Assembly: GCA_013359125.1 (NCBI GenBank)
Contig: JABWCR010000013.1
Span: 1 to 64,000, forward strand
DNA from: Armatimonadota bacterium
GTDB taxonomy: Bacteria; Armatimonadota; Fimbriimonadia; Fimbriimonadales; GBS-DC
Direction of reading: 5' to 3'
Length of the DNA stretch: 64,000 nt
The notes under the pieces are model-generated. The model ran no database searches. It was given only the letters and a program-made list of their open reading frames with translations, and was not told where the DNA came from. The first letter of the stretch is position 1. Each line of letters begins with the position of its first letter. A program made the position numbers and the translations under genes. Of this stretch, positions 1-64,000 are shown piece by piece.

Positions 1-70
1 ACCGCCGGGGACATCGAAACTGTTTAGTCTGAACCCTCCGATCCCCCAGCGCCCGCCGGAACGCCAGGCT

Positions 71-213
71 CCCGCCTGGCACGGTCTTTCGGCTCGCGGA
101 GACGCTCGCCCTCCCGCCTGGCACGGTCTTTCGGCTCGCGGAGACGCTCGCCCTCCCGCCTGGCCTGTCGCGCCGAACGGGATTTTTTCAAAATGTAGCA
201 CAATTTTGAGTTC
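71..213. repeat. Tandem 42-bp GC-rich repeat plus conserved AT-rich tail (left copy)
   Basis: About 2.3 units with an exact 42-bp period start at 71, 113 and 155. They contain the core cggctcgcggagacgctcgc and are followed at 174-210 by a tail, cgaacgggattttttc then aaatgtagcacaattttgag. A second copy lies at 47779-48051 with the GC units reverse-complemented and 48 bp long, while the tail keeps the same orientation (36 of 37 bases identical). The units are contiguous with no spacers, so this is not CRISPR. It looks like a dispersed intergenic repeat family of unknown function. Confidence 0.7.
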
Positions 214-254
214 GAAACAAAACCCTCCACACCTGTCGTTTGGTGTGGAGGGTT
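214..254 (-). terminator. Rho-independent terminator of uvrB
   Basis: A perfect 13-bp stem (221-233 with 242-254, arms aaccctccacacc and ggtgtggagggtt) with an 8-base loop. Read on the minus strand it is followed by ttttgttt. It lies about 100 bases past the uvrB stop. Positions 255-350 hold nothing else I can identify. Confidence 0.8.
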
Positions 255-350
255 CGCGAACCTAGAGGTTATACACCGGAATCGAAGTTCTGTCGACTCT
301 TTTTCGCGCAATCGCGCCATACTGGGGCATTTGTGGCATTACGGATTCGC

Positions 351-2342
351 CTACAGCCGCTTGGTCTGTTCGAGGATCGCGCGGAGTTTGAAGATTTCGT
401 CTCGGATGGCGGCGGCTTCCTCAAACTCCAGGGCCTTGGAGGCCTCTTTCATCTCGCGCTCTAATCGCGCGATCACCATGGGCAGGTCTTCGAACGCGAT
501 GCGATCGGGGTCGATGCCCTTGTCGTAGGCCGCGCTCTCTTCGGCGACTTTTAGCGAGCGCACGCTGTCGCGCACCTCTTTCTTGATCGTTTCGGGTTCG
601 ATTCCGTGCTTGAGGTTGTGCGCTTCTTGGATGGCTCGTCGGCGGTTGGTTTCATCGATGGCGCGCTCCATCGAGCCGGTTATCTTGTCGGCATAGAGCA
701 CAACGCGGCCCAGCTTGTTTCGTGCGGCGCGGCCGATCGTTTGGATGAGCGAGGTCTCCGACCGCAGAAAGCCCTCCTTGTCTGCGTCGAGAATTGCGAC
801 CAAGGAGACCTCCGGCAAGTCTAAGCCCTCTCGCAGCAGATTGACTCCGACCACAATGTCGCAGTTGCCCAGTCTTAGGTCGCGCAGGATTTCCATGCGC
901 TCCAGCGTGTGCACGGTCGAGTGGAGGTATTGCACCTTCATGCCGGCTTCTCGCAGATAGTCGGTCAAATCTTCGGCCATTTTCTTGGTGAGGGTCGTAA
1001 CCAAGGCTCGGTCGCCGCGATCGACGGTCTGCTGAATCTCGGCTATCAGGTCGTCGATTTGGCCTTTGGTGGGACGGACTTCGACATTGGGATCGAGCAG
1101 GCCGGTCGGGCGGATCACCTGTTCGGCGATGACCGCGCTGTTGTCTCGTTCGAACGGGCCTGGGGTCGCCGAGACAAAAATCACCTGCCCAACGCGATCC
1201 AGAAACTCTTCGAACCTCAACGGTCGGTTGTCGAGCGCGGAGGGCAATCGGAAGCCGTACTCGACCAGGGTTGACTTGCGCTGTCGGTCGCCGTTGTACA
1301 TGGCGCGGAGCTGCGGGATCGTCTGGTGCGATTCGTCGACGAAGATAATCACGTCCTTGGGGAAGTAGTCCATCAGTGTGTAGGGCGGCTCGCCTTCGCT
1401 CCGCCCGTCCAGGTAGCGCGAGTAGTTCTCGATGCCGGAGCAGTAGCCCAGTTCGCGCATCATCTCCAAGTCCATATCGGTGCGCTGACGTATGCGCTGG
1501 GCTTCGATATGCTTGCCTTGAGAGAGGAAGTATTCCTGCTGACGCTGCGCTTCTTCGTCGATCTTGATCAAGATTTCTTGCAGGCGGTCCCACGGCGTTA
1601 CATAGTGCGTGGCGGGGAAGATGGTGATGCGATTCGGCTGGTCGAGCGTTTCGCCGGTCAACGGATCGTACAGGCGAATGCGCTCGATCTCGTCGCCAAA
1701 GAACTCGACCCTCGTTATGATCTCCTCATCGGCGGGCTGAACCTCTAAGACGTCGCCCCGCGCCCGAAACGTGCCGCGTCCCAGCACCATGTCGTTGCGC
1801 TTGTAGGTCATGCCGACCAGTTTTCTCATGCAGTCGCGCATGTCCATCGCCGCGCCGACTTCGAAGGTGAGCACGCCCTGCATATATTCGTCTGGCGAAC
1901 CAAGGCCAAAGATGCACGAAACGCTGGCGACGACCAGTGCGTCTCGCCGCTCTAGCACGGCTTGGGTGGCGGCATGGCGCAGGCGGTCGATCTCGTCGTT
2001 GATCGACGAATCTTTCTCGATATAGGTATCGGTCTGCGGCACATAGGCTTCTGGCTGGTAGTAGTCGTAGTAGCTGATAAAATATTGGACAGAGTTGTCT
2101 GGAAAGAACGCCCGGAACTCTTGGCAAAGCTGGGCGGCCAGCGTTTTGTTGTGCGCGATGACCAGCGCCGGACGTTGCAAAGCGGCAGCGATGGCAGCCA
2201 TGGTGAAGGTTTTGCCCGTGCCGGTCGCGCCTTTAAGGGTTTGGAAGCGGTGGCCTTTGGTCAGGCCTTCGGCCAGCAGGTCGATGGCTTGTTGCTGGTC
2301 GCCCTTGGGCGAATAGTCAGGGTTCAGTCGAAAACGATCCAT
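351..2342 (-). CDS. uvrB: Excinuclease ABC subunit UvrB
   Basis: UvrB is the damage-verifying helicase-like subunit of nucleotide excision repair; it is loaded by UvrA and then recruits UvrC. The 663 residues match the usual length. The Walker A motif GATGTGKT is near residues 38-45, followed by the beta-hairpin segment [16 protein letters not shown] that clamps DNA, helicase motifs including DESH and SATP, and QTIGRAARN. The C-terminal UVR motif ([16 protein letters not shown]) that contacts UvrC is intact. It starts with ATG at 2342 and is followed by a terminator at 214-254. The YjbQ gene lies just upstream on the same strand, 14 bases away, so the two may be co-transcribed. Confidence 0.98.
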
Positions 2343-2356
2343 TTGGGCGGGCGCGC

Positions 2357-2773
2357 TTAATCCCCTAGGATTTGGACGACGACTTCTCGCTTTCGGGGCC
2401 GGGTGTCAAAATCGATCAGCACGATCTGTTGCCAGGCTCCCAGCGCCAGGTTGCCGTCTACAAAAGGCACGGTGATGGTTGGGCCGATCAACGCCGCGCG
2501 CACATGGGAGTGGCCGTTATCGTCGGACCATCGAGCCTCGTGGGCATACTCGGCGTTGCGAGGCGCAATGCGCTCCAAGGCATTCGGCAGGTCGGCTACC
2601 AGTCCGGGCTCGTATTCTATGGTCGTCAGCGCGGCGGTCGAGCCGATGACAAAGGCCACGACGACGCCGTTGATCAGCCCCGATTCCAGCACCGACTGCT
2701 GGATTTGGGGCGTGATGTCGATGATGTCGTCGTTGCCTTTGGTCTGCAGATCGACTCGGCTAGTGTGAACCAT
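2357..2773 (-). CDS. YjbQ family (UPF0047) protein
   Basis: A compact 138-residue protein of the YjbQ/UPF0047 family. The family hallmarks are the segment [17 protein letters not shown] and the metal-ligand-like stretch [11 protein letters not shown], then GTWQ-like [18 protein letters not shown] at the end. Members have been linked to weak thiamine-phosphate synthase activity, but their cellular role is unsettled. It sits between uvrB (14 bases downstream) and the sugar isomerase gene (11 bases upstream) on the same strand, so the three probably form one transcription unit. Confidence 0.9.
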
Positions 2774-2784
2774 ATAACATTAGT

Positions 2785-3540
2785 TTACCCTTCGAGCATC
2801 TCTCGAAGATTTTTGAGGCAAACGCGAACGCACTCCATGGGCGGCAGGGCGTACGATTCCTGTTCGACCACATACCACTGAGTACCGCCCACCGTCTGGC
2901 AGAGTTCCAGCACTTCGGCCCAAGGCACGTCGCCTTCGCCCAAGAGCGCTTTGTCGTTGGTGGCGGAATGCTCTTTAAGATGAACCGTTATGGCGCGTCC
3001 GGGGTATCGGCGCAGATAGTCGGTTGCGCGGGCGCCTGCCGAGAGCGCGTTGGCCGTGTCGAACTGCATGATCACCTCGGGCTTGGTGTTGGAGAAGAAA
3101 ATATCCCAAGGCACATGGCCGTCGATCGGGACAAACTCGAAGTTGTGATTGTGGTACCCGACTCGGAAGCCCGCGGCGGTCGCTCGGTCGGAGGCCTCGT
3201 TAAAGCGATCGGCCAAGCGCAGCCAATCGGCGGCCGATTGGCGATCGTTTTGGTCGATCCAGGGCACGATCAGGAACTGGCAACCGATGGTTTTGTGAAA
3301 GTCGGTCGTTTCGGCAAATCGATCCGCTGTGAGCGAATCGAGCCCAATGTGAGTGCCGCAGCACGACAGGCCGTTATCGTCCAGCATCCGGCGCAGCGTC
3401 GGCGCGTCGAAACCGTGATAACCGGCAAACTCGACGCCATCGTAGCCCATGTCGGAGACGGCTTCGAGCACGCCCGGCAGGTCTTTGGCGCAATCCTCGC
3501 GCACGGAATAGAGTTGAAGCCCGACAGGAATCTGGGACAT
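2785..3540 (-). CDS. Sugar phosphate isomerase/epimerase (xylose isomerase-like TIM barrel)
   Basis: 251 residues of the AP-endonuclease-2/xylose isomerase-like TIM barrel superfamily. Visible features are the N-terminal strand PVGLQLYSVREDC, the metal-binding segments CCGTHIGL, VGYHNHNFEF, MQFDTAN and VHLKEHS, and a C-terminal WYVVEQE. Family members isomerise, epimerise or dehydrate sugars and cyclitols; the substrate cannot be told from sequence. The start is the ATG at 3540 with an AAGGAGG Shine-Dalgarno sequence, which lies inside a perfect hairpin (3546-3567) that could control translation. Confidence 0.88.
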   Translation of the reverse strand: MSQIPVGLQLYSVREDCAKDLPGVLEAVSDMGYDGVEFAGYHGFDAPTLRRMLDDNGLSCCGTHIGLDSLTADRFAETTDFHKTIGCQFLIVPWIDQNDRQSAADWLRLADRFNEASDRATAAGFRVGYHNHNFEFVPIDGHVPWDIFFSNTKPEVIMQFDTANALSAGARATDYLRRYPGRAITVHLKEHSATNDKALLGEGDVPWAEVLELCQTVGGTQWYVVEQESYALPPMECVRVCLKNLREMLEG

Positions 3541-3545
3541 GAATC

Positions 3546-3567
3546 CTCCTTGAGTTAAATCAAGGAG
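3546..3567 (-). promoter_or_regulatory. Hairpin sequestering the Shine-Dalgarno of the isomerase gene
   Basis: On the minus strand the arms CTCCTTGA and TCAAGGAG (8 bp, perfect) flank a 6-base loop. The 3' arm contains most of the ribosome binding site AAGGAGG of the gene starting at 3540. Folding would hide the site. The centre also resembles a dyad of the CRP/FNR type (TTGAT, 4 bases, CTCAA), so a DNA operator is an alternative reading. Confidence 0.5.
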
Positions 3568-3584
3568 AGTCTACCGGAAAGCGG

Positions 3585-4145
3585 CTAGTTGGCGATCTGC
3601 CATTCGCCCGTGGGCGAGCCGGCGTTTAAGATTCGGTCGGCGGTCTCTTCGTCCATGCTTGCGCCCGGATTTTGGTCGCAGACCAGTGCCTTAAAGTCGG
3701 CCCAGGGCAGGCAACGGGCCTATCGATTTCGCATTCGATTTCGCAGGTCTCGCTCCTTCTCGTCCGACCAGTATCCGCAGTCCAGCTCGAAAAAGACCGA
3801 AGTATAGGCGCGGCAGTGGCGCGTCTTGATCACATAGACCGGATAGAGTTTGGCCGTTTCGTCCAGGCGTAGCAAAAGGTCGCCGTGAGGCACGAGCGCT
3901 GGTTGAAATCTCGCGGCCCAGTTTTCGGATCCCAGAACCGCGATCTCCGCGTCTCGATAGACCTTGGCTCGCACGTGCGGCTGGCTCTCAATGGCGCGCG
4001 CCACCTTCTCGGCGACTGCTGGCAAATCCTCGTCGACGAACTGGGTGCGAATGCCGGGATGCGTCATCAAGGGAAAGGCCATATCGGCCGCCACAATCCA
4101 GTTTCTGTGCCCCAAAAGTCGCAGATCGATGCCGTAAAGCTTCAT
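3585..4145 (-). pseudogene. RbsD/FucU-like mutarotase gene with in-frame TAG
   Basis: The 141 residues up to TAG (3720-3722) resemble RbsD/FucU sugar mutarotases: LGHRNWIVAADMAFP matches the substrate-site segment, and KTRHCRAYTSVFFEL matches the C-terminal RTGE-x-TPYANVIL segment. Reading on in the same frame after TAG gives 44 more sense codons with normal composition (PWADFKALVCDQNPGAS, then SPTGEWQIAN) before the stop at 3585. RbsD proteins are normally about 130-150 residues, so the product ending at 3720 could still be complete. The options are a functional short protein, a point nonsense mutation in a longer one, or readthrough. It is divergent from thyX. Confidence 0.55.
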
Positions 4146-4157
4146 ATTGACCTCCCT

Positions 4158-4181
4158 GACGCCTGATACCGCTTAGGCGTC
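4158..4181. promoter_or_regulatory. Inverted repeat between rbsD-like gene and thyX
   Basis: Perfect 7-bp arms GACGCCT and AGGCGTC are separated by 10 bases, directly upstream of the thyX -10 box (TATAGT, 4185-4190). The position in a divergent intergenic region suggests an operator. No regulator is identified. Confidence 0.35.
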
Positions 4182-4199
4182 AAGTATAGTATACGGCGT

Positions 4200-5576
4200 A
4201 TGCGCGCCACGCTCGTTTCGTTGCGGCCTGCGGAGACCGCCGCAGACCGACCATCTCTCACACCCGAGCTTTTAGCCGCAAGCGGCGCGCGCTACTCTCG
4301 CAACAACGAGGGGCTTGAGGCGATCCTCGCCAAGATCGATCCCGAGAACTTGGACAAGTCGGTCGATTCGATCTTTCGCATGATCGATTACGGCCATCAA
4401 TCGATTGCCGACATGGCGCCGGTGGCGATCTTCATCGATGGAATCTCCCTGATACTGGCCTATAAGCTTTGGGCGCGGTGCCCGACTGCGGGCGGGCAGG
4501 AATCGTCCACTCGATATATCCAACTGACGCAAGAGGGCGCGCTCTCTGCCGAGGCGATCGGTCTGCCCGAATCGTTGCGCAATGAACACGAGCGGATGAT
4601 CGGGGACGCTTTCTCGGCCTATGAGCAAGCGCTGGCTTTTTGGGGATGGCTGGCGGAAGAAAGGCCCGATCTGATTCGTGCTCCAGAAGGCTTGTCGCCC
4701 AAGGCGGTCGAACGGATCAAGCGGAATTACGCCTTCGACAGGGCGCGGTACTTTCTGCCGGTCGCCAGCAAGACGAACGTGATGTTGGCGATGTCGGCGC
4801 GCGCCTGGGCGCAACTGTGCCAGCGGCTTAACTCGCACTATTTGGCCGAGGCGCGGCAATTGGGCGAGTTGCTAAGAAACGAGCTGGCTTTGGCGACGCC
4901 GAGACTGGTGAAACATGCGGGTGAGACGCACTCGTACAAGATGGGCGCTCAATATGAATTGGATTGCTGGGTCAATGAGGCGATCCACTTTGTCCCCGAA
5001 AGGATTTGCCGCTCCGAATATGAGACGGACGAGCCGCCGATGGCGATGATGGACGTCTATCCCCCTCACGAAATGCCCAATTACGCGGCGGATTTGGCTC
5101 ATCACGGCAATCGATACGACTGGGTCGGGCCGGACTTGCGGCGCACGGGCTTGCGGTACGGCTGGTCGGCTGTGGCGTTCGGAGAGATTCGCGATCTCAA
5201 CCGACATCGAACGGGCGCACGGTACTGTCCGCTTATCCCGCGCGGATTCTATTGGGCGTCGGACCAGATTCCAAAGGGAGTCGATCCGTCGCCGATCCGA
5301 AAGTTAGCCGAGACGGGCCGAGAGGCAGCCAAGCGATGCTATGAGCTTTTGCGCGACGGCGAGCACACGTTTGGCTATTGGCCGACCTTGGGCGTACAGT
5401 TTTTCTTCGAGCGGCTGACCACGGCGGACAAGTTCGTCTACGAGGCCGAATTGAGGACTGGGGCAGGCGCGCACTTTCGCTACGCCCGCCATTACACCGA
5501 TGCGCTCAGGCTCTTTTACGAGTGGTTTCCCGAGACCAAAGGTCTGATTCTAGAAGGCTCTGCCGAGCCGGAATAG
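4200..5576 (+). CDS. Two-domain FAD-dependent thymidylate synthase (ThyX-like)
   Basis: 458 residues, roughly twice the length of a classical ThyX (about 220-250), and composed of two ThyX-like halves. The first half has IDYGHQSIADMAPVAIFIDG and then LWARCPTAGGQESSTRYI (around 91-108), where the RHR of the ThyX motif is degraded but the E-x-S-x-RY part is kept. The second half has DLNRHRTGARYCPLIPRGFYW (RHR at 335-337), keeping RHR but losing the S-x-N-E-x-S part. ThyX makes dTMP from dUMP with methylene-tetrahydrofolate and FADH2. The complementary retention suggests one composite active site. The ATG lies 10 bases past TATAGT with no Shine-Dalgarno, so the mRNA may be leaderless. Confidence 0.82.
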   Translation: MRATLVSLRPAETAADRPSLTPELLAASGARYSRNNEGLEAILAKIDPENLDKSVDSIFRMIDYGHQSIADMAPVAIFIDGISLILAYKLWARCPTAGGQESSTRYIQLTQEGALSAEAIGLPESLRNEHERMIGDAFSAYEQALAFWGWLAEERPDLIRAPEGLSPKAVERIKRNYAFDRARYFLPVASKTNVMLAMSARAWAQLCQRLNSHYLAEARQLGELLRNELALATPRLVKHAGETHSYKMGAQYELDCWVNEAIHFVPERICRSEYETDEPPMAMMDVYPPHEMPNYAADLAHHGNRYDWVGPDLRRTGLRYGWSAVAFGEIRDLNRHRTGARYCPLIPRGFYWASDQIPKGVDPSPIRKLAETGREAAKRCYELLRDGEHTFGYWPTLGVQFFFERLTTADKFVYEAELRTGAGAHFRYARHYTDALRLFYEWFPETKGLILEGSAEPE

Positions 5577-5579
5577 CCT

Positions 5580-6506
5580 CTACGCCTCCCAGCTATACGG
5601 CTGATCGTTGGTCAGTACCCGCGCTTCCTGGATCACTTTGGTCAGATAGGGCGGCAGACCGAACATCCCAAAGTGAACGAAGGGCGAATAGTATTGCAAG
5701 CCCGTAACTCGCCGCGACTCGATCCTTGCCATGATCTCTTCGGGCGTCAGCTTGAGCGGGTCGTGCTTTTTGGACGCGACCACGAAACCCCACGGTAAGA
5801 GAAAGCCGGCCACGAACGACCAGTAGCCGTGCACGACAGGGAACACCTCGCCCAGCGTTTTGACGATGCAGCCGAACAGATAGGGATAGAGCGGATCGGC
5901 CGCTCCCGCTTGCACAGCCAGCACACCGTCGTCCGTCAGCGACTCGTAGATCGATTGGTAGAACTCCTTGGTAAAGAGAAACTGCGACGGCCCAGCCTCT
6001 AACGGGTCGGTCAGGTCGCTGATCACCACATCGTAGGCGTTCTTGTTGTTCGCGATCACCTTCATCGCGTCGTCGTAGATCATGGTCGTGCGCGGATCGA
6101 CGAACGCGCCCTGATGCCACTCGGGCATGTGTTGGTCGCACAGCTTGACCAGTTCGTCGTCGATGTCCACCATGGTGGCCGATTCGACGCTCTTGTGCCT
6201 TAAAACCTCGCGCAGGGTCGCGCCCTCTCCGCCGCCCGCCACCAGTACGCGCTTGGGGTCGGGATGGGTGAACATCGCCGGATGCACCATCGGTTCGTGA
6301 AACATAAACTCGTCGAGCTGGGCGGATTGAATCTTGGAGTCCAGAATCAGCGCCTTGCCGTACCCTTCCAGCGTTACGATCCAAACGTCCTGATATTTGG
6401 ACTTGGTCATGGTGTGAACGTCTAAGATGCGATACTTATATTGAATGGCGTGGGTGTGGGTTTCGCTAAACCAAATGCCCGACGCCGCCTGATGGTCTGC
6501 AGCCAT
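5580..6506 (-). CDS. speE: Polyamine aminopropyltransferase (spermidine synthase)
   Basis: 308 residues. It transfers aminopropyl from decarboxylated S-adenosylmethionine to putrescine or a related amine. The Rossmann fold shows VLVAGGGEGATLREVLRH (GGGEG at 91-95) and the acidic ribose ligand in MVDIDDELVKLC (near 114). The catalytic segment is VVISDLTDPLEAGPSQFLFT, followed by EFYQSIYESLTDDGVLAVQAG. The last gene of the rpsF-ssb-rpsR-PGI run, it begins 18 bases after the PGI/PMI stop with a GGAGG site. The product polyamine cannot be fixed from sequence. Confidence 0.93.
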   Translation of the reverse strand: MAADHQAASGIWFSETHTHAIQYKYRILDVHTMTKSKYQDVWIVTLEGYGKALILDSKIQSAQLDEFMFHEPMVHPAMFTHPDPKRVLVAGGGEGATLREVLRHKSVESATMVDIDDELVKLCDQHMPEWHQGAFVDPRTTMIYDDAMKVIANNKNAYDVVISDLTDPLEAGPSQFLFTKEFYQSIYESLTDDGVLAVQAGAADPLYPYLFGCIVKTLGEVFPVVHGYWSFVAGFLLPWGFVVASKKHDPLKLTPEEIMARIESRRVTGLQYYSPFVHFGMFGLPPYLTKVIQEARVLTNDQPYSWEA

Positions 6507-6524
6507 GGGTTCCTCCGTGAACGA

Positions 6525-7601
6525 TCAGTCGCCGACCTTGGCCAGCTCTGATTTCAAATGGTTGATATAGTCGATGTTGGTCGGGTCTTGCCCGTTAAGG
6601 AAGGCCAGATAGACGCTGACGAAGTCGCCAAAGTAGGTAAGGCTCATCATTCGATCCAACAGGCATCCGCCTGTGGCCGTCAACTCGTGCCAATGTTCCG
6701 GTCGTCCGACGCACTCCTTCGTTACCTCGATGCGCTTCGCCATCTTGGCAGATTCGGCGCCGTCGCGGAGAACCATAACGCTCCAGTTGTCCGCCTGTTG
6801 CCAGCCCGTAACCCATCCAAGAATCTCGTTGTGGTTCATTTCGGGCAGGGAGTAAGCGAAGGCGTGCATTTTGGCGTTCTCGTTGATCTGGCCCTTCCAG
6901 CGGAGCGCCGCAACCGTGGGATAGCCCGCCACGCCGTAGACAATGGGGGTGCGGCCAGCCAGTTTGGTGGCTAGGACCTTCGCCGGATTGTCGTCCAGCG
7001 CCTTGTCCGGTCCCCAAGCGTCTCTGCGTTTGCGCAAGCCTTCTAATGCCAACGTCCGGTCTCGCGACAGGTCGGGAAGCAGTTCTAACTTTTCGCAAGC
7101 GACCACGAGCGGGAAGAAGAGATAGCCCAGCGCGGCGCGAGGCGGCAACCCTGCGGGTACTGTGATATAGGGAAAACCGTCCGCTTTGGCTCGTTCGGTC
7201 AGTTCGCCTCCGCTGGAGAGCACAATTATCTGCGCGCCTGCCTCTTTGGCTTGGCGATAGGCGCTGAGGGTCTCCTCTGTATTGCCTGAGTAGCTGGCGG
7301 CAATAACCAGCGTTTCGCGCCCTACGAACTTTGGAATGCGATAGTCGCGATTGACCGCCAAAGGCAGGCTGCCGACGTCCTCGAACAGGCAGCGCAACAG
7401 ATCGCCGCCGATCGCGCTTCCGCCCATTCCGGTAACAAGCACGGCGTTAGGCTTGACGCTTAGGGCCGGCGCATCCCATGCTTCGCCGATCTGAATAGCC
7501 TCGGAGACTTGGGACGGCAAATCGTAAGTCAAGCCCATCATGCCGAACGGGTCGGCGGCCATCCATGCGGCTCGGTCGTCTAAGATTCGGGCGTCGCTCA
7601 T
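6525..7601 (-). CDS. Bifunctional phosphoglucose/phosphomannose isomerase
   Basis: 358 residues from the ATG at 7601. A longer frame opens at 7670, but the ATG at 7601 overlaps the rpsR stop as ATGA and is the better start. Two SIS domains are visible: the first with [19 protein letters not shown] and [20 protein letters not shown], the second with [27 protein letters not shown] and [11 protein letters not shown], as in the archaeal-type bifunctional enzyme. It interconverts glucose-6-P or mannose-6-P with fructose-6-P. Translational coupling to rpsR ties it to the ribosomal operon. Confidence 0.92.
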
Positions 7602-7873
7602 GCCGCGACGTAAGGCAACAGAGCGAGCTCTCGGGCGCGCTTGATCGCGATGCTCAGCTTTCGCTGACACTTAGAACAAGCGCCCGAGGTGCGTCGAGGC
7701 AGGATCTTGCCCCGCTCGGTCATGTACCGTCGAAGCCGCGGCACGTCCTTGTAGTCGACGGGGAGCTTGCTGACGCAGAACTCGCAAACCTTCTTCTTGC
7801 GCCGAAAGCGTCGTATTTTTGAGGCGGGCGTTGAGTATCCGCCATCTGATTCTTTCTTATAATCGTCTGCCAC
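7598..7873 (-). CDS. rpsR: Small ribosomal subunit protein bS18
   Basis: 91 residues with the conserved core [19 protein letters not shown][12 protein letters not shown]. Four cysteines (CEFC and CSKC) form the zinc-binding C+ version of the protein. The start is GTG at 7873 with GGAGG 6 bases upstream. bS18 binds bS6 in the 30S platform; the two genes are in the same operon, separated by ssb, the usual bacterial order. The stop overlaps the start of the PGI/PMI gene. Confidence 0.97.
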
Positions 7874-7890
7874 TGAAATCCTCCAAAGGG

Positions 7891-8367
7891 TTACGGTTTG
7901 CTGAACGGATCGGAGTCGTCGTCCGGGAAGTCGTCAAAATCGGGCGCGGGCGGAGGCTCGTGCGAGGCTGCGACCGGCGCAGGCTCCTGAGGGGCGGCGC
8001 CTTCGGTCGAGGCAACGACGGCTCTCTCCGACACGGGCGCATCCGAAGCGCCTTCTTTCGCTCGATCGAGCAGACGGACATTGTCGGCCTGGATCTCGGT
8101 CTTATATCGTTTCTGCCCGTCTTGTCCAACCCAGCTTCGGTTTTGCAGGCGGCCCTCGACCAAAACGAGGCGGCCCTTTTGCGCATAGTTGGCCAGGAAT
8201 TCGGCCTGTTGCCGCCAAGCCGAACAATCGAAGAAATCGGCAACATCGTCTTTGCTTTGGCGGTTGACGGCGACACTGAACTGGCAGACCGGCACTCCGT
8301 CCGGCGTCGAGCGAAGTTCGGGATCGCGGGTCAATCGACCGACCAGTATCACGCGATTGAAGTTCAT
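7891..8367 (-). CDS. ssb: Single-stranded DNA-binding protein
   Basis: 158 residues. The OB fold comes first ([34 protein letters not shown], then [25 protein letters not shown]). After it come a low-complexity linker rich in Ala, Pro and Glu and the acidic tail [14 protein letters not shown]. The usual SSB tip (DDDIPF) is replaced by [10 protein letters not shown], so the Pro-Phe is followed by two extra residues. SSB coats single-stranded DNA and recruits repair partners through its tail. It sits between rpsF (1 base) and rpsR (17 bases). Confidence 0.96.
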
Positions 8368-8368
8368 C

Positions 8369-8803
8369 TTACTCCTCCGTCTTTTCGGGGGCGGCTTCAG
8401 CCTCGGCTTCGGGCTGAGGCTCGGGTTCTGGGGTTGGCTCTGGCTCGACTGCCGTTTCGGTTACGGGCGGCGCTTCCTGTCGTGGAGATGGAATGGGTGG
8501 CGCGTCTTCGTCTTGGCGGAAGATTCGAGCGCGGACGACTTCTTCGGTCAGTCCCAGAACGCGATTCAGTTCTACGGGAACATCAGGCGCGCTGTTGAAG
8601 CTGACGTAGAGATAGTAGCCTTCGCGCGAGTTGCCGATCTCGTAGGCAAGGCGGCGCTTGTCCCAAATTTTGGCTTCGACGACCGTGCCGCCCGCATCGG
8701 AAACGACCTTTTGCGCGCGGTCGAGAATAGCGTTTATCCGCTCTTCCTCAATGGAAGAGGGCACGATGAACATCGCCTCGTAAGGCGCGGAAACTGTTGG
8801 CAT
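8369..8803 (-). CDS. rpsF: Small ribosomal subunit protein bS6
   Basis: 144 residues. The bS6 fold runs from APYEAMFIVPSSIEEERINAIL through AKIWDKRRLAYEIGNSREGYYLYVSFN to VLGLTEEVVRARIFRQDED. The last 40 or so residues are a Pro/Glu-rich acidic extension (TPEPEPQPEAEAEAAPEK), longer than in typical bS6 and reminiscent of the polyglutamate tail added in E. coli. First gene of the rpsF-ssb-rpsR operon, with AGGAGG in front of the ATG and a structured leader upstream (8804-8876). Confidence 0.96.
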   Translation of the reverse strand: MPTVSAPYEAMFIVPSSIEEERINAILDRAQKVVSDAGGTVVEAKIWDKRRLAYEIGNSREGYYLYVSFNSAPDVPVELNRVLGLTEEVVRARIFRQDEDAPPIPSPRQEAPPVTETAVEPEPTPEPEPQPEAEAEAAPEKTEE

Positions 8804-8882
8804 TGTCCCTCCTATGGACCTGTTTTAGGGCTCCAGTCTCGCTGGAGCAGAAGGGGCGCAAATGCGCCGTGCGGACATTATA
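8804..8882 (-). promoter_or_regulatory. rpsF operon promoter and structured leader
   Basis: On the minus strand a TATAAT (8877-8882) is followed by about 70 bases of leader with two hairpins: GGCGC/GCGCC (8855-8868) and GCTCCAG/CTGGAGC (8830-8848). Then comes AGGAGG just before the rpsF ATG. Many bacteria control this operon through an S6:S18-binding leader RNA. The position fits, but I could not confirm the CCG bulge of that motif. Confidence 0.5.
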
Positions 8883-8886
8883 CCCG

Positions 8887-10113
8887 CTACTTGCCTCGTC
8901 GCCGAGTCCAATCGAACATCTCCATCAGCCCAGCGTGCGATTCTTCGCTCGCCGGCACGATCTGCTCTGGCGGCAGAAGAAATCCGAAGTCTCCCGTATC
9001 GCGGAGCTCATAGGATATGCCGATGGCGCGACGGTCCCCATGAATCCAGTCGACCGAGTTGCCGCTGGCGGGATAGATGGTCGTGTAGATCGGGCCAATG
9101 GTGTAGGTATAGCCGTAAAGCGCTTCCATCTCGGTCTTCATCCTGCCGACCAACTGCTGATAGGTCGCGTTGTTCGCCGGAAGGCTGCTGGTATAGCCCC
9201 AGGGCCACAGGATGAGTTGCGAGTAGCTATGGATGTCCATGTGGGTTGTGAGGTTGGGCAAACTCTGCAAGAATCGACGCAGGTTGGTCGTCTCGATCTC
9301 GGAAAAGGCCGATGGGCCGCGATAAGTCTCGGATCCCGTGCTTCCGCTAGAGCCTTGACCGCCCCACTGATAGCCCCAGTTCCGGTTAAGATCGACCCCG
9401 ACGTTGCTGCCCACGGGCCGTCGGTTCTTGCGCCACATCCGGTTCGTCGTCCACGTATAGACGTTGCCATCCGGATTGACGACCGGGATGATGTAGATCT
9501 CGCACTCTCTCACGATCTTGGTCGTGCGGGCGTCGATGCCGTAATCGTTTAATAACCGAGTTGCGGTATAGATGGGCGCCATGGTGGCGATCCATTCGCG
9601 CGCGTGCTGGCAGCCTTGAACGACCGATGCCGGGCGGCTGCGATAGCTTCGCTGAAGGCGCACGCCCTCTGTGATCTTGATGCCGTAAACTCGCCGACCT
9701 TGATAGGAGTTGCCAATGCTAAAGACCTGCGCAAGGTTCGGATAGGTGCGTTGAAGCCTGTAGAGGTACTCGACGATCTCGTCGTAGGTCTTGTAGGAGC
9801 CAAACGGGTTCTCGCCCGCTATTCTTGTTGTCTGGCGCTCGATCGCCGCCCCAACGTCTTCTATCACGACCTCTGCGATAAAGCCGCTCTCGGTCAGCTT
9901 CTTCAGTTCGTCCGGCGAGACGCAAACCTCCAAGTAGCCTGGCCCGATGATACAATTGCAGATCGTCGCGACCATCGATTCGAGTCTTTCGACGTCTGCC
10001 TCGGTTTTGGCATAAGTTCGAACAATCTTGTAGCCGCTGTAGTCGAAGGGTTGTGCAAAGGCAGACAGACACGCAATGGTCCAAACGGCCAGCAAAAGAG
10101 AACGCTTAAGCAT
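8887..10113 (-). CDS. Secreted M14-family zinc carboxypeptidase
   Basis: 408 residues with an N-terminal signal peptide (LLLAVWTIACLSAFA, cut after residue 20). An inhibitor-like propeptide (about 25-100) precedes the M14 catalytic domain. Zinc ligands are visible as GCQHAREW (H170, E173) and DIHSYSQ (H295); the catalytic Glu is in SYELRDTGDFGF (E369). NPDGNVYTW, RMWRKNRRP and DLNRNW give the substrate-binding Asn and Arg residues. It would trim C-terminal residues from peptides outside the cell. It has its own promoter (GATATAATATCC, 10134-10145) and an AAGGAGG site. Confidence 0.94.
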   Translation of the reverse strand: MLKRSLLLAVWTIACLSAFAQPFDYSGYKIVRTYAKTEADVERLESMVATICNCIIGPGYLEVCVSPDELKKLTESGFIAEVVIEDVGAAIERQTTRIAGENPFGSYKTYDEIVEYLYRLQRTYPNLAQVFSIGNSYQGRRVYGIKITEGVRLQRSYRSRPASVVQGCQHAREWIATMAPIYTATRLLNDYGIDARTTKIVRECEIYIIPVVNPDGNVYTWTTNRMWRKNRRPVGSNVGVDLNRNWGYQWGGQGSSGSTGSETYRGPSAFSEIETTNLRRFLQSLPNLTTHMDIHSYSQLILWPWGYTSSLPANNATYQQLVGRMKTEMEALYGYTYTIGPIYTTIYPASGNSVDWIHGDRRAIGISYELRDTGDFGFLLPPEQIVPASEESHAGLMEMFDWTRRRGK

Positions 10114-10182
10114 TGAGGCCTCCTTGTCGTAGGATATTATATCCCTTTTTTGACCATTGGCGTTGGGTAGAATCCCGGGGTT

Positions 10183-10476
10183 ATGGCTCTCACCCTAGAC
10201 GAGATGCGCCATGTGGCGCGTTTGGCGCGATTAGAGTTGGACGACGAAAGGCTGTTGCGCCAAATGCAACACATCAACGCGCTGATGAGCCATTTTGAGC
10301 GGCTGAACGCGATTTCGACCCAGAATCTGGAAGCCACGTCGCACGCAACCTCTGTGGTCGATGTGCTGAGAGAGGACGAAGCGCGTACGGGACTGACGCG
10401 AGAAGAAGCCTTGGAACAGGCGCCCGAATCGCGGGACGGCCTGTTCATCGTGCCAAGGATCGTCGAAGAGGAATGA
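10183..10476 (+). CDS. gatC: Asp/Glu-tRNA amidotransferase subunit GatC
   Basis: 97 residues matching Gat[21 protein letters not shown] at the N-terminus, a helical hairpin containing [17 protein letters not shown], and a C-terminal [22 protein letters not shown] with [13 protein letters not shown]. GatC bridges GatA and GatB in the complex that converts mischarged Glu-tRNAGln or Asp-tRNAAsn. Its stop overlaps the gatA start (ATGA at 10473). gatB is not adjacent. Confidence 0.95.
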
Positions 10477-11936
10477 ACAGCGATCTTTTTCGACTGTCTA
10501 TCCCGGAAGCCCGCGCGCTGCTCGATTCCAGACAGATCTCGGCTGTCGAACTCTGCCAAAGCTGCCTGGACCGAATCCGTTCGATCGACCCCCAGGTAAA
10601 GGCGTATTTGTTGGTCAATGCCGAGTCGGCGCTGTCCCAAGCTTCCATTGCCGACGCACGGTTGGCGGCAGGGGAGACCGGCCCTCTATTGGGCATTCCG
10701 ATCGCCCTCAAAGACAACCTCTGCACGACGGATGCCGATACGACGGCCGGCTCCAAGATTCTCGAAGGCTATCGACCGCCATACGATGCGACCGTGGTTG
10801 CTAAACTGCGAGAGGCGGGCGCCGTTTTGATCGGGAAGGCCAACTGCGACGAATTTGCCATGGGGTCGTCTACCGAGAATTCTGGCTTCTTTCCGACCGC
10901 AAATCCTTGGGATCTGACCCGCGCTCCCGGCGGATCGTCCGGCGGATCGGCGGCGGCGGCGGCGGCCGATATGGCGCTAGGCGCATTGGGCAGCGACACC
11001 GGCGGATCGATCCGCCAGCCTGCGGCGCTGTGCGGCGTGGTCGGCGCAAAACCGACGTATGGCCGCGTCTCGCGCTATGGCCTGATTGCCTACGCATCCT
11101 CATTGGATCAGATCGGGCCGTTTGGCAAGACGGTCGAAGATTGCGCGATTCTGACCGAGGCGATCTGTGGCCTAGACGCACATGATTCAACAACGTTCGA
11201 CGCGCCTCCGCCTAAGATTGTAGATACCTTGCATGAGGGCGCTAAGGGGCTTAGGTTGGGAGCGCCAAAGGAGTTTTTCGGCGAGGGAGTCAACCCGCAG
11301 GTCGTCTCCGCTGTGCGCCGCGCAATGGACGTATTGGCCGACGCCGGAGCCGAGATCGAGGAGACCTCGCTGCCCTATGTCGAGTATGGGCTGCCTATCT
11401 ACTACATCCTTGCACCCGCAGAGGCATCCTCCAATCTAGCTCGATTTGACGGCGTTCGGTACGGCCTGCGCGAGGGCTTCGCCGAAGGGCACATCGGCAT
11501 GATGCAGCGCACTCGGGCAAAAGGCTTTGGCGAGGAAGTCGTCCAACGCATAATGATCGGCACATACGCGCTCTCCGCGGGCTATTACGATGCCTACTAT
11601 CTAAAGGCGCAACAGTGCAGGACATTGATCCGTCAGGATTTTGACCGGGCTTTCGAGAAATACGATGCTCTGATCTGTCCGACCAGCCCGACGACCGCGT
11701 TTAAGTTAGGAGAGTTTAGCGACGATCCATTGGCGCTGAAGTTGGCCGACGTGCTGACGATTCCGGTCAATTTAGCCGGATTGCCCGGCATCAGCGTGCC
11801 GTGCGGATTGGACGAGGCGGGGCTGCCGATCGGGCTTCAGATTATTGGCAAAGCATTCGACGAGGCGACGATGTTTCGCATCGCCGCCTCGTACGAGTCT
11901 CGAACCGACTTCAGATCGCTGAGACGGTTGCTTTAG
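10473..11936 (+). CDS. gatA: Asp/Glu-tRNA amidotransferase subunit GatA
   Basis: 487 residues, the amidase that releases ammonia from glutamine for tRNA-dependent Gln/Asn formation. The amidase-signature triad is visible: Lys80 in IALKDNL, cis-Ser155 in [10 protein letters not shown] and the nucleophile Ser179 in [11 protein letters not shown]. The GatA-specific segment [21 protein letters not shown] follows. It is translationally coupled to gatC. Its stop at 11936 overlaps the stop of the convergent gene on the minus strand by 4 bases. Confidence 0.97.
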
Positions 11937-12823
11937 CAGCCGGCGCCGAAGAAGCTCAGAACGATCGCCAAATCGCTATCGTCCACGATTTCGTCCGAAT
12001 TGAAGTCGGCGGCCAGGTTTGTGCCTGTCAGGCCGAACATGGCAAGCGTGATGGCCAAGTCGGTATCGTCCACGCAACCGTCGCCGTTCGCATCGCCGTT
12101 GCGGAAACCGGCGCCGCGAGTTACCCACTTGACCGCGTTGGAAACAAGTTGGGCGTAGTCGCCGTTGGCCATCGAATCGAGTCCGCCGCAAGTCGAGAAG
12201 GAGACTGTGCGAGCGCCGGAGGCGTGAGTGAATCCTACGACGCCTCCGCCGGGTTCATCGTCGATCAAGTAGTCCGATGCGTAAAACACTAGAGCGCCAG
12301 GGCGCGGGACGAAATACGATTCTGTGCCCGCATAGTTGGTCGCACCGTACGAGAATGGGGAACTGACGCCATCGTCCATAATCGGATTTGGCACCGATCG
12401 AGTATACGTTACGGCAAAATCGCCGCGATAGTAACCGTCAATGTCTTGTACGGGAAACAGATCTCCCATCATCTGGAAGTGGCCCGATGCGCTCCACTTC
12501 CAGATGATCCACTCCGTAGTAACGATACCGCGACCAGGGAGCGACATAAACTCAATGAGATGTTCCTGACCGGCTTGCGGCATGTCCCCGACTGCCCAGT
12601 TGGCATTAGCCTGCATGAAGACCACATCGATGTCGGACAAGTCGGCCGTACCATCGAACAAGTGATAGGCTTGGCCGATCGTTACCGTGTGCCCCCGAGA
12701 GGTCAGGGCATTGACGACGGCCGTATCCACGTCCGTGTCTTGCGACGTCATCAAGTAAACTCTTTCGGCAAACGCGAAGCTGGCCAAGAGGCCAGCGAGA
12801 GCAACATAAGCAAATTTCTTCAT
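11933..12823 (-). CDS. Exported GATase1/ThuA-like domain protein with dockerin-like tail
   Basis: 296 residues: signal peptide ([16 protein letters not shown]), one alpha/beta domain of about 200 residues starting [20 protein letters not shown] with [10 protein letters not shown] and [11 protein letters not shown], and a two-EF-hand dockerin-like module. The fold resembles ThuA/class I amidotransferase-like domains, though I see no catalytic Cys. The module has loop 1 [15 protein letters not shown] and loop 2 [14 protein letters not shown] and ends with FFGAGC, the cysteine being the last residue. The next gene upstream encodes a paralogue with two copies of the domain. Function unknown. Confidence 0.85.
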
Positions 12824-12853
12824 TCAAATCTCCTGTTATATTTGATCTGAGTC

Positions 12854-14398
12854 TTAGCATCCCAAGCCGAAGTTGCTCAGGACGATCGCTAAGTCGGTGT
12901 CATCGACGGTTTCGTCGTTGTTGAAATCGGCCGGCAGTCCCGGTCCCGTCTGGCCAAAGAGCGATAAGGTGATCGCCAGATCGGTGTCGTCCACGCAACC
13001 GTCGCCGTTCGCATCGCCGGGCACCGCGGCGTCTCTCTGCATGACCCAGGCAAACGCATTGCAGAATAAACGCGCGAAGTTTTCGTTGGCCAACTGAGTC
13101 GGACCGTTCGTGCTGGAAAAGTGCAGCACGCGGCCCCGAGCGGGCAATTGGCGGCCTGTAACGGCCGATCCCGGTTGACCGCCGTCGTCGGTGATGTCCG
13201 AATTGTAAAATCGAACGCCGCCGTTGATCGGCGTCAGGTGCGAATCCGTACCGCTGTAGATGTCTAGCAGGCAGTCGAACGATGAGGGCACGCCTTGGTC
13301 GAGCGTCGAGTTGGGGGTAACGCGGCTAAACGTCATCAATGTAAACGTTCGCCAGGCGTTGAGTTCCGCTCCAAAGACCTGGTTGAGAATTTGAAGGCTT
13401 CCGGCCCCTTCGATATAGTGGACCCATTCTCCCAGCGCCAGACCGTTGCCTGGCGTATCGAGGAACTCCACAAGGGCTTGCTGGCCGTCGGCGGGCATGT
13501 CTCCGAACACATGCGAATGCGCCGTCGCAAAATAAACGGCGCGCACTTCTGGCATATACAGCAGCCCGACAAATTCCGAATAGTTGACCCCGACGTACGG
13601 CCGATATCCGCAGTTTTGCAATGTCGAGAGCGTCGCGTCGTCCATAGCGTTGTCGCGCGTGGCCATTACATAGATGTTTGGTTTGAGTTCGGTGCCCAAA
13701 CTGGCCCAAGTAACCGCGTTGGCGACCAACCGAGAAAAGTCGGGGTGGGAGAAGTCGGACGGACCAGCGCAGACGGAGAAAGAGATCGAACGGCCGCCGC
13801 CCGGTATCCGCATGCCTACGACGCCGGCGCCAACCTGGTCGCCGAACGGATAATTGGACGAGTAAAAGACGGTCGCGTTGGACTTGGGCACAAAGAACGA
13901 TTCCGTGCCAGCATAGCTAGAGGGCGCGAACACAAACTGATTCGGCACCCCGGCGTTTATGACGGCGTTGGCCGTCTCGCGCGTGTAGGTGACCGATTCG
14001 GTGCCGCGATAAGCGCCGTTGCCCGTGATCGGGAGCACGCGATAGAGCGTGCGCAAGTTTCCCGCCATGAACTTCCAAATGGCCCACTCGGTCGTTAAAA
14101 GACCGTGCGCTGGATCGCTCAGCCAATGAACAAGCTGCACCTGCCCCAGCAAAGGCATGTCTCCCCACGTCCAGTTCGCGCTGGCTTGAAAATAAACGAC
14201 GTCGATGTTCGACAAGTCGACGCTGCCGTCAAAGTTGGGGTAAGAGACCCCAAGCGTTACATTGTGGCCATGGTCGGTCAGCGCGTCTACAACGGCAGAG
14301 TCGGTTTGAATGTGGTCGCTCGACATGACGTAGACTCTTGCTGGCCATGCGTGCGCGCACAGCATCACAAAAATCAAGATCAATGAGAGCCTCTTCAT
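12854..14398 (-). CDS. Exported protein with two ThuA-like domains and dockerin-like tail
   Basis: 514 residues from the ATG at 14398; the frame opens at 14440, but the signal peptide begins at MKRLSLILIFVMLCAHAWPA. Two tandem copies of the same domain as the 296-residue neighbour follow: RVYVMSSDHIQTDSAVVDAL and, about 220 residues later, NIYVMATRDNAMDDATLSTL. Each has the matching VYFQASANW or VYFATAHSH strand and a TEWAIW or GEWVHY segment. The dockerin-like module has [15 protein letters not shown] and DFNNDETVDDTDLA and ends SNFGLGC. A tandem gene pair produced by duplication. Role unknown, probably cell-surface or secreted. Confidence 0.83.
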   Translation of the reverse strand: MKRLSLILIFVMLCAHAWPARVYVMSSDHIQTDSAVVDALTDHGHNVTLGVSYPNFDGSVDLSNIDVVYFQASANWTWGDMPLLGQVQLVHWLSDPAHGLLTTEWAIWKFMAGNLRTLYRVLPITGNGAYRGTESVTYTRETANAVINAGVPNQFVFAPSSYAGTESFFVPKSNATVFYSSNYPFGDQVGAGVVGMRIPGGGRSISFSVCAGPSDFSHPDFSRLVANAVTWASLGTELKPNIYVMATRDNAMDDATLSTLQNCGYRPYVGVNYSEFVGLLYMPEVRAVYFATAHSHVFGDMPADGQQALVEFLDTPGNGLALGEWVHYIEGAGSLQILNQVFGAELNAWRTFTLMTFSRVTPNSTLDQGVPSSFDCLLDIYSGTDSHLTPINGGVRFYNSDITDDGGQPGSAVTGRQLPARGRVLHFSSTNGPTQLANENFARLFCNAFAWVMQRDAAVPGDANGDGCVDDTDLAITLSLFGQTGPGLPADFNNDETVDDTDLAIVLSNFGLGC

Positions 14399-14470
14399 AA
14401 TTCTGTCTCTCTTCTTAGGGTTTGTCCAAATCGAACACATTATAACGCGATTTTTGCGAATCGGTCAGGA

Positions 14471-15601
14471 TCACGGCAAAAACTTTGGATCGGTGGCGCT
14501 TTGCTCGGCGATTCGCTCCTTAGGTTTGGATTGACGGATGTGGGCCTGTATAACGGCTTTGATGGCGGGACGGTCGACTGGAATGTGAACGGCGTCTTCA
14601 ACAAAGGCCGAAAGGTAGATCGCATTGATCAGCTCGACCGCCGCCAGACCTTCGTGTCCGGGAGCGATCAGGGGCTCGTGCCCCATGCAAAAACGCGCAA
14701 AATTACGGATGACGGCCGCATGATGCCGAGGTTCCGCAGGATCGGGCATTTCGATCGGAATATCTCGCCATTCAGGGCTGTCCCACATGCCGCGAGCCTG
14801 CCGGGTGAACTCTGCAAGGTTGTCCTTGAGCGACCAGAACCGAATCGCCTCGCCCCTAATCAGCAACTTGCCCCTGTCGCCCGCTAACTCAATGGTCGTC
14901 TCGGGAGGCGCCTCGCCGGTCGTTGCGTAAAGATAGCCGTGCGCGCCGTTCGCATACTCCATCGTCGCCCAGGCCTCGTCCTCCGTCTCCATGTCGTGAA
15001 AGCGCGTTCGAGTTTCGGCCCTCAGTTTCACAGGAAGCCCGGTCAATTCCACTAAGAAGTCGAGATAGTGGGGCGCCTGGTTGATCAGCACGCCGCCCCC
15101 TTCGCCCGCCCAGGTTGCGCGCCAGCCGCCCGAATCGTAATAGGCCTGATTCCGATACCAAGCCGTAACCAGAGAGGCGCGGCGCAGCTCGCCAATCTCC
15201 TTAGAGAGTTCGACCGCTTTTCTGAAGTAAGGCTCCGTGCGCGTCTGATACATAACGGCAAAGGGGAGATTGCCCGCCGCTTCGATCATCGCATCGGCGT
15301 CGCCTACGGTTACGGACAATGGCTTTTCGACCAGGGCGCCGAGTCCCGCACTGAACGCCGCAATCGCTATCGGAGCATGATCATGATGAGGCGTGGCGAT
15401 GAGGACCGCTTGCGCCAAGCTCGACGCGATGGCTTGATCGGAGTCTGTAAACGCGGGAACGCCCAACTCCCCAGCGATCGCGCTCGCCTTTTCGGGCCGT
15501 CGGTCGCAAACAAAGACCAGCTCTGTTTCTGGCAGCGCCGCTATAGATTTGCAATGCGCCGAACCCATTGCGCCTGCGCCGATTACGCCGATCTTGACCA
15601 T
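14471..15601 (-). CDS. Gfo/Idh/MocA family oxidoreductase
   Basis: 376 residues. The N-terminal Rossmann domain shows IGVIGAGAMGSAHCKSIAAL and VFVCDRRPEKA for NAD(P) binding, ALVEKPLSVTVGDADAM carries the conserved Glu-Lys-Pro of the family, and the C-terminal alpha/beta domain contains GGGVLINQAPHYLDFLVEL with the conserved His. These enzymes oxidise or reduce sugars, cyclitols or related alcohols; the substrate is not predictable. It lies downstream of the broken ABC ATPase on the same strand. Confidence 0.93.
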   Translation of the reverse strand: MVKIGVIGAGAMGSAHCKSIAALPETELVFVCDRRPEKASAIAGELGVPAFTDSDQAIASSLAQAVLIATPHHDHAPIAIAAFSAGLGALVEKPLSVTVGDADAMIEAAGNLPFAVMYQTRTEPYFRKAVELSKEIGELRRASLVTAWYRNQAYYDSGGWRATWAGEGGGVLINQAPHYLDFLVELTGLPVKLRAETRTRFHDMETEDEAWATMEYANGAHGYLYATTGEAPPETTIELAGDRGKLLIRGEAIRFWSLKDNLAEFTRQARGMWDSPEWRDIPIEMPDPAEPRHHAAVIRNFARFCMGHEPLIAPGHEGLAAVELINAIYLSAFVEDAVHIPVDRPAIKAVIQAHIRQSKPKERIAEQSATDPKFLP

Positions 15602-15619
15602 AGGCGTCAGATTCTGCGC

Positions 15620-16181
15620 TTAGCCGGGCTGTCCTGGCGAGGCGCGCCAGCACGCCGCCTCGCGCGCGCCCACCTGCCAGGCGTTCAATAGAGGCTCTTC
15701 GATCTCGCATCGATCAATCGCCAAGGAGCATCGGCTTCGGTAGCGACAACCCTGGGGAAGCGAAAACGGATCGGGCGTTTCTCCCGGCGGAATGGGCGGC
15801 AGCTTCCCAGTCGGTTTGGGCGGCAGCACGCTGGCCAACAGCATCTTCGTATAGGGATGGCTGGGCGCCTTCAACACCTCGCTGGCTGGGCCGATCTCGA
15901 CGATGCGACCCATGTACATGACGGCGATCCGCTGGGCAAGCGTCGTTACGACCGAAATATCGTGGGTGATGAGCAGGATGGCCAAGTTGCGCTCCGCTTG
16001 TAGGTCGGCCAACAGATTGAGCGCCTGCGCGCGCACGGAAACGTCCAGAGAGGCGGTCGGCTCGTCCATAATCAGCAATTCGGGATCGGTGGACAGGGCG
16101 CGCGCAATGGCCGCTCGTTGCCGTTGACCGCCGGACAGTTCTTGAGGAAATCGGAGCGCGAGGGTCGATTCTAGTCCAACT

Positions 16182-16189
<8 letters not shown>
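15620..16189 (-). pseudogene. Peptide-type ABC ATPase, C-terminal fragment
   Basis: 189 residues covering the signature motif (ELSGGQRQRAAIARAL), Walker B (LLIMDEPTASLD), the switch His (ITHDISVV) and the oligopeptide/dipeptide C-terminal cysteine region (GCRYRSRCSLAIDRC, then CW). The Walker A half is in the overlapping frame 16182-16541. Joined, the two lack roughly 15-20 residues between the Q-loop region and the signature motif, where intact OppF/DppF homologues have a helical segment ending in VGL. An out-of-frame internal deletion explains this. No permease or binding protein is nearby, so it is probably a decaying orphan. Confidence 0.75.
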
Positions 16190-16533
<344 letters not shown>

Positions 16534-16541
<8 letters not shown>

Positions 16542-17355
16542 CGAAGGTCATGCCGTCAAAAGCAACTTCGACCCCGTGAGGATTGAGCGCGGCTTCCAGT
16601 TCATCGTGCAGCGCGCCGCCATTGTGCGAAAAGTGGGTCGCCACAAACCGTGAGTCCTGTGCGATCGCGCCGCAATCCAGCAGGTTTTGCCTTTGCGCGA
16701 CAAGCTGCTTGGCGCTGAGGTGGCCATCGTAATCGCTATGCACCAGAGCCGCCGTACAATCCATGGCGACGGCCCGAATCTGGCGTCCAGCCAAAAACTC
16801 CATCGTCTCATCGCGATAGAATCCGGTATCGCAGGCGTAGAGGAACGACGCGCCGTCTTGTTCGACAATCAGATTCAGGCACGTCTCTCCGTCGCCCGCC
16901 GTATGCCGAGCACGGATAGGCGTGATCGTGTATTCGCCCGCGACTGCGCTCTCCTCGGGCGAGATCAAGTTCACGGTGAAGCCCAAGTCCAGATAGTTGC
17001 GAACGCTTTCGACCTTGGCTTTGATGTGCGCGTTGCCAAACAGTCGGAGGTTCTTCGACATCGAATCGGGCGCAAAGCCCGGCATCAAGTACTGCAGTTC
17101 GTGCTCGGCCAAGTGATCGTGATGCGAGTGGGAAAAAAACAGCCATCGCCATTCCGTCGGGTTCAGACGGTCTCGGTGAATGTGATAGAGCGTGTCCGGT
17201 CCAAAGTCCAGTTTCAGACTGCTGTCGATCAGTACGCCAGAGCGGGATCGGATCTCCTTGCCGCCTCGCTCGCGGGCCGTGCCGCAGATTCTGCAATCGC
17301 AGCCCAGGGCAGGGATGCCCTCTGCGGCCGACGTGCCCAAAATTCTGATTCGCAT
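16534..17355 (-). CDS. PhnP-like metallo-beta-lactamase fold hydrolase
   Basis: 273 residues. The HxHxDH metal motif is HSHHDH at 76-81, with further ligand segments PIRARHTAGDGE and VATHFSHNGG. N-terminal LGTSAAEGIPALGCDCRICGTAR carries the cysteine pair typical of the PhnP/PqqB-like branch. PhnP hydrolyses cyclic phosphoribosyl phosphate in phosphonate use, but no phn genes are present, so only the phosphodiesterase-type class is safe to assign. Confidence 0.85.
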
Positions 17356-17380
17356 AACGCAGAGGCGATTATACCCAGGC

Positions 17381-17977
17381 TCAACTCGACGAGGCGTGCC
17401 GCTCTATCCGGCGGTCCGGCACAATCCAGACAAGCGCGACGAATACATAGATCGCTATGGCGGCGCGATGCTCCCAAAAGGCGATCGCAATGGCTGCCGA
17501 GTAAAGCACGATGGAACCCTTGCCCTTAAGATCGCCTTGAATCGCTTTTGCCAAAGGCGAATCGTCGCCTTGACTGCGGATGATGGCGCTCTGCAGAATC
17601 CAATAGGCGATCGCCGCTAATAGCAGCACAACTCCATACGCCGCCGTAGGGACCGCCGCGAAGTTGTTTTCGCCCATCCAACCGGTAACAAAAGGCACCA
17701 GCGAAAGCCAAAAGAGCAGATGAAGATTGGCCCAAAGAATGCCGCCCGAGGTCGTCCGCGTCATGTGCAGCATGTGATGGTGGTTGTTCCAATAGATGGC
17801 CAAATAGACGAAGCTCATCGCATAGCTGAGAAACACGGGGACGATGGGTTTGAGCGCGCTCCACTCGGCAGAATGCGGCACCTTCATCTCCAGCACCATG
17901 ATGGTGATGATGATGGCCAGCACTCCGTCGCTGAACGCCTCCAAACGACCCTTGCTCAAAGTGGATGCGCGGCCCAT
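17381..17977 (-). CDS. TMEM175-family (DUF1211) potassium channel-like protein
   Basis: 198 residues with about six membrane segments. The family's first-helix signature is clear: RLEAFSDGVLAIIITIMVLEMKVP (FSDG motif). YLAIYWNNHHHMLHM matches the second conserved region. Bacterial TMEM175 proteins are tetrameric potassium-leak channels. The start codon lies within the 3' arm of a strong hairpin (17969-17993) that follows the stop of the upstream gene, so initiation may be structure-controlled or the boundary may act as a terminator. Confidence 0.9.
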   Translation of the reverse strand: MGRASTLSKGRLEAFSDGVLAIIITIMVLEMKVPHSAEWSALKPIVPVFLSYAMSFVYLAIYWNNHHHMLHMTRTTSGGILWANLHLLFWLSLVPFVTGWMGENNFAAVPTAAYGVVLLLAAIAYWILQSAIIRSQGDDSPLAKAIQGDLKGKGSIVLYSAAIAIAFWEHRAAIAIYVFVALVWIVPDRRIERHASSS

Positions 17978-17993
17978 CTTTTCGATGGGCCGC
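17969..17993 (-). promoter_or_regulatory. Hairpin enclosing the TMEM175 start codon
   Basis: Minus-strand arms GCGGCCCATC and GATGGGCCGC (10 bp, perfect) with loop GAAAA. The ATG of the TMEM175 gene (17975-17977) is in the 3' arm, and the upstream gene's stop is 10 bases before the 5' arm. No U-run follows, so a simple terminator is less convincing than a structure that covers the start codon. Confidence 0.5.
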
Positions 17994-18002
17994 GAGTTGA
18001 GA

Positions 18003-18938
18003 TCAGCAGCCTTCGCCGAACGCGGCCAGAACTTCGGCCAGGTCGATGTCGTCCACCACGCCGTCGTTGTTCATATCCGCCAGCGAGCAGTTGCTGCCAA
18101 AGTCGCTAAGAGCAATCGCCAGATCCGTGTCGTTTACGCAACCGTCGCCGTTGACGTCGCCTCGCCCGCGAGGGCCGAGCGCCGGAGCCCACGTCGCCGC
18201 GCTAAACGTGCCGCTGCCTGTGAACGGCGAAGGCAGTGTGCCGACTTGAGTTCCCGAAGGAATGTCGTACACATAGAAGTTGGCCTGCGTGCCCATCGGA
18301 CCGTCGCTGACATAGTAGGCATTATTGCCGTGAACGGCCAGGCCGTCGATGTCGGTCTCCGTGCCCGGATAGCCCGAGATAAACGTCGTCGTCGTACCGA
18401 TATAGTCCACTTCGTACAGCCCGCGGACGTTGCCGGTAGGCGCCGTATCGCTCAGGCAGTAAAGCTTATCGTTCGCGTATTCCACGCCGCCCATATCGAA
18501 GGTGGTCGGATAGGCCCACAGCAGCGTGCCCACGCCCGTCGTGACATCGATCTCGTAAACAGCTTCGGTCGCGATGTTGCGCGTGCCCATCAGCTTGCCC
18601 GTATTGGGGTTAAAGCCCAGGCCGACATAGTTGACGGTGCCTGCGTTATAAGTGAGCGTCGTCTGGGTAAAAGTGGGGTTGCCGCATCGAATGCTGGCCA
18701 TAGAATAGGCATAGAGCTGGCCGCCGTTGTTAAGGTAAAGAATGTGGTTGACGTTGTCGGCGGCCATGCCCCAAGGCTTGTTGGCGTTCGCGCTGCCAGT
18801 GATGATGGGCGAGGCGATGCCGGTATTGACATCGATCACGTAGATCGGCGCGACGCCAGATTGGTCGTTGCCGACGATCAGCTGAGCGCTGGCGCCCAGT
18901 CCGACAGCGGCGAGAGCGGCGATAAGGATCCCTTTCAT
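18003..18938 (-). CDS. Exported beta-propeller-like protein with dockerin-like tail
   Basis: 311 residues with signal peptide (GILIAALAAVGLGASA). The middle has repeated strands of the form I-x-V-x-T-G-x-A/G (VIDVNTGIASPI, YEIDVTTGVGTLL, YVYDIPSGTQVGTL), suggesting a propeller. The C-terminal module has GDVNGDGCVNDTDLA and DMNNDGVVDDIDLA and ends AAFGEGC. It carries one extra cysteine between the two loops (FGSNCS). The promoter region holds a palindrome around the -10 box. Function unknown, likely secreted or cell-surface. Confidence 0.83.
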   Translation of the reverse strand: MKGILIAALAAVGLGASAQLIVGNDQSGVAPIYVIDVNTGIASPIITGSANANKPWGMAADNVNHILYLNNGGQLYAYSMASIRCGNPTFTQTTLTYNAGTVNYVGLGFNPNTGKLMGTRNIATEAVYEIDVTTGVGTLLWAYPTTFDMGGVEYANDKLYCLSDTAPTGNVRGLYEVDYIGTTTTFISGYPGTETDIDGLAVHGNNAYYVSDGPMGTQANFYVYDIPSGTQVGTLPSPFTGSGTFSAATWAPALGPRGRGDVNGDGCVNDTDLAIALSDFGSNCSLADMNNDGVVDDIDLAEVLAAFGEGC

Positions 18939-18962
18939 ATTCAGAATACCTCCAGAGTATCT

Positions 18963-18984
18963 AACCCAGATTATACACTGGGTT
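18963..18984. promoter_or_regulatory. Palindrome centred on the -10 box of the 18003-18938 gene
   Basis: Arms AACCCAG (18963-18969) and CTGGGTT (18978-18984) flank an 8-base centre that contains the minus-strand TATAAT (18970-18975). A protein binding this dyad would block RNA polymerase, so it is a good operator candidate. Confidence 0.5.
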
Positions 18985-19005
18985 TTGATGGGGGGAGACT
19001 GGTTC

Positions 19006-19209
19006 CTACAACCCCGTAACCGGCGTCAGGCCCCCCGCCGCGCCCGAGCCGGCCGTAGGCGTGCCCGCCCCGCCCGAATCTGTCGATCCCTGTCCCCCGG
19101 TCTGCCCGCTGGTCTGCGTCTCCGCCGTCTGTTCCTTCTTGCATCCGGCCAGCGATACGACCAGCGCCGCCGCCGCCAACCCCGTCCAAAACGCCCTCAG
19201 TCGTCTCAT
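19006..19209 (-). CDS. Small Gly/Ser/Thr-rich lipoprotein
   Basis: 67 residues. A charged start (MRRLRAFW), a hydrophobic stretch and the lipobox SLAGC with Lys-Lys after the cysteine give a clear type II signal. The mature part is low-complexity (TQTSGQTGGQGSTDSGGAGT), so it may be only a flexible surface anchor. It is divergent from hsdR. A longer frame through the same region exists to 19602 but would run antisense to hsdR and is not credible. Confidence 0.65.
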   Translation of the reverse strand: MRRLRAFWTGLAAAALVVSLAGCKKEQTAETQTSGQTGGQGSTDSGGAGTPTAGSGAAGGLTPVTGL

Positions 19210-19282
19210 TATTTCCCTTATTCGCCGCCGCCAAGCAAGATTCCTGCCTTGGCGACTGTGCCAAACTATAAAGCACCCACAA

Positions 19283-21814
19283 ATGCCCGTCGCGACAAAC
19301 GAAGCCAAAGCCCGAATCCGCATCAACAAGCTGCTCGAAGAAGCCGGTTGGCGGTTCTTTGACGACAATGGCGAGCAAGCCAACGTCTGCTTAGAACTCA
19401 ACGTCCGCCTCAAGCCCTCCGACCTTGATGCGCTGGGAGATGACTTCAAGAGCGGAAAGGCCGATTTTCTGCTCCTCGACTCGAAAGGCTTCCCACTGAT
19501 CGTGCTCGAAGCAAAGTCCGAGAATAAAGACCCTCTCTCGGGCAAGGAGCAGGCTAGAAAGTACGCCCGATCGCTCAACTGTCGGTTTGTGATCCTCTCC
19601 AACGGAAACCTTCACTACTTCTGGGACCTGGATCGAGGCAATCCGCACATCATCACCGCCTATCCTTCTCCCGACTCCGTCACAAGTTACCAAAAGATCG
19701 CCCCAAACCCAAACGCGCTCGTCCAAAAAGAGGTGCGGGAAGACTACACCGTCCTTACACAAAAACCAAACTACCAAGCAGAAGCCGGCTGGAAGAACGA
19801 AGCCGAGCGCCCCGAGTACATCAAGACGAATAAACTGCGATTCCTACGACCGTACCAGCTCCAAGCCATTCGCCAGCTTCAGGCCGCGGTTAAAGAAGGC
19901 AAAGACCGATTCCTTTTCGAGATGGCAACGGGCACCGGCAAAACGCTCACAGCCGCAGCGGTCGTCAAACTGTTTCTGAGCACTGGCAATGCGCGCCGGG
20001 TTCTCTTCCTGGTCGATAGGCTCGAATTAGAGGATCAAGCCAAAAAGGCGTTCACCGAGCTACTGTCCGCCGACTTTCAAACCGTCATATACAAGGAAAA
20101 CCGGGACGACTGGCGCCGCGCAGAGATCGTAGTAACCACCGTTCAGTCGTTGCTTTTCAACAACAAATATCGACGACTCTTCTCGCCGACCGATTTTGAT
20201 CTCGTCATCTCGGACGAAGCGCACCGCTCCATCGGGGGCAATGCCAGAGCCGTCTTCGACTACTTCGTCGGCTACAAGCTCGGCCTGACGGCCACGCCAA
20301 AGGATTATCTCCGAAGAATCGAAACCAGCGAGAGCATTGTTCGAGACCCCCGAGAAGTCGAAAGGCGACTCCTGCTCGATACCTACAAGACGTTCGGATG
20401 CGAGAGCGGACAGCCCACTTTTCGATACTCGCTTCTGGACGGCGTCAAGGACGGCTACCTGATCAACCCGACCGTTGTCGACGCGCGCACCGAAATCACA
20501 ACCGCGCTCCTGTCTGAAGAAGGCTTCATCGTCCCTGTCTCGGACGACACTGGAGACAATCCTGAAGAATCGTACAAACAGCGAGAGTTCGAAAAACGGT
20601 TCTTCTCCGACGCCACCAATCAACTCTTTTGTAAAATGTTCTTAGAGCACGCGCTAAAAGACCCCGTCAGCGGAGAGATCGGCAAGTCGATTATCTTCGC
20701 CGTTAGCCAGCTCCATGCCGGCAAACTGGCTCAAATCTTAAACGAAATGGCGCACAAGATGTTCCCCGGCAAATATCAATCCGACTTTGCCGTCCAGGTA
20801 ACGTCCTCGGTCGCCGACGCCCAGCAATTTGCCGTCAACTTTGCCAACAACAATCTGAGCGGCTCCGCCAACTTCATTCCATCCTATCGAACCAGCAAAG
20901 CGCGCGTTTGCGTTACGGTCGGCATGATGACGACCGGATACGACTGCACCGACATCCTCAATCTCGGTCTGTTTCGCCCCATCTTCTCGCCGACGGACTT
21001 CATACAGATCAAAGGCCGAGGCACTCGCAGACACCGCTTCACCGATCAACTCTTCGACGAAAGCCTGAAAGCAGACGTCTCGCAGCCCGAAAAAACCGCC
21101 TTCAAACTGTTCGACTTCTTCGCCAGCTGCGAGTACTTCGAAACCGAGTTCAACTACGACGAAGTCATCGCGCTCCCAAGCCGATCGATAGCGAAAAAGC
21201 CCAACAATAGCCCGCCGATCGTGGTCGATGGAACCTACGAGCACCTCGGCGCCGACATCATGAAGTCCATCAAAGAACAAACCATCGGCTACGAAGGCAT
21301 GAAGATCGACCGCATGTTCTTTGAAAAGTTCGAGGACGCGGTGAAAGAAAACCCCGAGATCGTCCAAGCGGTCGAAGCAGGGCAGTGGGACCGCGTCGTC
21401 GATTACGTCAATCGCGAACTCTTCGACAAACCCGAGGACTACTACACCCTCGACAAACTGCGCAAGGCCGCCGCCGTCGACCGGCGCATTACCCTTCGCG
21501 AAATCCTCGAAAAAATCTTTGGCCTCATCCCCCGCTTCAAATCTAAGGACGAACTCCTCGAAGAAGAGTTCGCCAAGTTCGTGGCCGAAAATCTGCCCGA
21601 ACCGCCCTCGGCCATCCCCGCCATCAAGCACTACTTTAAGGCCTACGCCACCAGCGGACGAGTGCGCGACAGCATCGACCAAGGACACTTTACAGACCTC
21701 GCCACCAATCCCGAGTTCTCGACTAAAGACCTCAAAGCCGTGCCCGAAAAGTTTCGCAAAATAGTGCCGGAGTATATCAAGGACTACGTCTCGCTCAACC
21801 AGTTCGCGCCCTAA
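19283..21814 (+). CDS. hsdR: Type I restriction enzyme R subunit (DEAH translocase/nuclease)
   Basis: 843 residues from the ATG at 19283; the frame is open from 19061, but the extra 74 residues are low-complexity and overlap the lipoprotein gene. Nuclease domain: D61, then E76-A-K78 in PLIVLEAKSE, a PD-(D/E)xK pattern. Motor: Walker A ATGTGKT (215-221), SDEAHRS (DEAH at 311-314), GLTATPKDY, and motif VI IQIKGRGTRRH. The C-terminal region resembles the EcoEI-R C-terminal helical domain. It cuts unmethylated DNA after translocation, working with the HsdMS product encoded 10 bases downstream. Confidence 0.93.
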   Translation: MPVATNEAKARIRINKLLEEAGWRFFDDNGEQANVCLELNVRLKPSDLDALGDDFKSGKADFLLLDSKGFPLIVLEAKSENKDPLSGKEQARKYARSLNCRFVILSNGNLHYFWDLDRGNPHIITAYPSPDSVTSYQKIAPNPNALVQKEVREDYTVLTQKPNYQAEAGWKNEAERPEYIKTNKLRFLRPYQLQAIRQLQAAVKEGKDRFLFEMATGTGKTLTAAAVVKLFLSTGNARRVLFLVDRLELEDQAKKAFTELLSADFQTVIYKENRDDWRRAEIVVTTVQSLLFNNKYRRLFSPTDFDLVISDEAHRSIGGNARAVFDYFVGYKLGLTATPKDYLRRIETSESIVRDPREVERRLLLDTYKTFGCESGQPTFRYSLLDGVKDGYLINPTVVDARTEITTALLSEEGFIVPVSDDTGDNPEESYKQREFEKRFFSDATNQLFCKMFLEHALKDPVSGEIGKSIIFAVSQLHAGKLAQILNEMAHKMFPGKYQSDFAVQVTSSVADAQQFAVNFANNNLSGSANFIPSYRTSKARVCVTVGMMTTGYDCTDILNLGLFRPIFSPTDFIQIKGRGTRRHRFTDQLFDESLKADVSQPEKTAFKLFDFFASCEYFETEFNYDEVIALPSRSIAKKPNNSPPIVVDGTYEHLGADIMKSIKEQTIGYEGMKIDRMFFEKFEDAVKENPEIVQAVEAGQWDRVVDYVNRELFDKPEDYYTLDKLRKAAAVDRRITLREILEKIFGLIPRFKSKDELLEEEFAKFVAENLPEPPSAIPAIKHYFKAYATSGRVRDSIDQGHFTDLATNPEFSTKDLKAVPEKFRKIVPEYIKDYVSLNQFAP

Positions 21815-21823
21815 AGGAGAACC

Positions 21824-24352
21824 ATGCTCGATTCAGCCACCAAACGACGCATCGATACCGCCAGAGACACCCTGGTCGGCAAAGTGCCCGACCCCAAATC
21901 GCAGGTCGAACAGATCACCATCGCGCTCATCTACAAGTTCATGGACGACATGGACGCCCAGGCCGAAGAGCTGGGCGGCAAGCGCAAATTCTTTGCCGGC
22001 GATTTCGAGCGCTACGGCTGGGCCAAACTGATGCGCTCGGGGCTGGGCGGCCACGAGACCCTCAACCTCTATGCCGAGGCCATCGCCAAGATGCCCGAAA
22101 ACCCGGGCATCCCACCCCTCTTCCGCGACATCTTCAAAAACGCCTACCTCCCCTATCGCGATCCAGAAACCCTGCGCGGCTTTCTCAAAATCATCGACGA
22201 GTTCGAGTACGACCACTCCGAGCGCTTGGGCGACGCGTTCGAATATCTGCTCTCCGTCCTCGGCTCGCAAGGCGACGCCGGGCAGTTCCGCACCCCGCGC
22301 CACATCATCGACTTCATCGTCGCCATCGTCGATCCCAAAAAGCACGAAACCGTGCTCGACCCCGCCTGCGGCACCGCCGGGTTCCTCATCTCCGCCTACA
22401 AGCACATCCTGAAGAACAATTCCAAATTACTAACTACAAATGACGAATTAAAATCCGTAACTCCTAATTCGCAATTCGTAATTAATCTCACCCCCGACGA
22501 GCGCAAAAAACTCGCCGACAACTTCCGCGGCTACGACATCTCCCCCGACATGGTCCGCCTGTCCCTCGTGAACATGTACCTGCACGGCTTCACCGACCCG
22601 CACGTCTTCGAGTACGACACGCTCACCAGCCAGGACCGCTGGAACGAGATGGCCGATGTCATCCTCGCCAACCCGCCGTTCATGAGCCCCAAGGGCGGCA
22701 TCAAGCCGCACAACCGCTTCTCCGTCCCCTGCAAGCGCTGCGAAGTGCTCTTCGTGGACTACATGGCCGAGCACCTCACCCCCGGCGGCCGTGCGGGCAT
22801 CATCGTCCACGAGGGGATCATCTTCCGAAGCCAGACGGCGTACAAAGCCTTGCGGAAGATGCTCGTTGAGCAATACCTGGTGGCCGTCATCTCCCTGCCC
22901 GCCGGCGTGTTCAATCCCTACGCCGGCGTGAAGACCTCCATCCTCATCCTCGACAAGTCGCTGGCCAAACAGTCCGACACCGTCGGCTTCTTCAAGGTGG
23001 AAAACGACGGCTTCAACCTCGGCGCCCAGCGCCGACCCATCGACAAGAACGACCTGCCGCAGGTGCTGGCGGAGATCAACGAATACCTGCGGCGACTGCG
23101 GGCGCAGGAATCGGTCTTACCCCCTCTCCCCCTGGGAGAGGGCCGGGGTGAGGGTTCTTTCACGCCGACGCGCGGGCTGATCGTCGCGAAGGAGAAGATC
23201 GCGGCAAATGGGGATTACAACCTGAGCGGTGAACGTTACCGAGGCAACGTTGCCCGCGCGTCCGTCTTTCCTTACGTCACGTTGGAAGCGGTCGCGGATA
23301 TCGACTGGGGGAATACCGATTTGACCAAGGACGCGTATGTCGCGGATGGACGATATTTAGCGGTGTCAGCTGCCGGAGGCGACGGGAGGATTGGCCACGC
23401 CGAGCATCGTCTGGGGACCCTTGTACTATCTGCGATCGGCGCAAACTGTGGTCGAATGTTCTTTCCAGAGGAAGACTTCACGGCCATCAAGAACACGATC
23501 ACGATCACCTCGCGACCGGGAGTCATCGAACCGCTTTACCTGTATCACCTTCTCTCGATGTCGTCTCTTCCGAAACGGGGCGGAGGCCAGCCCTTCATCT
23601 CGAAAGGCGACGTACTGGCATTCGAAATCCCCCTTCCGCCGTTGGAGGTGCAGAAGGAGATCGTGGCGGAGATCGAGGCCTACCAGAAGGTGATCGACGG
23701 CGCCCGCGCCGTCCTCGACCACTACCGCCCCCACATCCCCATCAACCCCGACTGGCCGATGGTGGAGTTAGGGGAACTCTGCGAACTCGCGCGAGGTGTC
23801 ACGTACTCGAAAGGGGATGAAGTCAACGACAACGGCCACAAGATTCTGCGCGCAAACAACATCAACAACGCGCACAACACGCTTGATCTCTCGGATATCA
23901 AACTGATCTCGCCCACCCTCTCGCTGTCCGAGGACAAGCGACTGCGGCGTGGTGACATCTTCATCTGTTTGGCGAGCGGCAGCAAGGACCACATCGGTAA
24001 GGTGGCCTACATCGATGCGGACACAGACTTCTACTTCGGCGGATTTATGGGTGCGGTGCGTGCGAACTCCGAGCGAGTGTTGCCGCGATTTCTCTTCCAC
24101 AGCTTGACCGCCGACCGATTCAATTCCTTCTTGCGCCTTCGGATCGCTGGCGCCAACATCAACAACTTGAACGGGAAGATACTTGGGCAATACGCCATCC
24201 CCCTCCCGCCCCTGTCCGAGCAGGAGAAGATCGTGTCGGAGATCGAAGCCGAGCAGCGGCTGGTGGAGGGGAACCGGCAGCTCATCGAGCGGATGGAGCA
24301 AAAGATCGCCGCCACCCTCGCCCGCATCTGGGGGGAGGGAATTACGAATTAA
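21824..24352 (+). CDS. Fused type I modification-specificity protein HsdM-HsdS
   Basis: 842 residues. HsdM part: N-terminal helical domain (about 10-150), SAM motif DPACGTAGFLIS (179-190) and catalytic NPPF (283-286), to about 430. HsdS part: TRD1 (482-605) and TRD2 (647-790), each followed by a coiled coil (IPLPPLEVQKEIVAEIEAYQ and IPLPPLSEQEKIVSEIEAEQ). It methylates adenine at the site read by the two TRDs. Two foreign in-frame inserts are visible: residues 198-221 and 431-446. The stop TAA is formed by an inverted-repeat end at 24338-24350. No separate hsdS is present. SD: AAGGAG. Confidence 0.9.
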   Translation: MLDSATKRRIDTARDTLVGKVPDPKSQVEQITIALIYKFMDDMDAQAEELGGKRKFFAGDFERYGWAKLMRSGLGGHETLNLYAEAIAKMPENPGIPPLFRDIFKNAYLPYRDPETLRGFLKIIDEFEYDHSERLGDAFEYLLSVLGSQGDAGQFRTPRHIIDFIVAIVDPKKHETVLDPACGTAGFLISAYKHILKNNSKLLTTNDELKSVTPNSQFVINLTPDERKKLADNFRGYDISPDMVRLSLVNMYLHGFTDPHVFEYDTLTSQDRWNEMADVILANPPFMSPKGGIKPHNRFSVPCKRCEVLFVDYMAEHLTPGGRAGIIVHEGIIFRSQTAYKALRKMLVEQYLVAVISLPAGVFNPYAGVKTSILILDKSLAKQSDTVGFFKVENDGFNLGAQRRPIDKNDLPQVLAEINEYLRRLRAQESVLPPLPLGEGRGEGSFTPTRGLIVAKEKIAANGDYNLSGERYRGNVARASVFPYVTLEAVADIDWGNTDLTKDAYVADGRYLAVSAAGGDGRIGHAEHRLGTLVLSAIGANCGRMFFPEEDFTAIKNTITITSRPGVIEPLYLYHLLSMSSLPKRGGGQPFISKGDVLAFEIPLPPLEVQKEIVAEIEAYQKVIDGARAVLDHYRPHIPINPDWPMVELGELCELARGVTYSKGDEVNDNGHKILRANNINNAHNTLDLSDIKLISPTLSLSEDKRLRRGDIFICLASGSKDHIGKVAYIDADTDFYFGGFMGAVRANSERVLPRFLFHSLTADRFNSFLRLRIAGANINNLNGKILGQYAIPLPPLSEQEKIVSEIEAEQRLVEGNRQLIERMEQKIAATLARIWGEGITN
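22418..22488. repeat. AATTCGTAATT-type mini-element inserted in frame within hsdM
   Basis: An AT-rich stretch in an otherwise GC-rich gene, encoding NSKLLTTNDELKSVTPNSQF between the SAM motif and the NPPF motif. The left half reads aattactaactacaaatgac and the right half cctaattcgcaattcgtaat, that is, related arms in inverted orientation. The right end shares AATTCGTAATT with the ends of the four-helix-bundle cassette at 24338-24745. It looks like an empty version of the same element, tolerated because the frame is kept. Confidence 0.65.
23119..23155. repeat. LPLGEGRGEG-type palindromic repeat inserted in hsdMS
   Basis: The sequence cccctctccccctgggagag followed by ggccggggtgaggg encodes PPLPLGEGRGEG. 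This is a recognisable dispersed GC-rich intergenic repeat seen in many unrelated bacterial genomes. Here it sits in frame at the junction between the HsdM and HsdS parts (residues 433-444), a place where a linker can be lengthened without harm. Confidence 0.7.
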
Positions 24353-24745
24353 GAATTAATAATTAAGAATTGATGAGGGGTGGGCTGATGGCGGAGAATG
24401 TTGTTCAGGTTAAGAGCTTTGCGTTTGCGGCGCGCATTGTTCGGCTGTGTCAGTTCTTGGCGAACGAGAAACGCGAGTACGTTTTATCCAAGCAACTTCT
24501 CCGATGTGGATCAAGCGTCGGGGCGAACGTTGAAGAGGCGATAGGCGGACAATCCCGCCCGGATTTTCTCTCGAAGCTTTCCATCGCCTACAAGGAGGCG
24601 CGAGAAGCCCTGTACTGGCTCCGTCTCCTAAAAGAGACCGACTATCTGACCGAACCCCAATTCGATAGCATCTATGCCGATGGCGAAGAACTTTGCCGCA
24701 TCATCACCGCAATCAAAAAGACAACCGCCGCCAATTCGTAATTCC
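24338..24745. mobile_element. Four-helix-bundle gene cassette with 13-bp inverted ends
   Basis: GGAATTACGAATT at 24338-24350 and its exact complement AATTCGTAATTCC at 24733-24745 bracket a single gene of the 23S intervening-sequence protein family. Both flanking stops derive from the ends: hsdMS ends in aat-taa and the bundle gene in tcg-taa. Extra degenerate copies (aattaagaattaataatt; aattgccaattcc) adjoin each end. No transposase is encoded, so movement would need help in trans. Confidence 0.6.
24388..24741 (+). CDS. Four-helix bundle protein (23S rRNA IVP/S23 family)
   Basis: 117 residues, four predicted amphipathic helices. The family pattern is clear: KSFAFAARIVRLCQFL, YVLSKQLLRCGSSVGANVEEAIGGQSRPDFLSKLSIAYKEAREALYWLRLL. 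Frames open earlier at TTG 24370 and ATG 24373; I prefer ATG 24388, which has GAGGGG upstream and starts where homologues do. Proteins of this family are encoded in 23S rRNA intervening sequences and as free genes in variable regions; Avd of diversity-generating retroelements shares the fold. The role is unknown. The gene fills an inverted-repeat cassette directly behind hsdMS. Confidence 0.88.
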   Translation: MAENVVQVKSFAFAARIVRLCQFLANEKREYVLSKQLLRCGSSVGANVEEAIGGQSRPDFLSKLSIAYKEAREALYWLRLLKETDYLTEPQFDSIYADGEELCRIITAIKKTTAANS

Positions 24746-24881
24746 TAATTGCCAATTCCGCCGCCCTCGCGCTCCTCTTTTGTAGCGCCCCGCCTTTGGA
24801 GTTAGGCTGGGATCGGGCTTCGAGGTCGTTAGAGACCTTATCTATTGTGGTTTTGGCCAAAAAGCGTGGCAAAATTACCAC

Positions 24882-25799
24882 ATGAACACCATGAAGCGGC
24901 TGGTTATAGGATTGATGGCCACCTGGTCTCTTTGTAGCGGTTTTGCGTGGGGCCAGTTGAAACTGGTCGATGGCACATGGGCTAATGCGAAGACAAAGCC
25001 TTCTCAGCCCGAGATCAAAGTTGAGTTAAAAGCCGGTTCGTCCGACAATTTCACCGTCAGAGGCGCCATTCGCACATTCAATTCGCAGGGTGCCTTCAAG
25101 GAACTCATTATGTTCAGCGGAACATTGTACAAAACGGGAATCCTGAGGGCGCGGGTTGATTCGCCGGCTAAGCACGCCTCGACTTGGACGGTGAACGGCA
25201 CGTTCGATAAGGCGACGGGTCAAATCAAGTTGGCGATCCGCTACCCGCAGCGCTACGATGGCGGAACGCGGAGCGGTTATTACATCAGCAACTACACGCT
25301 GACCAATGCCAGCATGAAGCCCGAGAAGGAAGTCTATTGGGTGCTGAAGGCTGGTTCGCCGCGCATGTCTGACGACTACACGAAGAATCCCACTCCGCTC
25401 TTTACCATCTCCGGTACGAGCATGATCTATCCAAGCTACTCGTACAAGGATGGCAAACCGGTGCGCCAGGTCCTTACGTTCTCAGATTGCAAGACGGCCT
25501 ATAAAGAGGGCGAGATGGCGATCTTTTGGGTCGATGCCTCCGGCACAGATAAGGACGCGATGCCGCCCGTGCCGATTGCCATGTACTTTGGCTTCACGCC
25601 AGGCATCCATCGCATCTTCTCCGGCTCCGACAAGTCGGAATACAATCTCAAGGTCAACTTTCGCAGCGAAACGACCATCCCATTCAAACCGAGCAGCGAA
25701 AAGGACGCGTGGATATTGGTCGGCGCTCCGGGCCAGGGCGGGTTAATCTACGAGTATGAGCGCGAGGAACGGATCAAGAAACCGGAGAAGGCTAAGTAG
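24882..25799 (+). CDS. Exported protein of unknown function
   Basis: 305 residues with a signal peptide (VIGLMATWSLCSGFAWG). I do not recognise a family. The mature part alternates short beta-like strands and has conserved-looking aromatic and charged segments (SGYYISNYTLTNASMKPEKEVYWVLKAG, MYFGFTPGIHRIFSGS, WILVGAPGQGGLIYEYEREE). No dockerin-like tail, unlike most exported proteins here. A second ATG at 24891 (MKRLVI) could be the true start; no clear Shine-Dalgarno favours either. It stands alone between the cassette and the DinB gene. Confidence 0.7.
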   Translation: MNTMKRLVIGLMATWSLCSGFAWGQLKLVDGTWANAKTKPSQPEIKVELKAGSSDNFTVRGAIRTFNSQGAFKELIMFSGTLYKTGILRARVDSPAKHASTWTVNGTFDKATGQIKLAIRYPQRYDGGTRSGYYISNYTLTNASMKPEKEVYWVLKAGSPRMSDDYTKNPTPLFTISGTSMIYPSYSYKDGKPVRQVLTFSDCKTAYKEGEMAIFWVDASGTDKDAMPPVPIAMYFGFTPGIHRIFSGSDKSEYNLKVNFRSETTIPFKPSSEKDAWILVGAPGQGGLIYEYEREERIKKPEKAK

Positions 25800-25878
25800 C
25801 CTGACAAGAATCCCGACGCCTGCTAAATCGTCTTGAACAAGAGTGGGCTGTCTGTGCGCCTCATGCTATAATGCTCGA

Positions 25879-26361
25879 ATGAGCGCAACAACTCTGCTTG
25901 ACCCTCGCGGCGGCCTTGGCACATGGACCACTTACATGCTGAAAAACTATGTATCAGACATTCCGGCGATTCCGGAAGAGAAGTGGAACGTTTCGATGGG
26001 CGGATGCTCCCGGCCAGCGAGCGAGTTGACCGCCGAGGTCGTATCGCTTTTGGATTGGGCGGCGGGCGCTATGAAGGGCGAGGTGCGCAACGTGGATGAG
26101 AAGCGACTCATCGCCGAATACAACAGCCGTTGCGTTTCCAGGGAGGCTGCGGCTGCCGAGATGAACCGCGCGGCGTCTGCGTTCGTCGAGGCGCTGGGCC
26201 AGGCGGACGATGCGCGCCTTACTGGAATGGTAACGGCACCTTGGGGAGCCGAGATGCCCCTGATCATGATTGCCCATATCGTATCCAGCCACATTTGGTA
26301 TCACGACGGCCAGCTGAACTACATCCAGTGCCTGCTGGGCGACAACCAGTTTCATTGGTAG
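25879..26361 (+). CDS. DinB-like four-helix metalloenzyme fold protein
   Basis: 160 residues of the DinB/YfiT-like superfamily. N-terminal LLDPRGGLGTWTTYMLKNYVSDIPAIPEEKW and C-terminal MIAHIVSSHIWYHDGQLNYIQCLLGD give the helix pattern and the C-terminal His residues that bind metal. Many members act in thiol-dependent or detoxification chemistry, but this one cannot be assigned. Start ATG 25879 lies 7 bases after TATAAT (25867-25872), so the mRNA is probably leaderless; an upstream in-frame ATG at 25843 precedes the promoter and is not the start. Confidence 0.82.
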   Translation: MSATTLLDPRGGLGTWTTYMLKNYVSDIPAIPEEKWNVSMGGCSRPASELTAEVVSLLDWAAGAMKGEVRNVDEKRLIAEYNSRCVSREAAAAEMNRAASAFVEALGQADDARLTGMVTAPWGAEMPLIMIAHIVSSHIWYHDGQLNYIQCLLGDNQFHW

Positions 26362-26476
26362 GACGAACGAATGGCTTGGGCCAGACGAAATGGCGAACAA
26401 ATGTAGAGAAGCTCATAGCAAGAACCGGTCTGATTGAGCGAAACGAAACTCGGACAAAGCGGCACAATGTGCCCCC

Positions 26477-26528
26477 CGCGCTATAATATCCCCATGCCCG
26501 ACCGAAAGCCTAAGTTCGAAACCCTTTC
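26477..26528 (+). repeat. 52-bp direct repeat, copy 1 (duplicated mutase gene start)
   Basis: This segment carries a TATAAT (26482-26487), an ATG (26494) and the first 11 codons of the acyl-CoA mutase gene. It matches 27188-27239 with 2 mismatches in 52. The pair brackets the DUF433/DUF5615 module, offset 711 bp. Confidence 0.9.
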
Positions 26529-26565
26529 TATAATCCCCATCGATGGTAAACTAACACTACGATGA
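26494..26565 (+). CDS. 23-codon leader ORF derived from the mutase start
   Basis: [12 protein letters not shown] then IIPIDGKLTLR. The first 12 residues are those of the mutase N-terminus; the rest is new sequence. The stop TGA overlaps the antitoxin ATG (ATGA, 26562-26565), so ribosomes that start at the captured mutase initiation site would pass directly to the antitoxin gene. TATAAT lies 7 bases before the ATG, as for the mutase. Expression is inferred. Confidence 0.5.
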   Translation: MPDRKPKFETLSIIPIDGKLTLR

Positions 26566-26786
26566 GTTGGCAGTCCAGAATCACTATGAATCCCAAGCAG
26601 TGCGGCGGAAGGCCTTGTGTGCGCGGAATGCGGATCAGGGTCTCCGACGTTCTGGACCTTTTCGCGGCTGGTCTGACCGCCGATCAAATCCTTGCGGAGA
26701 TGCCGGATTTGCAGCCAGAAGACCTTCAAGCTTGCCTGGAGTTCGCGTCTCGGAGAATCGATCACCCAACCTTGGTCGCCACATGA
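26562..26786 (+). CDS. DUF433 antitoxin
   Basis: 74 residues matching DUF433: ITMNPKQCGGRPCVRGMRIRVSDVLDLFAAGLTADQILAEMPDLQPEDLQACLEFA, a small winged-helix-like DNA-binding fold used by VapB-like antitoxins. The start overlaps the leader ORF stop (ATGA), and its own stop overlaps the toxin ATG (ATGA, 26783-26786), so all three frames are translationally coupled. It would bind the toxin and repress the module's promoter. Confidence 0.88.
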   Translation: MSWQSRITMNPKQCGGRPCVRGMRIRVSDVLDLFAAGLTADQILAEMPDLQPEDLQACLEFASRRIDHPTLVAT

Positions 26787-27127
26787 CATTTTGGGTGGAC
26801 GCCCATCTCTCGCCCCATATCGCCCGCTGGCTGGTCGATACGTTTGAAGTAGAGGCGGCGCCAGTTCGAGATCTGAATCTGCGCGATGCAGAAGACGTCG
26901 AGATATTCGAAGCCGCTAGGAGCGCCGGAGTTGTCGTAATGACTAAAGACCGAGATTTCATTCAGTTGCTCGAGCGTCTGGGGCCGCCCCCTCAAGTCAT
27001 CTGGCTGACCTGTGGCAACACTTCTAATGGTCGGCTGAAAGAGGTATTGGCACAACTGTTGCCTGACGCGATTTCGTTGCTCGCTGCCGGGGAACCGATG
27101 GTCGAGATCAGCGATCTCGGTCGATGA
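26783..27127 (+). CDS. DUF5615 PIN-like toxin
   Basis: 114 residues, start ATG 26783. DUF5615 (Mut7-C/PIN-like) features: FWVDAHLSPHIARWL with the first Asp, VRDLNLRDAEDVEIFEAARSAGVVVMTKDRDF with the second acidic cluster (TKDRDF), and IWLTCGNTSNGRLKEVL. It pairs with the DUF433 protein as a type II toxin-antitoxin module and probably acts as an RNase. After its stop, 27169-27181 (aatttgtaattct) resembles the AATTCGTAATTCC ends of the cassette 2.4 kb upstream. Confidence 0.88.
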   Translation: MTFWVDAHLSPHIARWLVDTFEVEAAPVRDLNLRDAEDVEIFEAARSAGVVVMTKDRDFIQLLERLGPPPQVIWLTCGNTSNGRLKEVLAQLLPDAISLLAAGEPMVEISDLGR

Positions 27128-27187
27128 TGCAACAATATTCAATTGCGGTCGCAGTTCGCTCTGTCGCCAATTTGTAATTCTAACCCT

Positions 27188-27239
27188 CGCGCTATAATAT
27201 CCCCATGTCCGACCGAAAGCCTAAGTTCGAAACCCTCTC
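27188..27239 (+). repeat. 52-bp direct repeat, copy 2 (native mutase promoter and start)
   Basis: The second copy contains TATAAT (27193-27198) and the ATG at 27205, exactly 7 bases downstream of the box, which predicts a leaderless transcript. This copy continues into the full mutase gene, so it is the original. Confidence 0.9.
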
Positions 27240-28767
27240 CGGAGTCCCGATAGAACGGGAGTACGGCCCGCAGGAAGCCGGCAAGTACCCCTACACCCGC
27301 GGAATCCACGAAACGATGTACCGCGGCAAGCTCTGGACCACGCGCCAGTTCTCCGGCTTCGCCACGCCGCAAGAGACCAACGAGCGGTACAAGTTCCTGA
27401 TCGATCAGGGTCAGCACGGCCTCTCGGTCGCGTTCGATCTGCCAACCCTGATGGGGCGCGACCCGGACGATCCCATGTGCGAGGGCGAGGTGGGCGTCTG
27501 CGGCGTCAGCGTCGCCAGTCTGGAGGACATGGCCGTCATCTTCGACGGCATCGACTTAGGCGACATCACCACCAGCATGACCATCAACGCGCCCGCCATC
27601 ATCGTTTGGGCGATGTATCTGGCCGTGGCCGAACGGCAGGGCGTGCCGTTGGACCGCCTGGCCGGCACGCTGCAAAACGACATCCTTAAAGAGTACATCG
27701 CGCAAAAAGAATGGGTCTATCCGCCCGAGCCGCACATGAAGCTGATCACCGATACAGTGGAGTTTGCCGCCAAGCGGATGCCCAAATGGAACCCCATCAG
27801 CATCAGCGGCTACCACATTCGCGAGGCCGGATCGACCGCCGTGCAGGAGCTGGCCTTTACGCTTTCGGACGGTTTCGAGTACGTTCGCTGGGGTATCGAG
27901 CGCGGGCTGGACGTGGACGAGTTTGCGCCTCGCCTATCATTCTTCTTTAACAGCCATATCGACTTCTTTGAGGAGATTGCCAAGTTTCGCGCCGCCCGCC
28001 GCATCTGGGCGACCGAGATGCGAGAGACGTTCGGGGCGAAGAACCCGCGAAGCTGGATGCTCCGCTTCCATACCCAGACGGCGGGTTGCTCGCTCACTAT
28101 GCAACAGCCGTATGTCAACATTATCCGATCGGCGTTCGAGGCGCTGGCAGCGGTGATGGGCGGCACTCAGAGCCTGCATGTGAACAGTTTTGACGAGGCC
28201 TGGGCGCTGCCGACCGAAGAGGCCGCCATGTTGAGCCTGCGCACCCAACAGGTGATCGCCGAGGAGACGGGCGTCGTCAACACGGTCGATCCGTTAGGCG
28301 GCAGCCACTTTGTAGAAGCCATGACCGACCAGATGGAATCGGACGCGCGCGACTACTTCCGACGCATCGACGAGCAGGGAGGCGTCGTGCCCGCGCTCAA
28401 GCAGGGGTTCTTTCAACAGGAAATCGCCGATGCCAGTTATCAGTTCCAGCGCCGAGTGGATAAGGGCGAGTTCAAGATCGTGGGCGTCAACGATTACACG
28501 GTGGCCGAGGAGCCGATCCCGTTCCGCGTGCTCAAGATCGGACGCGACGCGCACGATAAGCAGGTGGCCGCATTGAAGGAGTTGAGGCGCAAGCGCGACG
28601 ACCGTGCGACCATGCTAGCGCTGAAGGGCGTAACCGAAGCGGCGAGAAAGGACATGAACATGGTCCCGCCGATCTTGGAGGCGGTGAAGGCTCTGGCGAC
28701 CCTGGGCGAGATCGTGAACGCGATGAAAGAGGTCTATGGCGAATGGCGCGAAGCGAGCGTGATTTGA
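27205..28767 (+). CDS. Acyl-CoA mutase large (catalytic) subunit, methylmalonyl-CoA mutase type
   Basis: 520 residues comprising the TIM-barrel catalytic domain only: [75 protein letters not shown] and [33 protein letters not shown]. The coenzyme B12-binding domain is absent and must be a separate small subunit outside the window. These enzymes rearrange carbon skeletons of acyl-CoAs (methylmalonyl-, isobutyryl- or hydroxyisobutyryl-CoA); the substrate is not fixed here. Its promoter and start were duplicated by the toxin-antitoxin insertion. Confidence 0.92.
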
Positions 28768-28770
28768 CGG

Positions 28771-29062
28771 CTATTTAGGCGGCAAGGAGCGGGCAAAAGC
28801 CAGGCATTCGCTGACAAACCAGCCCAAATCTTCGTCCGACCGAATGGCTTCCGGCTCGACGAACACCCAGCCCAGCATCTCGCGTCCGGTCAAGTCGAAC
28901 TTCTTCTCGCGCCTTGGATGCGTTCCTTCGGTACGGCAAAGGTCGGCACGAAGCGAGTCTCAATTTTGGAGACTGCATGGCTTATGCGATCGCCATCGTT
29001 GCCGACCTTCCCTTGCTCTTTGTAGGAAACGACTTTGCTAAGACCGATGTAAGGCGAGCATG
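28771..29062 (-). pseudogene. Frameshifted fragment of a small unknown protein
   Basis: Two minus-strand frames join sensibly. The first reads [20 protein letters not shown] and [20 protein letters not shown]; a one-base shift near 28905-28920 gives [20 protein letters not shown] and [19 protein letters not shown] to the stop at 28771. No start codon or Shine-Dalgarno fits the 5' end, so it is truncated as well. I do not recognise the family with confidence. It occupies the gap after the mutase gene. Confidence 0.5.
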
Positions 29063-29070
29063 AGAGAACT

Positions 29071-29095
29071 GGAGAGCCGGGCAGACCGGCTCTCC
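29071..29095 (-). terminator. Hairpin after the 29108-30220 gene
   Basis: A perfect 10-bp stem GGAGAGCCGG/CCGGCTCTCC with a 5-base loop, 13 bases past the stop of the dockerin-like gene. No U-run follows, so it may be a processing or 3'-end stabilising hairpin rather than an intrinsic terminator. Confidence 0.5.
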
Positions 29096-29107
29096 CACCG
29101 ACAACCT

Positions 29108-30220
29108 TTAACAACCCAGACCAAACTCCTCCAGCACGATAGCCAGGTCCGTGTCGTCCACCACTCCGTCGCCGTTAACGTCGGCCGGCAGGTCTGCGCC
29201 GGATCTGCCAAACTCTTCCAGCACGATGGCTAGGTCCGTATCGTCCACGCAGCAGTCGCCGTTCACATCGCCGCCGCCCAGGACGGTGAAAGAGTACCAG
29301 TGGACCTCGTAGGGCTGATGCGTTTGGCCTGCAAAGATTCGGGCGCCGTCCGCATCGGTTACGGAGAAGCCGGCCAACACGGTCGAGGTGGTGCTGGAAC
29401 CGCTCGTTACAGCGTTCGGAAAGTCTAACAGTGCGCCTGTCCTGAAGTCGTCGTCGCACGGGCTTCCCAGATGGGTCGCCGTGTTAAATCGACCGATCGC
29501 GAGGTAGTGTTTGCCCGGTCCATAGTCGCGACGCAGAATCGACTGCAGCGTCGCTCCAGTGCCGCCGCCGGGCACCGATTCGTCGTCGTTCGAAGAGCCA
29601 GGAATGGCGTTCAGATCGCAATCGAACACATGGATCTCTGTGTCGACGTTCGTCCGACCGATCGTGCTGATTGTAATCTGGCCGGCCTTATATCGGCCAA
29701 TGTCGGTTACCGCGACGGCTTGCTTTTCGAACACTGCCACGTAATCGATCGTGGTCGAAGCCGTGCCCGTAACCCGGTAGTAGATCTCCTCCTCCTTGCC
29801 AAATCCGTACCACTGGACGAATCGGGCAGGCGTCGTAGTCGTGGAGCTGGTCTGCGCTACAGTCGTCTCCGATGCAACGCCGGCCCCCAAGGCGCATGGC
29901 CAGGCGCCCAGCGCGACTGCGGCCTGTGTCAATCCGCGAATCGAGCCCGTATGCCCGGCTGTGCCTGCAGTGGTCAAAATCAATCGATAGCGATACACGC
30001 CTCGAGCGTCCGCCACCGTCTTCACACGGAACGTGTCGATGCCCGCGAGCGTCGATGCGGTGCTGTTGCCGCGGATCTCGCTAAAGGCGCCCGCGCCCAG
30101 CGTTACAGCGTTGGCATTGGCCTTGTCGTCGTTCGGCTCCGTCTCGAAAAACGTCTGCGAAAAGGCCGCAACGGCCAAGATAGAGGCCGCCGCAACCGCA
30201 ATACAGTTGCGAAGAAGCAT
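29108..30220 (-). CDS. Exported PPC-like protein with dockerin-like tail
   Basis: 370 residues from the ATG at 30220 (GGGAGG upstream; the frame is open to 30304). Signal peptide LLRNCIAVAAASILAVAAFS, then FFETEPNDDKANANAVTLGAG, the opening of pre-peptidase C-terminal-like beta domains, and a second beta-rich region. The C-terminal module has [15 protein letters not shown] and DVNGDGVVDDTDLA and ends EEFGLGC with cysteine last. A TATAAT (30274-30279) lies upstream. Probably a surface or secreted non-catalytic protein. Confidence 0.82.
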   Translation of the reverse strand: MLLRNCIAVAAASILAVAAFSQTFFETEPNDDKANANAVTLGAGAFSEIRGNSTASTLAGIDTFRVKTVADARGVYRYRLILTTAGTAGHTGSIRGLTQAAVALGAWPCALGAGVASETTVAQTSSTTTTPARFVQWYGFGKEEEIYYRVTGTASTTIDYVAVFEKQAVAVTDIGRYKAGQITISTIGRTNVDTEIHVFDCDLNAIPGSSNDDESVPGGGTGATLQSILRRDYGPGKHYLAIGRFNTATHLGSPCDDDFRTGALLDFPNAVTSGSSTTSTVLAGFSVTDADGARIFAGQTHQPYEVHWYSFTVLGGGDVNGDCCVDDTDLAIVLEEFGRSGADLPADVNGDGVVDDTDLAIVLEEFGLGC

Positions 30221-30304
30221 GGTACATCCTCCCTTTGTCTGTGCGCCCGGCGGTACTGCTAGGGCGATAGGGATATTATATCTCGATTTCTGCAAGGTTT
30301 GCAT

Positions 30305-30729
30305 GCGGATTCAGCAGGGCGCTATCAACCTTAGCGGGGCGAGAGCCAGGGTCGTGCTAACGCGCTTCTTAGACCCTAGGCTAAGTCAGCCGAAATACGG
30401 CTCTTTTTGTTGAGTCTGCGCCGAATCGCGAGGGTTGAAAAGAGTTTGCCATGAATCCCGCCTAGGCCCTTGACAGACATGGTATAATGTTTCAACAGAG
30501 CCTGGTTGCGATGGCGCGGCAGGCCAAGGCATTAAATAATTACCTTATAAACGCGGTCAATTTTAGATTTGCAAATTCATAATAATTGAATGAACGGGAA
30601 TCTGGGTTTCCGGGGAGGCAAATAAATTGAGAAATTAGAAACTGGGATATGATTTTCAGGATAATCGATTGAAAAAACCACTTGACCTAAATCAAGACAA
30701 CGCGATGAGCGCGGAGGAAGGTGTAAGCA
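30305..30729 (+). other. AT-rich intergenic region upstream of the unknown gene
   Basis: This 425-bp stretch is much richer in A and T than its surroundings, especially 30520-30690. It holds a weak hairpin with a T-run (30388-30408, arms AGCCG/CGGCT), a TATAAT at 30483-30488, and an FNR-like dyad at 30682-30695. I see no tRNA, riboswitch or coding frame. The base composition suggests acquired DNA continuing into the next gene. Confidence 0.5.
30682..30695. promoter_or_regulatory. CRP/FNR-family binding site
   Basis: TTGAC, 4 bases (ctaa), ATCAA: nine of ten half-site bases match the FNR consensus TTGAT-N4-ATCAA, and the dyad extends by one more pair (c/g). It sits 35 bases before the ATG at 30730. 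No FNR-family gene is in the window. Confidence 0.5.
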
Positions 30730-31716
30730 ATGAAGCAGATCCCCCCCCCCGATGTTATTCGGACAGAAATCGGCCAAACGGCCAAGGAGGAGAATCCAAT
30801 GAAAAGTGAAGATAAGATGCAGCGCAGACAAAGACCGGCCAATGGGCCAAGGAGAGACATGGAAATGTTCAGAATCCAGAACAATAAAGATCAATCTGTA
30901 GTTCGAGAAAACAAAGTTAATGAGAATGCAATGAAAATAGACGGAACCTTAGTAATACTGGTCGCCGCGAGCGAATCTGGAGACATCCGTGAAGTCCATC
31001 TTGGCGATAGTATTGAGGACAACGAATACGTTCAGGCGGTCGTCCTTTATGGTTCTGACAAGATAGTCTTTACAAAGTGGAAAAAAGAAGACGATTGGGT
31101 GCAGGCAAAACGAATCTGTCTTGGGATGAGGCTGGGAGCATGCGCCAGTCGGTTCTTCCTGTTCAAGTTTCAGGAAGGCGGCTGCGTTCTGCACGTGTGG
31201 GTCGCGCCGGAGCCAGACAAGGCCGTCAAAGCGAAACTCTACCAACTATCGAAGGAGGATGTTGAGAATTGCTTAAACGGCGACAACTCGTCGTGGATGG
31301 GCAAATCGCCGACTCAACCGAACAGTGCCCAGAATGGACATCTACAGGAGACCAAGGATAGTGCGAACCTTCTCGCTTTTTACAGCGGCGAGTTATCGGG
31401 CGATTCAGCCTGGGTAGAAAAGACTCTCAGGCTGGTCAATTCCAGTTCCTTGCGCGCAGTCTTGTTCACAAAGCGCGATCTTGCAGCTATTTTTGGACGA
31501 GAGCGCATTACTGCGCGCCTTTGGGAGCAGATCGGCAAAGGGCTTTGCCAGGTCGGTTTAGTCATGTGGCCGCTCATAGGCTGGCAAGAATGTAGCCACA
31601 TCCTCGTGCTCCCGTTGGACGAACTCAACGGGCGGTATAAGGACGTTGTCAAGATAGAGAACCCGGTCGACGCATACAACTGGATCGTCAGGTCCTTTGA
31701 AAAACGATCGGCCTAG
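30730..31716 (+). CDS. Unrecognised protein with C10 tract and nested starts
   Basis: 328 residues from ATG 30730 (GGAGGAAGG upstream). I do not recognise a domain. No signal peptide or membrane segment is visible. Two similar-looking parts share ILVAASESGDIREVHLGDSI / LLAFYSGELSGDSAWVEKTL and VQAVVLYGSDKIVFTKW / LRAVLFTKRDLAAIFG and end in related strands (CVLHVWVAPE / SHILVLPLDE), so it may be an internal duplication. A run of ten C (30741-30750) follows the fourth codon. In-frame ATGs at 30799 and 30859 each have their own AAGGAG. Composition is AT-richer than neighbours. Confidence 0.7.
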   Translation: MKQIPPPDVIRTEIGQTAKEENPMKSEDKMQRRQRPANGPRRDMEMFRIQNNKDQSVVRENKVNENAMKIDGTLVILVAASESGDIREVHLGDSIEDNEYVQAVVLYGSDKIVFTKWKKEDDWVQAKRICLGMRLGACASRFFLFKFQEGGCVLHVWVAPEPDKAVKAKLYQLSKEDVENCLNGDNSSWMGKSPTQPNSAQNGHLQETKDSANLLAFYSGELSGDSAWVEKTLRLVNSSSLRAVLFTKRDLAAIFGRERITARLWEQIGKGLCQVGLVMWPLIGWQECSHILVLPLDELNGRYKDVVKIENPVDAYNWIVRSFEKRSA

Positions 31717-31730
31717 TCAGGGATCCATTC

Positions 31731-31765
31731 GGGTCGCCCGCATTGGAAACTGCGCGCGGCGACCC
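31731..31765 (+). terminator. Hairpin between the unknown gene and the rRNA promoters
   Basis: Arms GGGTCGCC and GGCGACCC (8 bp, perfect) around a 19-base loop, 14 bases after the stop codon and just before the first rRNA promoter. No U-run follows. It may end the upstream transcript or insulate the rRNA operon. Confidence 0.4.
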
Positions 31766-31771
31766 GACCCC

Positions 31772-31801
31772 TTGACATTCCCCTCGCCCATGGGGTAAAG
31801 T
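31772..31801 (+). promoter_or_regulatory. rRNA operon promoter P1
   Basis: TTGACA (31772-31777), an 18-base spacer ending ATGGGG, and TAAAGT (31796-31801). It lies about 240 bases before 16S. Confidence 0.75.
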
Positions 31802-31855
31802 CTGCGTCCCCCAAGGCTGGCAGGGCGAGAACTTTGCGGAAATTTCTGCAAGGGC

Positions 31856-31885
31856 TTGACAATCCTGCCGACAATGGGGTAAGAT
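31856..31885 (+). promoter_or_regulatory. rRNA operon promoter P2
   Basis: TTGACA (31856-31861), an 18-base spacer also ending ATGGGG, and TAAGAT (31880-31885). It shares the ATGGGGTAA core and the following CCGTCC/GCGTCC with P1, so the pair probably arose by duplication. Confidence 0.75.
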
Positions 31886-32035
31886 TACCGTCCGCCCGAT
31901 CAGAGGCATCGAGCGGTTTGCAAATGTTCCTTGAAAACCAGGCAGGTTTCGACAGCGATCTTGCGAGCTTGGTTTAATCCAAACAAATGAAACAGGGCGC
32001 ACGCGGGCTTCGGCTCGTTTGCGTTTGTTAAACTT

Positions 32036-33566
<1,531 letters not shown>

Positions 33567-33666
33567 TCAACGGAGAATCGACCAAGCTCGAAACAACACG
33601 ATCGCATCCGTCGATCGCCTGCCTGGCTTTGAAGGAACGGCAGCTTAACAAAAGCGCGAACAAAGC

Positions 33667-33743
33667 GGGGCCATAGCTCAGATGGCTAGAGCGCACCCCT
33701 GATAAGGGTGAGGTCATTGGTTCGACTCCAATTGGCCCCACCA
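33667..33743 (+). tRNA. tRNA-Ile (GAT)
   Basis: 77 bases including the encoded CCA. The acceptor stem GGGGCCA pairs with TGGCCCC, the anticodon loop is ctgataa with GAT, and the T loop is gttcgactc. Standard 16S-23S spacer tRNA. Confidence 0.97.
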
Positions 33744-33753
33744 TCCAATCAAA

Positions 33754-33828
33754 GGGGGCGTAGCTCAGCGGGAGAGCGCCTGCTTTGCAAGCAGGATGTC
33801 GCCGGTTCGAATCCGGCCGCCTCCACCA
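33754..33828 (+). tRNA. tRNA-Ala (TGC)
   Basis: 75 bases with encoded CCA. The acceptor GGGGGCG pairs with CGCCTCC and contains the G3-U70 alanine identity pair. The anticodon loop is tttgcaa with TGC. Second spacer tRNA, 10 bases after tRNA-Ile. Confidence 0.97.
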
Positions 33829-34014
33829 ATCAGCGACCTCGGCGTCGAGGGCTCCAAGGAGCCTTGGCCGCCGGAGTTAAAAGAACGGCACCACGATCGC
33901 AACGGGACAGAGCGCCCCTGCGGTCTTAAGCAACAAAGCGCCTTGAAAGTCGAATTGGAAAAAAGCATCAAACGATGCGTCTGAGTTGTCCAACGACGAA
34001 AGATTTCGGAATAT

Positions 34015-37291
<3,277 letters not shown>

Positions 37292-37363
37292 ATGTTCCAT
37301 CATTCATCGACAACGCAGACGCATCCCCAATTCGACTCTCTAGGCGCTCAAAAGCCAAACAGT

Positions 37364-37481
37364 TTGGGGCGGCCATAGCGGAGGGGAAACACCCGTTCCC
37401 ATCTCGAACACGGCAGTGAAGAACTCCAGCGCCGACGGTACTGCTCTGGTAACGGAGTGGGAGAATAGGACGCCGCCCCAA
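37364..37481 (+). rRNA. rrf: 5S ribosomal RNA
   Basis: About 118 bases. The terminal stem ttggggcgg pairs with ccgccccaa. The interior has cccgttcccatctcgaacac and gtgggagaatagg, both typical of 5S. It sits 72 bases after 23S. Confidence 0.95.
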
Positions 37482-37490
37482 TTCAATCTC

Positions 37491-37528
37491 AAAAGAGCCT
37501 CCAGCAATGGAGGCTCTTTTGCTTTTTT
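37491..37528 (+). terminator. rRNA operon terminator
   Basis: A perfect 13-bp stem aaaagagcctcca/tggaggctctttt with loop gcaa, followed by gctttttt. A strong intrinsic terminator 10 bases after 5S. Confidence 0.95.
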
Positions 37529-37570
37529 AACTCCTTCTTGCGTATAATTTCTATCGATAGGAGGCTCCCG

Positions 37571-40500
37571 ATGTATCGAAAACTAATCAGTGCAGCGTTG
37601 CTAGCCCCAGCCTTTATAGCCGTCGCTTCCGCTCAATGGAGCCAACCGCCGTTCCAAAACGACTTCAAACTCATCGACCTCCTCCAAACGCCCTGGTTCG
37701 CCGCCCCGCCCCAACAACCCACGGACGGCCACCAAGCGCTCATCTTCCGCAACCAACAGCGCCTCAGCGAAGACGGTACGATCCCGCACGGCGCGCTCCT
37801 CGCCGCAAAGGCCCAACTCGACGAAGCGCTCCAATTCCATTACGGCCCAGGCGTCCAAATGGCCGGAGTCGTCCGGCCCAACTGGGTCTGGCTCGGCCCA
37901 GGCAATATCGGCGGCCGAATACGAGCAATCCTGATCCACCCGACCAATCACAATACGATGTATGCAGGCGCGGCCTCCGGCGGCGTCTGGCGCACCAATT
38001 CGGCCGGCGCCAACTGGTTCCCTATCGGAGACTTTCTCGCCTCCATCTCCATATCGTGCATGGCCTTCGAACCCGGCAATCCAAACGTTATCTATGTCGG
38101 CACGGGAGAGAGCTTCACAGGCGGAAACGAAGGCGCTTCTCTCTATAGCTCCATGAGAGGCGCAGGAATCTTCAAATCGACGGATGCCGGCCAAACCTGG
38201 AACCAAATCCTAACCACCGACGGCTCCGAGTTCTATTACGTCAACCGGATCGCTATCTCGCCGACTAGCGCGGCCATCATGCTCGTTGCCACCAACGCCG
38301 GACTCTTCTACACGTTTAACGGCGGCGGCGCATGGATCTATGGAAAGATCGGCGCCAACAACATTACCCAGCGCGTAGTCGATGTGGACTTCCATCCCAC
38401 CGATGGCAATCGCGCCGTAGCCGGTCTCGCCAACGGATCGGCGCTCTATTCCACCGATGGGGGGCGCAACTGGCAGACCGCGACCGGATTGGGCGGAGCC
38501 CGGGTCGAACTGGCCTATGCTCGAAGCGCGCCCGCCACAGTCTGGGCCTCCGTAGACCGAAACCTCGGAGAGGTCTGGCGCTCGACAGACGGCGGCCAGA
38601 CTTACTCTAGACGCAATACCGGCAACAACTATCTCGCCGTTCAAACCACCTCGATCGGATACTGGACCAATGCCCTTTGGGTCGATCCGACCGACGCAAA
38701 CCGCGTCGTCGTCGGCGGTATTGATCTTTGGCGCGGAACCGATAATGGCACATCGCTTCCCTTGACTAGAGTCAGCGACTGGCAGCTCGCCCCGGCCCAA
38801 TCCGCTCACGCCGACCACCATGCGATCGTCCATCATCCAACTTATGGAACGGGCGGCGCCAACAACCGCACCGTCTTCTTCGGCAACGATGGCGGCGTAT
38901 ACCGCACTAACGACGTAACCGCCGTTACGACCAATACAGGCTGGACCGCGCTCAACAACGAACTGGGCGTAACCCAGTTCTATCACGGCATTGCCAGCGC
39001 CGACGGCCGCACAATATTCGGCGGTACTCAGGACAACGGCACGATCAGAACGCGAGGCGGCACGGAAAACTGGACGCAGTTCCTCGGCGGCGACGGCGGA
39101 TTCGTCGCGGCAGACCGAGCCGATAGCAACGCGCTGTACGGCTCTAGCCAATATGGCGGCATAGCCCGATCCACCGACGGCGGCGCTACCTCGCAATTCA
39201 TCAACGGCCAACATTGGAACGGTACGGCCTGGGTCTGGAAGGCTGCGCCTTACCGCATCACAGACGCCCAGAATCAGACCATCAACTTTATCGCCCCGTT
39301 CATTCTCGACCCCAACAACTCCGACCGCGCCTACGTGGGCGGCCGATCCCTCTGGCGATCCAACGATGTCAAGACTGCCAACACCGCGACAACCGGACCG
39401 ACATGGACCGCAATTCGAGGTCCAATAACGGGCAATCCCAACATCTCGGCCATCGCCGTCGCCAGAGGCAACTCGAACGTCCTATGGATCGCGTACACCA
39501 ATGGCCAAATCTACTTTAGCGCCAATGCGACTAACGCGACTCCAACCTTTACGCGCGTCGACCTCAACGACCCCAATCTGCCCAAGCGCTGGGTCTCCAA
39601 ACTGCTCATAGACCCGCTCAATCACCGCCGGGTCTATGTCTCCTTCATGGGCTATCAGCCTCGCAACTTTTGGGTAACCGAAAACGACGGCACAAACTGG
39701 ACCCAAAGGACAGGCAACGGCGTCGCCGCACAATCCCTTCCTAACGTGCCGGTTTCAACCATTGCCCTCTCGCCTCGAAAGCGCGGATGGCTCTATGCAG
39801 GCACCGACGTCGGCGTTTACACCTCCTTCGACGACGGCCGAACCTGGAAGCCGACCAACGACGGCCCGGTCAACGTAACGGTCGACGAACTCTTCTGGAA
39901 GAACCCGGACACCCTTGTCGCTGCCACACATGGACGCGGCATGTACGCAGCGACCATCTACCGCCGGACGGGCGATGCGGACGGCAACGACCTTGTCGAC
40001 GACGCGGACCTCGCGCTCGTATTGACCGACTTCGGACAAACCGGCGTGCGCGCGGGCGACCTCAACGACAGCGGCAACGTGGACGACACCGACCTGGCCG
40101 TCGTGCTCGAAAATTTCGGGAAAGGAACCGACTACGCCGTGCTCTCAAATCCGGCGACAGGAGTCCCCCCCACAAAACTCGCCGTCAATCACGTTACCAA
40201 CCGTCTCTACGTCTCTTGCGAAACCGACAAAACGGTCGAAGTCTACAACTTGATCGACAACTCCCGCATCACGGCCATCAATCTCAACCTGACCCAAAAC
40301 ACGCATCGCCCAGGCTACATCGCTGTCAACCCGAACACGAACAAGATCTATGTCATGATCGAAAGCTTCGATCGTAACGTCAGCTCTCAGATAAAGGTCA
40401 TCGATGGATGGAACAACAGCATCGTCAAGACCATTTCCCTTGGTGGATCGGGCGCGGGCGGGGTCGGCGTCAATCCAGGTACCAATCGCGTCTACGCCGC

Positions 40501-41089
40501 CTACGTCATCGACGACGTCAACAACATTCCAGGACTGGCCGTAATCGATGGAGCGACAGACGCCAAACTGACACAGATCGCTTGCTCGTCGACAGGCTTC
40601 GAGGCGACCGCCGTCTATGGCATCGCCGTCAACCGATTCACCAACAAGATTTACATGCTCTACCGCGGCGGCACACAGCTCGACGTGTTCAACGGCGCCA
40701 ACAACACAAGGATCAAGTCGCTAAACATCGGCAATCAGTCGGTCGAGATTGCGGTCAATCCCTTCACCAACAAAATCTACACCGCTAACCTATCCCGCAG
40801 CCGCGTCGAAGTGTTCGACGGAACGACCGACGAGTTTGAGACTTCGTTCAATAATCACCAGTCGCTTTATGGAATAGCGGTCGATCCGTTCCTCAACCAC
40901 GGCTACCTCGTCCGCGGCGGGACGCCGGGCTCAATTCGGGTCATCAATCTGGCCAACGGCGCGACCATCAAAAACATAACCGTTCAAAACGAACCGCGCT
41001 ACGCCGCTCTCAACCCTTATACCAACAGGGTCTACTGCACCAACGGCTCTAGCAGGACCTACTCGGTCATCGAACGCCCGGCAAGGTGA
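37571..41089 (+). CDS. Large exported BNR/VPS10-like and YVTN propeller protein with internal dockerin-like module
   Basis: 1172 residues from ATG 37571 (AGGAGG upstream, TATAAT at 37543-37548). Signal peptide, then about 800 residues of BNR/sortilin-like propeller repeats (IFKSTDAGQTWNQIL, ALYSTDGGRNWQTATG, VWRSTDGGQTYSRR, GVYTSFDDGRTWKPT). At about 810-860 is a dockerin-like module (GDADGNDLVDDADLA, DLNDSGNVDDTDLA) without the paired cysteines. A second propeller of NP-x-TN-x-IY repeats (VNPNTNKIYVM, VNPFTNKIYTA) follows to the end. Here the module is an inter-domain linker rather than a tail. Probably a surface binding protein. Confidence 0.85.
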   Translation: MYRKLISAALLAPAFIAVASAQWSQPPFQNDFKLIDLLQTPWFAAPPQQPTDGHQALIFRNQQRLSEDGTIPHGALLAAKAQLDEALQFHYGPGVQMAGVVRPNWVWLGPGNIGGRIRAILIHPTNHNTMYAGAASGGVWRTNSAGANWFPIGDFLASISISCMAFEPGNPNVIYVGTGESFTGGNEGASLYSSMRGAGIFKSTDAGQTWNQILTTDGSEFYYVNRIAISPTSAAIMLVATNAGLFYTFNGGGAWIYGKIGANNITQRVVDVDFHPTDGNRAVAGLANGSALYSTDGGRNWQTATGLGGARVELAYARSAPATVWASVDRNLGEVWRSTDGGQTYSRRNTGNNYLAVQTTSIGYWTNALWVDPTDANRVVVGGIDLWRGTDNGTSLPLTRVSDWQLAPAQSAHADHHAIVHHPTYGTGGANNRTVFFGNDGGVYRTNDVTAVTTNTGWTALNNELGVTQFYHGIASADGRTIFGGTQDNGTIRTRGGTENWTQFLGGDGGFVAADRADSNALYGSSQYGGIARSTDGGATSQFINGQHWNGTAWVWKAAPYRITDAQNQTINFIAPFILDPNNSDRAYVGGRSLWRSNDVKTANTATTGPTWTAIRGPITGNPNISAIAVARGNSNVLWIAYTNGQIYFSANATNATPTFTRVDLNDPNLPKRWVSKLLIDPLNHRRVYVSFMGYQPRNFWVTENDGTNWTQRTGNGVAAQSLPNVPVSTIALSPRKRGWLYAGTDVGVYTSFDDGRTWKPTNDGPVNVTVDELFWKNPDTLVAATHGRGMYAATIYRRTGDADGNDLVDDADLALVLTDFGQTGVRAGDLNDSGNVDDTDLAVVLENFGKGTDYAVLSNPATGVPPTKLAVNHVTNRLYVSCETDKTVEVYNLIDNSRITAINLNLTQNTHRPGYIAVNPNTNKIYVMIESFDRNVSSQIKVIDGWNNSIVKTISLGGSGAGGVGVNPGTNRVYAAYVIDDVNNIPGLAVIDGATDAKLTQIACSSTGFEATAVYGIAVNRFTNKIYMLYRGGTQLDVFNGANNTRIKSLNIGNQSVEIAVNPFTNKIYTANLSRSRVEVFDGTTDEFETSFNNHQSLYGIAVDPFLNHGYLVRGGTPGSIRVINLANGATIKNITVQNEPRYAALNPYTNRVYCTNGSSRTYSVIERPAR

Positions 41090-41149
41090 TAAAACGATCG
41101 CTTCTGAAACTCTGTCAGACGAGCCGACCTATAGGGTACACTTGTCTAC

Positions 41150-42178
41150 ATGAGCCAAGAGAGGGTCCTGTCCGGCCAAAACCTCCCAGAAGAGAGAGAG
41201 GCCGAAAACCGGCTGAGGCCCCGGCATATCGACGAATTCATCGGCCAAACGCGACTCATCGCCAACCTCAGCGTCTTTGTCGGCGCCGCCAAACAGCGCC
41301 AAGAAGCCCTCGACCACGTCCTCCTGTTCGGCCCGCCCGGACTGGGCAAAACCACCATCGCCTACATCATCGCGCAAGAGATGGCCGCACCCATCCACAC
41401 CACCTCCGGCCCCGCCATCGAGCGCCCGGGCGACCTGGCAGCCATCCTGACCAACCTCGAACCCCGCGCAGTGCTTTTCATCGACGAGATCCACCGCCTC
41501 AGCCGACCGGTGGAAGAGATTCTATACCCCGGTATGGAGGACTTTCAGATCGATATCGTGCTGGGCAAAGGCGCTGCGGCGCGCTCCATCCGGCTCGATC
41601 TGCCGCCCTTTACCATAGTCGGCGCGACGACCCGAGCCGGCCTGCTCACCTCGCCCCTGCGCGACCGCTTCGGCATCGTCCACTACTTCCAATTCTACGA
41701 TCTGGACGAAATGAAGCGCATCGTTCGCCGATCCGCCAAGATTCTCGACGTGCCGATCGACGACGAAGCCATCGACGAGATCGCCCAGCGCTCGCGCGGC
41801 ACGCCGCGCATAGCCAATCGCCTCTTGCGCCGCGTGCGCGACTTTGCCCAAGTCGAAAGCGACGGCCGCATCACGATCGCCTTGTCGCAAGACGCGCTCC
41901 AACGCCTGGGCGTCGATCCGCTCGGATTGGACGAGATGGACGCCAAAATCCTCGAATCGGTCATCCTCAAGTTCGGCGGCGGTCCGGTCGGCCTGGACAC
42001 TTTGGCCGCCTCGCTCAACGAGGATGCGGGCACGATCGAAGATATGTACGAACCGTTCCTCATGCAAATGGGCTTTCTACAGCGCACCCCCCGCGGACGG
42101 AGCGCTACGCCGCTCGCCTACCAGCACCTTGGAGCGGCGCCGCCCAAAAACCAGCCTTCGTTGGAACTCGATACGTAG
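41150..42178 (+). CDS. ruvB: Holliday junction branch migration ATPase RuvB
   Basis: 342 residues, full length. N-terminal [23 protein letters not shown], Walker [15 protein letters not shown], Walker [17 protein letters not shown], sensor 1 [20 protein letters not shown], and the C-terminal winged helix ending [21 protein letters not shown]. It drives branch migration with RuvA, which is not adjacent. A clear Shine-Dalgarno is missing before the ATG at 41150. Confidence 0.97.
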
Positions 42179-42564
42179 TCTCCCGAATGCATACAAAAAT
42201 ATCGGCTTGCAAAAATCGCCAGAAAACGTCGAAAATTTGACGAAAAACGTCGATTGTAAGAGCAGGCGGCATCGGCTCTCCGCACGAGTCGCGGCGCTTC
42301 CAAAGCAGGGGGACAAATAGGTTCCACAGCATGTAGTATCTGCCGAAGAACTTTTCTCAACTGATTGAAAACCGACGGAACCGGAATGGAGACCAATCGA
42401 CCCAAAAACGACGAGTCTCATATTTGGTCTCAATTGTCCATAAATGGCCACAATCGCCTAAGAACGGCTCTGTGGCTTCGCTGGAATTGTGGATTCGGCC
42501 CCGTGGCCGTGCTACAATGACCCTCGCGCCTCTCGCAATCATCCCATGCTCTCAAGGAGGAGCC
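42179..42564. other. Upstream region of dnaA, possible replication origin
   Basis: 386 bp between ruvB and dnaA. The first 90 bases are AT-rich with a repeated GAAAACGTCGA-like unit (42222-42256). Imperfect DnaA-box candidates are ttgtccata (42434-42442) and tgtggattc (42487-42495), each 2 mismatches from the consensus or its complement. A TACAAT near 42514 and AAGGAGGA serve dnaA. dnaN, recF or rpmH are not adjacent, so the origin call is weak. Confidence 0.3.
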
Positions 42565-43968
42565 ATGAAAGTTGGCAATGTCGCTACTCGGTCTCCCGAC
42601 CAGCTGATTCTGGACAAAGACGATCGCCTACCCCTGTTGATAAGGGCCTGGAACGTCGTCTTGCCCTTGATCAAGAACGGCGCCAACAAAAGCAGCGTTG
42701 CCCACATCCTGCAAATGACGCCGGTCGCGCTTACAGACGACCGCGCCGTGTTCGCTTTGCCCGGCCAGTTCAGCCGAAACTGGGTCATGCAGCGAGAATC
42801 GAAGCGGATCGAAGCCGCCCTGAACAACGAACTGGGCCAGAATCTGACCTTGGAATTGGTGGCGTCCGATAACGAACAGCCCGAAATCGAGCCAACAGTC
42901 GCAGTCGCGCGCGAACCCGCCTCGCAACCCAAGATGCCGCGGCCCAAGCTCAATTCAAAGTTTTCCTTCGCCCAGTTTGTCGAAGGCGCCAGCAATCGTC
43001 TGGCCGTCGCGGGCGCCAAAGCCGCAGCGGCCAACCCCGGCGCCGCTCACAACCCGCTCTTCCTCTATGGCCCGCCCGGCGTCGGAAAAACGCACCTGCT
43101 CCAAGCCATCGGCAACGAAACCCTCAAGCGCGACAAATCCGCCCGAGTCATCTACATCAGCGCCCAAGACTTCCTCCTTCAATATGTCGATGCCATCAAA
43201 CTTAACAAAATGGACGCCTTCCGAGCGCTCCACCACAGCGTTACCCTTTGGCTGATCGACGATGTTCAGACCCTCGGCGGGCGAGACCGAACGCAGGAAG
43301 AGTTCTTTCACATCTACAACTTCCTGTATCAATCCGACCGGCAGATCGTCATGACCAGCGACCGCCCGCCCATGGAACTGGACGCCGTCAGCGGCAGGCT
43401 CAAAACGCGCTTCGAGCAAGGTCTCTGCGCCGACATCGCCCAGCCAGACCTCGAACTTCGCATTGCCATCCTCAAGAAAAAGAGCGAGGGACTGGGATTG
43501 GCGCTGCCCGACGAAGCCGTGCTCTGGATCGCCGAAAAGGCCCAAGCCAACGCTCGGTCGCTCCAAGGCGCCCTGACCCGATTGGCCACTTTTGCTTCGA
43601 TCCATCAAGACAGTCCGTTCACGCTCGAACTGACCATCGATGCGCTCCGCGGCTATCTGACAGACTGCCGGCCAGAGCGCGTCTCTATCGATCAAATCCT
43701 AAAGGCCGTCTGCGAGACCGCCAACCTGACGCCCGAGCAACTGACCAAAAGCGGTCGCAAAGCCGAAATCGCCCGAATCCGGCAGATCGCCATGTTCTTA
43801 GCGCGGGAATTGACGCACGAACCATGGGCCCGCATCGCCGTCGCGTTTGGCCGCAGCGACCACACGACCGCGATCCACGCCTACGAAACGGTCAATCGAT
43901 TGCGAGCCCAAGACGCAGATTTAGACGCCCGCATTGCCGCCATCAAACGCAAGCTGTACGCGCTCTAG
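42565..43968 (+). CDS. dnaA: Chromosomal replication initiator protein DnaA
   Basis: 467 residues from ATG 42565, chosen for its AAGGAGGAG site; the frame is open further upstream. Domain I (about 20-100) is followed by a short linker; the AAA+ domain has Walker A GPPGVGKTH (169-177), Walker B LWLIDDVQTLGGR and sensor 1 IVMTSDRPPMEL. Domain IV ends with the DnaA signature RQIAMFLARELTHEPWARIAVAFG-RSDHTTAIHA. The usual FGG-RDHSTV is FG-RSDHTTA here, a mild variant. It opens the origin and controls initiation. Confidence 0.95.
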   Translation: MKVGNVATRSPDQLILDKDDRLPLLIRAWNVVLPLIKNGANKSSVAHILQMTPVALTDDRAVFALPGQFSRNWVMQRESKRIEAALNNELGQNLTLELVASDNEQPEIEPTVAVAREPASQPKMPRPKLNSKFSFAQFVEGASNRLAVAGAKAAAANPGAAHNPLFLYGPPGVGKTHLLQAIGNETLKRDKSARVIYISAQDFLLQYVDAIKLNKMDAFRALHHSVTLWLIDDVQTLGGRDRTQEEFFHIYNFLYQSDRQIVMTSDRPPMELDAVSGRLKTRFEQGLCADIAQPDLELRIAILKKKSEGLGLALPDEAVLWIAEKAQANARSLQGALTRLATFASIHQDSPFTLELTIDALRGYLTDCRPERVSIDQILKAVCETANLTPEQLTKSGRKAEIARIRQIAMFLARELTHEPWARIAVAFGRSDHTTAIHAYETVNRLRAQDADLDARIAAIKRKLYAL

Positions 43969-44018
43969 AGGCCCAGCCCTCCCATCAGATAGGCCATGCG
44001 GCACCATCATGGTCAACC

Positions 44019-44267
44019 ATGGCCAAAACGCCCGAGGATTTCGAGCGGCTCCAGATCGAGCTCTACCGGCAGATGTCGCCCGTCCAAAAGCTCAAGATAG
44101 TGTTCGATCTCAACGCCGCCGCCGAGGCGCTTCACACGATCGATGTCCGGTCCCGCTATCCAAACGCCTCGGAGCGCGAGATCCGCATGAGGGTCGCTTC
44201 TCGCCGCATCCCGCCCGACTTGATGAAGAAGTTCTTCGACTGGGACGTCGAGAAGGAGGGATATTGA
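44019..44267 (+). CDS. Small conserved-type hypothetical protein
   Basis: 82 residues starting at ATG 44019: a helical protein with ELYRQMSPVQKLKIVFDLNAAAEALHTIDVRSRYPNASEREIRMRVASRRIPPDLMKKFF and the end WDVEKEGY. The pattern resembles widespread small proteins of unknown function often encoded next to PIN or nucleotidyltransferase genes, none of which is here. The open frame continues far upstream inside dnaA, but that part is antiphase noise. No strong Shine-Dalgarno. Confidence 0.65.
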   Translation: MAKTPEDFERLQIELYRQMSPVQKLKIVFDLNAAAEALHTIDVRSRYPNASEREIRMRVASRRIPPDLMKKFFDWDVEKEGY

Positions 44268-44326
44268 CCCCAAATAGGTATAATTTGCCAACCCGAAAGA
44301 CCTCCCGAATCGTCTAACAATAGCCC

Positions 44327-46822
44327 ATGAGACTACTCGTCATCCTCCTCGCGCTCTTCATCTATGTAGAAGCGCCTGCACAAGCCAAGAAACCGCAACC
44401 CACTGGCCAAACGCAGTTCAACCGTGCCGTCGCGCTGACCAATCAAGGCAAAATCAAGGAAGCCATCGAAGCCTATCGACAACTCCTGCACAAAGACCCC
44501 AAGCAAGCAGGCGCCCACCACAATATCGCATTCCTCTACGTTCAAACCAACGAGCCCAAAAAGGCCGAATACCACCTAAAACAGGCCATCCTCCATCAGC
44601 CGAGCGCCATTTCGCACTACAATCAGCTAGGCGCGCTCTATCTGGGGCAAGGTCGACTTCCAGAAGCCCAAAAACTGGCCGACCAAATGACCCAGAAGTT
44701 CCCCAACTCGGCCGATGCCCCCTTCATGCAAGGCATGGCCGCCGCTAGTCGACAAGACTGGACGCGATCCAAAGCCCAGTTCGAAATCGCCGCCAAACGC
44801 AATCCAAAGGACTTTCGCGCCCATTACAACATCGGCATGGCCGAATACGAACTGAATCGATTCGACGCGGCCGCAGCCGCCTTCCAAAAGTCTGCCGATC
44901 TGAGTCCCAACTATATCGCGGCATGGAAAGGCGCCGCCATGGCCTGGGAGGCCGCCAAGAAACCGGATCGGGCGCTGACCGCGCACACCAAAGTCCTGTC
45001 GATTCAGCCCGACGACCTGCCCAGCCGCCTAAAACGAGCCGTCATCCACGAGAACGCCAAGCGGCCGGACGAAGCCTTGGCCGACTACCTCGAAGTCCTC
45101 AAGCGCTACCCCCGCAACATCGACGCCCTGGTGCGCGCCGGCGCATTAGAGGGCGAACGACAGAACTTCGCCCCTGCGCTCAAACACTTTGTGGCCGCTG
45201 CCCAACTTCTGGACGACAAAAGCCCGCTCCATGGCGAACTGATGCTCGAGATCGGCTTTTGCCAACTCAAGCTAAGGCAATATGAACAGGCTCAGAAGGT
45301 CTATGCCGAACTGCTCAAGGCCAATCCCAAGAACCGACGCGCCTACGAAGGCCAATCCGAGGTCTTTGCCCACATCGACGACACCGACCTCCTCATTCGC
45401 CTGTGCCGCCAATGGTATGCCGAACTTCCCGACGATCCGCGCCCATTGATCAAAATCGCTCATGTTTATTCCACCCACAACCAGCCTCAAATGGCCGATC
45501 GCGAGTATCAGGCCGCAATCGCCGCCTTCGCCGATAGCGCCTATGTTCGCATGGAGTACGGGCAGTTTCTGCGCAGCCAATCCCGCTATCAAGAGGCCAT
45601 CGATCAGTTCGATGCCGTGCTCAAACTCAATCCAAAGGATGCGTCCGCGCTGGCCGCAAAGGCCCAAACTCTGGAAGCCAAGCAAGATTGGGCGGCAGCG
45701 ATCGAAGCCTATAAGAAAGTGGCCGAGTTCGAAAACCTTTCGCCCAATGCCAAGATTTCTATCGCCGGCATGTACGAAAAAATGGGCAAAATGCCGGAGG
45801 CCGAAGCCGCCTACCGAGAGGCAGCATTCGGCGATCCGCCCAGCGCTCTCGCCTTTGGCAAACTGATCGAGATGCTCTCCGCGCAAAAGCGCGTGCCGGA
45901 TGCCGTAGACGCCTTCAAAACCTACTTTTCCAAGCTCTCCGATCCTACGCCGCTCTATGGCAACTTGGCGATCTTCCTGGCCAAGCACGATCGAATGCCC
46001 GAAGCGCGAAAACTCTTTGAGGACGCCATCGCCGCCAAACCCGACGACAAGCGGCTTTACGGCTACTACGGCTTTTTTCTTAAGAGCCAAAACCAGCACG
46101 AAGAGGCGATCGGCTACTTCAAGAAGCTCGCCTCGATGGATCCGACGGACACCTGGGGGCGCCTCCATATGTCCTTCTCGATCCGCGCTCTCAATCGGGA
46201 GTCCGAGGCGCTGGAAGTCCTAAAAGAAGCCAATGCGGCCAATCCCGACGATATGGCCATCTATCCCGTCTTCTTCGAGGTGGCTGCGAAGCTCAACAGA
46301 GAAGACGTCTACGAAAAGTCGGTCGAAACCCAGGCCCGGCGCTTCAGCGGTCAGCGCGTCGCGGTCCAACGATACGTCGATTACCTGATAACGAAGAAGC
46401 GCACGGACGAGGCCTCGGCATTCTGCATCCAGGCGCTGCGCGCGCGACCGAACGACGATGTGATCTTGGACACGACGATCGCAATGTTCGAGAACCAGAG
46501 CGCCTTTGCCGCCGCGCTGCCCTATTACGAGCGCCTGGCCGCCCTCCGTTCCGAAGATGTTTCGCTGCTTCGTCGATGGGCCGTCCGAGCCGAGGAGCAT
46601 GGCTCGCCCAGCGTTGCGGTCAAGGCCTACCGAGCGCTGTTTGAGGCGGCGCCGGACGACTTCGGAGCCGGAATGAAATTGGCCGCCCTGCTGATCGAGA
46701 CCCAACAGTTCGGCGCCGCGGTCGACGCCCTGCGCGAAGTGGTCGAAAGGCATCCCAACAAGACCGACGCCATCGAGATGTTGAAAAGAGCCGAAGCCGC
46801 CCACGCCCGGAGAAACCAATGA
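44327..46822 (+). CDS. Exported multi-TPR repeat protein
   Basis: 831 residues with a signal peptide (LLVILLALFIYVEAPAQA) and about 17-20 tetratricopeptide repeats from residue 28 to the end (e.g. FNRAVALTNQGKIKEAIEAY, AHYNIGMAEYELNRFDAAAA, VRMEYGQFLRSQSRYQEAID). TPR arrays scaffold protein complexes; this one would lie outside the inner membrane. A TATAAT (44279-44284) lies 43 bases upstream. Its stop overlaps the start of the aldo/keto reductase gene (ATGA at 46819). Confidence 0.9.
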   Translation: MRLLVILLALFIYVEAPAQAKKPQPTGQTQFNRAVALTNQGKIKEAIEAYRQLLHKDPKQAGAHHNIAFLYVQTNEPKKAEYHLKQAILHQPSAISHYNQLGALYLGQGRLPEAQKLADQMTQKFPNSADAPFMQGMAAASRQDWTRSKAQFEIAAKRNPKDFRAHYNIGMAEYELNRFDAAAAAFQKSADLSPNYIAAWKGAAMAWEAAKKPDRALTAHTKVLSIQPDDLPSRLKRAVIHENAKRPDEALADYLEVLKRYPRNIDALVRAGALEGERQNFAPALKHFVAAAQLLDDKSPLHGELMLEIGFCQLKLRQYEQAQKVYAELLKANPKNRRAYEGQSEVFAHIDDTDLLIRLCRQWYAELPDDPRPLIKIAHVYSTHNQPQMADREYQAAIAAFADSAYVRMEYGQFLRSQSRYQEAIDQFDAVLKLNPKDASALAAKAQTLEAKQDWAAAIEAYKKVAEFENLSPNAKISIAGMYEKMGKMPEAEAAYREAAFGDPPSALAFGKLIEMLSAQKRVPDAVDAFKTYFSKLSDPTPLYGNLAIFLAKHDRMPEARKLFEDAIAAKPDDKRLYGYYGFFLKSQNQHEEAIGYFKKLASMDPTDTWGRLHMSFSIRALNRESEALEVLKEANAANPDDMAIYPVFFEVAAKLNREDVYEKSVETQARRFSGQRVAVQRYVDYLITKKRTDEASAFCIQALRARPNDDVILDTTIAMFENQSAFAAALPYYERLAALRSEDVSLLRRWAVRAEEHGSPSVAVKAYRALFEAAPDDFGAGMKLAALLIETQQFGAAVDALREVVERHPNKTDAIEMLKRAEAAHARRNQ

Positions 46823-47769
46823 ACTACAAACTCCTCGGCCGAACCGGCGTTCGCGTCTCCGAACTCTGCCTCGGTTGCATGACTCTGGGCGACGAGGCGG
46901 ACGAACCGACTTCCATCCGCATGATCGAGCGCGCGCTGGACGCGGGCATCAACTTCTTCGATACGGCGAACGTTTACGCTTCTGGAAGGAGCGAGGAAAT
47001 CGTCGGGAAAGCGCTTAAGAGCCGACGGAACAGCGTTGTCATCGCCACCAAAGCGCGGGGCCGGGTGGGGGATGGCCCGAACGACGAGGGTCTCTCGCGC
47101 TACCACCTGATGCAACAACTGGAGATCAGCCTGCGCAAACTTCAGACCGACCGCATCGACCTATACCAAGTTCATCGCTGGGACGACAGCCTGCCGATAG
47201 AAGAAACCCTCCGCGCCTTGGACGATATGGTGCGCCAAGGCAAAGTCCTCTACATCGGTTGCTCCAACTTCGCCGCATGGCAGCTCGCCAAGTCGCTTTG
47301 GAAGAGCGATAAACTCGGCTTGGCAAGGTTCGAGAGCCTTCAGCCGCGATACAACCTGATCGATCGCGCGATAGAGACCGAACTGCTGCCCCTTTGCCTC
47401 GATCAACAAATCGGCGTCATGGTCTATAGCCCCTTGGCGGGCGGCATTCTGACCGGCAAATACCGGCAAGGCGAGCCGTTTCCGCCCGGCACGCGCGGCG
47501 CCGAGAGCGAACTATTCCGTCGCATTCGCGCTCTGCCGCACAATCTGGAACGCGGGCAGAAACTGGCCGGGATGTTGCAAGAATTGCCTCGACCGCCGGT
47601 CCAATCCGCCATTGCTTGGACGCTCGGACATCCGGCTATAACCAGCGCGATCATCGGCGCGCGAAACCCGGAGCAGCTAGAATGGATCCTCAACGACTGG
47701 CCAGGCCCCCTGCCGCCCGAAGAGCAAAAACGGCTCAACGAAGCCAGCCAACCGCCGCCGATCAACTGA
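46819..47769 (+). CDS. Aldo/keto reductase
   Basis: 316 residues of the AKR superfamily. The catalytic tetrad is visible: Asp48 and Tyr53 in FFDTANVYASGRSE, Lys78 in VVIATKARG and His in DLYQVHRWDD. The NADPH-binding end is SAIAWTLGHPAITSAIIGARNPEQLEW. The layout matches the YghZ/Tas-like (AKR11/12) branch acting on small aldehydes or ketones. It is translationally coupled to the TPR protein; the reason for that link is unclear. Confidence 0.93.
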   Translation: MNYKLLGRTGVRVSELCLGCMTLGDEADEPTSIRMIERALDAGINFFDTANVYASGRSEEIVGKALKSRRNSVVIATKARGRVGDGPNDEGLSRYHLMQQLEISLRKLQTDRIDLYQVHRWDDSLPIEETLRALDDMVRQGKVLYIGCSNFAAWQLAKSLWKSDKLGLARFESLQPRYNLIDRAIETELLPLCLDQQIGVMVYSPLAGGILTGKYRQGEPFPPGTRGAESELFRRIRALPHNLERGQKLAGMLQELPRPPVQSAIAWTLGHPAITSAIIGARNPEQLEWILNDWPGPLPPEEQKRLNEASQPPPIN

Positions 47770-47778
47770 TTTCGAAGC

Positions 47779-48051
47779 GTCCCCACGAGCCCAAAGAACG
47801 GGCCAGGACGGGCCGGGAGGGCGAGCGTCCCCGCGAGCCGAAAGAACGGGCCAGGACGGACCGGGAGGGCGAGCGTCCCCGCGAGCCGAAAGAACAGGCC
47901 AGGACGGACCGGGAGGGCGAGCCTTTGGGAGGGCGAGCGTCCCCGCGAGCCGAAAGAGCGGACCGGGAGGGCGATCGTCCCCGCGAGCCTAAAAGAACAG
48001 GCTGGCGTTCCGTCCGAACGGGATTTTTTCGAAATGTAGCACAATTTTGAG
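47779..48051. repeat. Tandem 48-bp GC-rich repeat plus conserved AT-rich tail (right copy)
   Basis: Three full 48-bp units and at least two shortened ones share the core cgtccccgcgagccgaaaga and gaccgggagggcgag. Because 48 is a multiple of 3, every frame stays open and encodes 16-residue repeats such as EPKERARTDREGERPR; I regard these as non-genic. The tail at 48015-48051 matches 174-210 (36 of 37). It fills the gap between the reductase gene and the hppA promoter. Confidence 0.75.
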
Positions 48052-48140
48052 TACGAATCCCATCCAAATAAGGTCGCCCATCGCCGGGCTGCACGCCCTT
48101 CATGCCCTGAGGTCGTTTGACTTCAAGCCAGGCCATCGGC

Positions 48141-48226
48141 TATAATTAGGCCGCTTTAATCGCCCGTTTCGGTTGCATGGAGGCATGCGCTTTGGGGCGA
48201 ACCGATCCGAAGGAGGGATTTTACGG
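48141..48226 (+). promoter_or_regulatory. hppA promoter and leader
   Basis: TATAAT at 48141-48146 followed by an 80-base untranslated leader and AAGGAGGG 10 bases before the ATG at 48227. No convincing -35 box is seen. Confidence 0.5.
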
Positions 48227-50821
48227 ATGCGATTTTCACGCCGACCGTTACCCGCCAGGCGAAGCAGCGCGATTGCGCCGATCGCCGCGGGCATGGCGCT
48301 GGCGTCGCTCTGTGCGGCTTGGATGGCTGCCGGAGCGTTCCTAGCGCCCGTTGTTCTGTTGACCCTGCTTGCGCTTTGCGCATTGAGATACCGATTGGCG
48401 ACTCCGGTCGCCTTTTTGATTTCTGGCCTGGCTCTGGCAAGCCCCGATAGCGAGCACGTCAGCGAGGCCAACCTTGTCGTCCCCAACCTGTCCGATACTG
48501 CAACAGCCAGTTTTCTGGGCATGTCGGGACACAACCTGTTGATGATCGGCATCGTCGTCTCGCTGCTCGGTATGGTGTTCGGGCTGGCGGTCTATTCCCA
48601 ACTCAGGGGCATGCCCGTGCACAAGTCGATGCTGGAGATCAGCGAACTGATCTACGAAACCTGCAAGACCTACCTGCTGACCCAGATGAAGTTCATCACC
48701 ATCCTCTGGTTCTTCATCGGCGCGGTCATCACGGCCTACTTTGCGTTCTTCCTAAAGTTCGAGCCGGTCAAGGTCGTAATCATCCTGATCTTCTCGCTGG
48801 TCGGCATCGCGGGCAGCATGGTGGTAGCCTGGTTCGGCATTCGCGTGAACACCTTTGCCAACTCGCGCACGGCGTTTGCGGCGCTGGGCGGCAAGCCGTT
48901 CCCCTGCTACGCCATTCCGATCAAGGCAGGCATGAGCATCGGCATGTTGCTGATCTCGGTCGAACTTTTGATCATGCTCGGCATCTTGCTCTTCATCCCC
49001 GGCGACTATGCGGGCGCCTGTTTCATCGGCTTTGCAGTCGGCGAATCGCTCGGCGCGGCCGCGCTTAGGGTAGCGGGCGGAATCTTTACCAAGATCGCCG
49101 ACATCGGCGCCGACCTGATGAAGATCGTCTTCAAGATCAAGGAAGACGATGCTCGAAACCCGGGCGTCATTGCAGACTGCACAGGCGACAACGCAGGCGA
49201 CTCGGTCGGTCCGTCGGCAGACGGCTTCGAGACCTACGGCGTAACCGGCGTCGCGCTGATCACCTTCATCCTGCTGGCGGTTACCAATCCAGCCGTGCAG
49301 GTTCAACTGTTAGTCTGGATATTCGTCATTCGCGTCATCATGGTCGCCGCAAGCGCGGTGGCTTACTTTGTAAACGACGCGATCGCCAAGGCCAGATATG
49401 GGGCGGCTAATGAATTCAACTACGAGGCGCCGCTCACTTCGTTGGTTTGGATCACCTCGATCCTCTCCATCGGCCTGACCTTTATCGCCTCTAAGATGCT
49501 CATCCCCACGCTGGACGGAAACGACAACTTGTGGCTGCCGCTGGCCGGAATCATTACCTGCGGAACGCTCGCGGGCGCCATCATCCCCGAGTTGGTCAAG
49601 GTCTTTACGTCCACCGAATCGGGGCACGTCAGCGAAGTCGTTACGTCATCCAGGGAAGGCGGCTCGTCGCTCAACATCCTCTCCGGTTTCGTCGCTGGCA
49701 ACTACAGCGCGTTCTGGCTGGGCGCCACGATCACCGGCCTGATGGGCATCGCCTGGTGGCTCAGTTCGCATGGGCTCGGTCAGCTCATGACCATCAACAA
49801 TCACGACGCATCGGCCGTCTTTGCGTTCGGTCTGGTGGCCTTCGGCTTTTTGGGCATGGGGCCGGTTACCATCGCGGTCGATAGCTACGGCCCGGTAACC
49901 GATAACGCTCAGTCCGTCTACGAGCTCTCCATGATCGAATCGCAGCCGAACATCGAAGCGGAGCTTAAAAAAGACTTCGGCATCGACGCCAATTTCGAGT
50001 TGGCCAAGCACAATCTGGAGGCCAACGACGGTGCGGGCAATACGTTTAAGGCAACGGCCAAACCGGTCTTGATCGGCACGGCGGTGGTCGGCGCAACCAC
50101 GATGATCTTCTCGATCATCCTGATGCTGACCAACAAACTGCAGCCCGAACTGCTTGCCAAACTCTCCATCCTCTATCCGCCGTTCTTGCTGGGTCTGATC
50201 GCGGGCGGCGCGGTCATCTACTGGTTCACCGGCGCATCGACCCAAGCCGTAACGACGGGCGCCTATCGAGCGGTCGAGTTCATCAAGAAGAACATCAAGC
50301 TAGAAGGCGTCGAAAAGGCGTCGATCGAAGACAGCAAAAAGGTCGTCGAGATCTGCACCCAATACGCGCAAAAGGGAATGTACAACATCTTCTTCACCGT
50401 GTTCTTGGGCACGCTCGCGTTTGCCTGCTTCGAGTCGTTCTTCTTCATCGGCTACCTGATCGCCATCGCGCTGTTCGGCCTGTTCCAAGCGCTCTTTATG
50501 GCTAACGCCGGCGGCGCATGGGACAATGCCAAGAAGATCGTAGAGGTGGAACTGAAAGAGAAGGGCACCGATCTGCACGCGGCCACAGTCGTAGGCGATA
50601 CGGTCGGCGATCCGTTCAAGGACACCTCGTCCGTCGCGATGAACCCGATCATCAAGTTCACCACGCTCTTTGGGTTGCTGGCGGTCGAACTGGCCGAGCA
50701 ACTGACGACCGACCAGCGACATATTGCAGCGGGCTTGCTGTTCCTGGGTTGTCTCTACTTTGTCCATCGGTCGTTCTACGGCATGAGAATCCAGACAGGA
50801 AAGCTGGTAAAAGCGCACTAG
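48227..50821 (+). CDS. hppA: Membrane-bound ion-pumping pyrophosphatase, divergent type
   Basis: 864 residues from ATG 48227, with about 16 membrane helices. It couples PPi hydrolysis to ion export. The active-site loops are present but unusual: DIGADLMKIVFKIKEDDARNP lacks the normal DVGADLVGKVE wording, GDNAGDSVGPSADGFETYGVT replaces GDNVGDCAGMAADLFETY, and PVTDNAQSVYELS replaces DNAGGIAEM. GNTFKATAK has Lys where K+-dependent pumps have Ala. A roughly 20-residue insert (SMIESQPNIEAELKKDFG) follows. These traits suggest the divergent, Na+-regulated H+-pump branch. Ion choice is inferred. Confidence 0.9.
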   Translation: MRFSRRPLPARRSSAIAPIAAGMALASLCAAWMAAGAFLAPVVLLTLLALCALRYRLATPVAFLISGLALASPDSEHVSEANLVVPNLSDTATASFLGMSGHNLLMIGIVVSLLGMVFGLAVYSQLRGMPVHKSMLEISELIYETCKTYLLTQMKFITILWFFIGAVITAYFAFFLKFEPVKVVIILIFSLVGIAGSMVVAWFGIRVNTFANSRTAFAALGGKPFPCYAIPIKAGMSIGMLLISVELLIMLGILLFIPGDYAGACFIGFAVGESLGAAALRVAGGIFTKIADIGADLMKIVFKIKEDDARNPGVIADCTGDNAGDSVGPSADGFETYGVTGVALITFILLAVTNPAVQVQLLVWIFVIRVIMVAASAVAYFVNDAIAKARYGAANEFNYEAPLTSLVWITSILSIGLTFIASKMLIPTLDGNDNLWLPLAGIITCGTLAGAIIPELVKVFTSTESGHVSEVVTSSREGGSSLNILSGFVAGNYSAFWLGATITGLMGIAWWLSSHGLGQLMTINNHDASAVFAFGLVAFGFLGMGPVTIAVDSYGPVTDNAQSVYELSMIESQPNIEAELKKDFGIDANFELAKHNLEANDGAGNTFKATAKPVLIGTAVVGATTMIFSIILMLTNKLQPELLAKLSILYPPFLLGLIAGGAVIYWFTGASTQAVTTGAYRAVEFIKKNIKLEGVEKASIEDSKKVVEICTQYAQKGMYNIFFTVFLGTLAFACFESFFFIGYLIAIALFGLFQALFMANAGGAWDNAKKIVEVELKEKGTDLHAATVVGDTVGDPFKDTSSVAMNPIIKFTTLFGLLAVELAEQLTTDQRHIAAGLLFLGCLYFVHRSFYGMRIQTGKLVKAH

Positions 50822-50848
50822 CTGCAAACCTAAACCCGATGTATACTA

Positions 50849-50882
50849 TGCGGGGCGAGATGGCCAATTCGCCCCGCATTTT
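50849..50882 (+). terminator. Terminator after hppA
   Basis: A perfect 10-bp stem TGCGGGGCGA/TCGCCCCGCA with a 10-base loop and TTTT directly after. A TATACT (50842-50847) touches its 5' side, so it could also act in the leader of the next gene. Confidence 0.75.
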
Positions 50883-50899
50883 GCTCTGAGGAGCATACT

Positions 50900-51652
50900 A
50901 TGAAGACCTTCGCTATGGTGTTGCTTGCGTCGCTGCTCGTTGCAGGCCATTCGCAAGTTACTCTGATCTCCAGCACGTTCGATACGGATGACGAGGGCTG
51001 GAACATTTTCTCGGACGGGCGAGACTTTCAATGGGTGAGCAACGTCGGCAACCCGCCCGGCTCGGTCTTCGCCATCGATATCACCAATGGTCAGTGGTGG
51101 TACTTCCGTGCATCCGATGCGTTTTTGAGAAACAAGAGCGCGGCCTATGGCGGCACGCTCTCTTGGCAAATCAACTGCAACGCTCGCGACGCGTCGAACA
51201 ACACGATTCCCGATGTCGTCCTGATCGGAGCAGGCATGACGCTCGTCTACGATCTGCCTCAACCAGTCGTCAACGTCTGGCACCCCTACTCGGTCTCGCT
51301 GGTCGAGACTGCAGGCTGGCGGATCAACTCGTTTACGGGCGCGGTTCCGACCGAAGCGCAGTTTAGAGCCGTTTTGGCCAACTTGACGGCTATGCGTCTG
51401 CGCGGCGAGTTTCGCACCGGCGCCGATCAGGCCTATCTGGACAACGTCGCCATGACCGGATTCTGCCCGTCTCAAGGTCAGATGATCGGCGATTTGAACG
51501 GCGACCGGATAGTGGACGACACCGACCTGTCTCTCGTGCTAGAGGCGTTTGGACAGACGGGTTGGGCGATGGCGGAAGACACCAACTGCGACGGCATCAT
51601 CGACGACATCGATCTGGCGAATGTGCTAGAGAACTTCGGTCGGACGTGGTGA
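50900..51652 (+). CDS. Exported jelly-roll-like protein with dockerin-like tail lacking the cysteines
   Basis: 250 residues with signal peptide (TFAMVLLASLLVAGHS), a single beta-sandwich resembling laminin-B/carbohydrate-binding folds (FDTDDEGWNIFSDGRDFQWV, GGTLSWQINCNARDASN, LRGEFRTGADQAYLDNVAMTG), and the C-terminal module (GDLNGDRIVDDTDLS, DTNCDGIIDDIDLA). It ends ENFGRTW, so the terminal Cys is replaced, and the first loop has Arg-Ile where the Cys would be. Start ATG 50900 has GAGGAG upstream. Confidence 0.82.
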   Translation: MKTFAMVLLASLLVAGHSQVTLISSTFDTDDEGWNIFSDGRDFQWVSNVGNPPGSVFAIDITNGQWWYFRASDAFLRNKSAAYGGTLSWQINCNARDASNNTIPDVVLIGAGMTLVYDLPQPVVNVWHPYSVSLVETAGWRINSFTGAVPTEAQFRAVLANLTAMRLRGEFRTGADQAYLDNVAMTGFCPSQGQMIGDLNGDRIVDDTDLSLVLEAFGQTGWAMAEDTNCDGIIDDIDLANVLENFGRTW

Positions 51653-51679
51653 GGATTTCGAACAAGACGAAGGCCCCTC

Positions 51680-53662
51680 TCACACCCCGCCGTCGCTCAG
51701 GTCCTTCTTCTCCAACGTAACCGGCCTCGCCGATATGCTCCGGTCGCCCACGGTCAACGTCAATCGCGCGATCTTGGACTGAAACTCCATGTCCTTGCTC
51801 ACCGGCTCTTGTCCCGTCTCGCTCGCAACCAGCGCCATTCGAACCCGCGGCTGCTCTAGCTTCAGTTCGATGCGCGCAGTGTTGGCCACTGTGTTGGCGT
51901 CGGCCTCTACGGGCGGCTGACCCTTCATCGCGGCTCCCAACTGCATCGCCCATGCAAACTGCCGCTGCTGTTGGGGGGTCAGAATCTTGACCGCCACCGC
52001 TTCGCCCTTCTGGAGCGCATCCTTCTGCATGGCCGACAGCGACCCGTAAAGCCTATACGCGGCTCGAGTAGCCGGGTCTTCCTTGAGGTCCATCAACGAG
52101 CCAATGCCCATCAGAGCGGGCATTGCAATCCGCGAACTAAAGGTAAACGTCCCATCTCCAGAACCCGCTGTGGGCATCGAGAGCGAGTTCTGCCGTTCGG
52201 CCAGTGCGTGTATCTGCGGTTCGGTCAGATGCGCGATCTCGCCGAGGTCGTCCAAAGTTTGCTGCCGTTTGACGCCGTCCTTGGAGTAAAACCACTTTGC
52301 GAACTTCTCTTGCGAAACGTCGTGCAGTCGAGCAAAGGGCCTCTCCTCATATTGAACGATCGCCCAGTCGCCGTCCAGACGGCCCAGATATCGCTTCTCT
52401 GTCAGATAGTTCAGCGCGGCCTTGAGCGTCCCCAGCATATCGGGCGGGTTGGTGGCATCGTCAGGAGAATAGAGCGGATAGTACTCGGCGGCCAAGCAGA
52501 CCTTCGCCTTCTTCGCGGCATCGGCAGTCAGGATCGCCGCTCGGTTCAGCGGATCGGTCTTGATCGCTGGATTGGCATCGGTAACACGGGCCAAGATTCG
52601 CTCATCGTCGATCTCCTTCGATTCCTTCTTGGTCATGCGCCAGATCATCTCCGCCAGCTTCCAATCGGCCGGGTTCAAAGCGCGATCGGTATCGAACAGA
52701 TCGGCGATACCGCCGCCGATCGAAATGTCGCGACTGATAAACCGCGCCATAACGCGATTGCCCGGCTGTTCTGGCGGGCCAATGGTGTAGGTTACTTGCC
52801 CAGTATCCGGGCTTTGATACAGCACGACGATGATCTCTTGCATGGCTTGCGCGCGCTCTTCCTGCTCTCGCAAGCCTTGCCGCGCAGCCTCCGGAATCTG
52901 GACTTCCGCGCCCGCGGAATCGACTGCTCTGATCGACATAACCGCCGAGTTTCGTTTTCTCCACATCTCCAGCGTGTCGGGCGGAACAGGAGTGTTCTGG
53001 GCGGCCGTGCTAAAGGCCAAGGGTTCGCCGGCTTTCAATCGAGCCAAATCGGGCGGGCTAAGACGCGCGAACGTGGCCGCGGCCACCCAATCCTCCCAAC
53101 TGGTCAAGAATCCCATCGCCTTGTCCAGCAATAGTCGCTTGGCTTGTTCTTGGCTGACGGCGATGCCATCTTTGGCCGTGTCGACGCGCATCTGCTTGGC
53201 CTCGGCCAACATTTCGTCAAACCCGACCTTCGAAGCACGCGCCAATGCCTGGCTGGCCATTGCTCTCAGCAGATCCTGGCTCAGCGCGCGCATGTCGCGA
53301 GCATACTGCTCGTCGGCTCGGCGCAAATCGCCCTTCTGATAAAGCGTATATTCTGCGCCGCCCGATCCGTCTCGCTTGCTCCAGTCAAAATCGAATGCCT
53401 CGGCCAGTCGCGACAAAACCTCGTGCAAGGGCTTGCCCTCGGCCACCAAGATAGCTCGGTGCTCTGCAATGGCGCGGTCGGCGATCAGCTTCACGCCAGA
53501 CTGCGCAGAAAGCTCGGTCAGCAGAGCGCCCAACGGCTTTCCTGCCGCGTAGACGGCGGTCGATTTGTTCAATCGCTCGTCAGCGGTCGCATCCAAGTGA
53601 GATTGAGCATGAACAACCGCGACAGAAACCAACAATCCTATGAGCAAGCAAGCACGATGCAT
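51680..53662 (-). CDS. Large exported protein of unknown function with STN-like N-terminus
   Basis: 660 residues: signal peptide (ACLLIGLLVSVAVVHA), then KPLGALLTELSAQSGVKLIADRAIAEHRAI-type segments (35-85) that resemble the secretin/TonB short N-terminal (STN) fold. A long helical body with many Leu-Arg-Ala-rich repeats and a final beta-rich stretch follow. I do not recognise the rest and see no membrane-spanning barrel, so it is not a normal secretin. AGGAGG precedes the ATG. Convergent with the dockerin-like gene. Possibly an envelope protein. Confidence 0.6.
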   Translation of the reverse strand: MHRACLLIGLLVSVAVVHAQSHLDATADERLNKSTAVYAAGKPLGALLTELSAQSGVKLIADRAIAEHRAILVAEGKPLHEVLSRLAEAFDFDWSKRDGSGGAEYTLYQKGDLRRADEQYARDMRALSQDLLRAMASQALARASKVGFDEMLAEAKQMRVDTAKDGIAVSQEQAKRLLLDKAMGFLTSWEDWVAAATFARLSPPDLARLKAGEPLAFSTAAQNTPVPPDTLEMWRKRNSAVMSIRAVDSAGAEVQIPEAARQGLREQEERAQAMQEIIVVLYQSPDTGQVTYTIGPPEQPGNRVMARFISRDISIGGGIADLFDTDRALNPADWKLAEMIWRMTKKESKEIDDERILARVTDANPAIKTDPLNRAAILTADAAKKAKVCLAAEYYPLYSPDDATNPPDMLGTLKAALNYLTEKRYLGRLDGDWAIVQYEERPFARLHDVSQEKFAKWFYSKDGVKRQQTLDDLGEIAHLTEPQIHALAERQNSLSMPTAGSGDGTFTFSSRIAMPALMGIGSLMDLKEDPATRAAYRLYGSLSAMQKDALQKGEAVAVKILTPQQQRQFAWAMQLGAAMKGQPPVEADANTVANTARIELKLEQPRVRMALVASETGQEPVSKDMEFQSKIARLTLTVGDRSISARPVTLEKKDLSDGGV

Positions 53663-53717
53663 GGAAGAACCTCCTAAACTGATTCAAATACGGGCGTAGG
53701 CGCCGCCGGTTTCACTC

Positions 53718-54161
53718 TCAATGGGCGTTAGGCCGAAAACTCAGCACCGGGCAACCCGCCAACCGAACCACTTTCTCTGCAACCGAACCGAACAGCACAT
53801 GCTTCCAGCCGGTGTGTCCATGGGTGGCGATGACGATCATGTCGGCGGCGACTTCCTTGGCGTGTTCGACAATCTGGTCGCACGGTTCGCCTCGAACCGT
53901 CTTGCCTTCGGCCTCAATGCCTTGCGATCGGAGCTCTTGAACGAGCTTTTTCATCTCCTCTTCCGCCGACTTTCGAAGCTCGTCTTCGTAGAGCGCCGTC
54001 TCGAAGCCAATGGATGCAGGAGCGAGCGGAATCGGCGGAACGACGTGAATCAGGTAGAGTTTCGCGCCAAACTGCTTTGCCAGACCCTTAGCCATCGCAA
54101 GCGCGGCCATAGCCGGATCGCTAAAATCGGTCGGGCAGACGATCTTCGATAGTTGAAGCAT
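53718..54161 (-). CDS. Universal stress protein (UspA family)
   Basis: 147 residues from ATG 54161 (GGAGG upstream); the frame is open to 54326 but that part overlaps the Rrf2 gene. N-terminal KIVCPTDFSDPAMAALAMAKGLAKQFGAKLYLIHVV and the C-terminal ATP-binding pattern IATHGHTGWKHVLFGSVAEKVVRLAGCPVL (G-x2-G-x9-G-S) mark an ATP-binding Usp. It starts 2 bases after the Rrf2 gene stop, so the two are one operon. Confidence 0.92.
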   Translation of the reverse strand: MLQLSKIVCPTDFSDPAMAALAMAKGLAKQFGAKLYLIHVVPPIPLAPASIGFETALYEDELRKSAEEEMKKLVQELRSQGIEAEGKTVRGEPCDQIVEHAKEVAADMIVIATHGHTGWKHVLFGSVAEKVVRLAGCPVLSFRPNAH

Positions 54162-54163
54162 TT

Positions 54164-54610
54164 TTAGGCCTCCTTGAGGCGCTCCCACGGTGGATTCTGC
54201 TCGGACATTTTGTCCAGGGTGCACGCGGCCAGCTCTTGCTCTACGCGCTCCCGCATTCGCGACCAGCTGGCATGGGCGGCGCATGGCTTTTCCGGCCGGC
54301 AGATGTCGCGCTTGTCCAGCAGACACTGCGCCTTCTCGATCGGGCCTTCTACGGCGTGCACGATGTCGAGAAAGCTGATCTGGTCTGCAGGTCGCGCTAA
54401 TGAAAACCCTCGGACGCGGCCCTTGTGCGCGTTGATCAATCGACCTCGAACCAACAGGTCGAATATCGAATAGAGAAAATGGACCGACACCTCGGCTTCT
54501 GCAGCCAAGTTCTTGACGGTTTCGACGGCGCCTTCGCCCTTTGTGGCAAGAATCGCCATCGTTCGCACGGCATACTCGGTCCTTGCGCCCAATTCCAGAA
54601 GCCTGACCAT
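54164..54610 (-). CDS. Rrf2-family transcriptional regulator
   Basis: 148 residues. Winged-helix N-terminus (ARTEYAVRTMAILATKGEGAVETVKNLAAEAEVSVHFLYSIFDLLVRGRLINAHKGRVRGF) and a dimerisation helix with Cys96, Cys104 and Cys110 in AQCLLDKRDICRPEKPCAAH, the spacing that holds an iron-sulfur cluster in IscR/NsrR-type proteins. It may sense iron-sulfur status, nitric oxide or redox. It is co-transcribed with a universal stress protein and follows the ATP synthase genes on the same strand. Confidence 0.9.
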   Translation of the reverse strand: MVRLLELGARTEYAVRTMAILATKGEGAVETVKNLAAEAEVSVHFLYSIFDLLVRGRLINAHKGRVRGFSLARPADQISFLDIVHAVEGPIEKAQCLLDKRDICRPEKPCAAHASWSRMRERVEQELAACTLDKMSEQNPPWERLKEA

Positions 54611-54660
54611 GCTGTTTGCCTCGCTTGGTTAAATAGCTTTACTGGACTGGAGTATACCTG

Positions 54661-55521
54661 TTACTTCAGCGCTTCGGCGCCGGAGACCACTTCTAAGATC
54701 TCTTTCGTAATCGAAGCTTGGCGCATTCGGTTCATCGTCAGCGTCAGTTCTTTGATCATCTTCCCCGCATTGTCGCTGGCCATCGACATGGCCGTCATGC
54801 GCGCGCCGTGCTCGCTTGCGGAGGCTTCCAAAAGCGCCTGAAAGACCTGGTTGAACAGGTAGCGGGGCAGAAGCTTGGCCAAAAGTTCGGGCGCCGGAGG
54901 CTCAAAAAGAAAGTCTCGGCTGTGCCCGCCGTCGCCTTCTTCTACTGGCGGCTCGATGGGCAGCAATTGCACGACCGTCGGTATCTGGGTCAGCGGGCTG
55001 ATGAACTTGGGAAAAACCAAGTGCACAGCGTCCACTGAGCCCGACTCAAAGGCGTCTCGCAATCGATTCGTCAGTTCCATGGCCTGCTCGACGGTAACGC
55101 CCGTGTTCGGCATCGAATCGGCAAAGGCAATCTGGTAGTCTCGCCGCGAAAAGAACTGATGACCGCGCTTTCCCATGCAAAAGAGCGTCGCGTTGCTTCG
55201 ATCAACGTCTCGGAGCACATCGGTCGCCTTTCGAATGACGTTCAGATTGAACGAGCCGCACAGCCCGCGATCCGAGGTCAGAATCAACGTTCCAACTTGT
55301 CGAATCTCGCGCTTTTCCAACAGAGGATTGGGCGGCAGATCGCCCGCACGGCCCAGTTCCACCATCACTTCGCGCATCTTTTCGGCATAGGGCCTGGCGG
55401 CCAGCGCGCGATCCTGCGCGCGGCGCAGTCGCGCCGCCGACACCAGCTTCATGGCGCGGGTGATCTGCTGAATGTTCTTCGCGGCTTTTATGCGCCCGCG
55501 AATGGCGCGGACGGACATCAT
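54661..55521 (-). CDS. atpG: ATP synthase gamma subunit
   Basis: 286 residues. The rotor shaft helices at both ends are present: [29 protein letters not shown] and [37 protein letters not shown]. The central Rossmann-like part has [15 protein letters not shown]. Start ATG 55521 overlaps the atpA stop (ATGA). atpD and atpC normally follow but are absent. Confidence 0.97.
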
Positions 55522-57056
55522 GACAGATTGTGCTCCCGCTTAAACTCGGCTTTGTACTCTTCAATCGCCTTGCGCAGCGTCGCCTCAAGGTCGCTTGTCA
55601 GCTCTTTCTCTCGCCGGATCGTCTCGGTCAGTTCGGGATATTTTTCGGCGATGAACGGGTGAAAGCCCTTCTCAAAGTCGGCAGCCTTCTCAACCGGCAA
55701 ATCGTCCAAGTAGCCCTGAACGGCCGCAAAGATGATCGTGATCTGCTGCTCCACCGGCATCGGCACATATTGCGGCTGCTTCAAAACTTCGGTCAGTCGC
55801 AGTCCCCTGTTCAGCTGGTTCTGCGTTACCTTGTCCAGGTCGCTGGCAAATTGTGCAAAGGCCAATACTTCTCGGAACTGCGCCATGTCCAGCTTCAGGC
55901 GTCCGGCTGTCTGCTTCATTGCTTTAATCTGTGCCGATCCGCCCACTCGGCTGACCGAGATTCCGACGTTAATCGCCGGGCGCGCGCCTGCAAAGAAGAG
56001 GCTCGGCTCCAGATAAATCTGACCATCGGTGATGGAGATGACGTTAGTAGGAATGTAGGCCGACACGTCGCCCGCTTGCGTTTCAATAATCGGAAGCGCT
56101 GTGAGCGATCCGCCGCCCTTTTCGGCGCTCAGTTTGGCCGCGCGCTCCAACAATCGAGAGTGCAGGTAGAAAACGTCGCCGGGATAGGCCTCGCGGCCAG
56201 GCGGTCGGCGTAACAGCAGCGAAACAGCGCGATAGGCTTGCGCCTGCTTCGAAAGGTCGTCGTAAACCGCAAGCGCGTGCTGGCCCTTGTCTCTAAAGAA
56301 TTCGCCAATGGTGCAACCTGTGTAGGGCGCCAAAAACTGCAAACTGTTCGGGTCGCCCGCTGCCGCCACGACGATGGTCGTGTAAGCCATGGCGCCGTGA
56401 TGCTCAAGCGTATTGACGATGCGGGCGACGGTGGCCATCTTTAGGCCGATCGCGACGTAGACGCAGAAGACCGGGCTGTCGGTGTCGTGCGTGTACTTTT
56501 GATTGATGATGGTATCGATAGCAATGGCGGTCTTACCGATCGATCGGTCGCCGATGATCAGCTCTCGCTGGCCGCGTCCGATCGGGATCATGCTATCGAT
56601 CGCCTTGATTCCAGTCTGAAGCGGCTCTTTGACCGGTTGGCGGTCGATAACGCCGGGAGCCAGAATCTCTAATCGCCGGTACTCGTCGGCCACAATTGGG
56701 CCTTTGCCGTCCACCGGGCGCCCTAGAGCGTCTACCACGCGCCCCAACACGGCGCTGCCAACCGGCACCTCGACGATTCGGCCCGTTCGGCGCACCGGGT
56801 CGCCCTCTTTCAATTCTTCGTCCGATCCCAGGATCACGACGCCGATGTTGTCTTCTTCTAAGTTCAGCGCCATGCCCATCATGTCGCCGGGGAAGGCCAG
56901 CAGTTCGCCCATCAGCGCGTCGGGCAGGCCGTAAACTCGGGCAATGCCGTCGCCAACCTGAAGCACCGTGCCCACGCTCTCTGCGTCGGCAGTCTTCTGA
57001 AACTCCTGTATTTCCTTTGCCAGTATGCTGGTTATTTCTTCGGGCCTTATCGCCAT
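55518..57056 (-). CDS. atpA: ATP synthase alpha subunit
   Basis: 512 residues. P-loop [18 protein letters not shown] (the alpha-type variant of GDRQTGKT), the Arg finger region [23 protein letters not shown] and the C-terminal helical domain. It is the non-catalytic nucleotide-binding subunit of F1. It lies 22 bases after atpH and overlaps atpG. Confidence 0.98.
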
Positions 57057-57078
57057 TGTTTCACCTCGGTCTCTATCG

Positions 57079-57636
57079 TTACACCGCGCGGCGCCGCTCG
57101 ATCTCCAAGCGCGCGCTGTCCCTCATCTCGTCCAAATATCTACGGATGCTTCCATCCACCTCATAATCGCCGATCACCGCTCGAACGCCGCCGATCAGGG
57201 ACGGCTCTGTTTCAAAGTCGGCCTCGATCTTCTTGCCCATCGCCTTTTCTAACGATTCGACGATGCGCTGTCGGTCGCCTTGCTCTAAGGGCAGGGCAGA
57301 ATAGACCACTGCCTTGGCCATGCCCAGATGATCTTCCAAAAGCCGGTTGTATTCGTCGCGAACCTCTTCAAATAGCAGCTCTCGATCCTTTTGGATCATC
57401 ACCTCAAGGAGCCGCATGGTGAGGGGATGGACCGACTCTCGAAAGAGCTGCTGGACGATCTCCGTTTTGCGCTCGTCGGCTACCAACGGGTTGTACATCG
57501 CCCTGCGAAGCTCTTCGCTGCCGTTGATCGTATTGGCCGTTTCGTCCAGGTCTTTGGCGACGCGCTCGGCGGCCTGCTGCTCCAATGCGCTCACAAAGAG
57601 CGCCCTTGCATATCGCCGCGCCAGCTTCAGATCCAC
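57079..57636 (-). CDS. atpH: ATP synthase delta subunit
   Basis: 185 residues. N-terminal [26 protein letters not shown] and C-terminal [28 protein letters not shown] are typical of F1 delta/OSCP. It joins the peripheral stalk to F1. The start codon is GTG at 57636, one base after the atpF stop. Confidence 0.95.
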
Positions 57637-58206
57637 TTAGCGCGCTCCCGCCTTGGCGATAAACTCTTCGACCAGTCGCTTGTGCCTCGGCTCGTTCATC
57701 TCTTCGTTGAGCAACCGTTCCGTCGCCTTCAGCGCCAGATCCGTTACAAAGGTCTGCATCTCTGTCAGAGCCTTCTCCTGCTCCAGCCGAGCCTGTTCTT
57801 GCGCGCGGCCGACCACTTCTTCGCCTTGTTTGCGCGCTTCTTCAAGAATATCTTCCCTCAGTTTTTGCGCCTCGCTGACCGCCGACTGAATTTTCTCTCG
57901 CGCTTCAATCTCGATCTGAGCCAATCGATACTCATAATCCGACCGAACGCGATCCATGTGCGCCCGGTCGGCTTCGATCTTGTCATAGGTCGAAGCAATG
58001 TCCTGTCGGCGAGATTCCAATTGCGCTTTCATCGGGTTCCACAGAAACTTGCTGAGGATAAACAGCAAGATCAGAAACCCAACGCCCTGGATGATCAGGA
58101 TGTTGAAGTCGATGCCTAGCAGCGACAGCAAGTCTCCGCCGCCGCCGTGGCCGTCGTCGGCCGCCAGCGACCATGCCAGCCCCTTTGTCCACAGGGTGTC
58201 CATCAT
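57637..58206 (-). CDS. atpF: ATP synthase b subunit
   Basis: 189 residues. An N-terminal membrane helix (ILIIQGVGFLILLFILSKFLW, near 33-53) and a long charged coiled coil (RQDIASTYDKIEADRAHMDR, QAEEKI-like repeats) form the peripheral stalk. The 30-odd residues before the helix are longer than in E. coli b. Two adjacent ATG codons (58206 and 58203) could start it. Confidence 0.95.
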   Translation of the reverse strand: MMDTLWTKGLAWSLAADDGHGGGGDLLSLLGIDFNILIIQGVGFLILLFILSKFLWNPMKAQLESRRQDIASTYDKIEADRAHMDRVRSDYEYRLAQIEIEAREKIQSAVSEAQKLREDILEEARKQGEEVVGRAQEQARLEQEKALTEMQTFVTDLALKATERLLNEEMNEPRHKRLVEEFIAKAGAR

Positions 58207-58261
58207 CTCATATGCTCCTTCGGACAGCCCGGCGAGAAACTGCGCCGGGCGCCAGGCTCAA

Positions 58262-58543
58262 TTAGCCCTTAAACTGGGTAACCAGATCCGCGACTGCAGG
58301 CAACCGGCCCTGCAGCAGGAAGAACATGACCAGAGCGTACAAAACCAGCGACTCGATAAACGCGAGCGCAATGATCATCGCCGTCTGGATTCGACCGGCC
58401 AACTCTGGCTGGCGAGCCATGCCTTCCATGGCGCCGGCGGCCGCCTTGCCCTGACCGATGCCCGCGCCAACGACGGCTAACGGCAGACCCAGGCCAGTGG
58501 CCAGCGCCAGACCGAACAGATAAAGTCCAATTCCTTGCTCCAT
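58262..58543 (-). CDS. atpE: ATP synthase c subunit
   Basis: 93 residues, two helices. The first has [25 protein letters not shown] (polar loop RQP), the second [22 protein letters not shown] with the ion-binding Glu. Gln in GIGQG together with Glu-Ser and Tyr five residues later matches most of the sodium-binding set of Na+-type rings, though similar residues also occur in some proton rings. An extra C-terminal tail ([14 protein letters not shown]) follows. Confidence 0.95.
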
Positions 58544-58603
58544 TGATTACAGCCTCCTTCGTTTTTCTCCGTGTTGTACCGCCCGCAGGCGAGTTTGTCT
58601 CTT

Positions 58604-59311
58604 CTAGTGATGCGCCTCGGCATGAGCGTGTTCGTCATGGTGCGCGGTCATCAGCCCAAGATAGATCGCCGTCAACAACGAGAAGACGAACGCCTGGACG
58701 AACGACACCAACACGCCGAAAACTAATATGGGAAACTGGATCGGCAGAGGAAAATAGTACGACTTGATCAGCGGTATCGCAAAGGTCGCGATCAGCGCCA
58801 AGATAACCTTCTCCTTGCCGAACATGTTTCCGTAAAGTCGAATCGCCAGCGAAAGCGGCTTGGCAATCTCGCCGACCAGTTCGATGACGAACAGCAACGG
58901 CGCAAGCGCGATAGGCACCTGCCCGCCGCCTGCAAAGTGACCAAAGTAGCCCTTGATTCCGTTAGCACGGATGCCTTCGAACTGCACATAAACAAAAACG
59001 ATCAGCGCAAGCGCGATCGTCGTATTCAGACTGGCCGTCGGTGCGACGCCGCCCGGCATTAGGCCGATCAGATTAGAAAACAGGATGAAGAGAAAGAGCG
59101 TGCCGACAAGAGGGGTGTATTTGCGACCGGCCGGTCCCGTAACGCTGGTAACCATCCCTTCAAAGCTCTCGTACATCCATTCGCCCCAATTTTGAGCGCC
59201 GGTAGGTACGCGCTGGCGACGGGTGGAAGCAAGAATGGCGAAAACTGCGAGCCCAACGATGACGATCAGCGAGTACGCAACAAACGCATACGGATGCGGA
59301 TGATGATCCAA
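58604..59311 (-). CDS. atpB: ATP synthase a subunit
   Basis: 235 residues with about five to six membrane helices. The essential Arg is in ELVGEIAKPLSLAIRLYGNMFGKEKV, and the last helix has PILVFGVLVSFVQAFVFSLLTAIYLGL. The C-terminus is His-rich (HHDEHAHAEAHH). The start is TTG at 59311 with GGAGGG 6 bases upstream; no ATG is available in a plausible place. First gene of the B-E-F-H-A-G set. No atpI precedes it. Confidence 0.93.
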   Translation of the reverse strand: MDHHPHPYAFVAYSLIVIVGLAVFAILASTRRQRVPTGAQNWGEWMYESFEGMVTSVTGPAGRKYTPLVGTLFLFILFSNLIGLMPGGVAPTASLNTTIALALIVFVYVQFEGIRANGIKGYFGHFAGGGQVPIALAPLLFVIELVGEIAKPLSLAIRLYGNMFGKEKVILALIATFAIPLIKSYYFPLPIQFPILVFGVLVSFVQAFVFSLLTAIYLGLMTAHHDEHAHAEAHH

Positions 59312-59421
59312 TGGACCCTCCTGTCCTTGGTTCTTGGCTTCTTGCCAGCGGCCAGATTATACCTTGTGAAATATTGCACAATGCAAGGGTTCGGGACAAA
59401 GGCGGCTATAATTCTGCCGAG

Positions 59422-59487
59422 ATGACCGCCCTGATCCAATTCGCCGACATCGCCTTAAAGTCTTCCAGCAAGGAACTGCCCCAATGA
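59422..59487 (+). CDS. 21-codon leader ORF coupled to the reductase gene
   Basis: MTALIQFADIALKSSSKELPQ in two parts (MTALIQFADIALK, SSSKELPQ). TATAAT (59407-59412) ends 9 bases before its ATG, and its TGA overlaps the downstream ATG (ATGA, 59484-59487). The arrangement repeats that at 26494-26565: promoter, near-leaderless start, truncated peptide, coupled gene. Expression not proven. Confidence 0.4.
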   Translation: MTALIQFADIALKSSSKELPQ

Positions 59488-60011
59488 GAAAAGTTACCTT
59501 CGGCGGCGCTAACAGCCTCGACAACTTCCTGGCTCGCCAAGACGACGCCGTCGACTGGCTCCGTTGGGGACCCGAGGCCGGCGAGATCATGAAGGAATAC
59601 TGGAGCAACATCGACACCGTCATCATGGGGCGCCGCACCTATGAAGTCGCCAATAAAGGCGGCGGCGGTTTCTCCGGCATCAAGTGCTATGTCTTTTCGA
59701 AAACTCTTGAACCGAAGGAAGAAGGCGATCTGACCATCCTCAACTCAGACCCGGTCGAGAAAGTCCGAGAGCTGAAGGCTCAACCAGGCAAGGAAATCTG
59801 CGTCATGGGCGGAGGGCTGCTAGCCAAACCGCTCTTCGAAGCCGGCCTGATAGACGAAATCGGATTCAATGTCCATCCTGTGCTGCTGGGACGCGGGATC
59901 CCGCTCTTTCACGAGATGAGCCGCCAGATCGACCTCGAGCTTCTGGAGTGCAGACCGTTCAAAAACGGCTGCGTCTATCTGCTCTACAAAGTGGTCAATC
60001 CGGCGGATTAG
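59484..60011 (+). CDS. Dihydrofolate reductase-like (RibD C-terminal domain) protein
   Basis: 175 residues of the RibD-C/DHFR-like superfamily: VTFGGANSLDNFLARQDDAVDWLRW, TVIMGRRTYEVANKGGGGFSG, KEICVMGGGLLAKPLFEAGLIDEIGFNVHPVLLGRGIPLF. This matches the YyaP/YwjB-type proteins, NADPH-dependent reductases of unknown substrate rather than true folate DHFR. AAGGA lies 9 bases before the ATG, and the start is also coupled to a 21-codon leader. Divergent from atpB. Confidence 0.88.
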   Translation: MRKVTFGGANSLDNFLARQDDAVDWLRWGPEAGEIMKEYWSNIDTVIMGRRTYEVANKGGGGFSGIKCYVFSKTLEPKEEGDLTILNSDPVEKVRELKAQPGKEICVMGGGLLAKPLFEAGLIDEIGFNVHPVLLGRGIPLFHEMSRQIDLELLECRPFKNGCVYLLYKVVNPAD

Positions 60012-60018
60012 ACGCGTC

Positions 60019-60726
60019 CTAACACCCGATGCCAAAGTTTTCCAAAACGATGGCCAAATCCGAGTCGTCCACCAATCCGTCTCCATTGAAATCCTCTGCC
60101 AGACCCGACCCCGTTTGACCGAAAGCCGTCAAGACCAACGCTAAATCGGTGTCGTCCACACAACCGTCGCAATTGGCATCGCCCGCAGGCAACGGCGCGT
60201 CGAGCGAGATCCGTATTGCGAGATCGCCGTCAGGGTCGGTATTGTCGTTGTACAGCGAATCGGGAACGCAAATGAACAGATACGCGGCATTGTGCGGGAT
60301 CCTCACAATGATTTGACGCACTTGCGTAGAATGGCTCGATATCCGAAAGTCCTCCGGTATGTCGGTCGGGAGGTTGCCGAAGTAGGTCCCTCCGCTCAGA
60401 GCCGACAGTCCGCAAGTCGATATCGCATCAGGAACGCGATGCTGCTCGGACGTGGCCAACAGCGCGTTGGACGAACTGAAGACGCCGATCATGGTGTACG
60501 CGTCGTCGCTAAACTGCGGGCCGGCTCGCCAATCCCCGATCGTTTCGATCTTGATCGTCTGACCGGGCACGAGCCCGACCGATGTCAGACTGACGATCAG
60601 CGGATTAAGAGGCGAATCTTGATTCGTTCTCAGAAACGTCCCCCTTGGATTAATCGCGAAAGTCGCTTGGCACAAAGCGGTAGCGACCGATAATGCCGCC
60701 AGCGCAACTGTCATCGTCGTTCTCAT
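60019..60726 (-). CDS. Exported protein with dockerin-like tail
   Basis: 235 residues from ATG 60726 (AAGGGGG upstream; the frame opens at 60777). Signal peptide (TMTVALAALSVATALC), then one beta domain (GLVPGQTIKIETIGDWRAGP, MIGVFSSSNALLATSEQHRV, VRIPHNAAYLFICVPDSLYNDNTDPDGDLAIRI) resembling small lectin/PA-IL-like sandwiches with a calcium-like DNTDPDGD loop. The module has [15 protein letters not shown] and DFNGDGLVDDSDLA and ends ENFGIGC. Convergent with the reductase gene. Confidence 0.8.
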   Translation of the reverse strand: MRTTMTVALAALSVATALCQATFAINPRGTFLRTNQDSPLNPLIVSLTSVGLVPGQTIKIETIGDWRAGPQFSDDAYTMIGVFSSSNALLATSEQHRVPDAISTCGLSALSGGTYFGNLPTDIPEDFRISSHSTQVRQIIVRIPHNAAYLFICVPDSLYNDNTDPDGDLAIRISLDAPLPAGDANCDGCVDDTDLALVLTAFGQTGSGLAEDFNGDGLVDDSDLAIVLENFGIGC

Positions 60727-60770
60727 GCAACCCCCTTTGCTGGATCGATCCAGCAATGTCGTCAACCCTC

Positions 60771-61628
60771 TTAGCACCCCGCGCCAAAGTTCTCAAGCAC
60801 GATCGCTAAGTCGATGTCGTCCACCGAGCCGTCGTTGTTCAAATCCTCAGCCAATCCGCTGCCGGTTTCGCCGAACATCGAGAGCACACGGGCCAAGTCA
60901 GTATCGTCGGTGCACCCATTGCCGTCCACATCCCCAGGAACGCGCCCAAACAGATTGGCGGCCAGCGTCGCCACTTGCTGATCGGTCAAGATCAAGTCAT
61001 AAACGCGCAACAGGGCGATCCGCCCGTCCGCATACTCGTTAAGCCCTCCGCCCGACAAGTTGTCCAAGAAGAACGAGACGTGCGGCAGGTTCGCGTCCAG
61101 CACATCGCTGAAAACGTCGATCTCCATTCCGCCGTCCAAGTAGACTTTGACCGTGCCGGCGTCGACTGTAAAGACCGCATGATGAAAGGCGTTGATTGTG
61201 AAGTTCGTCGTCCCAGTGCCGTCCGGATAGGCTTCGAGAGCGCCGTCCGGATCGACGTAAAGGCCGGAGTCCAAGTTTCGATCCGATACGTCAAAAATCC
61301 TCTGCCAAGAACCGGTCGATTCGGTGAACTCGAACACCATCTCGATCGAGTACACGGTCCCCGAGGCTAAGGGCGCGAAGTGGAGCTGGAGACCGGCCTG
61401 GTCCGCCGGCGGATCCTCTCCGTCCCACCGAAACACGCGGCGCGATTGGCCGTAAACCGTTGCCGTCTCAAAGCCGTTCAGCGAGTAGGGATCCACCGAC
61501 GTTAGAGATGGCCTTCCGCTCTCTTGAGCATCAAGCGTGTCGTTAAACAGATAGGTGGCTGCCGCCGTTTGAGCCGAGACCATCGAAAGGCAGAAAGCCG
61601 ATAGCAGTACGATTGACGCAAGTCGCAT
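60771..61628 (-). CDS. Exported LamG-like protein with dockerin-like tail
   Basis: 285 residues: signal peptide (ASIVLLSAFCLSMVSA), then a concanavalin/LamG-type sandwich (ATYLFNDTLDAQESGRPSL, YSIEMVFEFTESTGSWQRIFD, HHAVFTVDAGTVKVYLDGG, GRIALLRVYDLILTDQQVATLA). The module has GDVDGNGCTDDTDLA and DLNNDGSVDDIDLA and ends ENFGAGC. LamG domains bind glycans or proteins. Its stop (60771) precedes the next gene's start by 45 bases on the same strand, and the two encode similar exported proteins, so they probably form an operon. Confidence 0.85.
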   Translation of the reverse strand: MRLASIVLLSAFCLSMVSAQTAAATYLFNDTLDAQESGRPSLTSVDPYSLNGFETATVYGQSRRVFRWDGEDPPADQAGLQLHFAPLASGTVYSIEMVFEFTESTGSWQRIFDVSDRNLDSGLYVDPDGALEAYPDGTGTTNFTINAFHHAVFTVDAGTVKVYLDGGMEIDVFSDVLDANLPHVSFFLDNLSGGGLNEYADGRIALLRVYDLILTDQQVATLAANLFGRVPGDVDGNGCTDDTDLARVLSMFGETGSGLAEDLNNDGSVDDIDLAIVLENFGAGC

Positions 61629-61681
61629 GGAGAAGCTCCCTTTTTCTAAAGGAAACTATACAGCGGTTTTTCGAATGGGAA

Positions 61682-61756
61682 TGGTGGGCGGTATTGGACT
61701 TGAACCAATGGCCTCTTCGGTGTGAACGAAGCGCTCTACCGCTGAGCTAACCGCCC
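61682..61756 (-). tRNA. tRNA-Val (CAC)
   Basis: 75 bases with encoded CCA. The acceptor GGGCGGT pairs with ACCGCCC, the anticodon loop is ttcacac (CAC), and the T loop is gttcaagtc. Minus strand, 12 bases after tRNA-Leu. Confidence 0.95.
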
Positions 61757-61768
61757 ATAATGCGTGTT

Positions 61769-61854
61769 TGGTGCGCAGGGTGGGACTCGAACCCACACGG
61801 GCTGCGCCCACATGGCCCTCAACCATGCGTGTCTACCAATTCCACCACCCGCGC
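61769..61854 (-). tRNA. tRNA-Leu (GAG)
   Basis: 86 bases with encoded CCA and a long variable arm, as expected for a class II tRNA. The acceptor GCGCGGG pairs with CCTGCGC with one G-U. The anticodon loop is ttgaggg (GAG). Confidence 0.95.
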
Positions 61855-61925
61855 TCCAATGCATTATAGCCCATTCCGTCAAGGAACCGAACAGCCTCAA
61901 CTTCGTCTTGGTATAATGGCCAAGG

Positions 61926-63140
<1,215 letters not shown>

Positions 63141-63159
63141 CCACTCAGGAGGAAGCACA

Positions 63160-63768
63160 ATGAAACGCACACTGTTTTTCGCCTTAACATCGCTGGCGCT
63201 GGTCGGTATGGCCTGCGCTCAGCCGCCAAACATGACGCCCGAAATGCGCAAGCGCATGGAGGCATGGACAAAGTTCCGCGACCAGCACAAGAACACCCAG
63301 CAGCTCAGCGGCCTGGTGCGCGGCATGGCCCGATTGCAGGAAGAGGGCAAGCCGCTCGACGCCAAACAGTCTAAAGCGGTCGTTGCAATTCTGGAGCCGT
63401 TGAGCAAGAAGCCCAAACTGACCCAGGACGATGCGCGCAAGACGCAGATGGCGCTGCAAAAAACGCTCACAGCGGCCCAACTGAACACCATTAGCCGAGC
63501 CCGCACCCAAGATCGACAGCGCATGGGCGGCGGAGGCGGCAACTCAGGCGGGGGCGGCGCCAGACCGAACGGCGCGCCCGGCGGGGGCAACAATCGCCCA
63601 GGCGGTGCCGGCGGCGGCCAAGGCCGCGGCATGATGGACCTCGATCCCGCCAAGCTCAAGGACTATAACCCGTTCTATACCGGCGCGAAGCCCGCAGCGT
63701 CGTTCTTAGAGCGCGGCCAAAACGAGTTCAAGCAGTTTCTGGCCGAACTGAAAAAGAAGGCGAAGTAA
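63160..63768 (+). CDS. Exported helical protein with Gly-rich linker
   Basis: 202 residues: signal peptide (TLFFALTSLALVGMACA), a helical domain (about 25-115) with MTPEMRKRMEAWTKF and QSKAVVAILEPLSKKPKLTQDDARKTQMAL, a Gly/Asn/Pro-rich linker (GGGGNSGGGGARPNGAPGGG), and a short C-terminus ending ELKKKAK. I do not recognise a family. Its place between permease and ATPase genes suggests it is the periplasmic partner or cargo of the transporter. AGGAGG precedes the ATG. Confidence 0.7.
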   Translation: MKRTLFFALTSLALVGMACAQPPNMTPEMRKRMEAWTKFRDQHKNTQQLSGLVRGMARLQEEGKPLDAKQSKAVVAILEPLSKKPKLTQDDARKTQMALQKTLTAAQLNTISRARTQDRQRMGGGGGNSGGGGARPNGAPGGGNNRPGGAGGGQGRGMMDLDPAKLKDYNPFYTGAKPAASFLERGQNEFKQFLAELKKKAK

Positions 63769-63771
63769 TCC

Positions 63772-64000
63772 ATGGCGATCGTCGCGCAAGGCATTACCAA
63801 AGAATATCGGATGGGCAAGGTCATCGTCAAGGCCTTGCGCGGCGTAGACTTGGTGATCGAACCGGGGGAGTTCGTGGCCATCATGGGCCCCTCCGGTTCG
63901 GGTAAGTCTACTTTTATGAACATCGTCGGATGCCTCGACCGGCCGACAACCGGCGAGTACATCCTTAACAACGAGAAAGTCAGCACGATGTCGGATAGCC
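63772..64000 (+). CDS. ABC transporter ATP-binding protein (LolD/MacB type), partial
   Basis: The first 76 residues only; it continues past the window end. [20 protein letters not shown], then Walker [27 protein letters not shown], the typical wording of the LolD/MacB ATPase branch. It starts 3 bases after the preceding stop and is the obvious motor of the permease encoded at 61926. Confidence 0.9.

Follow-up and report, generated by a model that had tools for sequence, protein, structure and literature searches.

A four-helix-bundle (IVP) gene and its inverted heptad arrays look like a tiny, previously unrecognised kind of mobile element

To our knowledge, no function has been assigned to the widespread IVP genes, which code for small four-helix-bundle proteins, and the locus described here raises the question of what such a gene has to do with the inverted repeats that enclose it at the 3' end of a type I modification/specificity gene, hsdMS. 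In the window (the whole stretch of 64,000 nucleotides analysed, from an Armatimonadota bacterium), a perfect 13-bp inverted repeat is formed by GGAATTACGAATT and its exact complement, with 382 nt between them, and no other perfect 13-mer inverted pair with a spacing above 30 and up to 700 nt occurs in these 64 kb. The two copies are in turn part of tandem 7-nt arrays that are mutually inverted (Table 1); with a lag-7 identity of at least 0.68 over 35 nt, the upstream array is alone in the whole window. The IVP gene, with alternative starts at TTG 24370 and ATG 24373, is the only gene between the arms, where no transposase is found, and its product matches the family profiles above the curated cut-off and over nearly full length (PF05635, E 7e-27; TIGR02436, E 2e-30). 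Its closest solved structure in the PDB is 2rld (E 6e-34), and 2gsc is also matched by the wider IVP family. The pI of the protein is near neutral, so that direct binding of nucleic acids by IVP is not self-evident. The IVP stop codon (TAA 24739-24741) lies within the downstream arm, and that of hsdMS (TAA 24350-24352) is supplied by the first heptads of the upstream arm. The first-pass annotation had noted the exact repeats around a single IVP-family gene, the two stop codons within them and the lack of an own transposase, and all three observations stand.

Table 1. Coordinates of the element, its host gene and related features in the window, with the IVP loci at the recurrent groES-groEL site
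Feature	Position	Strand	Remark
Host gene hsdMS, fused type I modification/specificity, 842 aa	21824..24352	+	3' end abuts the element
Solo (IVP-less) heptad hairpin, same heptamer family	22418..22485	-	in frame, hsdM linker
Left copy of 13-bp inverted repeat	24338..24350	+	exact match to partner 24733-24745
Upstream arm	24338..24371	+	heptads GAATTAC GAATTAA GAATTAA TAATTAA GAATT; lag-7 periodicity
IVP / four-helix-bundle gene	24388..24741	+	117 aa from ATG 24388; profile matches
Right copy of 13-bp inverted repeat	24733..24745	-	exact match to partner 24338-24350
Downstream arm	24733..24757	-	same heptads inverted: AATTCGT AATTCCT AATTGCC AATT
IVP loci between groES and groEL			include L015, L020, L037, L059, L064, L068, L090, L221-L230

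The repeat had at first been read as a fixed terminal repeat, which is not general. AATT heptads, tried as a family-wide signature, are almost absent around 30 other IVP genes, and inspection of the flanks showed that each locus has its own tandem heptamer, different even among copies in one genome; a search for the window repeat alone therefore misses the family. The period is the recurring feature. IVP genes are present in 142 of 291 genomes of the phylum, and at least 585 IVP relatives were confirmed in a scan of 84,980 species. Across 90 IVP loci of the phylum and the window (350-nt flanks, lag-7 identity of at least 0.75), periodicity at lag 7 was detected in 38% of the flanks upstream and in 42% of those downstream, against 1-2% of flanks 850-1200 nt away. 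Lag 14 echoed lag 7 and other lags reached 0-9%; most of the periodic flanks had their best lag at 7 or 14, and some at 8-10. When the upstream flank was compared with the reverse-complemented downstream flank, complementary arms were found in 72 of 88 phylum loci at a threshold above the 99th percentile of mismatched loci, with the distal control at noise, and arms were undetectable in about 18% of the loci, through decay or a different history. The window element itself scores 13.5, at the edge of the statistical threshold applied to the locus set, and is counted as a member because its 13-mer is exact, because of its period, and because the IVPs most closely related to its own have matching arms.

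The same arrangement is present well beyond the phylum. A wider set of 80 IVP loci, drawn from a broad range of other phyla and with one archaeal contig among them, had lag 7 in 44-47% of flanks (controls, 4-9%) and an inverted match in 52 of 79 loci. The median outer length of the elements is 501 nt and that of the matched arms 33 nt. As controls from the window's phylum, groES genes without IVP had heptad arrays in none of 54 flanks, and Y1 transposase genes in one of 40, with REP-like palindromes instead. Rfam gave no match in the window locus or in 40 IVP loci from other phyla, and no IVP match was found among phage records. One IVP gene without detectable heptad arms (L259) is enclosed by the two copies of a perfect 23-bp direct repeat (1412-1434 and 1872-1894, about 460 nt apart).

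The arm heptamer is locus-specific yet covaries with the IVP subfamily. Among pairs from different genomes without homologous flanks, the proportion of 5-mers shared by the arms rises from about 0.04 to 0.25 once IVP identity passes 0.6, and none of 1000 permutations reached the observed difference. In particular, IVPs resembling that of the window (51-63% identical) all have GAATT/GAGTT/GATTA-type heptads (9 of 9, representing about six independent sites as some share a site, compared with 24 of 154; Fisher 2e-7). The earlier expectation of finding the window repeat around other family members thus holds in the sense that related IVPs carry related repeats. The IVP tree is consistent with this match, as L021, L036 and L054 are all GGGTGTT-like at unrelated sites, but it serves as an illustration only, given its few columns and the very long branch of the window row.

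In relatives of the window element, arms and gene come and go together as one unit, also at junctions between genes of one operon. In cyanobacterial plasmid pairs with flanks 92-95% identical, whole arm-IVP-arm inserts of 425-503 nt are present or absent. The 503-nt insert of Nostoc pNsp_c, composed of a GGGAAAA-type array, IVP and the inverted array, sits precisely where the stop and start codons of two operon genes overlap (TAATG) and has ATG at both ends, and pC052_B represents the empty junction; in the same operon, the adjacent junction of pNsp_a holds a 425-nt IVP element with GTCAGGA-type arms that is absent from pC052_A. Between nrdB and nrdA, a 494-nt GGGAGTA-armed element is present in Nostoc edaphicum and missing from a Calothrix plasmid (85% flank identity). 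The ATG at both ends in L375 may be a 3-bp target-site duplication, the other pairs being too diverged, and no clear duplication beyond these possible 3 bp was found in the empty-site pairs. In the Calothrix NIES-22 twin plasmids the IVP gene lies within a larger duplicated segment; at the cas6-cas4 site of Anabaena 90 the relative without IVP carries a different 273-nt insert and is not a clean empty site; and the loci of G028-G030 have no shared empty site. Movement as a discrete unit with defined ends is seen in these relatives, that is, outside the window copy. The one-gene cassette first proposed is borne out to the extent that gene and repeats form one unit in relatives, its ends being locus-specific heptad arrays.

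For the window copy, a comparison of hsdMS loci with and without the gene had been suggested. Eight hsdMS homologs without IVP have C-terminal ends near the same ...VWGE position, and no close relative with an empty site was found, so that insertion at this locus is deduced from the relatives and from the hsdMS homologs. The host gene also contains an IVP-less hairpin, made of an array followed directly by its inverse, with a minus-strand fold of -23.5 kcal/mol (z -4.9). In the 2.8-Mb genome, the pattern AATT(N3AATT)x2 is found in the IVP flanks, in this hairpin (22466-22483) and on contig C5 within a CRISPR spacer, and nowhere else. The linker of the homologous hsdM of G056 (L101) carries an in-frame hairpin too, built of other short repeats, and a linker hairpin is absent from the remaining hsdM homologs compared. 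The CRISPR spacer, of about 34 nt (L002, about 161-194), is built of window-type heptads, with 18 nt identical to the window upstream arm, and separates a degenerate terminal repeat from the first regular one, with a period of 63 versus 61. The CRISPR system of the window genome may at some time have sampled an element of this kind.

Hairpins made of arms alone and sharing the heptamer were also seen in relatives. In the Nostoc plasmids, an IVP-less heptad hairpin lies upstream of the element-carrying operon in pC052_A and is missing from pNsp_c (97.7%-identical flanks), and at a single intergenic site upstream of the operon, related Nostoc plasmids (L383, L384, L385) have heptad hairpins that are nested and differ in their loops. 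The two cyanobacterial genomes searched hold many one-sided heptad arrays with no IVP, which makes heptad DNA broader than, and not exclusive to, the IVP element.

Collectively, these data suggest that the IVP gene and its inverted heptad arrays probably form one small mobile element of about 0.4-0.55 kb. An IVP oligomer would recognise its own heptamer and hold or protect the ends of the element, and cutting and joining would be left to a host or trans-acting enzyme. By inserting at stop/start junctions and bringing stop codons in its arm, the element would lessen the damage. In the window, such an element would have landed at the 3' end of hsdMS, with an IVP-less hairpin of the same heptads in frame inside hsdM. 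The repeats alone do not explain movement, contrary to the mechanism of spread that the first-pass annotation saw in them, and no mobilising enzyme was identified either inside the element or in RVT_1 and Y1_Tnp, which were checked as partners.

The arms might instead be the target, with heptad hairpins arising alone by slippage or template switching and IVP genes inserting into them. This is unlikely: solo hairpins and one-sided arrays do occur without IVP, and hairpin helices of 23S rRNA are known to house IVSs (PMC4990558), but the closest empty sites lack both arms and gene, as do the groES-groEL spacers without IVP. Moreover, related IVPs at unrelated sites in other families share a heptamer, which fits insertion into pre-existing arms only if IVP picks its target heptamer.

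A little less probable still is an element acting at the RNA level, in which the arms pair as a stem cut by RNase III and the cassette is trimmed from operon mRNAs, in the manner of the 23S rRNA IVSs. RNase III excises the Coxiella IVS at its heptamers (PMC4990558), many cassettes lie between operon genes such as groES-groEL and cas6-cas4, and the RNA of one strand of the solo hsdM hairpin folds stably. However, the RNA fold of the window cassette is no better than that of shuffled sequences (z -0.25). Mismatches between the arms on the coding strand show no excess of G.U over A.C (156 versus 202), so that the complementarity of the arms is probably not maintained through sense-RNA pairing. 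The RNase III route is less likely to maintain it than a process at the DNA level, for example recognition of the ends or template switching from one arm to the other.

Mobilisation in trans by a REP-associated tyrosine transposase (Y1_Tnp) appears very improbable. In the genomes tested (among them G000, G084, G137, G098 and G080), Y1_Tnp occurs in all 12 that carry IVP and is absent from 6 of 12 IVP-free ones, an association that may merely reflect genome size or plasticity, and its genes are flanked by palindromes, not by heptads, as in the control above. A retroelement-like mode of movement, in which a reverse transcriptase would be the partner, can be proposed on the analogy of Avd, a protein of diversity-generating retroelements that is described as a four-helix bundle related to IVP. 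It is hardly tenable, and for RVT_1-type enzymes largely refuted, since RVT_1 is absent from the window genome and from G080 and the IVP-rich G084, G137, G098 and G229.

The mobile-element reading can be set against known systems. The window element differs from insertion sequences and DNA transposons in encoding no transposase of its own, and from diversity-generating and other retroelements in that its genome has no reverse transcriptase (RVT_1). REPIN/RAYT elements and MITEs similarly have small arm-only forms alongside a gene-carrying form, but the ends of the IVP elements are heptad arrays and neither REP palindromes nor the fixed terminal repeats of a transposase. Foldback-type transposons of eukaryotes have terminal inverted repeats made of short tandem repeats, as the IVP elements do; the latter are bacterial, about 0.5 kb long and IVP-carrying, with a locus-specific unit of about 7 nt.

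The IVP elements also resemble the 23S rRNA IVSs of Coxiella and Leptospira, which contain an IVP (S23) ORF in about 0.4-0.5 kb and have terminal inverted repeats. The Coxiella IVS, which is cut by RNase III, carries three tandem heptamers adjoining the ORF and a 28-bp terminal inverted repeat; its authors list a mobile origin as one hypothesis, and how rRNA IVSs arose has been a matter of debate since 1990 (PMC4990558). The window element likewise has an IVP ORF between terminal inverted repeats. In contrast to the IVSs, it adjoins the protein-coding hsdMS and, as the lack of an Rfam match indicates, does not lie within an rRNA gene, and the heptamer of the IVP elements changes with the locus. 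The 23S rRNA IVSs look like rRNA-located relatives of the IVP elements, and would represent elements of this kind that came to lie in rRNA.

Bacteria have an unexplained over-representation of heptameric repeats (PMC4692102), and the TAACTGA repeats of Beggiatoaceae have no known mechanism of spread (PMC4679880). These repeats, the cyanobacterial STRR and the Xanthomonas GGGAATC repeats have the same 7-nt period as the IVP arms (PMC4692102, PMC4679880), and some words are partly common to both, such as GGGAATA in L200 and TCAGTTA/TCAGTTG in L148. Known heptameric simple sequence repeats are described as of unknown origin and are not connected with IVP genes in the papers retrieved, and the open-licence literature searched holds no link of heptad arrays to IVP genes outside rRNA. 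More tentatively, and with slightly less than even confidence, we propose that the IVP elements form a distinct class of bacterial mobile element, with arms of free heptad sequence that stay complementary inside each element and correspond to its own IVP, and with IVP as the end-recognition factor, and that arm-only hairpins are its non-autonomous form, with much of the unexplained heptameric repeat content of bacteria and the rRNA IVSs derived from it. IVP genes, heptameric repeats and rRNA IVSs are thereby brought together in a single element whose parts (arms, IVP, heptamer specificity) can be tested, which turns three standing questions into direct experiments.

A recurrent site is found between groES and groEL, where IVP genes with differing heptamers are present in more than 20 genomes of the order; orthologous spacers without IVP measure 18-47 nt and have no arrays. 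The site may be an insertion hot spot, or it may house an old resident IVP with turnover of its arms; these loci could have been inherited vertically, with their arms turning over, instead of arising by repeated insertion. In a second groES-groEL spacer of G108 (L136), a solo hairpin of about 11-nt repeats is present without IVP. IVP genes were also observed in type I-D CRISPR loci, where they separate cas6 from cas4, on two distant cyanobacterial plasmids, those of Anabaena 90 (L245) and Pseudanabaena galeata (L374).
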